Origin: Prolixibacteraceae bacterium
Lineage (GTDB): Bacteria; Bacteroidota; Bacteroidia; Bacteroidales; Prolixibacteraceae
DNA length: 39,305 bases
Reading direction: 5' to 3'
NCBI GenBank assembly: GCA_027858715.1
Contig: JAQICD010000016.1
Location: 1 to 39,305, forward strand
Shown here: positions 1-39,305 of the stretch, piece after piece
Numbering within the stretch: position 1 is the first letter of the stretch
Layout: each line of letters opens with the position of its first letter
The notes under the pieces: generated by a model
What the model saw: the letters and a program-made list of their open reading frames with translations, nothing else
The model's database searches: none
What the model was told of the DNA's origin: nothing
Program-made: the position numbers and the translations under genes

Positions 1-1127
1 CGGCTTTTACCTGTTCCATATTGTGCAAACCAGTCACCACCTTTATCAATAATCGCATTGATGTTTGCCAATGTCTCCACGTTGTTCAGCACGGTAGGTT
101 TGCCCCAAAGTCCGGCAGTAGTAGGAAATGGCGGACGAGGACGTGGTTCTCCGCGCTTGCCTTCAATCGATGCCATCAGTGCCGTTTCTTCACCACATAC
201 AAAAGCACCGGACCCCATGCGTATATCAAGTTCAAAATCGACACCTGTACCCAGGATGTTTTTGCCAATGAGCCCCATTTCGCGGGCATCGTCTATGGCC
301 TTCGCCAGGCGTTCGATGGCCAGCGGGTATTCGGCGCGTACATAAACAAAACCGCGGGTAGCCCCAATGGTATATCCACCAATGACCATGCCTTCAACCA
401 CACTATGAGGGTCGCCTTCGAGCGTACTGCGATCCATGTAGGCTCCGGGGTCGCCTTCGTCGGCATTGCAAAGCATATATTTTTGATCGGCCTTTTCTTT
501 CTTGGCAAAACTCCATTTCATCCAGGTTGGAAATCCGGCACCACCACGACCCCGCAATCCCGATTTTTTCATCTCATCAATCACACGGTCGGGTGAATAA
601 TCGGTTAACACTTTACGTAATGAAGCATAGCCACCAGCCTCGATATAATCGTTAATGTTCGTGGGGTCGATATTTCCACAGCGTCGTAAAACAATTTTCC
701 GCTGGCGGTTAAAAAGCTTGATGTCGTTGGTGTTGGCTATGGGTTTGCCATCTTCATCGGAATGATAAAGCAGGCGTTCAACCGGTTTGTCATTTAAAAG
801 GTGCTGCTCTACAAGTTCGTCGATATCGGCAAGCTGAACATTTTCGTAGAAAACGCCTGATTTTTTCATCATTATTACCGGCCCTTTGGAACATGGCCCC
901 ATACATCCGGTAGTTTTAATGATGAACCGCTTGTCGATTCCCCGTTTTTCGAGGTTAGCCTTCAATTCAGAATGAACATTGAGCGACCCGCAAGCAATAC
1001 AGCCACCACCGGTACAAACCTGTATTATTTCATCAGCCTGGTTGTTGGTATCTTTGTATTCTTCAGTTAGTTTACCGGAATAATTATCGAATTCTCCGGG
1101 TGAAGTAAATTTATTTTGTGTACTCAT
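1..1127 (-). CDS. NADH-binding subunit of NADP-reducing/bifurcating [FeFe] hydrogenase or NuoF family (HndC/HydB-like), 3' end outside window
   Basis: Manual reverse-strand translation from ATG at 1127: MSTQNKFTSPGEFDNYSGKLTEEYKDTNNQADEIIQVCTGGGCIACGSLNVHSELK...SGLRGRGGAGFPTWMKWSFAKK...CNADEGDPGAYMDRSTLEGDPHSVVEGM...GAFVCGEETALMASIEGKRGEPRPRPPFP; has the NuoF FMN/NAD motifs plus an N-terminal 2Fe-2S thioredoxin-like domain. Missing from the ORF track because it runs off the window. Confidence 0.93.
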   Translation of the reverse strand, partial: MSTQNKFTSPGEFDNYSGKLTEEYKDTNNQADEIIQVCTGGGCIACGSLNVHSELKANLEKRGIDKRFIIKTTGCMGPCSKGPVIMMKKSGVFYENVQLADIDELVEQHLLNDKPVERLLYHSDEDGKPIANTNDIKLFNRQRKIVLRRCGNIDPTNINDYIEAGGYASLRKVLTDYSPDRVIDEMKKSGLRGRGGAGFPTWMKWSFAKKEKADQKYMLCNADEGDPGAYMDRSTLEGDPHSVVEGMVIGGYTIGATRGFVYVRAEYPLAIERLAKAIDDAREMGLIGKNILGTGVDFELDIRMGSGAFVCGEETALMASIEGKRGEPRPRPPFPTTAGLWGKPTVLNNVETLANINAIIDKGGDWFAQYGTGKS

Positions 1128-1198
1128 TTTGTTATCATTTGCGAAATGAACAATAAGCCTGGTTAGGGCCGTAACTGGTAAAAATGAATGAGAAGAAA

Positions 1199-1711
1199 TT
1201 ATTCGAAGCTTTTCAGTATTTCGCCAACTTTGTTAGGCTTTACACGCTGAAAAGTCTGGTCGCCAACCATAACAACAGGCGCCAGTCCGCATGCCCCAAA
1301 ACAACGGCCTACTTCAAGTGAAAATTTTCGATCGGGCGTAGTACCGCCAACAACTATATCGAGTTCGTTTTTCAAGGCACGTAAAACATCTTGTCCGCCA
1401 CGTACATAACAGGCAGTACCCAGGCAAACTCTGATAGTATGCTCGCCTTTGGGGACTGTTGAAAAATAAGAGTAAAAACCAACCACCCCGGCAACCTCGC
1501 TGTAAGGTTTTTTTAATTCTTTACTAATAATGCGGAGTGCTTTTTCGGGAAGGTAGCCAAATAGATTTTGGGCTGTTTGTAAAACCGGGATAAGCGCCCC
1601 GGGAACTGTTCTTTGTGAACGCACAATGGTTGTTAAACGTTCGTAAAGTTCGGCCTCACTTACTTTGCTGCATTGGCATGATTTTACAACGCTCTCAGAT
1701 TCATTTGCCAT
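1199..1711 (-). CDS. NuoE/HndA-like thioredoxin-fold [2Fe-2S] subunit
   Basis: ORF 170 aa with GYLPEKAL, VAGVVGFYSYFSTVPKGEHTIRVCLGTACYVRGG and GRCFGACGLAPVVMV cysteine motifs of the 24 kDa subunit family; co-directional with the NuoF-like gene. Confidence 0.93.
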   Translation of the reverse strand: MANESESVVKSCQCSKVSEAELYERLTTIVRSQRTVPGALIPVLQTAQNLFGYLPEKALRIISKELKKPYSEVAGVVGFYSYFSTVPKGEHTIRVCLGTACYVRGGQDVLRALKNELDIVVGGTTPDRKFSLEVGRCFGACGLAPVVMVGDQTFQRVKPNKVGEILKSFE

Positions 1712-1886
1712 AATACGATAAGGTTTTGTTAGTTAATTTGTCGTAATTTAGCAAGAATAGTTCGAATAATCGACTCGTAAAACATGATTAATGTTTTCAA
1801 TTTTTATGTTATTCAGCTATGTTTTTTAAAATTACGAGCTGTTGTTATCGTAGGCAGTAATCTTATTGTTTTAATAAGAATAGTTA

Positions 1887-2375
1887 TTATTTTTCCATTT
1901 CGTGTTGTAGATTAACCATTTTGATGGCCGTTATGGCAGCTTCGTCGCCTTTGTTGCCCAGTTTGCCCCCTGAACGATCAATAGCCTGTTGTTCGTTGTC
2001 GGTAGTAAGTACACCAAAAATCACTGGTATATTATAGTTCATGTTCAGTTGGGTTGTGCCTTGCGTTATCCCCTGACAAATAAAATCGAAATGCCTTGTT
2101 TCACCCTGAATTACGCATCCAAGAAGTAAAATAGCATCAACATCGGTATATTCAGCAAATAATTGTCCGCCCAGCGTAAGTTCAAATGTGCCGGGAACAT
2201 GTTTTACCACAATGTCGTCGTTGTTGGCTCCATGCTTTTGCAGAGTGTCGATTGCGCCTTTGGCCAATGCCCCAGTGATTTTATAGTTCCATTCGGCTAC
2301 AACAATCCCAAATTTCATTCCTTTGGCCGAAGGAATTGATTTGATATCGTATTCAGACAAGTTTTTTGTTGCCAT
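1887..2375 (-). CDS. ribH: 6,7-dimethyl-8-ribityllumazine synthase
   Basis: ORF 162 aa: VVAEWNYKIT...VPGTFELTLGGQ...DAILLLGCVIQGETRHFDFICQGITQG...PVIFGVLTTDNEQQAIDRSGGKLGNKGDEAA. Confidence 0.97.
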   Translation of the reverse strand: MATKNLSEYDIKSIPSAKGMKFGIVVAEWNYKITGALAKGAIDTLQKHGANNDDIVVKHVPGTFELTLGGQLFAEYTDVDAILLLGCVIQGETRHFDFICQGITQGTTQLNMNYNIPVIFGVLTTDNEQQAIDRSGGKLGNKGDEAAITAIKMVNLQHEMEK

Positions 2376-2468
2376 TGTATTGTGTTTTTATTTGTGTGCT
2401 AATTTACTATAAATAAAAAACGGGCTGCATAAAGCCGCCCGTAATATATATTGTCAGAATTTGATTGA

Positions 2469-3176
2469 TTACATATTCTGTTGGATGCGGGCTATGCTTT
2501 TTTCAACATTTACAGCATCGGTGCTACCTGGATATTCTTTTTTGATTTCATTGTAAATATCAAGAGCCTTTCCTGAATTGCCTTGTTTTTCGTAAACCAA
2601 AGCTATTTTGTTCATTATGGCAGGCGAGGTAAAATCGTTTTCGCTTACTTTTAGTGCTTTATTATAGGCTGTAATTGCTTCATCGTAGTCGCCTAGCTCA
2701 ACATAAGCATCACCCATCGCCGATTGAGCCAAAGGTGCAACCAATTTGTCGTCGGCCTTAAACTTTTTGAGATGGTCAATGGCTGCCTCGTAATCGCCAA
2801 GGTGCAGATACGAAATACCGGCATAATACTGAGCGAGTTTACCTGCGTCAGTAGAGTTATAATTATCAATAATGTCTAAAAATCCAAGCGATATACCATC
2901 GCCATTTAAAGCCAAATTAAATGAGTCTTTAGTGAAATAATTCTGTGCTCCATAGATTTGCTCTTGTGCTTCAGCATTTTTAGGACTTACATAGTATCGT
3001 TGTACTCCAAGTACACCTAAAATTACGATAATAATTCCACCTATTACATAAAGAACAAGGTTCAAATGATTTTCAAGGAACTGTTCAGTCTTTGTTAGTG
3101 CTTGTTCAACTTCCTGCATGCTGTCTTCATGCTTGATATTTTTATTTTTCGCCATCGCTAAATAGTATTTTTTCAA
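2469..3176 (-). CDS. Tetratricopeptide-repeat membrane protein
   Basis: 235 aa; one TM segment (LVLYVIGGIIIVILGVLGV) and TPR-like repeats; start may be the internal Met (MAKNKNIKHED) at about 3155. Confidence 0.85.
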   Translation of the reverse strand: MKKYYLAMAKNKNIKHEDSMQEVEQALTKTEQFLENHLNLVLYVIGGIIIVILGVLGVQRYYVSPKNAEAQEQIYGAQNYFTKDSFNLALNGDGISLGFLDIIDNYNSTDAGKLAQYYAGISYLHLGDYEAAIDHLKKFKADDKLVAPLAQSAMGDAYVELGDYDEAITAYNKALKVSENDFTSPAIMNKIALVYEKQGNSGKALDIYNEIKKEYPGSTDAVNVEKSIARIQQNM

Positions 3177-3340
3177 TTGCCCACAAAAATAGTTTTTTTT
3201 GATTATAACGTGCCATTTTACTTAACAATTTTGAAAAAATGTTTGTGCTCAATCAGGTTGAGCTGTGATTTGTTGACTTTTACAATCTGTTCTCCGAAAA
3301 TGAGTATTTTTTGTTAGAATTTTACCAATTTTGCTGAAAA

Positions 3341-4453
3341 TTGATAAGCATGTATCTGCAATCGTTATCTGTATTGGATTATAAGAATGTTGAGATGGCT
3401 GAGTTCGACTTCAGTGCGAAGTTGAATTGTTTTTTAGGCAATAATGGAGCTGGCAAAACGAATTTGCTGGATGCAATATATTATTTGTCGTTTACCAAGA
3501 GCTTTTTTAACGCAGTAGATGTTATGAATGTACGACATGGGTGTCAGATGTTTGGTATTAAGGGTGTTTATAATAGCGAAGGTGGAGAAAGCAATCAGGT
3601 TTCGGTGGGGTACAGGTTGAATCAGAAAAAACAGTTGAAACGAAATGGTAAGGCTTACAAAAGGTTAAGTGAACATATTGGTTTGTATCCTTTGGTGATG
3701 GTTTCGCCATCCGATACATCTTTAATAACCGGCGGGAGTGACGATCGTCGTAAATTTATGGATGGCGTAATTTCGCAATTCGACAACCGTTTCCTCGATG
3801 CTCTGCTTCGTTATAACCGTTTGCTAATGCAACGCAATAATTTATTGAAACAATTTGCTGCTGAAAACAGGTTTGATCAGGATACCCTTTCGATATACAA
3901 TGAACAACTTCATCAATATGGAACACATATATTTGAGAAGAGAAGAGCGTTTATTGCTGAAATAATTCCTGTTTTTCAAACATTCTATAAACATATTTCG
4001 GGCGGAAGCGAAATGGTTCAACTCGACTATCAATCAACGCTTTTTGATGGTTCGTTAAGCGAACAACTAGAAGATAATCAGCATAAAGACAGATTGATAC
4101 AATTTACTTCGGTTGGTGTTCATAAGGATGATTTGTTGCTGAGCCTGGGTGATTATCCCATGAAAAAGGTAGGTTCACAGGGGCAAACCAAAACCTATCT
4201 GGTTGCTTTAAAACTGGCACAATTTGAATATTTGAAAAAGCAGAGCGAAATAAAGCCTATATTGTTGCTCGATGATGTTTTTGATAAGCTTGATGCAAAT
4301 CGTGTTGAGAAAATTATCCAGTTGGTGTCTGATGATAAGTTTGGACAAATCTTTTTAACGGATACCAATCGCGAACACCTTGAAAGTATAGTTGAAAAAG
4401 TTGGTTCGCATTATTGCATTTTTAGAATTAATAACGGAGAAGTTGAACAATGA
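3341..4453 (+). CDS. recF: DNA replication and repair protein RecF
   Basis: 370 aa; Walker A FLGNNGAGKTNLLDAIYYLSFTKSFF and Walker B KPILLLDDVFDKLDANR; likely start MYLQSLSVLDYKN. Confidence 0.97.
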   Translation: MISMYLQSLSVLDYKNVEMAEFDFSAKLNCFLGNNGAGKTNLLDAIYYLSFTKSFFNAVDVMNVRHGCQMFGIKGVYNSEGGESNQVSVGYRLNQKKQLKRNGKAYKRLSEHIGLYPLVMVSPSDTSLITGGSDDRRKFMDGVISQFDNRFLDALLRYNRLLMQRNNLLKQFAAENRFDQDTLSIYNEQLHQYGTHIFEKRRAFIAEIIPVFQTFYKHISGGSEMVQLDYQSTLFDGSLSEQLEDNQHKDRLIQFTSVGVHKDDLLLSLGDYPMKKVGSQGQTKTYLVALKLAQFEYLKKQSEIKPILLLDDVFDKLDANRVEKIIQLVSDDKFGQIFLTDTNREHLESIVEKVGSHYCIFRINNGEVEQ

Positions 4454-4740
4454 GACGAAGAGAAACACAAAAAATAAGCGATATATTAAAGCAGGTCGTT
4501 AATAATTCGGCATATGAACAAAAATTACTGGAGACCAAGCTAATTAATAACTGGGGAGAAGTTTTGGGTGCTGGTGTTGCTAATTCAACTTCTTCAATTT
4601 TTATTAGAAACAAAACTTTATTTGTACATATTGAATCACCAGTTGTTCGGCACGAATTGTTTATGATGCGTTCACGGATTTTAGCATCATTGAACGAAAG
4701 TGTAGGCTCTACTGTTATTCACAATATCATATTCAAATAA
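4450..4740 (+). CDS. DUF721 (DciA-like) family protein
   Basis: 96 aa directly after recF with 4-bp overlap; INNWGEVLGAGVANSTSS...LFVHIESPVVRHELFMMRSRILASLNE pattern. Confidence 0.85.
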   Translation: MRRRETQKISDILKQVVNNSAYEQKLLETKLINNWGEVLGAGVANSTSSIFIRNKTLFVHIESPVVRHELFMMRSRILASLNESVGSTVIHNIIFK

Positions 4741-4747
4741 CAATTAT

Positions 4748-5077
4748 ATGGAGATATTAACTCATCCCGAACAGTTTGACAAGATATTAGCGGATAACCC
4801 TTTGGTTTTAGCCTATTTTTCGGGCGAAAATTGTAATGTTTGCAGATCTTTGCGTCCTAAAGTCGAAATGCTTGTTGAACAGCAATTCCCATCTGTAAAA
4901 TATGTTGAAATTAAATCGGAGAATGCACCTTATATTACAGCAAGATACAGCGTGTTTTCTGTGCCCGTCGTAATTTTCTTCGTCGAGGGACGCGATTACA
5001 TTCGTGAAGCTCGCAATATTAGTATTGCTGAATTATCAGATAAAATAGAAAAAATTGTTGACTTGTATGAGCAGTAA
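4748..5077 (+). CDS. Thioredoxin-family protein
   Basis: 109 aa; LAYFSGENCNVCRSLRPKVE active-site-like CNVC and SVFSVPVVIFF cis-Pro region. Confidence 0.88.
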   Translation: MEILTHPEQFDKILADNPLVLAYFSGENCNVCRSLRPKVEMLVEQQFPSVKYVEIKSENAPYITARYSVFSVPVVIFFVEGRDYIREARNISIAELSDKIEKIVDLYEQ

Positions 5078-5486
5078 GAAATATGATTTTGAACTTGAGT
5101 TCAAAGTACGTGATTACGAATGCGACCTTCAAGGAGTCGTAAACAATTCGGTATATCAGAATTACCTTGAACATACCCGCCATGAATTTATGAAAAATAT
5201 TGGTTTGAATTTTAGTGATCTGTATGAACGTGGAATAATGGCTGTGGTTGCGCGTATTGATCTGGCCTACAAACAACCGCTGGTGAGCGATGATGTGTTT
5301 GTGAGTAGGCTGAGCGTTGAACACAGCGGATTGAAATATATATTTTATCAGGATATTTATCGCCTTCCTGATGAAAAGATATGCCTTAAAGGTGTTGTTA
5401 CGACAACTACTTTAATAAATGGCAGATTGGCAACCTCCGACGAAATTGTGGGTGCAATTAAAGAGGTTGTTGAGAAACGAGAGTGA
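5055..5486 (+). CDS. Acyl-CoA thioesterase (4HBT/YbgC-like hotdog fold)
   Basis: 143 aa; VRDYECDLQGVVNNSVYQNYLEHTRHEFMKNIGL hotdog signature; likely start at internal MSSKKYDFE. Confidence 0.9.
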   Translation: MLTCMSSKKYDFELEFKVRDYECDLQGVVNNSVYQNYLEHTRHEFMKNIGLNFSDLYERGIMAVVARIDLAYKQPLVSDDVFVSRLSVEHSGLKYIFYQDIYRLPDEKICLKGVVTTTTLINGRLATSDEIVGAIKEVVEKRE

Positions 5487-5521
5487 TAAATAGAATATCG
5501 GATAAATAAACTGAAAAGATA

Positions 5522-6106
5522 TTGGAATCAAACCTGTATATAATCTCGGGGTGCAACGGGGCAGGAAAAACAACGGCATCGTACACCGTATTGCCCGAAA
5601 TGCTTAATTGCGAAGAATTTGTGAATGTTGACGAAATAGCCAAAGGGCTTTCGCCATTTAATCCCGACAAAGCAGCAATTGAAGCCGGCAAGCTGATGTT
5701 GAAAAAAATGCACACGCTTATTGCCGCTAAAAAAGATTTTGCATTTGAAACAACTTTGTCGCCACGTAGCTATGTAAACCTTGTGCAGCTTGCCCACGAT
5801 AGTGGTTACCACATTACCTTACTTTTTTTCTGGTTAAATTCAGTCGATTTGGCTGTTGAGCGAGTTAAGAGCAGGGTTAGGGAAGGCGGACACGACATTG
5901 CAGAACATGTAATAAAAAGACGCTACAAAACCGGTTTGATAAACCTTTTTCAGCGTTACATCCCAGTTTGTGATTACTGGATGATTTTTGATAACTCAAA
6001 TCTGAAAGCAGAGTTTGTAGCCGAAGGGTATTTAAACAATGGTAGAATTATCAAAAATAATTCTATATTTGAGCAGATTTTTCAAACATATAACAATGTT
6101 GGATAG
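5522..6106 (+). CDS. Zeta-toxin-like P-loop ATPase/kinase
   Basis: 194 aa; LYIISGCNGAGKTTASYTVLPEML Walker A, NVDEIAKGLSPFNP, FAFETTLSPRSYV, CDYWMIFDNS. Translation appears to start with TTG. Confidence 0.85.
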   Translation: MESNLYIISGCNGAGKTTASYTVLPEMLNCEEFVNVDEIAKGLSPFNPDKAAIEAGKLMLKKMHTLIAAKKDFAFETTLSPRSYVNLVQLAHDSGYHITLLFFWLNSVDLAVERVKSRVREGGHDIAEHVIKRRYKTGLINLFQRYIPVCDYWMIFDNSNLKAEFVAEGYLNNGRIIKNNSIFEQIFQTYNNVG

Positions 6107-6257
6107 GGAAAACACGATCAAAGAAAAGATTTTAGAGGGGCTCGATTTGTCGTATAAACGATTGATAAAGAGCAAAAGAGAGAGAAACACCGAACTGGTT
6201 GTTTCCGAAAATGGTAAAATAGTACGCTTAAAGCCTCACGACATCAAATGTGAGTGA
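6096..6257 (+). CDS. Small (53 aa) partner of the zeta-toxin-like gene, candidate antitoxin
   Basis: ATG at 6096 overlaps the 3' end of the ATPase gene (stop TAG 6104-6106): MLDRENTIKEKILEGLDLSYKRLIKSKRERNTELVVSENGKIVRLKPHDIKCE. Confidence 0.7.
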   Translation: MLDRENTIKEKILEGLDLSYKRLIKSKRERNTELVVSENGKIVRLKPHDIKCE

Positions 6258-6306
6258 AATGGGTTAAATAGTGTTTAAAGCACGAAAAGAAATTATAAAA
6301 AATGTT

Positions 6307-6336
6307 AAAACACGTAGCGTCAGTTACGTGTTTTTT
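6307..6336. terminator. Bidirectional intrinsic terminator between the zeta-toxin pair and rsmD
   Basis: AAAACACGTA - 8 nt loop GCGTCAGT - TACGTGTTTTTT: 10-bp perfect stem with A-tract and T-tract; lies between convergent genes. Confidence 0.8.
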
Positions 6337-6865
6337 ATTGCCCGAAAAATGAAAAGTGTACTTTGCCATATTTTCGTGTTTCTACAAATCCTGAATTTTC
6401 CTTAAAATTATAGTTCGAGGGGTGTTCTACGATTAAGATGCCGCCAGGCGATAATAAATTCTGGTTAAGGATTAGCTGAGGTATTTCGTTAAACTGTGGA
6501 TGGTCGTATGGGGGGTCGGCGAAAATTAAATCGAACTTACGCTTCTCACTTTTCAGATATCGAAATACGTCAGTACGATACACGATGGCTTTTAATTCCA
6601 GTTTTGCCAGGACTGATTTAATAAATTGAACATGTTTGAAATTCACTTCAACCAAGGTCACGTTTTTACATCCGCGGGATAAAAATTCAAAACTTATACT
6701 GCCGGTACCTGCAAACAGATCGAGTACCGAAGTTTCATCAAAATTTATCCGGTTATGAAGTATATTGAAAAGTCCTTCCTTTGCTATATCAGTTGTTGGT
6801 CTGGCCTTGAAAGTTTTACCCGGGTTGAAAATTCTCCCTCTGAGTTCTCCTCCTATTATTCGCAT
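6335..6865 (-). CDS. rsmD: 16S rRNA (guanine(966)-N(2))-methyltransferase RsmD
   Basis: 176 aa: MRIIGGELRGRIF...ARPTTDIAKEGLFNIL...VLDLFAGTGSISFEFLSRG...FDLIFADPPYD. Confidence 0.96.
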   Translation of the reverse strand: MRIIGGELRGRIFNPGKTFKARPTTDIAKEGLFNILHNRINFDETSVLDLFAGTGSISFEFLSRGCKNVTLVEVNFKHVQFIKSVLAKLELKAIVYRTDVFRYLKSEKRKFDLIFADPPYDHPQFNEIPQLILNQNLLSPGGILIVEHPSNYNFKENSGFVETRKYGKVHFSFFGQ

Positions 6866-7722
6866 AAAGCTAGTTCTAATAATGGTAAATAAATGTGTGC
6901 CGGCTTTTTATAAAAGGTATAGCTAACGGTATATTGATGGTTGTAATGTGCAAACGAAATTTTGTTAAAATAAGACTTTAACAGTTTGTGAAACGATCCG
7001 TTTTCGTAAAAATCGCCATAAAGATAAATTGAGGTGTTGTTTGCTGAACTTTGCTCTTTTGCCATATTAAGCAAATAGAAAAGTTCGTCATTTTCATTTT
7101 TTGCGTAAAACGAATTGAAAACAAGAAGCTTCTGGTTTTCAAAAAAAGCAATATGAAGTATATGGTTGTGTTTGTAAACTGACACCTGTGGTGCAGTTGG
7201 CATATTTGCCTCACCACGTAAAAGCATAACAGTTGATGGGGGCACGAAAGATGCATTATTGATCTTTTCGGTAAAAAATTGATGAACTATGCCCGGTATC
7301 AAAGATAGTTGTGTCTTATTATTTAAATAATCTTTCCTGACAATAACATCATCACGTTCTTTCGTAAAGCAAAGCTTCAGTATTTCATCTTCATTTTTTA
7401 ATGAAATAGCTTTAGGCGAGATTAATGTTTTTTGAGTAATATAACATATTGTTACTTTTCTGAAATTTTGTGTTAGAATTTTTTCATCATTATAAATATC
7501 GGCAATCTCATTTTTCAGTTGATAGGGGGTTGCACAAATCAGGTAATAGTCGATTAGTACCGTAAATTTTTCGATGTGTGGGTCGTACACAGAAAAAGAA
7601 AATCCATCCAGCGAACACTGGATGGATAATACATAATTTTTACAACTATTTATGTCGAATGTTTCGTCGATAAATTGTAATGAGGGTTGCATATGAAATT
7701 GGTTATTCCCAGTTACCGGCAT
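6856..7722 (-). CDS. DUF3822 family protein
   Basis: 288 aa between rsmD and a hypothetical gene, typical Bacteroidetes arrangement; actin-like fold family pattern (LSIQCSLDGFSFSVYD...). Confidence 0.75.
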   Translation of the reverse strand: MPVTGNNQFHMQPSLQFIDETFDINSCKNYVLSIQCSLDGFSFSVYDPHIEKFTVLIDYYLICATPYQLKNEIADIYNDEKILTQNFRKVTICYITQKTLISPKAISLKNEDEILKLCFTKERDDVIVRKDYLNNKTQLSLIPGIVHQFFTEKINNASFVPPSTVMLLRGEANMPTAPQVSVYKHNHILHIAFFENQKLLVFNSFYAKNENDELFYLLNMAKEQSSANNTSIYLYGDFYENGSFHKLLKSYFNKISFAHYNHQYTVSYTFYKKPAHIYLPLLELALCE

Positions 7723-8344
7723 TATTTGTAGGTTCTAAAATTGAGCCCACTTTTAATCCGGGGTAACGTTCGTTTTTCCTTCTTCTTTCATTCAGATTAG
7801 TTATCTCCTGCTTATATTCATCTTCTAATTCTAAAAGTATCTGGTTGTTGTGAGCACGAGCTTCAAAAACAGGGACATCAATTCCAGAGCCGGTTGTAAT
7901 AATTGTTTGACCAATCCAAAATACCTGTCCACCGGAATTTGGAATAATTTTGAGGTCACCGATTAGGTAATTTTTCGAGAACACTTCTTCCAGAACACTA
8001 ACTTTAATTGTATCGCGGATAATTAATCCTTTTTTCATTGCAGCTTGTTCATCCAATCCGGCTTCCATCATACTGTCGGTTAACATACCAATTTTACGAA
8101 TCTGTGGAATTGAATCGTGTTTCACAAAATTGATGAGTAAATCCCAGTTACCTGAATAATGATCATGAACATTTTCGTATGCTACCTGCGCTTTACGGAT
8201 ATCCTTTAAGCGTTCAACAACTTCAGCATATCGTGCCTCTTTTTCTTTTTCAAAAGTAATAGGTGTTTGAATGGTATCCCATATTGCATACGCTAAAATT
8301 GCCGCTCCAGCGATGAGTAAAATTTGAATGATAATACGTTTCAT
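7703..8344 (-). CDS. Conserved hypothetical single-TM protein
   Basis: 213 aa; N-terminal TM (IIIQILLIAGAAILAYAIWDTI), overlaps the DUF3822 gene by 20 bp. Confidence 0.75.
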   Translation of the reverse strand: MKRIIIQILLIAGAAILAYAIWDTIQTPITFEKEKEARYAEVVERLKDIRKAQVAYENVHDHYSGNWDLLINFVKHDSIPQIRKIGMLTDSMMEAGLDEQAAMKKGLIIRDTIKVSVLEEVFSKNYLIGDLKIIPNSGGQVFWIGQTIITTGSGIDVPVFEARAHNNQILLELEDEYKQEITNLNERRRKNERYPGLKVGSILEPTNNAGNWE

Positions 8345-8436
8345 TATTTTTTTCTTAATGGTTTTTGAATGCTATGACTGCAAATTTATAAAAAAAATCA
8401 GATTATGTTTCTCCATAAAAATTAATTTCGTGCAAT

Positions 8437-9879
8437 ATGTTTGAAAAACGACTGAGTGATTTAATAATATCGGAATTAGGAGTTGAGCCAACTACTAGTC
8501 AAACAGCTGCTATTGAGCAAATAGCGAGGTTTTTATTTGATGATAACCAGTTTGGAATTTTTTTATTAAAAGGATATGCCGGAACCGGAAAAACTTTATT
8601 GGTGAGCACACTGGTTGAGGTTTTGAAACAGTTTAGGATTAAGACCGAATTGTTGGCACCTACCGGTCGTGCTGCAAAAGTGCTGGCTCAGTATGCTAAC
8701 AAGCAGGCGTTTACCATACATAAAAAGATTTATAGACAGCAGTCAACGACTGATGGTTTTGGCCGCTTTGTTCTCAATTATAACAATTCATCGTCAACAC
8801 TTTTTATTGTCGATGAGGCTTCGATGTTATCAAATTCTTCGTTTGAACAATCTGTTTTTGGTTCGGGACATTTACTCGACGACTTAATCGAATATGTTTA
8901 CAATGGTAAAAATTGTCGTTTAATGTTGGTTGGAGATACTGCACAGTTGCCTCCGGTTGGGTTAACAATAAGTCAGGCACTCGATGCTGAAGTATTGAAA
9001 GGCTTTGGGATGGATGTGTTTTCGGCGGTTCTGAAAGATGTTGTAAGGCAGGCTATTGAATCGGGCATTCTGTATAATGCAACGGCACTTCGTTTACGTA
9101 TTAAGCATCAGCAAACAAAGTCTTTTTTCCCAATAAAGCATGAATCGTTGCCCGATATTGTTCGTATTGGAGGCGAAAATTTAATCGAAACCATAAGTGG
9201 GTGCTATGATAAATATGGCGAAACAGAAACAATTGTGGTAACCCGTTCTAACAAAAGGGCAAATCGGTTTAACCAGGGAATCCGGAACTCAATTTTGTGG
9301 CGCGAAGACGAACTTTCATCAGGCGATTTGATTATGGTGGTAAAAAATAATTATCATTGGATTGCTCCTGATGAAAATCTAGATTTTATTGCCAATGGTG
9401 ATATTGGTAGAATTATGCGCATTCACAAAACAGAAGAAATGTATGGTTTTCGATTTGCAGATGTTACGCTTCAGTTAATTGACTACGACTATCTTGAAAT
9501 AGACTGTAAGATTTTTTTGGATACACTTACCATTGATGCTGCGTCGTTTGGAGAAAACGAAAATAAAAAGCTATTCAGTGCTGTTCAGGAAGATTATCTT
9601 CATATTGGGAATCGAAAAAAGCGATGGAAGGAAATTAAGGAAAATCCATATTTTAATGCCCTGCAGGTGAAATTTGCTTATGCTGTTACCTGCCATAAAG
9701 CGCAAGGCGGCCAGTGGGATGCTGTTTTTGTTGATCATGGCTATTTAACCGAAGACATGCTGGAAGTTGACTATTTGAGATGGTTTTATACAGCTTTTAC
9801 CCGACCTAAAAAAATGCTTTACCTGGTGAATTTCGACAAAGGATTTTTTAACGATGAAGAGGATGAGGTTTTAGATTGA
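8437..9879 (+). CDS. RecD-like ATP-dependent DNA helicase (AAA_30 / UvrD C-terminal)
   Basis: 480 aa; FLLKGYAGTGKTLLVSTL, LAPTGRAAKVL, LFIVDEASML, LMLVGDTAQLPPVG, FAYAVTCHKAQGGQWDAVFVD, RWFYTAFTRPK. Confidence 0.94.
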   Translation: MFEKRLSDLIISELGVEPTTSQTAAIEQIARFLFDDNQFGIFLLKGYAGTGKTLLVSTLVEVLKQFRIKTELLAPTGRAAKVLAQYANKQAFTIHKKIYRQQSTTDGFGRFVLNYNNSSSTLFIVDEASMLSNSSFEQSVFGSGHLLDDLIEYVYNGKNCRLMLVGDTAQLPPVGLTISQALDAEVLKGFGMDVFSAVLKDVVRQAIESGILYNATALRLRIKHQQTKSFFPIKHESLPDIVRIGGENLIETISGCYDKYGETETIVVTRSNKRANRFNQGIRNSILWREDELSSGDLIMVVKNNYHWIAPDENLDFIANGDIGRIMRIHKTEEMYGFRFADVTLQLIDYDYLEIDCKIFLDTLTIDAASFGENENKKLFSAVQEDYLHIGNRKKRWKEIKENPYFNALQVKFAYAVTCHKAQGGQWDAVFVDHGYLTEDMLEVDYLRWFYTAFTRPKKMLYLVNFDKGFFNDEEDEVLD

Positions 9880-9916
9880 AAAAGATTGAGAGAGACTGAA
9901 AAAGATTGAGAGAGGT
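9877..9916. repeat. Two-copy 20-bp tandem repeat at the 3' end of the helicase gene
   Basis: TGAAAAAGATTGAGAGAGAC / TGAAAAAGATTGAGAGAGGT, first copy beginning at the helicase stop codon. Confidence 0.85.
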
Positions 9917-9994
9917 TGATTTAAGATTGACGGGGGTAGGTTTTATGGGTTAATCATCAGTTCACAGACAGATCGTGTAAAGGCTGTTCCCGGA

Positions 9995-10942
9995 TTATTC
10001 AATATGTTCACGTTCCTGTGGTATTTTAACAATCATTCCTTCATATGCCGCTTCGGTATTTTCAAATTCTTCCCGAGCCTCGTTAACCAGAAAATCAACG
10101 TTTTTATAGCGGGATGAGAAATGTCCAATCAAAAGTTTTTTGGCTTGGCTGGCATGTGCTACTAATCCGGCTTGTCGGGCTGTTGAGTGGTATGTTGCTT
10201 CGGCTTTATCTTCCATTGATTTGTCAAATGTAGCTTCGTGGTATAACAAATCCACTCCTTCAATCTGTTTGTGTAGGTCGGGTATGTATGCTGTATCGGT
10301 ACAAAATGCATATTTTCTTTGTATGAATTGCCGAAAAGTGAGTTCTTTGTTCTGTACAATTGAGCCATCATGCTGGATAAAATCCTCGCCTTTTTTTATT
10401 CTGTAAATTGATCTTACGGAGATATTATATTCCTCAATTTTTTCTTTTTTTATGTTTAGCTCAAGGGGCTGTTCTTCAAATTTGAAGCCACAACATGCCA
10501 TACGGTGCTTGAGCGGGAAAGATGTTATTTTTATTACATCATCTTCCAGAAGGTTTTGTGCTTGTTTGAAATTAAGGGGGTGCCAAATAATTCGATACTG
10601 TACATCATCACCCATATATTTCAGTTGCGATTCTAAAATATTGGGTAATTCTGAATGTGCATAAATATGAAGGTCATTTGTGCGCCCAAGTAAGTTATAA
10701 GTTGTTAAAAGACCAATCAGTCCAAAATAATGGTCGCCATGTAAATGTGAGATGAAAATATGGTTGATTCTGGAGAATTTCACGCCATATTTTCGCATTT
10801 GAATTTGAGCACCTTCGCCGCAATCTATCAAAAAAAACCGCTCACGTACTTTAAGTACCTGAGCGGTATGATATCTTTTTGAAGTTGGCAGGGCTGATCC
10901 TGTTCCTAATATGGTAAGTTCGAATGGTATCATCATTGACAA
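9995..10942 (-). CDS. rnz: Ribonuclease Z
   Basis: 315 aa: LTILGTGSALPTSKRYHTAQVL, FLIDCGEGAQIQMRKYGVKFSRINHIFISHLHGDHYFGLIGLL, YHEATFD, LLIGHFSSRY. Confidence 0.97.
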   Translation of the reverse strand: MSMMIPFELTILGTGSALPTSKRYHTAQVLKVRERFFLIDCGEGAQIQMRKYGVKFSRINHIFISHLHGDHYFGLIGLLTTYNLLGRTNDLHIYAHSELPNILESQLKYMGDDVQYRIIWHPLNFKQAQNLLEDDVIKITSFPLKHRMACCGFKFEEQPLELNIKKEKIEEYNISVRSIYRIKKGEDFIQHDGSIVQNKELTFRQFIQRKYAFCTDTAYIPDLHKQIEGVDLLYHEATFDKSMEDKAEATYHSTARQAGLVAHASQAKKLLIGHFSSRYKNVDFLVNEAREEFENTEAAYEGMIVKIPQEREHIE

Positions 10943-10963
10943 AATTAATTGTCAAAGATAAAA

Positions 10964-11332
10964 TTATTCTGCTTCATTTTCCATAAAGTCTTCGGCCTCG
11001 TCGATATTCTCTTTAATGTTGAGAATGGTGTCGAGGAGTGAAATCTTAATCAGACTTTCAACTTCGGGTTGTAACCCTGTTAGTACAAATTTACCGTTAA
11101 TTTGCTCGCATAAACGATTGGCAACCAATATTGCACTTAACCCTGATGAATCACAGTATTCGCAACTGTTAAGATCAAGTATGATATTTTTACAATCGTC
11201 GTTGGTAAGCAATACAAACTCCGACTTAAGATCGGGAGCATTAGTTGTATTTAGTTTTGTCGAAGTTGTTGTAACTACGACAAATTTAGACTTTTTTTCA
11301 ACTGTATATTCCATAACGGTAACAAGGTACAA
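10964..11332 (-). CDS. STAS-domain protein (anti-sigma factor antagonist-like)
   Basis: 122 aa: NIILDLNSCEYCDSSGLSAILVANRLCEQINGKFVLTGLQPEVESLIKISLLD. Confidence 0.92.
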   Translation of the reverse strand: MYLVTVMEYTVEKKSKFVVVTTTSTKLNTTNAPDLKSEFVLLTNDDCKNIILDLNSCEYCDSSGLSAILVANRLCEQINGKFVLTGLQPEVESLIKISLLDTILNIKENIDEAEDFMENEAE

Positions 11333-11363
11333 ATTTCGATATTAATAATCCAGACAAATAATG

Positions 11364-13412
11364 TTATTTTTTGTCTTTCTCTTCTTCTTCCATTTGCGAT
11401 TTCAAAGCTGCAAGGTCAGAGATGTCGCCCAAGGTAGTTTTTTCTACATTGTCGTTCATGTTCTTAACCGCTTTAGCCGTGTTTTGAGATTTCGACTTTT
11501 TAGTGTCTTTCTCATCAGCACGTTTTACATCTTCCCATACACGTGAATGTGAAAGGATAATGCGTTTTGCTGATTTTGAAAACTCAATAACTTTAAACGG
11601 AAGCTTGTCTTCAACTTTTACACTTGAACCATCTTCTTTAGTGAGGTGACGTGGTGTAGCAAAGCCTTCAACGCCGTATGGTAATGCAATTACAGCACCT
11701 TTGTCGAATAGTTCAACAATAGTACCTTCATGAATTGAATCAACAGTAAAGATGGTCTCAAATACATCCCATGGATTTTCTTCAAGCTGCTTATGACCGA
11801 GGCTTAAGCGACGGTTGTCTTTGTCGATGTCGAGAACAACAACTTCGATTTCTGCACTAATTGAAGTAAATTCAGATGGATGTTTGATTTTTTTCGTCCA
11901 GCTTAGGTCACTGATGTGAATTAAACCGTCAACACCTTCAACTATTTCTACAAAAACGCCAAAGTTGGTGAAGTTGCGAACTTTTGCCTTGTGTTTTGAA
12001 CTAACAGGATAAAGCTCTTCAATTTTCTCCCATGGGTCAGGATGAAGTTGCTTGATACCAAGCGACATTTTACGCTCTTCGCGGTCTAATGTGAGAATTT
12101 GAGCTTCTACTTCGTCGCCAACTGCAAGGAAATCTTGTGCACTGCGCAGGTGCTGACTCCAGCTCATTTCCGAAACGTGAATCAAACCTTCAACGCCAGG
12201 AGCTATTTCAACAAATGCACCGTAATCGGCAAGTACTACTACTTTACCTTTTACTTTATCTCCAACTTTAAGTTCTTCGCTCAGGTTGTCCCATGGGTGA
12301 GGAGTTAATTGTTTCAATCCAAGTGCAATGCGTTTTTTGTCATCATCGAAGTCGAGAATAACCACATTGATTTTCTGATCGAGTTCAACAATTTCGTTCG
12401 GATGTGTAACACGTCCCCAACTTAAATCGGTGATGTGAATCAGTCCGTCAACACCACCCAGGTCGATAAATACACCGTATGATGTAATGTTTTTAACAGT
12501 ACCCTCAAGGATTTGTCCTTTTTCGAGTTTCGAAATAATTTCTTTCTTCTGCTGCTCAAGTTCAGCCTCGATAAGAGCTTTGTGCGAAACAACCACGTTG
12601 CGGAATTCCTGGTTGATTTTAACTACTTTGAATTCCATCGTTTTGCCAACGAACATGTCGTAATCGCGAATTGGTTTCACATCGATTTGTGAGCCTGGGA
12701 GGAATGCCTCAATACCGAATACATCGACAATCATACCACCTTTAGTGCGGCATTTGATATATCCCTTAATGATTTCGTCTTTTTCGAGTGCTTCGTTAAC
12801 ACGATCCCACGAACGTAGGGCACGTGCTTTTTTGTGAGACAAGGTAAGCTGACCTTTTTTGTCTTCAAGGCTTTCAACGTAAACTTCTACTGTATCGCCA
12901 ACTTTCAATTCCGGATTGTACCTGAATTCATTTAAACTTACAATGCCGTCTGATTTGTAGCCAATGTTAACAACTACTTCGCGTTTGTTCATTGAAATAA
13001 CAATACCGTCAACAACTTCTTTCTCTTGGATTGTTGAAAGTGTGTTGTCGTAAAGCTCTTCAAGTTCTTTTTTTCCGGCTTTTGAAATACCTTTTTCGTT
13101 GCTTAGGTTATCCCAATCAAAATCTTCATCGGGGGTAGCAACCGGGTCAACAATTTTTTTCTCTTCTGGTTCCGGTTTGATTCCAGCTGTAGCTTCTGCT
13201 TTTGGTTCTTCAGCCTTTACTTCTTCAGCTTTGGGCTCATCGGCCTTTACTTCTTCAGTCTCAGGCTTCTCTGTCTTAACCTCATTGGCTTTTACTTCTT
13301 CAGTTTCAGGCTTCTCTGTCTTAACCTCTTCCGCTTTTACTTCTTCAGGTTGGGCTTTTGGCTGCTCTACAGTCTCATTCTGCTCAACTTGTTCTTTTTT
13401 TTCTTCAGTCAT
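11364..13412 (-). CDS. rpsA: 30S ribosomal protein S1
   Basis: 682 aa with several S1 domains (GVFIDLGGVDGLIHITDLSWGRV, GAFVEIAPGVEGLIHVSEMSWSQH, GVFVEIVEGVDGLIHISDLSW) and an E/K/P-rich N-terminal extension. Confidence 0.97.
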   Translation of the reverse strand: MTEEKKEQVEQNETVEQPKAQPEEVKAEEVKTEKPETEEVKANEVKTEKPETEEVKADEPKAEEVKAEEPKAEATAGIKPEPEEKKIVDPVATPDEDFDWDNLSNEKGISKAGKKELEELYDNTLSTIQEKEVVDGIVISMNKREVVVNIGYKSDGIVSLNEFRYNPELKVGDTVEVYVESLEDKKGQLTLSHKKARALRSWDRVNEALEKDEIIKGYIKCRTKGGMIVDVFGIEAFLPGSQIDVKPIRDYDMFVGKTMEFKVVKINQEFRNVVVSHKALIEAELEQQKKEIISKLEKGQILEGTVKNITSYGVFIDLGGVDGLIHITDLSWGRVTHPNEIVELDQKINVVILDFDDDKKRIALGLKQLTPHPWDNLSEELKVGDKVKGKVVVLADYGAFVEIAPGVEGLIHVSEMSWSQHLRSAQDFLAVGDEVEAQILTLDREERKMSLGIKQLHPDPWEKIEELYPVSSKHKAKVRNFTNFGVFVEIVEGVDGLIHISDLSWTKKIKHPSEFTSISAEIEVVVLDIDKDNRRLSLGHKQLEENPWDVFETIFTVDSIHEGTIVELFDKGAVIALPYGVEGFATPRHLTKEDGSSVKVEDKLPFKVIEFSKSAKRIILSHSRVWEDVKRADEKDTKKSKSQNTAKAVKNMNDNVEKTTLGDISDLAALKSQMEEEEKDKK
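13243..13332. repeat. 45-bp tandem duplication in rpsA encoding the 15-aa unit (K/V)A(N/D)E(V/P)K TEKPETEEV-like
   Basis: gcctttacttcttcagtctcaggcttctctgtcttaacctcattg followed by gcttttacttcttcagtttcaggcttctctgtcttaacctcttcc; flanked by shorter related EEVKAEEPKAE units. Confidence 0.85.
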
Positions 13413-13467
13413 CTAAATTACTTTAAATTTAATGTGTTAGACTTTATATTGTTTTCTAAATGCGCGG

Positions 13468-13498
13468 CAAAAGTATAATTTAATTGTTAATAATCAAA
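13468..13498 (-). promoter_or_regulatory. Bacteroidetes sigma-ABfr-type promoter for rpsA
   Basis: On the minus strand: TTTG - 19 nt - TACTTTTG, matching the TTTG/N19-21/TAnnTTTG consensus, about 55 bp upstream of the rpsA start. Confidence 0.65.
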
Positions 13499-13606
13499 AG
13501 GTTCGGTCAACTTTTGAAATTTATATCTGATTTTTTTATCAGCCAATAAATCGTATCTTTCGGGGGTTTACATGTAGTATATTTTAAATATTTAGTTGAT
13601 TTAAGC

Positions 13607-14572
13607 GTGAAACGAATACTTGTAACAGGAGGCGCCGGATTTATAGGCTCGCATTTGTGCGAACATTTATTAAATGATGGGCACGATGTGATTTGTCTGG
13701 ATAATTTTCTTACCGGCTCAAAAATAAATATAGAACATTTAATTGGAAATAAATATTTTGAACTGGTGCGGCATGATGTGATTATGCCTTTTTATGCCGA
13801 AGTTGATGAAATATATAATCTGGCTTGTCCTGCCTCACCTGTACACTACCAGGTTAATCCTATTAAAACCATAAAAACTTCGGTTATGGGAGCTATTAAC
13901 ATGCTTGGGCTTGCAAAACGCACACGGGCAAAAATTTTGCAGGCTTCAACCAGTGAAGTTTATGGAAACCCCGAAATTCATCCTCAACCAGAATCATACT
14001 GGGGTAATGTTAACCCATTGGGTAGCCGCTCAAGCTACGACGAGGGTAAACGCTGTGCCGAATCTTTGTTTATGAGCTATTATCATCAGAATGACGTGAA
14101 AATAAAAATTGCAAGAATTTTTAATACTTACGGACCCAGGATGATGCTTAACGACGGAAGGGTAGTTTCAAATTTTATTATTCAAGCCTTGCGCAACGAG
14201 CCACTAACAATTTATGGCGATGGCGCTCAAACGCGCTGCTTTCAGTATATCGACGATTTGGTTGAAGGCCTAGTTAAATTAATGGATACTGGACACACAG
14301 TTACAGGCCCTGTTAATATTGGAAGTACAAACGAGTATTCGGTAACAAAGCTGGCTCAAAAAATTACAGATTTGACTGGCTCAAAATCAGATATAATTTA
14401 TACAGAATTACCCGAAGACGATCCGGTTCAGCGAAAACCCGATATTAGTCTGGCCGAAAAGTTACTTGCATGGAAACCTCGGGTGTCGCTTGACGAAGGG
14501 CTTAAGAAAACTATACAATATTATATAAAGAAAATTGACGCATCGGCTTATGTATTCGAAAATAAAAAATAA
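13607..14572 (+). CDS. UDP-glucuronate decarboxylase-like NAD-dependent epimerase (UXS/SDR)
   Basis: 321 aa, GTG start; [86 protein letters not shown]. Confidence 0.92.
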
Positions 14573-14626
14573 AATTCAACTTGATAATTTTTCAGCAAAG
14601 GCTGTTAGCTATAAAATGCAAAAAAT

Positions 14627-15505
14627 ATGAAAGGAATTATTCTGGCCGGAGGTTCCGGTACAAGGCTTTATCCAATAACAAAAAGTATATCGAAGCAGAT
14701 TATTCCTGTTTACGATAAACCAATGATATATTATCCACTTTCAGTGTTGATGCTTTCTGGTATTCGTGAAATTTTAATTATATCAACTCCACATGATATT
14801 GATTCGTTTAGGAAACTTTTTGGCGATGGCTCGCAGCTTGGAATTACTATTGAATATGCCGAACAGCCGAGTCCTGACGGTTTGGCACAGGCTTTTATAA
14901 TAGGCGAAGATTTTATTGGTGATGACGAGGTTTGTTTGATTTTGGGTGACAATATATTTTATGGTTATGGTTTTTCAGGGTTGATAGAAGAATCAGCCCG
15001 ATTGAAAAACGGTGCTGTTGTGTTTGGTTATTATGTTCAGGATCCTGAACGATACGGTGTGGTAGAATTTGATAAAAACGGAGGCGTGGTAAGTATTGAA
15101 GAAAAACCGACTCATCCGAAATCAAATTATGCTGTTACCGGACTTTATTTTTATGATAATACAGTAATCAACAAAGCAAAAAGTCTTAAACCGTCAGTTA
15201 GGGGCGAATTAGAAATAACCGATCTCAATAAATTGTATCTCGAAGAAAATAATCTTAGTGTAAAACTTATGGGGCGTGGAATGGCTTGGCTTGATACCGG
15301 CACCCATGAAAGTTTGATGCAGGCATCCGATTTTATTGCTGTTATTGAACAACGTCAGGGATTGAAAGTGGCCTGCATAGAAGAAATTGCTTTCAGAAAA
15401 GACTGGATTGACGAAAATAAAATGCTCGAATTAATAAAACCTCTCGAGAAAAATCAATACGGTCAGTATCTGAAAAATTTGATAAAAGAAAAAAACCGGT
15501 TTTAA
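14627..15505 (+). CDS. rfbA: Glucose-1-phosphate thymidylyltransferase
   Basis: 292 aa: [54 protein letters not shown]...[11 protein letters not shown]. Confidence 0.97.
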
Positions 15506-15563
15506 TAATGTGGTTAATTTAGTTTTCTTTGCATAATATTGTAAACGGAGAAGATGCTTATAC

Positions 15564-16115
15564 ATGAAGATTGAAAAAACAACAATTGGCGATTTGCTGG
15601 TAATAAAACCTAATATATTCACAGACGACCGCGGGTATTTTTTTGAATCATTTAATCAAAAAAAATTTGCAGAAAACGGATTAAATTACAATTTTGTTCA
15701 AGATAACGAATCTCAGTCACAATTTGGCGTAGTTAGGGGGCTTCATTATCAGGATGATCCATGTGCTCAGGCAAAGTTAGTACGAGTGTTACATGGGAAA
15801 GTCTATGATGTTGCAGTCGATTTGAGAAAGAATTCACCTACCTTCGGTAAATGGTTTGGAATTGAACTAAGTTCTGAAAATAAATTTCAACTCCTTATAC
15901 CACGAGGCTTTGCACATGGTTTTTCAGTTTTAAGTGCCAATGCAGTTTTTAGTTATAAATGCGATAATTACTATAATAAAGAGTCGGAAAGAGGCATATT
16001 ATACAACGACTCACTGTTAAATATTAATTGGAAATTGAATAATAAGGACATGATTTTGTCTGATAAAGATAGATTTTTACCAGATTTTAATAAAAGCGAA
16101 CATAATTTTATATAA
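15564..16115 (+). CDS. rfbC: dTDP-4-dehydrorhamnose 3,5-epimerase
   Basis: 183 aa: DDRGYFFESFNQKKF, VQDNESQSQFGVVRGLHYQ, LIPRGFAHGFSVLS. Confidence 0.97.
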   Translation: MKIEKTTIGDLLVIKPNIFTDDRGYFFESFNQKKFAENGLNYNFVQDNESQSQFGVVRGLHYQDDPCAQAKLVRVLHGKVYDVAVDLRKNSPTFGKWFGIELSSENKFQLLIPRGFAHGFSVLSANAVFSYKCDNYYNKESERGILYNDSLLNINWKLNNKDMILSDKDRFLPDFNKSEHNFI

Positions 16116-16119
16116 TACG

Positions 16120-16992
16120 ATGAACAGTAAGATACTAGTAACAGGAGCGAATGGTCAGTTAGGAAATGAAATTCGCCGGCTATGTAAAAATTTTCCGGGG
16201 CTGGAATTTATTTTTACCGATGTAGATATGTTGGATATTACAAACCCCGATGCGGTTTCGGTATTCATGGAAGCGAGTAAGCCGGCCATTGTTGTGAATT
16301 GTGCAGCTTACACTGACGTTGATAGAGCTGAAGAAGATGTGAAAAATGCCCGTAAGGTAAATGCCCTGGCTCCCCAGGTTTTAGCAGCAGCCTGCGCTAT
16401 GCAAAGTGCTTTTCTGATACATGTTTCAACCGATTATATTTTCGATGGAACTAAAACCGAACCTTATGTTGAAGATGATACGCCTAATCCAACGTCGGTT
16501 TATGGTAGTTCTAAACTTGAGGGTGAGGAAAAAATTCAAACTGTTTTCGACGATTACGTAATTATACGCACGTCCTGGTTATATTCAGAGTATGGCAGTA
16601 ATTTTATGCGTAAAATTATTAGCAAAGGTAAAGAAGAAGCTTTTGTTGAGGTTGTTGATGATCAGGTTGGTTCGCCTACTTACGCAAGAGATTTAGCCAA
16701 CTCTATTATTGACATCATTATTAAATCGATATTAAATCCACAGGCATATTTGCCGGGTATTTATCACTACTCTAACCAGGGACATTGTTCGTGGGCTGAG
16801 TTTACGCAGGAAATTTTCAAACTGGCCGATATTGATTGCGAGATTCGTCCGGTTTCAACCGATAAATATCCTACAAAAGCAAAACGTCCTGCATATTCGG
16901 TATTAGATACTAATAAAATTCGTTCGTCGTTTGGTATTGGTATTCCAAACTGGCGCGACAGCTTAAAAGAATGCATTGCTCAACTTCAATAG
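16120..16992 (+). CDS. rfbD: dTDP-4-dehydrorhamnose reductase
   Basis: 290 aa: ILVTGANGQLGNEIRRL, VVNCAAYTDVDRAEED, HVSTDYIFDG, VYGSSKLEGE, RTSWLYSEYGSNFM. Confidence 0.97.
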   Translation: MNSKILVTGANGQLGNEIRRLCKNFPGLEFIFTDVDMLDITNPDAVSVFMEASKPAIVVNCAAYTDVDRAEEDVKNARKVNALAPQVLAAACAMQSAFLIHVSTDYIFDGTKTEPYVEDDTPNPTSVYGSSKLEGEEKIQTVFDDYVIIRTSWLYSEYGSNFMRKIISKGKEEAFVEVVDDQVGSPTYARDLANSIIDIIIKSILNPQAYLPGIYHYSNQGHCSWAEFTQEIFKLADIDCEIRPVSTDKYPTKAKRPAYSVLDTNKIRSSFGIGIPNWRDSLKECIAQLQ

Positions 16993-16999
16993 ATTAGAA

Positions 17000-18742
17000 A
17001 TGGATAAAGCACTGATGGATAATGTTAAGGCCAAGGCTAATTACTGGCGAAGTGACGTGTTTGATGAGGAGACGAGAAGTGAAGTGAAAAAAATGCTTGA
17101 TGCCAATGATTCATCGAACCTTATTAACTCATTTTATAAAGATTTGGAATTCGGAACTGGTGGACTGCGTGGAATCATGGGTGCCGGAACAAATCGCATG
17201 AATATTTACACGGTAGGAGCTGCTACGCAGGGTTTGTGCAATTATCTCAATAAGGAATTTGCTGACCTTGAGGAAATTAAAGTAGCTATTGCTCACGATT
17301 GCCGAAACAATAGCCGTAAATTTTCAGAGGCTTCAGCTCAAATTTTTTCAGCAAATGGTATTAAAGTATTTCTGTTCGAAGATTTAAGGCCTACTCCTGA
17401 ATTGTCGTTTGCCATTCGTGAACTCGGTTGCCAAAGCGGTATTATACTAACGGCTTCGCACAATCCCAAAGAATACAACGGTTATAAAGCATACTGGGAC
17501 GACGGTTCACAAATTGTTGCACCGCACGATCAGCTTATCGTTGAAGAGGTTAAAAAGGTTACTATAGATAAAATTAAATGGGATGGTAACGACAAAGATA
17601 TTACTATACTGGGTGAAGAATTCGACCGAAAATTCATCGAAAAAGTAACATCGGTTGTAATTAACCCCGATATTGTAAAAAAACAGAGCGACTTGAAAAT
17701 CGTTTTCACACCAATACATGGAACAGGAGTGAAAATTGTACCTGCGGCTCTCGATGCTGCCGGGTTTAAAAACATAATTCATGTTCCTGAGCAGGATGTG
17801 GTTAGCGGCGATTTCCCAACAGTGGTATCTCCAAACCCCGAAGAACCGGCAGCTATGGAAATGGCCATGGAAAGAGCCCGTCAAACCGACGCTGATATAG
17901 TTATGGCTAACGACCCAGATGGCGACCGCATTGGTGTTTGCACTAAAAATGATAAAGGCGAATGGTTCATCGTGAACGGTAACCAAACTGCCTTGTTGTT
18001 CTTGTATTATATTATTACCCAGTATAAAGCAATGGGCAAAATGAAGGGTAATGAGTATGTTGTAAAAACAATTGTTACTACTGAATTGATTGTTGAAATT
18101 GCCCGAAGAAACAACATCGAATATTTTGATTGTTACACAGGTTTTAAATTTATTGCTGAAGTAATTCGTGACAACGAGCCTGCTAAGAAATATATTGGTG
18201 GCGGGGAAGAAAGTTTTGGCTTTTTGCCAGCTGATTTTGTTCGTGATAAAGATGCCGTTTCATCGTGTGTGCTGATGGCCGAAATCGCAGCATGGGCTAA
18301 AGATCAGGGTAAATCACTGTATGATTTATTGAAATCGATTTACCTCGAATATGGTTTCTCAAAAGAGAAAATGAAATACATTGTTCGCGAAGGACAACAA
18401 GGTGCGGTTGAAATTAGCGAAATGATGAAAAAATTCCGTTCAAATCCACCTGAAAACCTGGGAGGATCAAATCTCGAAACAGTTAAGGATTACAGTACAC
18501 TTATTGCTAAAAATGTACGAACCGGTGATGAGGAGAAGATTAACCAGAAGGTAACTTCAGATGTTCTTCAGTTTTTCACTAAGGATGGTTCCAAAATATC
18601 TGTACGCCCATCGGGTACCGAACCTAAAATCAAATTTTATATCGAAGTAAAGGATGAACTTAAATCGGTAGATGAATATGATGAAGTCAATGCCAGAACC
18701 GAAGAAAAGGTGAACTCTATTATGGATGATCTTGTTAAATAG
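17000..18742 (+). CDS. Phospho-sugar mutase (phosphoglucomutase/phosphomannomutase)
   Basis: FGTGGLRGIMGAGTNRMN, ILTASHNPKEYNGYKAYWDDGSQI, MANDPDGDRIGV, GGGEESFG, VRPSGTEPKIKFY; the ORF opens at 16976, the likely start is the Met at 17000 just after rfbD. Confidence 0.95.
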   Translation: MDKALMDNVKAKANYWRSDVFDEETRSEVKKMLDANDSSNLINSFYKDLEFGTGGLRGIMGAGTNRMNIYTVGAATQGLCNYLNKEFADLEEIKVAIAHDCRNNSRKFSEASAQIFSANGIKVFLFEDLRPTPELSFAIRELGCQSGIILTASHNPKEYNGYKAYWDDGSQIVAPHDQLIVEEVKKVTIDKIKWDGNDKDITILGEEFDRKFIEKVTSVVINPDIVKKQSDLKIVFTPIHGTGVKIVPAALDAAGFKNIIHVPEQDVVSGDFPTVVSPNPEEPAAMEMAMERARQTDADIVMANDPDGDRIGVCTKNDKGEWFIVNGNQTALLFLYYIITQYKAMGKMKGNEYVVKTIVTTELIVEIARRNNIEYFDCYTGFKFIAEVIRDNEPAKKYIGGGEESFGFLPADFVRDKDAVSSCVLMAEIAAWAKDQGKSLYDLLKSIYLEYGFSKEKMKYIVREGQQGAVEISEMMKKFRSNPPENLGGSNLETVKDYSTLIAKNVRTGDEEKINQKVTSDVLQFFTKDGSKISVRPSGTEPKIKFYIEVKDELKSVDEYDEVNARTEEKVNSIMDDLVK

Positions 18743-18757
18743 AATAACTTAAAACAT

Positions 18758-18792
18758 AAAAATCCTGCCCAAAACTGAGCAGGATTTTTTTT
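18758..18792 (+). terminator. Intrinsic terminator after the phospho-sugar mutase
   Basis: AAAAATCCTGC - CCAAAACTGA - GCAGGATTTTTTTT; strong stem plus U-tract. Confidence 0.8.
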
Positions 18793-18795
18793 ACT

Positions 18796-19731
18796 ATGGA
18801 AAGAATTAGGCAATTGTTCGATATTCAATATCCTGTTATTTCAGGTGGAATGGTTTGGTGCAGTGGCTGGCGTTTGGCATCGGCCGTTAGCAATGCTGGC
18901 GGACTCGGTTTGATAGGTGCAGGTTCTATGCACCCCGAAACGCTTAGAGAGCATATTCAGAAAACAAAGAAAGCCACCTCGAAACCTTTTGGCGTTAACG
19001 TACCATTGTTGTATCCCGAGCCAGAGAAAATAATGGATATTATTGTATCTGAACAGGTGAAAATTGTGTTTACTTCGGCCGGTAGTCCAAAAAAATGGAC
19101 TGCATTTTTGCACCAGCACGGGATAAAAGTAGCGCACGTAGTATCGAGTGCTCTTTTTGCAAAAAAATCGGAAGACGCAGGAGTTGATGCCATAGTTGCC
19201 GAGGGTTTCGAAGCCGGAGGTCACGAAGGGCGTGAAGAGACAACAACCATGAACTTGATTCCGGCTGTGCGCAAGGCTGTATCGCTGCCATTGCTTGCTG
19301 CTGGAGGCATTGCGTCAGGAAGCCAGATGCTGGCAGCGATGGCTTTGGGAGCCGATGGTGTTCAGATAGGCTCGTTATTCGCTGCTTCTGAAGAATCGTC
19401 GGCGCATCTGGCATTCAAACAAAAAATTGTTGAAACCGGCGAAGGTGGAACCAAACTGGTTATGAAACAACTGGCACCAGTTCGCTTAATTAAAAATGAT
19501 TTTTTTAAGCGGGTAGAAGAGGCTGAACAAAGTGGTGCAGGCATCGATGAGCTGAAAGCTATACTCGGTAAAGGCCGGGCAAAAATAGGAATGTTCGAAG
19601 GCGACCTCTGCGAAGGCGAACTGGAAATTGGTCAATGTGCCTCGTTAATTAACCGCATTGAGTCAGTGGCTGTGCTTTTTGAGCGTTTACTCGATGAATA
19701 CCAAATGGCATTAGGACGCTTGTGTCGATAA
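18796..19731 (+). CDS. Nitronate monooxygenase / FabK-like flavoprotein
   Basis: 311 aa: LFDIQYPVISGGMVWCSGWRLASAVSNAGGLGLIGAGSM, VAEGFEAGGHEGREETTTMNLIP, LLAAGGIASGSQMLAAMALGADGVQIGSLFAA. Confidence 0.93.
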   Translation: MERIRQLFDIQYPVISGGMVWCSGWRLASAVSNAGGLGLIGAGSMHPETLREHIQKTKKATSKPFGVNVPLLYPEPEKIMDIIVSEQVKIVFTSAGSPKKWTAFLHQHGIKVAHVVSSALFAKKSEDAGVDAIVAEGFEAGGHEGREETTTMNLIPAVRKAVSLPLLAAGGIASGSQMLAAMALGADGVQIGSLFAASEESSAHLAFKQKIVETGEGGTKLVMKQLAPVRLIKNDFFKRVEEAEQSGAGIDELKAILGKGRAKIGMFEGDLCEGELEIGQCASLINRIESVAVLFERLLDEYQMALGRLCR

Positions 19732-19932
19732 TAAATAAACAGTTTCTCAGTGCAATAGATTGTTGGATTTTAGAAACAAGATAATAGACTTTGTTCCACA
19801 ATGCCTTAAAAATGTTTATCGAACTATTGATGTTAAATTATTGAGAAAAATGGGGACTTCTGGTAAACTTAAAAATTAAATGTTTGTTTTTAATGGAAAT
19901 ATTTAAGAACATTACAAGCAAATTAAAAACAA

Positions 19933-20007
19933 ATGAAGAAACATACCCTGCATATTCATTTTTTTATCAGTAACTATTGTTGTTGCTGTTCTTGTTGTTG
20001 CTGTTAA
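19933..20007 (+). CDS. Candidate poly-cysteine leader peptide upstream of cysK-cysE
   Basis: 24-codon ORF: ATG AAG AAA CAT ACC CTG CAT ATT CAT TTT TTT ATC AGT AAC TAT TGT TGT TGC TGT TCT TGT TGT TGC TGT TAA = MKKHTLHIHFFISNYCCCCSCCCC*; 8 of the last 9 residues are Cys; stop lies 79 nt before cysK. Confidence 0.8.
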   Translation: MKKHTLHIHFFISNYCCCCSCCCC

Positions 20008-20086
20008 TAGCAGTTTCTTTTCAATATTTCTATTTTTAATTCATCCTTTTTTATAATTTTATAACTTAATATAATACGTTGATATT

Positions 20087-21028
20087 ATGAGCAATGTAGA
20101 TAATATAAGTCAATTGATTGGGAAAACTCCCCTGGTTAAACTTAACCGTTTGGCCTTGAGTACAGGCGCAAATGTTTATGTGAAGCTTGAAAGCATGAAT
20201 CCCGGTGGGTCGGTGAAAGACCGTTTGGCATTGGCTATGATAACTGCAGCCGAAGATAATAATATGATCGATAAAAATACGACCATTATTGAACCCACAA
20301 GCGGGAATACAGGAATTGGACTGGCCATGCTTTGTGCAATTCGAGGCTATAAATTAATAATTGTAATGCCCGAAAGTGTTTCGACTGAACGTCGTTCGAT
20401 ACTTAAAGCTTATGGAGCTGAATTGTATTTAACGCCAGCTGAAAAAGGTATGAAAGGTTCTATTGCCAAAGCCAAAGAGCTTGCATCAAAACAAGAAAAA
20501 GCTTTTATCCCGATGCAGTTCGAGAACGAAGCTAATGCAGCTTTCCACAAAGCAACAACCGGTCCCGAGATTTGGGAAGATACCAATGGGGAAGTTGATA
20601 TTTTTGTGGCTGGTGCAGGTACCGGAGGTACTATTACCGGGGTAGGTGAATTTTTACATTCGGTTAAGCCCGAAAGTAAAATGGTAGTAGTTGAGCCAAC
20701 CGATTCAGCCGTAATTTCAGGTCGCGAACCGGGTGCACATAAAATTCAGGGCATTGGAGCCGGTTTTATTCCAAAGGTTCTGAAAATAGATGTGATTGAT
20801 GAAATATTCACTGTTGGCAACGACGAAGCATTTGAGTATGCACGCAGGCTGGCAATCGAAGAAGGGATTTTCTCAGGTATTTCCGCAGGTGCTAATGTTT
20901 ATGCGGCGATAGAACTGGCCAAACGCCCCGAAAACAAAGGTAAAACCATTGTTACTATAATTTGCGATACCGGCGAACGTTATTTAAGCACACCTTTATA
21001 CAATACAGATGTCAACAATCAACAATAA
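20087..21028 (+). CDS. cysK: Cysteine synthase A (O-acetylserine sulfhydrylase)
   Basis: 313 aa: IGKTPLVKLNRL, VKLESMNPGGSVKDRLALAMI, EPTSGNTGIGLAM, GAGTGGTITGVG, GIFSGISAGA. Confidence 0.97.
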   Translation: MSNVDNISQLIGKTPLVKLNRLALSTGANVYVKLESMNPGGSVKDRLALAMITAAEDNNMIDKNTTIIEPTSGNTGIGLAMLCAIRGYKLIIVMPESVSTERRSILKAYGAELYLTPAEKGMKGSIAKAKELASKQEKAFIPMQFENEANAAFHKATTGPEIWEDTNGEVDIFVAGAGTGGTITGVGEFLHSVKPESKMVVVEPTDSAVISGREPGAHKIQGIGAGFIPKVLKIDVIDEIFTVGNDEAFEYARRLAIEEGIFSGISAGANVYAAIELAKRPENKGKTIVTIICDTGERYLSTPLYNTDVNNQQ

Positions 21029-21950
21029 AAAGATATCGGAACAAATGCGTGAATCAGTAACACGCTTGTCCAAAAAGAATTCATACCGAAGTGTATGCCA
21101 CGAACATGAGGTTGGCGAACCAATGCCATCGACCGAAAAAATGGCAAAGCTGGTAAATAAAATCCGCGAAATTATTTTTCCGGGATATTTTGGTTCTACA
21201 ACGCTTGACCCCGTTGCTATTAGCTACTATATGGGCGTTTATGTAGATGAAGTTTTTGAACTGCTGAGTGAGCAAATACTTGCCGGCATGTGCTTTTCGT
21301 GTAGCGAGAAGAAAGCCGAAGACAGGGATATTCAGAAGAACAGGGAAAAATCGAAGTCAATCGCTGCCGAATTTATCAGTTTCCTGCCTGAGCTGAGGCG
21401 TATCATGTCAACCGATGTTGAGGCGGCTTATAATGGCGACCCGGCAGCGCAGGGCAGGGGCGAGGTCATTTTCTGTTATCCGGCTATCAGGGCTATTTCA
21501 AGTTACCGGATTGCGCACAAGCTATTACAGCTCGAAGTGCCACTAATTCCACGTATCATTTCCGAGATGGCACATTCCGAAACCGGAATCGATATTCATC
21601 CGCGTGCTGTGATTGGTGAAAATTTCACCATCGACCATGGAACAGGTACTGTAATAGGCGCAACATGTATTATAGGAGGTAATGTGAAACTTTATCAGGG
21701 CGTTACACTGGGAGCTAAAAGTTTTCCGCTCGACGAAAATGGAAACCCGATTAAGGGTATTCCTCGTCACCCTATTATCGAAGATGATGTTGTTATTTAT
21801 GCTCAGGCAACTATTTTGGGACGGATTACTGTTGGCAAGGGCTCTGTAATTGGCGGTAACGTATGGGTAACCAACGATGTGCCACCAAATTCGCGTGTGC
21901 TTCAGATGAAACCTCGAAGCGCTCGTTTTATAGACGGAGCCGGCATTTAA
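21009..21950 (+). CDS. cysE: Serine O-acetyltransferase
   Basis: 313 aa; hexapeptide-repeat C-terminus GIDIHPRAVIGENFTIDHGTGTVIGATCIIGGNVKLYQGVTLGA...RHPIIEDDVVIYAQATILGRITVGKGSVIGGNVWVT; overlaps the cysK 3' end by 20 bp. Confidence 0.95.
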   Translation: MSTINNKKISEQMRESVTRLSKKNSYRSVCHEHEVGEPMPSTEKMAKLVNKIREIIFPGYFGSTTLDPVAISYYMGVYVDEVFELLSEQILAGMCFSCSEKKAEDRDIQKNREKSKSIAAEFISFLPELRRIMSTDVEAAYNGDPAAQGRGEVIFCYPAIRAISSYRIAHKLLQLEVPLIPRIISEMAHSETGIDIHPRAVIGENFTIDHGTGTVIGATCIIGGNVKLYQGVTLGAKSFPLDENGNPIKGIPRHPIIEDDVVIYAQATILGRITVGKGSVIGGNVWVTNDVPPNSRVLQMKPRSARFIDGAGI

Positions 21951-22026
21951 CGGTTAAAATATGCCTGTTTTTTAAAATAAATAATCATCTTTGCCCTTAC
22001 AATCAAGGTGATTAAAATTTAATTGA

Positions 22027-23259
22027 ATGAGTTCTGAAAAATTGACTATGCTCGCCAAAACATTCTCCGGTTTGGAAGATGTTTTAAAGGAAGAGTTGCT
22101 TCAGATTGGTGCAACCGATGTGGAGACTGTTGTTCGTGGTGTGAAGTTTACGGGCACAAAAGAAACATTGTACAAAGCAAATTTTTGTTGTCGTACGGCA
22201 TTGCGTGTATTGAAGTTTATTGGCGAATATAAAGTGCACTCGCAAAACGATTTGTATCAAAGTGTTTACAATATCGATTGGAGCGAAATTTTCGATATAA
22301 ATCAGACATTTGCCATAAATAGCACAGTCAATTCCGAAGCATTTAACAACTCAATGTTTGTGAGTTTAAAAACTAAAGATGCTATTGTTGACCAATTTAG
22401 AACAAAATTTAAAAAAAGACCCTCGGTAAATCCCGATGAACCCGATATTTATATAAATGTGCATGCATCGTCCGATACTTTAACCGTATCGCTCGATAGT
22501 TCAGGTGAATCGTTACATAAGCGTGGTTACAGGGTAGGACAAAACGAAGCTTCGATGAGTGAAGTACTAGCTGCAGGTATTTTAAAAATTGCAGGATGGA
22601 AAGGTCAAACCGATTTTTACGATACCATGTGTGGTTCGGGAACCATACCAGTTGAGGCCGCTTTAATTGCACGAAATATTCCACCCGGCATGTTCCGAAA
22701 AGAATTTGCATTTGAAAAATGGAAAAATTTTGACCCCGATTTGTTTGAGGAAATTTATAACGAAGATTATGAAGTCCCTTTTGAGCATAAAATTTTTGCT
22801 TCGGATATTTCTTCAATCAGTGTCAGAGTTTCGGAGAAAAATGCAAAAAGTGCAGGTGTGTTAAAAGATATTGAATTTTCGACAGCCGATTTCGCAACGC
22901 TTAAACCCAAAAGCGATAAGGGCTTGCTGATTGTTAATCCGCCATACGGCGAACGTATGCGCGACCGACAGGTTGAACCACTTTATAAAATGATTGGCGA
23001 TGCGTTAAAATCAGGCTTTTCGGGTTTCAAAGCCTGGGTGTTCAGTAGTTCTGAAGATGGATTTAAGAATATTGGTCTTCGACCATCGCGAAAAATTAAG
23101 CTATACAACGGGCCGCTTGAGTGTAGCTTCAGGCATTATGAACTTTACGACGGTTCAAAAAAAGAAAAAAAGCAGTTTGGTGACAGGCGGAAGAATACAA
23201 ACGAGGGTTTTAAAAGGCGAAGTCCAAATAACAATTTTAAACCTCGAAGACAAAGTTAA
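22027..23259 (+). CDS. THUMP-domain class I SAM-dependent RNA methyltransferase (RlmL N-terminal-like)
   Basis: 410 aa: AKTFSGLEDVLKEELLQIGA, DTMCGSGTIPVEAALIARNIPPG, LLIVNPPYGERM; basic C-terminal tail. Confidence 0.93.
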   Translation: MSSEKLTMLAKTFSGLEDVLKEELLQIGATDVETVVRGVKFTGTKETLYKANFCCRTALRVLKFIGEYKVHSQNDLYQSVYNIDWSEIFDINQTFAINSTVNSEAFNNSMFVSLKTKDAIVDQFRTKFKKRPSVNPDEPDIYINVHASSDTLTVSLDSSGESLHKRGYRVGQNEASMSEVLAAGILKIAGWKGQTDFYDTMCGSGTIPVEAALIARNIPPGMFRKEFAFEKWKNFDPDLFEEIYNEDYEVPFEHKIFASDISSISVRVSEKNAKSAGVLKDIEFSTADFATLKPKSDKGLLIVNPPYGERMRDRQVEPLYKMIGDALKSGFSGFKAWVFSSSEDGFKNIGLRPSRKIKLYNGPLECSFRHYELYDGSKKEKKQFGDRRKNTNEGFKRRSPNNNFKPRRQS

Positions 23260-23268
23260 AAATCGAGC

Positions 23269-23304
23269 AAAAAGGCAGCAAGTTTCCAACACGCTGCCTT
23301 TTTT
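23269..23304 (+). terminator. Intrinsic terminator after the RNA methyltransferase gene
   Basis: AAAAAGGCAGC - AAGTTTCCAACAC - GCTGCCTTTTTT. Confidence 0.8.
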
Positions 23305-23416
23305 ATTTCATGTCATTTTCGATTAATAATCAAATATGGTTAGATCGAATAACTTCAACTTGATTAGACGTGCTAAGAATCTCAAAATTGGTGTTTTATG
23401 AATTATTATTGCAAGT

Positions 23417-23461
23417 AACTGAAAAAACAGTTGGATAACTGATAAATCCGTTATATCTTTG
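23417..23461 (+). promoter_or_regulatory. Candidate promoter with overlapping operator half-sites for the BlaI-like gene
   Basis: AACTG-N6-CAGTT-N4-AACTG (23417-23441) overlapping TTGG (23431) - 19 nt - TATCTTTG (23454-23461), a TAnnTTTG match 23 bp before the blaI-like ATG. Confidence 0.5.
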
Positions 23462-23483
23462 ATGAAGAAATTAAAAAATAATT

Positions 23484-23840
23484 ATGAGAAAGCTTACCAG
23501 TAAAGAAGAGGAGGTAATGAAAATCCTCTGGAAACTAAAGAAAGCCTTTGTAAAAGATATTCAGGCAGAATATCCCGATCCAAAACCTCATTATAATACT
23601 GTTTCGTCGTTGGTGAGGATTTTACAGGATAAACGAATTGTGGGTTTTACGCAATATGGAAATACATACGAATATTATCCTTTGCTTACCAAAAAGGAAT
23701 ACCGAAATGTTTATATGAAAGAGATAATAAGCGATTATTTCGATAATTCTTTCCCAAAAGCAATAGCATCATTTGTTGAAGATGAAAATCTTTCTCCAGA
23801 AGAAATTGAGGAAATCATAAAGTTGATAAAATCGAAGTAA
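23484..23840 (+). CDS. BlaI/MecI/CopY-family transcriptional repressor
   Basis: 118 aa: LTSKEEEVMKILWKLKKAFVKDIQAEYPDPKPHYNTVSSLVRILQDKRIVGFTQYGNTYEYYPLLTKKEY. Confidence 0.95.
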   Translation: MRKLTSKEEEVMKILWKLKKAFVKDIQAEYPDPKPHYNTVSSLVRILQDKRIVGFTQYGNTYEYYPLLTKKEYRNVYMKEIISDYFDNSFPKAIASFVEDENLSPEEIEEIIKLIKSK

Positions 23841-23843
23841 GCC

Positions 23844-25145
23844 ATGGATGACATTATATATTATCTATTAAAGGTTTCAATTGGTGTAGTCGTATTTTAT
23901 TGCACTTACTATTTTCTTTTCAGAAAAAGCAAACAATATGTCTTTAACCGTATTTATCTCTGTGGCTCTTTAGTTGCCTCATTTATCATTCCCTTCATTT
24001 CTATAAAAACAAAGCAATACGCTACAGTAACCGATGGTCTGATTCCAATAAATATGTCAACAGTTGCAGAATCAGCAACTTATTCATCTGGAATTGAATT
24101 GTTTCTGAGTGTTAATAGTTATATCCTAATAATATATATGGCAGGTGTTGTCTTTTTTCTTGCAAAACTGATTAACTCAGGGATGACTGCTGCCCGAATA
24201 ATAGCTAACAGCAATATTGAGCAAATAAAAGGTCTTAATGTTAATGTGACCGAAGATAATATTCGGGCATTTACTTATATGAGTAAAATTATTATTGGGA
24301 GAAATATTTTGAATCATCCTTCATTGTTGATGATATTGTTTCACGAATCGGTTCACTCAAAAGAGAAGCATTTTTATGATATTTTTTTGGCAGAATTGCT
24401 TTTCGGGTTACAATGGTTTAATCCTTTTGCATGGTTTTACAGGGATGCAATCAGGAACAATTTGGAATACCGTGCAGATGATGTTGTAATTCGAGATTCT
24501 GATGCCAGCGAATACCAATTAGCCATGCTGTCATTGGTTCAGTCCAGAATAAAACCTTCAATGTTTACAGAATTTAATAGCAGTAACCTTAAAAAACGAA
24601 TAATTATGATGAAATCAGAAAACAAAAAAAGATTTTCTGGCATAGCCAGATTCGCAGTGCTCCCAATTCTCGCATTATTAATATTATCCCTTTCGGCAAA
24701 AGAGACAATAATTATACACGACAATACTATGGTTGAGCATAATGAGAAACAAATGTATTTGAAACAATTGGTTGCCGATGAGGAAATTTCAGAGGTAAAG
24801 CTCAAATCCATGATTGGTTTGAGACGTCATATTGCGGCTCATATTAAATATCCAAAAGAGGCAGCAGATGCGGGGCAAACTGGTGTTTGTGAGTATTTTG
24901 TCACGATAAGCGCTGATGGTATGGTTGAGAATGTAACCGAAAATCAAATTGGGAATCATTTTATTGAAATAGATGAAATTGTAATAGTGGCCTCTGGGGA
25001 GAATAGCCAAGAGATATCTGAATCCTCATCACATGAAAGCTTAGTTTCTGAAGGTCGTAGAATTGTCAATTCTTTACCAAAATTAGAAATACCTGAATGG
25101 TACGGTAAAACCATTAAAATGAAATTTAAATTTGAATTGCAGTAA
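23844..25145 (+). CDS. M56-family (BlaR1-like) metallopeptidase with TonB-like C-terminal region
   Basis: 433 aa; multi-TM N-terminus; LLMILFHESVHSKEKHFYDIFLAELLFGLQWFNPFAWFYRDAIRNNLEYRADD (HExxH-type HESVH); IKYPKEAADAGQTGVCEYFVTISADGMV TonB_C-like. Confidence 0.92.
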   Translation: MDDIIYYLLKVSIGVVVFYCTYYFLFRKSKQYVFNRIYLCGSLVASFIIPFISIKTKQYATVTDGLIPINMSTVAESATYSSGIELFLSVNSYILIIYMAGVVFFLAKLINSGMTAARIIANSNIEQIKGLNVNVTEDNIRAFTYMSKIIIGRNILNHPSLLMILFHESVHSKEKHFYDIFLAELLFGLQWFNPFAWFYRDAIRNNLEYRADDVVIRDSDASEYQLAMLSLVQSRIKPSMFTEFNSSNLKKRIIMMKSENKKRFSGIARFAVLPILALLILSLSAKETIIIHDNTMVEHNEKQMYLKQLVADEEISEVKLKSMIGLRRHIAAHIKYPKEAADAGQTGVCEYFVTISADGMVENVTENQIGNHFIEIDEIVIVASGENSQEISESSSHESLVSEGRRIVNSLPKLEIPEWYGKTIKMKFKFELQ

Positions 25146-25180
25146 ATAGAAGATTGAATTTTTATCAGGAAGGTATCAAG

Positions 25181-25212
25181 GCAGCCGGTTTCTAACCCGT
25201 TGCTTTTTTTTT
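25181..25212 (+). terminator. Intrinsic terminator after the blaR1-like gene
   Basis: GCAGCCGGTT-TCT-AACCCGTTGC followed by 9 T; stem with one mismatch and one wobble. Confidence 0.65.
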
Positions 25213-25318
25213 GCTGTTTTATTTCGAAACTTTTTTGTTTCATCTTTTTGGCGTTGGTATTTTGGCATTTAGCCTTGTTTAGCTTATTTTGTAAGTTAAA
25301 CCAGTTAATACACGCAAA

Positions 25319-26554
25319 ATGTCAAAAGTTATCAATCGCTTTCTCGATTATGTTAAAGTGGAAACTACATCCGACCCTCGTAGCGGGAAACATCCAAGTA
25401 CATCAACACAACTTGATTTTGCCAAAAAACTGGCAGAGGAGTTGCAATCAATCGGCTTAACCGATGTAACGGTAAACGAAAAGGCATACGTTATGGCAGC
25501 TTTGCCTTCAAACATTGAAAAAGAAGTGCCGGTTGTAGGATTTGTGGCTCATATGGATACAAGTTCCGATTTTTCAGGTAAAAATATCCGGCCGCAATTT
25601 GTTGAAGATTATAACGGTGAAAAAATTATATTGAACGAAGCACAGAATATTGTGCTCGAACCCGAAGTTTTTCCTGAGCTACTTAAATATAAAGGTCAAA
25701 CAATTATTACGACCGATGGGACAACCTTGCTGGGTGCTGACGATAAAGCCGGCCTGTCGGAGATTGTTACAGCCATGGAATATCTTGTTCTGCATCCTGA
25801 AATTCCGCACGGAGAAATTAAAGTAGCTGTTACGCCCGATGAAGAAATAGGAGAGGGGGCCGACTTTTTCGATGTTTCGGAATTCGGTGCTGATTTCGCT
25901 TATACGCTCGATGGTGGCGAAATTGGTGAATTGGAATACGAAAATTTCAATGCAGCTTCGGCAAAAGTGAAAATTAATGGCCGTATTGTGCATCCGGGAT
26001 TTGCTAAAAACAAAATGAAAAATTCTATGCTTATCGCGCAGCAGTTTTTGAGTATGTTGCCGGCCAACGAAGTGCCTCAGCATACCGTGGGTTTCGAAGG
26101 GTTTTATCATCTGATGGAAATAAGCGGAAAGGTTGAGGAAACCAACATGGAGTTTATTATTCGCGATCATAACCATCAGTTGTTTGAAAAACGCAAAGCA
26201 CTGTTCGAAAGTATAGTGACTCATTTAAACAAACAGCATGGCGAAAATACGGTAATACTCGACATGAAAGACCAATATTACAATATGCTTGAAAAGATTA
26301 AGCCGGTGATGTATGTGGTCGATATAGCAAAAGATGCCATGGTTGAATGCGGTGTTAAGCCGAAAATAAAAGCAATAAGGGGTGGAACCGACGGTGCACG
26401 TTTGTCGTACATGGGATTACCTTGTCCTAATGTTTTTGCAGGGGGGCATAATTTCCACGGGAAATATGAATTTGTACCTGTCGAATCGATGGAGAAAGCG
26501 GTTGAGGTAATTTTGAAAATTGTTGAGAAAGTACAGAATATTAAAAAGCAATAA
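25319..26554 (+). CDS. pepT: Peptidase T (tripeptidase)
   Basis: 411 aa: FLDYVKVETTSDP, VGFVAHMDTSSDFSG, TTDGTTLLGADDKAGLSEIVTAMEYL, VAVTPDEEIGEGADFFDV, AIRGGTDGARLSYMGLPCPNVFAGGHNFHGKYEFVPVESM. Confidence 0.97.
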   Translation: MSKVINRFLDYVKVETTSDPRSGKHPSTSTQLDFAKKLAEELQSIGLTDVTVNEKAYVMAALPSNIEKEVPVVGFVAHMDTSSDFSGKNIRPQFVEDYNGEKIILNEAQNIVLEPEVFPELLKYKGQTIITTDGTTLLGADDKAGLSEIVTAMEYLVLHPEIPHGEIKVAVTPDEEIGEGADFFDVSEFGADFAYTLDGGEIGELEYENFNAASAKVKINGRIVHPGFAKNKMKNSMLIAQQFLSMLPANEVPQHTVGFEGFYHLMEISGKVEETNMEFIIRDHNHQLFEKRKALFESIVTHLNKQHGENTVILDMKDQYYNMLEKIKPVMYVVDIAKDAMVECGVKPKIKAIRGGTDGARLSYMGLPCPNVFAGGHNFHGKYEFVPVESMEKAVEVILKIVEKVQNIKKQ

Positions 26555-26565
26555 TAAAAACACAG

Positions 26566-27900
26566 GTGTATAATCGTTTCTTAGAGTTTATCAGACACGA
26601 AAGTCTTTTTAGTTCATCGCATCGTTTGCTGGTGGGTGTAAGTGGTGGTTCCGATTCGGTTGCATTGGTGCATCTGCTTAACCGGCTTAACAACGATTTT
26701 GCTTTTGCGCATTGTAATTTTAACCTTCGCGGTGAAGAAGCTGATAGCGATGAACAGTTTGTAATAAAACTAGCTGAGGAATATGGTGTGCCTTGTTTCC
26801 GAAGTTCATTTCCAACCTGCGAATATGCAGCCGAGAATGGTGTGTCAGTCGAAATGGCTGCCCGCGAATTGCGATACCGATGGTTTGAGCAAATCAGAGA
26901 AGATAACAAGTTCGACTATATTGTAGTTGGTCATCATCTCGATGATGTGCTGGAGACTTTTATGCTTAATCTAACGCGTGAGACCGGCATTCGTGGTTTA
27001 ACGGGTATAAAACCGAAAGCAGGTAAAGTTATCCGTCCACTTCTTTTCGCAACCCGTAAAGATATCGAAAACTATATTGAAGAAAACGACCTGAATTTTT
27101 GTACCGACCGAACCAATGCCGACACTGCCTACAAACGAAATGCAGTGCGTCACAACATATTGCCTTTATTTGAAAAGTTGAATCCGGCCTTTAAAAAGAA
27201 TTTGCAGCAAACCATTCAGTATTTGTGGCAAACGGAACAGGTATATAGTTCGAAAATTGAAGAAGTACGGAAAAAGGTTGTGCTCATTGAAGGCGATTGG
27301 GTGAAAATTGACACATTAAAGCTTAAGCATTACAGCCCGTTAGTAACCTATATTTTTGAATTGTTGCGACCTTACGGTTTTAATTCCGAAGTTGTGGAAA
27401 CACTTTCTCAGTTGCTTATAGGTGATTCAGGGCAGCAGTTTTTTTCATCAACCCACCGTTTGGTAAGTAATCGTGATGAATGGATAATAACGCCGTTGAA
27501 AGAGACTGATAGCCAGCAGCTGTTTTATATCGGAATTGACGACAGTGAATTGAACGTACCGGTAAAAATGACCTTGCAGGTCGATGATTATGACAACAAT
27601 TACGTGATTGAGAAAAAAACATCGGTGGCTATGCTCGATTTTGATAAACTGAGTTTTCCGCTGGTTTTGCGTAAATGGCATAAAGGAGAATATTTTAAAC
27701 CACTTGGAATGAGTGGTTTCAAAAAGCTCAGCGATTTTTTTATCGATGAAAAATATTCAATACCAGAAAAAGAGAATATCTGGATTTTATTGTCGGATAA
27801 TAAAGTTGTCTGGATAATAGGGAAGCGAATTGACGATCGTTTCAAGATAACTGCCGAAACCGAAAAGGTTTTGAGAATTACAATTGGAAATAATGACTAA
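26566..27900 (+). CDS. tilS: tRNA(Ile)-lysidine synthase
   Basis: 444 aa, GTG start: LLVGVSGGSDSVALVHLLNRL, FAHCNFNLRGEEADSDEQFV, YIVVGHHLDDVLETFMLNLTRETGIRGLTGI. Confidence 0.96.
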   Translation: MYNRFLEFIRHESLFSSSHRLLVGVSGGSDSVALVHLLNRLNNDFAFAHCNFNLRGEEADSDEQFVIKLAEEYGVPCFRSSFPTCEYAAENGVSVEMAARELRYRWFEQIREDNKFDYIVVGHHLDDVLETFMLNLTRETGIRGLTGIKPKAGKVIRPLLFATRKDIENYIEENDLNFCTDRTNADTAYKRNAVRHNILPLFEKLNPAFKKNLQQTIQYLWQTEQVYSSKIEEVRKKVVLIEGDWVKIDTLKLKHYSPLVTYIFELLRPYGFNSEVVETLSQLLIGDSGQQFFSSTHRLVSNRDEWIITPLKETDSQQLFYIGIDDSELNVPVKMTLQVDDYDNNYVIEKKTSVAMLDFDKLSFPLVLRKWHKGEYFKPLGMSGFKKLSDFFIDEKYSIPEKENIWILLSDNKVVWIIGKRIDDRFKITAETEKVLRITIGNND

Positions 27901-28540
27901 AAAAGAACGTTTTGAGAAGGTATTGGCCTGGTTTGACGAAAATGTGCCGGTTGCCGAAACCGAACTGAGATATACAAATCCTTATGAATTGCTGGTTGCC
28001 GTTATTTTATCGGCACAGTGTACCGACAAAAGGGTAAATGTTATAACGCCTCCATTTTTTGAGCGTTTTCCGACACCCGAAATACTTGCTGATGCCCCGG
28101 TTGAAGAAGTTTTTGAGTATATTCGAACTTGTTCGTACCCCAACAATAAGGCAAAGCACCTGGTAGGCATGGCCAATACGCTGATTAGCGAATTTGATGG
28201 CGTTGTACCTTCAGATGTGATTGAATTGCAGAAATTGCCGGGTGTAGGGCGCAAAACAGCCAATGTAATTGCGTCGGTTGTTTTCGATTTGCCAGCGTTA
28301 GCTGTTGATACACATGTTTTCAGAGTGGCTGCGCGAATAGGTCTTTCAACCAATGCGAAAAACCCCTTGCAAACCGAAATGCAACTGATGAAATTTATTC
28401 CTGAAAATTTGGTTTCCAAGGCTCATCACTGGCTAATTTTGCATGGCCGATATGTTTGTAAGGCACGCCGACCCGAATGCGAAAGCTGTGAATTAACAAC
28501 TTTTTGTAAATATTACCTGAAGCAGGAAGCCCAAAAATGA
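27893..28540 (+). CDS. nth: Endonuclease III
   Basis: NPYELLVAVILSAQCTDKRVNVITPPFF, LPGVGRKTANVIASVVFDLPALAVDTHVFRVAARIGL, LHGRYVCKARRPECESCELTTFC 4Fe-4S cluster; likely start MTKKERFEK at 27893. Confidence 0.96.
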   Translation: MTKKERFEKVLAWFDENVPVAETELRYTNPYELLVAVILSAQCTDKRVNVITPPFFERFPTPEILADAPVEEVFEYIRTCSYPNNKAKHLVGMANTLISEFDGVVPSDVIELQKLPGVGRKTANVIASVVFDLPALAVDTHVFRVAARIGLSTNAKNPLQTEMQLMKFIPENLVSKAHHWLILHGRYVCKARRPECESCELTTFCKYYLKQEAQK

Positions 28541-28612
28541 CCCGGTAATATCGTAAATTTTGCTCTTTTTAAAGTTTTTAATTTCTTTTCATTGTTGAGT
28601 TGAACAGCAGTT

Positions 28613-30511
28613 TTAGTTGCAATATCTTTTTATCACATTGTAGCTTTTTTCGATACCCAACTCGCCGGCTCGACTTAGGTCTGATGCTCCGCCATTTATG
28701 TCGCCCAGTAATATTTTAACAAGCCCCCTGTTGTAATAAGCTTCGGCAAAATCTTTATCAAAACTTATTGCATTATTGTATTCATCAAGTGCCTGGTAAT
28801 ATTGCTCGTTGCTCAGGTACATGTTTCCCCGGTTGAAATAAGCAAAGTAGAAATTCGGATTCATATATAAAACAACCGAGTAATCGGTAAAAATATCATT
28901 ATAGGCCTCATTCGTCGATTCTATTGTCTGGTTGTTTTGTCGTTTCTCGTCGGCATTGAGTAAAATATCATCCGAGAGAGCTATGTTTTCGATGGTTTCA
29001 ATCATTTTAAAATGAGTGTTGGCTCTCATAAAATAAGCAGGCAGATTTCTTTCGTCTAGCTCAATGGCCTTTGTAAAATCATCGATGGCTTCGTTATATT
29101 TTTGAAGCAGGTACTTAAAAATGGCCCGATAAAGATAATTCTCAGCAATTGTGTTGTTTTGTTCAATTTTCCGGTTGAAGAACAAAATCTGGTTTTCATA
29201 ATATCCGGCTGTTTCGGAATTTATTTCGAAATGATTGGTAATTGTGAGGTATGGCTGATAATTGTTTTTTGCATTCAGTTTTTCAATTGTAAGGTTGAAA
29301 TAGCCTACGGTTTCGGCATTTGCCTGGCTTTTATTTATTGTTGAAATGGCAAAAACAGGCAGTCGTTCAATGTTGATGTTCTGGTTTTGTACACGCCCGG
29401 GTTCATCGTCACCCGGCAGGTCGCGAATGTCGGCTACAACCAAATTGGCTCTCATTTTTCGTTTCTGCAGCTCTTTTTCGTCAATTCGGTAAACCGAATC
29501 GGCAGGCTCGTTGGTATAGTTTGCAGCCGTTGAATCGGCAGCATCTTGATTTGACGCTTGTTGCTGCCATGCCTGTAATTGTTGCTTGGCCGACTCTTCG
29601 CGTTCTTCCCTGGTTTGCCAGGGGCGTTTTGCATATCGTGGGTCAAGCGTAGATGCGTAATTGTAATCACTTTGATATCCGTCGATATTAAGAATTTCTT
29701 TAGCAATAGCACGATTAAAATAAGCGCCTGCCATTTGATTGTCAATCTCAAGGGCTTTGTTATAATCCATTATGGCTGCTTCGTAACTTTCGAGTTGATG
29801 TTTTACCATCCCCCTGTTTTGGTAGGCATAACTGTTGTTCGGGTCGAGGTAAATGGCCATATCGAAATCGCGCAGCGCACTGGCAAAATCTTTCTTTTCA
29901 ATTTTTATTAAGCCTCGACTCATATAGCCCATGGCTGAGTTAGGCCTAATGCGAATCAGCTGATTACAATCGGCAATTGCTTTGTCCCATTGCTCGGTTA
30001 CCTGATAAGCGATGCTTCGGTTAAGATAAGCGTTGAAGTTCTTGGGTTTGTATTCAATGGCTTTACTGTAATCCTCAATTGCGCCTTCAAAATCGCGCAT
30101 AGCAGCTTTACATATTCCGCGGTTATTATAAATATCGGCATTTTCAATATCGAATTTTAAAGCTTCGGAATAGTCGGTCAGTGCTTTTTGGTATTCGCCA
30201 ATGTTGTAATTAACCATGCCTCTGTGCAAGTAAGCTTCAGGGTAAAATGGTTTTATCTCTAGTGCTTTGTTTAAATCGGAAATGGCACCACGGTGATCTT
30301 CAAGGTTCAATTTTGCAACTCCCCTGAAGTAAAATGGTTCGGGCAGATGGGGTTGCGTGTTTATGACCATGTTAAAGCTTTCGATTGCTCCGGTGTAATT
30401 TCCAAAATACAGCCGGCTGCGACCCGTAAGCATCACATGATTTGTATTTATTTGCGCGTGTGAAGCAGCAAACAAGAAGGTAAAAAGGATGTATATGAAT
30501 AACCTTTTCAT
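28613..30511 (-). CDS. Tetratricopeptide-repeat protein with signal peptide
   Basis: 632 aa; N-terminal signal MKRLFIYILFTFLFAASHAQ; repeated TPR units such as YLHRGMVNYNIGEYQKALTDYSEALKFD, YNNRGICKAAMRDFEGAIEDYSKAIEYKP. Confidence 0.93.
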   Translation of the reverse strand: MKRLFIYILFTFLFAASHAQINTNHVMLTGRSRLYFGNYTGAIESFNMVINTQPHLPEPFYFRGVAKLNLEDHRGAISDLNKALEIKPFYPEAYLHRGMVNYNIGEYQKALTDYSEALKFDIENADIYNNRGICKAAMRDFEGAIEDYSKAIEYKPKNFNAYLNRSIAYQVTEQWDKAIADCNQLIRIRPNSAMGYMSRGLIKIEKKDFASALRDFDMAIYLDPNNSYAYQNRGMVKHQLESYEAAIMDYNKALEIDNQMAGAYFNRAIAKEILNIDGYQSDYNYASTLDPRYAKRPWQTREEREESAKQQLQAWQQQASNQDAADSTAANYTNEPADSVYRIDEKELQKRKMRANLVVADIRDLPGDDEPGRVQNQNINIERLPVFAISTINKSQANAETVGYFNLTIEKLNAKNNYQPYLTITNHFEINSETAGYYENQILFFNRKIEQNNTIAENYLYRAIFKYLLQKYNEAIDDFTKAIELDERNLPAYFMRANTHFKMIETIENIALSDDILLNADEKRQNNQTIESTNEAYNDIFTDYSVVLYMNPNFYFAYFNRGNMYLSNEQYYQALDEYNNAISFDKDFAEAYYNRGLVKILLGDINGGASDLSRAGELGIEKSYNVIKRYCN

Positions 30512-30635
30512 ATTCGTTTTTATATTTATAAAACCTGAATTTTCCGTTTAAGAAAAGCAAATGTAATGAAATATGAAGTTGAAATTGGCGTATTTAATGT
30601 TTTTTAAGTCATGTTCGAAAAAAGTTAAATAAAAA

Positions 30636-30662
30636 AAGGTTGCCTTTGTGAGGCAACCTTTA
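30636..30662 (-). terminator. Intrinsic terminator downstream of the alpha-oxoamine synthase gene
   Basis: AAAGGTTGCCT-TTGTG-AGGCAACCTTT palindrome; minus-strand T-tract from the + strand A-run. Confidence 0.8.
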
Positions 30663-30682
30663 GTATATGAATGAATATCGAA

Positions 30683-31936
30683 TTATTCGAATACATTGGC
30701 AATTTGGGTTGTATTGTACTTACCTTCGTCGAGTTTTTTACGTACTTCGGTAAATGCTTTTATAGTGTAATCAACATCTTCGAGCGAGTGAACTGAGGTA
30801 GGGATCAGGCGTAACAATAATTCACCCTTGGGGATAACCGGATAAATTACGATTGAACAGAAAACATTGTAGTTTTCGCGCAAATCCATAACCACATTTG
30901 TAGCTTCGGGAACGCCACCTTTAAGATAAACCGGGGTTACAGGTGAATTTGTAGCACCAAGGTCAAATCCATGTTTGCGTAAGCCATTTTGCAGGTGGTT
31001 AACAACTTTCCAAAGATTATCGCGCAATTCCTTTTTCTCTTTTAAAAGTTCAAGTCGTTTTAAGCCTCCAATAACCATTGGCATAGGTAACGATTTTGCA
31101 AAAGTTTGTGAGCGCATGTTGTAACGTAGATAATCAACAACATTTTCGTCGGCAGCTACAAAAGCTCCAATACCGGCCATTGCTTTAGCAAAAGTTGAAA
31201 AATAGATGTCAATTTCATCCTGAACACCAAAATGTTCGCCGGTTCCGGCGCCTGTTTTGCCCATAGTACCAAAACCATGTGCATCGTCAACAAGCATTCT
31301 GAAACTGAATTTCTTTTTCAATTCAGCAATTTTGTCGAGTTCACCAAGGTCGCCGGCCATGCCAAATACGCCTTCGGTTATAAGCAGTATGCCACCACCT
31401 GTTTCAGCAGTTCGCCTGGTGGCAAATTGGAGCATTTTTTCACACTTTTCTAGGTTGTTGTGCTGGAAAACAAAGCTTTTTCCGCCTTTGGCTTTGTGTA
31501 AAAATATGCCATCCATTATGCAGGCATGGCTTTCAGAATCGTAAACGATAACATCTTTACGTGATGCAATCGAGTCGATAATTGACACCATTCCCTGGTA
31601 ACCAAAGTTCAAAAGGAAAGCGTCTTCTTTTCCTACAAAAGTTGCCAGTTCGTGTTCCAGTTCTTCGTGTTTGCTGGTTTGTCCCGACATCATTCGGGCT
31701 CCCATGGGATAACCCATGCCATATTCAGCCGCTGCTTTTGCATCAGCTTCTCTAACCTCGGGGTGGTTTGCCAGGCCCAAGTAATTGTTAAGGCTCCAGA
31801 TTAAAACTTCTTTTCCCCTGAATTTCATTCGTGGTTGAATTTCGCCTTCCAATTTTGGAAACATAAAATAACCATGAGCCTGTTTTTGATACTGACCCAA
31901 TTCTCCCAGATTGCTTAGTTTGTCAAAAATGTCCAT
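30683..31936 (-). CDS. Alpha-oxoamine synthase family PLP enzyme (AONS/KBL/SPT-like)
   Basis: 417 aa: LIWSLNNYLGLANHPEV, GARMMSGQTSKHEELEHELA, DSESHACIMDGIFLHKAKGG, LVDDAHGFGTMGKTGAGTGEHFGVQ, YFSTFAKAMAGIGAFVA. Substrate not assignable by eye. Confidence 0.88.
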   Translation of the reverse strand: MDIFDKLSNLGELGQYQKQAHGYFMFPKLEGEIQPRMKFRGKEVLIWSLNNYLGLANHPEVREADAKAAAEYGMGYPMGARMMSGQTSKHEELEHELATFVGKEDAFLLNFGYQGMVSIIDSIASRKDVIVYDSESHACIMDGIFLHKAKGGKSFVFQHNNLEKCEKMLQFATRRTAETGGGILLITEGVFGMAGDLGELDKIAELKKKFSFRMLVDDAHGFGTMGKTGAGTGEHFGVQDEIDIYFSTFAKAMAGIGAFVAADENVVDYLRYNMRSQTFAKSLPMPMVIGGLKRLELLKEKKELRDNLWKVVNHLQNGLRKHGFDLGATNSPVTPVYLKGGVPEATNVVMDLRENYNVFCSIVIYPVIPKGELLLRLIPTSVHSLEDVDYTIKAFTEVRKKLDEGKYNTTQIANVFE

Positions 31937-32071
31937 TATTTAGTTTTTGATTAAACGTTGCAAATGTAAAATTTTTAAGGTTGTTTGCAAATTGTGTTAA
32001 AATACGATAAATAATTTTCTGCTGATATTTATTTCTTTATTTTGCAGCTTTCTTTATTAAATATAAAAGGT

Positions 32072-32079
32072 TACTTTTG
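32072..32079 (+). promoter_or_regulatory. Candidate -7 element for the bamD operon
   Basis: TACTTTTG (exact TAnnTTTG) with TTTC 19 nt upstream; ends 16 nt before the bamD ATG at 32096. Confidence 0.45.
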
Positions 32080-32095
32080 CAAAACATTTTTCGAT

Positions 32096-32908
32096 ATGGT
32101 TAAAAATTGGTTTTACATAGTTATTGCCAGCTTGCTTTTGTTATCATGCAGTGATTATAACATGGTAGTAAAAAGCACTGATTATGAGTACAAATATAAG
32201 AAAGCTTTAGAATATTACGAAGAGGGCGATTATACGCATGCAAATTCTTTGTTCAATGATTTGGTATATGTATTCAGGGGAACGTCGAGAGGTGATGATT
32301 TATACTACAACTATGCCAAAAGTCTTATGGCACAACACGATTATGTTTTAGCCAGTCATTATTACAAGAACATTGTCGATCAGTATCCGCGTAGCAAATA
32401 TGCACAGGAGGCTTATTTTATGATTGGGCAATGCTACTACGAAGAGTCTCCTTCTGTTAAGCTTGATCAAGGTATGACCCAAAAGTCCGTTGATGCACTG
32501 CAACTTTATATCAATTTATATCCATATGCTGAAAATGTGGATGAGGCAAATATTCTGATTGATGAGTTGCATGAAAAAATTGCTAACAAATCATATCTGA
32601 ATGCAAAATTGTATTACGATATGGGATATTACAAGGCCGCAGTGATTTCACTCGAAAACAGTCTGCGAGATTTTCCAGATACAAAATATCGTGAAGAATT
32701 AAGGTATTTGCTTTTTAAGGCAAAATACGAACTGGCAGTTAATAGTGTTGAAGATAAAAAACGAGAGCGCTTAATTGACGCTCGTGATGAATATTTTTAT
32801 TTTGAAGATGAATTTCCTGATAGTGATAATATCAGGGAAGTAAGAAGAAATTTTGAACAAGTCACTGACCTTTTAGGTTTTGATGAGAATACAACAATGA
32901 TAGATTAA
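32096..32908 (+). CDS. bamD: Outer membrane assembly lipoprotein BamD/YfiO-like
   Basis: Start MVKNWFYIVIASLLLLSCSDYN (lipobox LLSC); TPR-like YKKALEYYEEGDYTHANSLFNDLVYVFRGTSRGDDLYYNYAKSLMAQ; ORF track opens at 32042. Confidence 0.92.
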   Translation: MVKNWFYIVIASLLLLSCSDYNMVVKSTDYEYKYKKALEYYEEGDYTHANSLFNDLVYVFRGTSRGDDLYYNYAKSLMAQHDYVLASHYYKNIVDQYPRSKYAQEAYFMIGQCYYEESPSVKLDQGMTQKSVDALQLYINLYPYAENVDEANILIDELHEKIANKSYLNAKLYYDMGYYKAAVISLENSLRDFPDTKYREELRYLLFKAKYELAVNSVEDKKRERLIDARDEYFYFEDEFPDSDNIREVRRNFEQVTDLLGFDENTTMID

Positions 32909-32919
32909 AATTTATAAAT

Positions 32920-33258
32920 ATGGATTATAAAAAAACACAAGCAGTTAACAACACCGTATCACGTAATATTCAGGAATTAAGTAAAGATACCGGAAATATT
33001 TATGAATCGGTGATGATTTTAGCTAAACGGTCGAATCAGATTGCTTCAGAGTTAAAAGAAGAGCTCAATCAAAAATTGGCCGAGTTTGCTTCTTATACAG
33101 ATAATCTGGAAGAAATTTTTGAAAACCGGGAACAAATCGAAATATCAAAATTTTATGAAAGGTTACCTAAGCCTTCTCTAATTTCAACACAGGAGTTTAT
33201 CGACGGACAAATCTATTATCGCAACCCTAGCAAAGATGGACGTCAAACCGGATTTTAA
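32920..33258 (+). CDS. rpoZ: RNA polymerase omega subunit (Bacteroidetes RpoZ type)
   Basis: 112 aa between bamD and coaBC: NTVSRNIQELSKDTGNIYESVMILAKRSNQIASELKEELNQKLAEF. Confidence 0.85.
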   Translation: MDYKKTQAVNNTVSRNIQELSKDTGNIYESVMILAKRSNQIASELKEELNQKLAEFASYTDNLEEIFENREQIEISKFYERLPKPSLISTQEFIDGQIYYRNPSKDGRQTGF

Positions 33259-33266
33259 TTGTTTTT

Positions 33267-34468
33267 GTGAGATTAAAGAATAAACATATTGTACTGGGTA
33301 TAACCGGGAGTATAGCTGCTTACAAAGCAGCTGTACTTTTGCGTTGTCTGGTGAAAGAGGGTGCTGAAGTACAGGTTGTTATAACTCCTTCGGGAAAAGA
33401 ATTCATAACTCCAGTCACCCTTTCAGCCTTATCCGGGAAACCGGTGGTTAGTGAGTTTTTTGGCGCTAACGATGGCACATGGCACAGCCATGTCGATTTA
33501 GGACGCTGGGCCGATCTTATGCTAGTTGCCCCTGCAACTGCCTCGTCGATGGGGAAAATGGCAAATGCTATTGCCGACAACATGCTTATTACTACTTATT
33601 TGTCGATGAAATGCCCAGTGATGATTGCCCCGGCAATGGATCTTGATATGTACAAGCATCCGGCAAACTATGCCAATATCGAAAAGTTGCAATCGTATGG
33701 CAATATAATTGTTGAACCCGATTCGGGAGAACTGGCCAGCGGACTGGTTGGGAAAGGGCGTATGAAAGAGCCTGAACTTATAATGGACGAAGTTGTGCGC
33801 TTTTTCGAAAAAAAAAAGAATTAACCGGTAAAACTTTTCTTATAACTGCCGGTCCTACCCACGAGAAAATTGATCCTGTTAGATTTATTGGAAATTATTC
33901 ATCAGGTAAAATGGGATATGCCATTGCCGAAGAAATAACTCTGCGTGGAGGGCAGGTTATTCTCATTTCAGGTCCTGTCTCACTAAAACCTTCACATCCC
34001 GATATTCATTGTATTAGTGTAACTTCTGCCGAAGAAATGTATAATCAGGCAGTTAAGCATTTTGCAACGGTTAACGGAGCTATAATGGCTGCTGCTGTGG
34101 CCGATTACAGGCCAGCTAAACAGCAAGTTAAAAAAGTGAAGCGGAGTGATGATAAAATTAGTCTTGAAATGGTTGCCAATCCCGATATTGCTGCAAAACT
34201 AGGCACCTTGAAAACTAAGAATCAAATATTAGCCGGTTTTGCTCTAGAAACAAACGACGAAGAAATTAATGCGATATCGAAACTCAAGAAGAAAAATCTC
34301 GATTTTATTGTTTTAAATTCGCTAAACGATAAAGGTGCAGGCTTTCAAACCGACACCAATAAAATAACAATTATCGATGCACAAAATAAAAGAACAGTTT
34401 TTCAGTTAAAAACTAAGCAAGAAGTTGCAAAAGATATTGTTGATTATTTAATTGCCTGTGGTCTGTAA
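33267..34468 (+). CDS. coaBC: Bifunctional phosphopantothenoylcysteine decarboxylase / phosphopantothenate-cysteine ligase, reading frame interrupted at an A10 tract
   Basis: CoaC half 33267-33824 (IVLGITGSIAAYKAAVLLRCL...HSHVDLGRWADLMLVAPATASSMGKMANAIADNML...PAMDLDMY); CoaB half in the -1 frame from 33818 (ELTGKTFLITAGPTHEKIDPVRFIGNYSSGKMGYAIAEE...FALETNDEE) to 34468. Confidence 0.93.
33807..33818 (+). other. G-A10-G homopolymer/slippery tract at the coaBC frame junction
   Basis: TTC GAA AAA AAA AAG AAT TAA: contains A_AAA_AAG in the zero-frame phase; a -1 shift reads on as GAA TTA ACC GGT AAA (ELTGK). Confidence 0.85.
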
Positions 34469-34559
34469 CATAGTTGCCTTAATAAATAAACAATTTGAAC
34501 GAATGAAACGAGCATGATTCAAACGCGAACCACAACCACGAATGACTAAATGCGAGTTC

Positions 34560-34575
34560 CCCCGAAAAATCGGGG
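34560..34575. repeat. Short hairpin CCCCGA-AAAA-TCGGGG upstream of DUF4835
   Basis: gttCCCCCGAAAAATCGGGGcaggc; outer TGACT...AGTCA arms also present (34545..34589 region). Confidence 0.6.
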
Positions 34576-34616
34576 CAGGCTATGAGTCACCATTGAAAAA
34601 TTATTATTTTAGACGA

Positions 34617-35525
34617 ATGAAAAAGATACTGTTTATATTGCTTGTTTTATTTTTTGTTCATAGTAGTTCTGCCCAGGAGCTGAGATGCAATATTAGTGTT
34701 AATGCCAGTAAGATAACAGGTGCCAATCGAAATGTTTTTCGTACCATGCAAATGGATTTGTATGAATTTATGAATAGTCGCAACTGGACTTCTCATAAAT
34801 ATTCAAATAACGAAAGAATCGTATGCAGTATAAACATTCAGCTTAACCGGCAAATATCGTCCGACGAATACGAAGGTATAATTACCGTACAGAGTAAACG
34901 CCCGGCTTATGGATCATCATACAAAACAACTGTACTAAATATTCGCGACGAAAGTTTTAGATGTAAATACCAGGAATATCAGTCGATTGAATTTGCCGAA
35001 ACTGGCAACAAAGATAATCTTACCAGTATTTTGGCTTTTTATGCTTATGTGATTTTAGGTTTCGATTATGATACATTTTCGCCTAATGGTGGAACAGAAT
35101 ATTTTCAGCGTGCCCGCGAAATAGTAAACGATGCTCAAAATTTTCCGAATACATATACTGGCTGGAGAGCATACGAATCGGATTATAACCGTTATTGGCT
35201 GGTTGAGAATGTGCTGAATAGCAGTTATTCAGATTATCGTGAGTGTTTGTATAAATATCATCGCGACGGGCTCGATGCCATGTCTGAGAGTGTTGAGGCG
35301 GGGAGAGCTGAAATTGCTGAGTCGTTAAGATTAATACAGAATGTATTTCGTGTACGTTCGAGACTTTATATTACCCAAATGTTTTTCGATGCAAAATCGA
35401 ATGAGATTGTAAATATATTTTCACAATCGTATCCCGATGAACAAGAGCGTGTTGTGAGAATTTTGTCTGAATGCGACCCTTCGAATGCGGGAAAATATGA
35501 AGCAATTACCAACAGCGAAAACTAA
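34617..35525 (+). CDS. DUF4835 family secreted protein
   Basis: Signal peptide MKKILFILLVLFFVHSSSAQELRCNISVNASKI; located between coaBC and recN as in many Bacteroidetes; ORF track opens at 34542. Confidence 0.88.
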   Translation: MKKILFILLVLFFVHSSSAQELRCNISVNASKITGANRNVFRTMQMDLYEFMNSRNWTSHKYSNNERIVCSINIQLNRQISSDEYEGIITVQSKRPAYGSSYKTTVLNIRDESFRCKYQEYQSIEFAETGNKDNLTSILAFYAYVILGFDYDTFSPNGGTEYFQRAREIVNDAQNFPNTYTGWRAYESDYNRYWLVENVLNSSYSDYRECLYKYHRDGLDAMSESVEAGRAEIAESLRLIQNVFRVRSRLYITQMFFDAKSNEIVNIFSQSYPDEQERVVRILSECDPSNAGKYEAITNSEN

Positions 35526-35537
35526 TTTTGCAAAACA

Positions 35538-37202
35538 ATGTTAGCTAGCCTATCCATAAAAAATTATGCTATTATCAGCAACCTTGAAGTACGTTTCGAT
35601 CCGGGATTGTGTGTAATAACAGGCGAAACTGGGGCAGGTAAGTCGATAATACTGGGTGCCCTGGGGCTTATTTTGGGGCAGCGAGCCGACACATCAGTTT
35701 TGAATAACGAAAAAGGTAAGTGTGTGGTTGAAGGTCGCTTTATGGTTAACGATAAGATTTCAGAAAGGCTTTTGGCATTTTTTGAATTAAATGACCTTGA
35801 TTTTGAAGTGCCTGTCATTCTCCGTCGCGAAATTACACCGTCGGGTAAATCGCGGGCATTTATTAATGATACGCCTGTACAGTTAAGTGTGATGCGCGAT
35901 TTGGGGGTCAACTTGTTTGATATTCATTCGCAACATTCGAATCTCGAACTTGGTAACCGGCAGTTTCAACTTAATGTGGTTGATTGGTTCAGTTTAAATA
36001 GCCAGCTACTTGAAACGTACATGTCAGCATATAAAAAATATTGTGCGTTGCTCAAACAACGGGAGAATATAGCCGGAGCTGCCGAACAGTCGAAAGCTGA
36101 CCTTGACTACTATATATTTCAGTTTAAGCAAATTGATGAGGTTCAACTCAAAGAAGGCGAACAAGAAGAATTGGAGAATGAATCCGATCTTTTAACACAT
36201 TCCGAAGAAATAAAATCGGAACTTGGAAAAGCTTATCAGCTGCTCGATGGGGGCGAGTTCGATGTGTTATCGCAATTGAAAGAAGCCATTTCGGCAATGC
36301 AAAAGCTTTCGTCTTACTTTCACGAGTCAGAGTCGCTTTTGTCTCGATTAGACAGCCAATACATCGAATTGCAGGATGTAGCCGGCGAATGTGAGCGCCT
36401 GGCCGAAACAACCGAACACGATCCTAATCGTTTGGATGTGGTCACCGAACGCTTAAATCTCATTTATTCGCTGCAACAAAAACATAGGGTCGAAACGGTG
36501 ACAGAACTATTGACTCTGCGCGATTCATTCGACCAGAAAATACAAGCTGCCGAATCGTACGATGAGCAATTGTTATCGTTAGATAAGGAAATTGAAACTG
36601 CGAAAAAAGAAGTAGAAAAAATTGCGGAAGAACTACACAATGTACGTAAAAAGAACGTTCCAGAAATTACCCGCGAAATACAAGGATACCTTACTCAGCT
36701 TGGCATGCCAAATGCAAGTTTAATTATCGATATTCGTAAAAAGAACGATTATGGCTCACATGGAATCGATGATGTTTTCTTTCTTTTTTCGGCCAACAAG
36801 GGGGTTTCTCCTGAAGAAATTCACAAAGTTGCATCAGGCGGAGAACTTTCGAGGTTAATGCTGGCCATTAAAACTGTTGTGGCCAAATCGAAATCACTTC
36901 CTGCAATTATTTTTGATGAAATAGATACGGGTATTTCCGGAGAAATTGCTTCGAAAATGGGGAACATTTTATTCGAAATGTCGCAATATATGCAAGTGCT
37001 CAATATAACTCATCTTCCACAAATTGCTTCAAAAGGAACATCGCATTATAAAGTTTATAAAGAAGAAACTACAGCCGGTGTTGAAACCGGAATTTGTCAA
37101 CTTGAAAGTATTGAGCGTGTTGAGGAGATTGCCAAAATGCTTGGAGGCGACCCGCCACATGAAGCGGCTATAATAAATGCAAGAGCATTATTGGATATTT
37201 AG
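35538..37202 (+). CDS. recN: DNA repair protein RecN
   Basis: 554 aa: LASLSIKNYAIISNLEVRFDPGLCVITGETGAGKSIILGALGLILGQRAD, DIHSQHSNLEL, VASGGELSRLMLAIKTV, PAIIFDEIDTGISGEIASKMG. Confidence 0.97.
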   Translation: MLASLSIKNYAIISNLEVRFDPGLCVITGETGAGKSIILGALGLILGQRADTSVLNNEKGKCVVEGRFMVNDKISERLLAFFELNDLDFEVPVILRREITPSGKSRAFINDTPVQLSVMRDLGVNLFDIHSQHSNLELGNRQFQLNVVDWFSLNSQLLETYMSAYKKYCALLKQRENIAGAAEQSKADLDYYIFQFKQIDEVQLKEGEQEELENESDLLTHSEEIKSELGKAYQLLDGGEFDVLSQLKEAISAMQKLSSYFHESESLLSRLDSQYIELQDVAGECERLAETTEHDPNRLDVVTERLNLIYSLQQKHRVETVTELLTLRDSFDQKIQAAESYDEQLLSLDKEIETAKKEVEKIAEELHNVRKKNVPEITREIQGYLTQLGMPNASLIIDIRKKNDYGSHGIDDVFFLFSANKGVSPEEIHKVASGGELSRLMLAIKTVVAKSKSLPAIIFDEIDTGISGEIASKMGNILFEMSQYMQVLNITHLPQIASKGTSHYKVYKEETTAGVETGICQLESIERVEEIAKMLGGDPPHEAAIINARALLDI

Positions 37203-37289
37203 AACTATTTTTTTTTAATTGCTTGTTGTTAGTATTGATTAGTCATTTAAAAAAGAACTAATTACGAACAATGATCAACAGACCGAACT

Positions 37290-37599
37290 CAATTCTGAGA
37301 AGAAAAAAAAATCTAAAAGGTATTTTGACGTTGACGGACTCGTGTTTTGACCCGCGTCTATTATAATTGTGTTGTTTATTGCCGTAACGCTTATAGTTGG
37401 TGAGCCAATCAATCACTTTTTCAACTCACCTACAGTTCTTTTGTGCAGAACACTGGATCTTATGTTCAGAATTTTTTCCAAATGAGTTTCTGGACAGAAA
37501 CTTATCGCCAGTCGGACTGGCAAAGCAGCTAGACTGTTTTTTACTGGGCATGGTGGGTGAGTTGGTCGCCTTTTGTAGGTATGTTCATTGCCCGGATAT
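37290..37599 (+). pseudogene. Degraded BCCT-family (betaine/carnitine/choline) transporter remnant
   Basis: Frame-hopping translation gives [52 protein letters not shown], the hallmark BCCT tryptophan-rich segment, with a TAG stop at 37530-37532; upstream IIIVLFIAVTLIVGEP membrane segment in a different frame. Confidence 0.75.
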
Positions 37600-38463
37600 T
37601 CTTATAAAATATGCAAACTTTTTGGTGGATATGATTTCACCAAAGAAAATATATTTCCTGCATTTGTTGCAATCGTATGATTTGCCCGACGAAATTATTG
37701 AAGAATTACCAGAAATGGAGAAACCCCTGACAGAATTGATCCGCGAGGATTTGCAAGAAAAAATTGAAAAAGAATTCAAGTCGGTTGATGGGTTAATCGT
37801 CTCTGTTCATGTCGAAGAAGGTGTGAAGTCTGATACATTGCTTCAATTTACAAGGGATAAAAAAATTAATGTTATATCTTTTGGTAAAAAAGTAGGATAT
37901 ATTGGAGCCGGCTCATTACCTCGAAGAGTAATGCCATTAACACCTTCGTCGGTGTTACTGGTCAATACCTCTTCGGCTCTCAAACTCGATAAATTTTTGG
38001 TTCGGGTAGATTTCTCGAAAATGTCGGAAATTGCAATGAAAACTGCTACAATGCTGGCAAATCAGACTGATGCTAAAGTTTCTTCATTCCATGCGTGTAA
38101 AATTCCCATTAGTCATTTTCCACAGTACTCTCCTGAAGATGAAAAGCGTGGGAAGAGAAAATGACCAAAAATGGCAAAAAAAATATGAAAAGTTTATGAA
38201 TAAGTTGAATCTCAACTCTGAAGATATTCCTTGCACTTATGTTTATGATAAAAAATTCAACGAAGCACATTTATTGTATCATCATTGTCTGGTCAATAAC
38301 ATTGATTTGATTTTTATTGGATCAAAAATTAAATCGGAACTGGCTAATATTGTTCTGGATCGTACTTCGGAAGATCTGGCCGATGCTGAAAAAAATATGA
38401 ATGTACTTATAGTAAAAGACAGAAAACAAACATTGGGTTTTCTCGAAGCAATTTTCAAATTAT
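37590..38463 (+). pseudogene. Universal stress protein (UspA)-like pseudogene, frameshifted and missing its N-terminus
   Basis: Frame 1: CPDILIKYANFLVDMISPKKIYFLHLLQSYDLPDEIIEE...SVLLVNTSSALKLDKFLVRVDFSKMSEIAMKTATMLANQTDAKVSSFHACKIP..SPEDEK, then near 38145-38160 continues in another frame as RENDQKWQKKYEKFMNKLNLNSEDIPCTYVYD...LIFIGSKIKSELANIVLDRTSEDL...NVLIVKDRKQ. Confidence 0.75.
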
Positions 38464-38470
38464 CGTGTAT

Positions 38471-38955
38471 TTATTTGATTTCAGGAACGCCGGTCTTAGT
38501 TCTAGCGACCTTTTTAATAAGACCGTTTTCGTCGTATTCAAGTTTATCGACACATACACTTCGGCGGTATGGACCACCATTGGGTAAGCCTGCATCGTGA
38601 TAAATGAAATAATCGTTTCCTTTAAAATTCACAATTGCTTGGTGGTTGGTTGGTGAGTTTGGAAGTGTATCGTTAATAACTCCACGGTACGTCCAAGGGC
38701 CTGTAATACTTTTGCTGGTTGCATATTCTGTTCTCGACGGGTATCCTGCTGCATATGTCATATAGTAAGTGTCGTTTCGCTTGTGGATATATGGTGCTTC
38801 GAAAAAGTTGGTTAATCCTTCAATGTTTTCAACCTGTCCGTCGAGTTCAACCATATTGTCTTTTAGTTTAACTAAGCGTACTTCGCCCCACGATCCCTAG
38901 AAAAAATATACCTGTCCATCGTCGTCAACATAAACTGCCGGGTCAATATTCAATA
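38471..38955 (-). pseudogene. 3' fragment of a glycoside hydrolase family 43-like gene with in-frame stop
   Basis: Reverse translation NIDPAVYVDDDGQVYFF*GSWGEVRLVKLKDNMVELDGQVENIEGLTNFFEAPYIHKRNDTYYMTYAAGYPSRTEYATSKSITGPWTYRGVI...NHQAIVNFKGNDYFIYHDAGLPNGGPYRRSVCVDKL; TAG at 38897-38899 (minus). Confidence 0.8.
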
Positions 38956-39012
38956 CAATTAAAGTACTTGTTTATTCATCTTTTTTTATTTTACATTTCG
39001 TTTCTCTAAGGC

Positions 39013-39305
39013 TCACTCTACATAATAATTGCTCAGCGAATCGGTTTTAACAAATCCAAAAGCCTCGTACCATTCAGTTAACTTTGTGTTTTTTTCGCTA
39101 GCCTCAAGCGTAATTTTCTCGCATCCTTTTGCAAGTCCCAAATTACAGGCATGTTGCAGAAGTTTCCGGCCTATACCTTTGTCGCGAAAACAGGTAAAAC
39201 TGCAATTGAAAAAACACGGATGCTTCGGGCATGAAGATGCAATACCAGGATGCCAATGGCTTCTTTTTGTTTGCCTTTGCGTTGTTCGGCAATCCAAACT
39301 TCCTG
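39013..39305 (-). pseudogene. GNAT-family N-acetyltransferase, C-terminal part, apparently frameshifted; continues beyond window
   Basis: Two frames complement each other: QEVWIAEQRKGKQKEAIGILVLHLHARSIRVFSIAVLPVF (frame A) then RDKGIGRKLLQHACNLGLAKGCEKITLEASEKNTKLTEWYEAFGFVKTDSLSNYYVE (frame B), switch near 39180-39195. Confidence 0.65.

Follow-up and report, generated by a model that had tools for sequence, protein, structure and literature searches.

Does a short open reading frame (ORF) that ends in a run of cysteine codons, placed ahead of a cysteine biosynthesis operon, sense cysteine supply in a member of the Bacteroidota, a phylum that includes many gut and marine bacteria? The question was raised by a locus in the window, i.e. 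the whole 39,305-nucleotide stretch of DNA that was analysed, which belongs to the draft genome (3.56 Mb, 82% complete) of a Prolixibacteraceae bacterium. The features of the locus and of the leaders compared with it are listed in Table 1.

Leader ORF and genomic context

A preliminary description of the window had reported a 24-codon ORF with eight Cys among its last nine codons, lying in a 355-bp gap and 79 nt before cysK, and these coordinates were confirmed; the gap (19732-20086) separates cysK from a FabK/nitronate-monooxygenase-like gene. The cysteine-making operon was likewise borne out by a 20-nt overlap of cysK with cysE and by profile matches. The cysE product scored 161 bits (2e-47) against TIGR01172, below the cut-off of 210.65, and 156 bits (8e-46) against NF041874 (EpsC-type), above the cut-off of 150.

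Among 5000 dinucleotide shuffles of the gap, the highest count in nine codons of any ATG ORF was 5 Cys, compared to 8 in the leader. The remaining short ATG ORFs of the 39-kb window, both strands included, contained no more than 3 Cys in 9 codons. The exact Cys tract with its stop occurred only once in the source genome.

A promoter-like block upstream of the leader was also found ahead of the leaders at the other cysK orthologs, most loosely in L005 and L009, and a search of its own genome gave no excess of this block over the control elsewhere. The block (TTTG...TTTARGAACRTTACA) may be a promoter, an activator site or an RNA element, and its conservation suggests a short 5' UTR ahead of the leader. 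No Rfam family was matched at its gathering score when positions 19500-20300 were searched with covariance models.

Table 1. Positions and sequences of the features at the window locus and of the leaders compared with it; all leader peptides end at a stop codon
Feature	Position	Strand	Details
FabK/nitronate-monooxygenase-like gene	18796-19731		5' border of the gap
Promoter-like conserved block	19881-19916	+	TTTG 19883-19886, TTTAAGAACATTACA 19902-19916; also ahead of the other cysK ortholog leaders
Leader ORF	19933-20007	+	24 sense codons, MKKHTLHIHFFISNYCCCCSCCCC; ATG 19933-19935, TAA 20005-20007
Hairpin H1, possible pause hairpin	19968-19988	+	CAGTAAC/GTTGCTG; first Cys codons paired with the codons ahead of the tract
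Regulatory codon tract	19978-20004	+	8 Cys + 1 Ser; TGT TGT TGC TGT TCT TGT TGT TGC TGT
Hairpin H2	19998-20013	+	UUGCU/AGCAG; last Cys codons pair with post-stop bases; then UUUCUUUUC
Spacer, possible Rho-loading/termination zone and cysK initiation region	20008-20086	+	79 nt, G 5%, T 54%
cysK, cysteine synthase A	20087-21028	+	TIGR01139, 455 bits, 9e-137
cysE/EpsC-type serine O-acetyltransferase	21009-21950	+	profile matches TIGR01172, NF041874
Same-genome leader, contig C187 (L292)	about 420-600		MKQILSIKNNTCMCCCMFPKRVEGIGMILF; before osmC-cysK; intrinsic terminator follows
Same-genome leader, contig C250 (L293)	about 530-1132		MSRSLSINNMICMCCCMLTQHVEGDAVHA; before osmC; intrinsic terminator follows
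Same-genome leader, contig C250 (L293)	about 530-1132		MNELLFTYNFTLCCCCRFFKLVKGIFVT; before CBS-like + cystathionine gamma-synthase/lyase-family gene; intrinsic terminator follows
Ortholog leader G001			MEKHNLHIRIFYSNCCCCSCCCCK
Ortholog leader G003			MDRTFRNIYSNCCNACCCKCCCCC
Ortholog leader G002			MKQNLKNMVVVSSISCCCMCCCCC
Ortholog leader G005			MKNYFHSIVSSFNAVRCCCCCCGL
Ortholog leader G010			MSFRYRKRAYSYFFSCCC
Ortholog leader G031			MSFQYRYRTYTYFYSCCC
Ortholog leader G028			MIILVPHISIPAFCCKHN

Conservation of the leader in Prolixibacteraceae

The window leader was compared with those of the orthologous cysK genes of seven other Prolixibacteraceae genomes, giving 8 orthologs. All leaders in the five species of the window's genus were exactly 24 codons long, with 8, 8, 10, 8 and 6 Cys (the start of the G003 leader was picked by position, with more in-frame ATGs upstream), and the three leaders of neighbouring genera had 18 codons each, with 3, 3 and 2 Cys. 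Between the window (L002) and G001 (L003), the Cys tract showed 2 synonymous and 0 nonsynonymous codon changes, the N-terminal part 4 synonymous and 5 nonsynonymous ones, and the sole indel within the ORF was of 3 nt; the one codon that changed in the tract between L007 and L008 was also synonymous. Across the orthologs the N-terminal parts of the peptides diverged and His was not conserved, while the Cys codons and the ORF length persisted. The preliminary description had named a non-coding microsatellite without frame conservation as the finding that would speak against it, and the synonymous TGT/TGC exchange, the 3-nt indel and the constant ORF length are at odds with such a repeat.

On the CysK tree, the distribution of the leader was explained by one gain at the base of the clade and one loss. 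The loss, in two congeners (G006 and G007), removed the ORF and the spacer in a single deletion, after which the upstream block adjoins the cysK ATG; it is well kept in G007 (L078) and degraded in G006 (L004). An order-level search for this cysK subtype gave no additional relatives with a leader. Because TGY runs alone, often followed by TRA, are widespread in Bacteroidota and usually lie antisense to genes or in another frame, the weight of the case rests on conservation; a leader ORF kept by selection, and conserved in frame ahead of a cysteine operon, is supported by these sequence comparisons.

Three search patterns were set aside. TGYx8 with up to 3 mismatches was too noisy over 140 family genomes, all of which matched. 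A CCCCC-stop pattern was enriched over its reversed control in 395 class genomes, yet was rejected as a leader marker; the 30 loci inspected were mostly within or antisense to genes and were not leaders. TGYTGYTGYTRR was unusable in three genomes owing to an excess of matches.

RNA structure and spacer

The preliminary description had recognised the UUGCU/AGCAG hairpin (H2) but placed it at 19996-20012, slightly off its actual position, and had rightly called it weak, though its stability was above that of partner shuffles (p<0.05) in three of the five species of the genus (Fisher p=0.0009, 5 species). It is absent in L008. A further hairpin that had gone unmentioned, H1, was matched in the terminator-like scan (mean of 0.1 in shuffles) and was more stable than partner shuffles in 4/5 species (Fisher p 0.0001, genus). 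Both hairpins are weak, and neither was significant in G003. The folding energy of the whole leader RNA was ordinary relative to shuffles in the orthologs except L008.

A scan 3' of the window leader detected no stem plus T-run, i.e. no intrinsic terminator, and in the folds of the 8 orthologs no mutually exclusive antiterminator, and hence no antiterminator/terminator pair, was seen at the cysK leader. The spacer between leader stop and cysK start ranged from 57 to 80 nt among the orthologs, with a G content of 4-7.5% in all 8, compared to 11-19% in front of 12 other genes in the window. Such a G-poor, pyrimidine-rich spacer would suit Rho loading, and equally simple translation initiation. 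The rho gene was present in congeners and neighbours and was not found in the draft (82% complete) of the source genome. Predicted accessibility of the cysK start was nearly unchanged in 7/8 orthologs, whether the leader was free, stalled or at stop.

Paralogous leaders in the same genome

Two more cysK-type genes of the source genome carry leaders upstream (contigs C187 and C250), with intrinsic terminators such as AAGCCCTTCACATTCGTGTGAGGGGCTTTTTTTT. The pattern TGYATGTGYTGYTGYATG matched in 11 of 140 family genomes, against one match for the reversed control, and all 12 places (L295-L306) were leader-terminator units of the MCMCCCM-HVEG type; the genes that follow are, by sequence resemblance, OsmC-like, OsmC-like plus cysK, or cysK-type. 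In 13 leaders, comprising these 12 loci and the CCCC leader, pairing is possible between the 5' arm of the terminator and the segment just downstream of the Cys codons (P 0.0025-0.0385 each, against shuffles). Over the 13 loci, the three arms covary at two positions: at one, four loci carry A-T/T-A in place of G-C/C-G throughout the three arms, and joint change was found at the other as well. As read from these pairings, the geometry is that of a textbook 2:3 antiterminator and 3:4 terminator, and the three paralogous leaders of the source genome are predicted classical attenuators of cysteine genes. One genome thus appears to use terminator-bearing and terminator-less leaders for one amino acid.

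The leader-terminator units of L292, L293, L295, L296, L300, L304 and L305 matched no Rfam family; one tRNA was matched in L296. A sequence resembling the window block, ACAAACATTACA, lies ahead of the CCCC leader on contig C250.

Cys/Met leaders elsewhere in Bacteroidota

Beyond the source genome, related Cys/Met leaders were found ahead of metY and sulfite reductase genes in other Bacteroidota. The pattern ATGTGYATGTGYTGYTGY matched in 8/396 phylum genomes and its control in none. By sequence resemblance, seven of the eight loci were short-ORF leaders, either close to metY-like genes or ahead of genes for a sulfurtransferase and a sulfite reductase, and the eighth (L151) lay upstream of a sulfite-reductase-like gene. 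Upstream of metY in 61 Bacteroidota genomes, a Cys/Met-rich short ORF was found on the sense strand in 13/61 and on the antisense strand in 1/61 (7 versus 0 at a stricter cut). It is fairly probable that the Bacteroidota have a cysteine 'ribulon', in which several Cys/Met-codon leaders set sulfur assimilation directly via Cys-tRNA supply; its proposed parts would be the poly-Cys leader (cysK-cysE), the MCMCCCM-HVEG attenuators (osmC-cysK, cysK), Cys/Met leaders with SAM riboswitch (metY) and others (sulfite reductase). Sulfur assimilation would then be set by Cys-tRNA in genomes for which such control has not been described.

SAM riboswitches were located near six of the related-leader loci searched against Rfam, beside metY leaders. 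In L144, L148, L149, L269, L273 and L289, Cys/Met leaders and SAM-I riboswitches are arranged in tandem near metY, where two-signal control by Cys-tRNA and SAM is possible. L146, L147 and L151 have Cys/Met-rich frames ahead of a sulfurtransferase and/or a sulfite-reductase-like gene, followed in L146 and L147 by terminators.

Proposed mechanism and alternative explanations

On this comparative evidence, namely the conservation of the leader, the paralogous predicted attenuators and the related leaders in other Bacteroidota, the element is best read as a leader ORF that senses cysteine, probably acting as a ribosome-mediated attenuator of cysK-cysE; control of cysK-cysE that responds to cysteine is very probable. 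A ribosome that starts at 19933 would meet eight Cys codons directly ahead of the stop. If Cys-tRNA is plentiful, it would complete the peptide and depart, H2 and the G-poor, pyrimidine-rich spacer would be exposed, and transcription would tend to stop short of cysK. If Cys-tRNA is scarce, it would halt in the tract and shield the 5' arm of H2 and adjacent RNA, and a larger share of polymerases would continue into cysK-cysE. Four elements of this scheme are inferred: that the leader is translated, that ribosomes stall on it, the direction in which expression responds, and termination of transcription rather than translation as the output.

Counted for the attenuator were the conservation of frame and length, the position before the cysteine operon, the single gain and single loss required by the CysK tree, the parallel attenuators in the same genome, H1/H2 and rho in congeners; counted against it were the missing terminator/antiterminator pair, the weak H2 with its absence in L008, the ordinary folding energy and the failure to find rho in the draft. 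The cysteine-responsive attenuator of the preliminary description is thereby supported in part, as a selected Cys-codon leader before a cysteine operon with a putative terminating step. With no strong terminator in the window copy, and with a predicted accessibility of the cysK start that hardly depends on the leader, the output step may lie in the weak hairpin together with the pyrimidine tract, or in Rho. Under a plain Rho mechanism, most of the spacer would stay uncovered by a ribosome halted in the tract, a point also counted against the attenuator. With no intrinsic terminator, weak H1/H2, a spacer that would suit Rho and no predicted masking of the start in 7/8 orthologs, premature transcription termination is the likelier output, by somewhat better than an even chance.

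Translational control, named beside Rho in the preliminary description, is likewise retained here, except that masking of the cysK start is not borne out. In the mycobacterial style of translational attenuation, the RNA stays open for cysK as long as a ribosome is stalled on the Cys codons, and the leader otherwise masks the start. The shared anatomy, a Cys run near the stop and no terminator (PMC1262725), is in its favour, as is the report (PMC9031893) that mycobacterial Cys-run leaders are cysteine-responsive, with sORFs that regulate downstream translation by cysteine supply; the nearly equal start accessibility across leader states in 7/8 orthologs makes it unlikely for this locus. The 3 His beside the 8 Cys of the window peptide would fit a metal- or thiol-sensing nascent peptide that binds metal on the ribosome and sets downstream expression. 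This explanation is very improbable: among the orthologs only the Cys codons and the ORF length persist, His is not conserved, three neighbours keep only 2-3 Cys, the downstream genes make cysteine, and the same-genome paralogs likewise precede cysteine genes, with attenuator hairpins.

The least probable explanation, by a little, is a chance (TGY)n repeat or a neutral uORF without regulatory role, possibly aiding cysK translation by reinitiation. The abundance of TGY runs followed by TRA would allow a chance origin, and reinitiation is a possible mode of action for leader genes that lie near structural genes (PMC4833913), but the 57-80 nt between stop and start are well outside the reinitiation peak at 11-14 bp in Bacteroidetes (PMC4833913), and a chance repeat is largely refuted by the conservation of frame, length and Cys codons in 8 species.

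Relation to known leader systems

Like the trp and his attenuators, the window leader is an ORF with a run of end-product codons before a biosynthetic operon; unlike them, it has no terminator/antiterminator, which its three same-genome paralogs do have. In the experimental work of Canestrari et al. 2020 on mycobacterial Cys leaders, the mechanism is reportedly start-site unmasking. Cys-run leaders without terminators have been predicted in Mycobacterium and P. acnes (cys operons) and B. longum (cbs), with Rho suggested (PMC1262725). The window leader shares with them a short ORF with its Cys run beside the stop, the place before cysteine genes, a pyrimidine-rich spacer and the lack of a terminator hairpin, a likeness of anatomy. 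It differs from the mycobacterial poly-Cys leaders in its host phylum and in that masking of the cysK start was not predicted in 7/8 orthologs; a leaderless (5'-terminal) start codon is not evident either, because the promoter-like block lies upstream of the ATG (17-52 nt before it).

The uORFC-8-2 motif before cysS in Rhodobacterales, for which ribosome-mediated attenuation was proposed, also has conserved Cys codons in a uORF, but, unlike the window leader, it combines two Cys codons with two stems and an intrinsic terminator, and belongs to another gene and phylum (PMC8632094). For Bacteroidota, the search of the available papers returned general remarks on leader peptides (PMC9723704, PMC7366714) and no report of Cys-run leaders, though the 2010 survey by Lopatovskaya et al., as cited in PMC4833913, may hold related predictions. 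With the present locus, Cys-codon attenuation, described from Actinobacteria and Alphaproteobacteria, would also occur in Bacteroidota, where it would probably have arisen independently. Two points become open to direct testing: the working of a terminator-less leader, and a possible coordination of sulfur metabolism in the Bacteroidota through the translation of sensor ORFs. L004/L033 and L078, upstream of cysK, carry a natural deletion of leader and spacer and offer a ready-made comparison.
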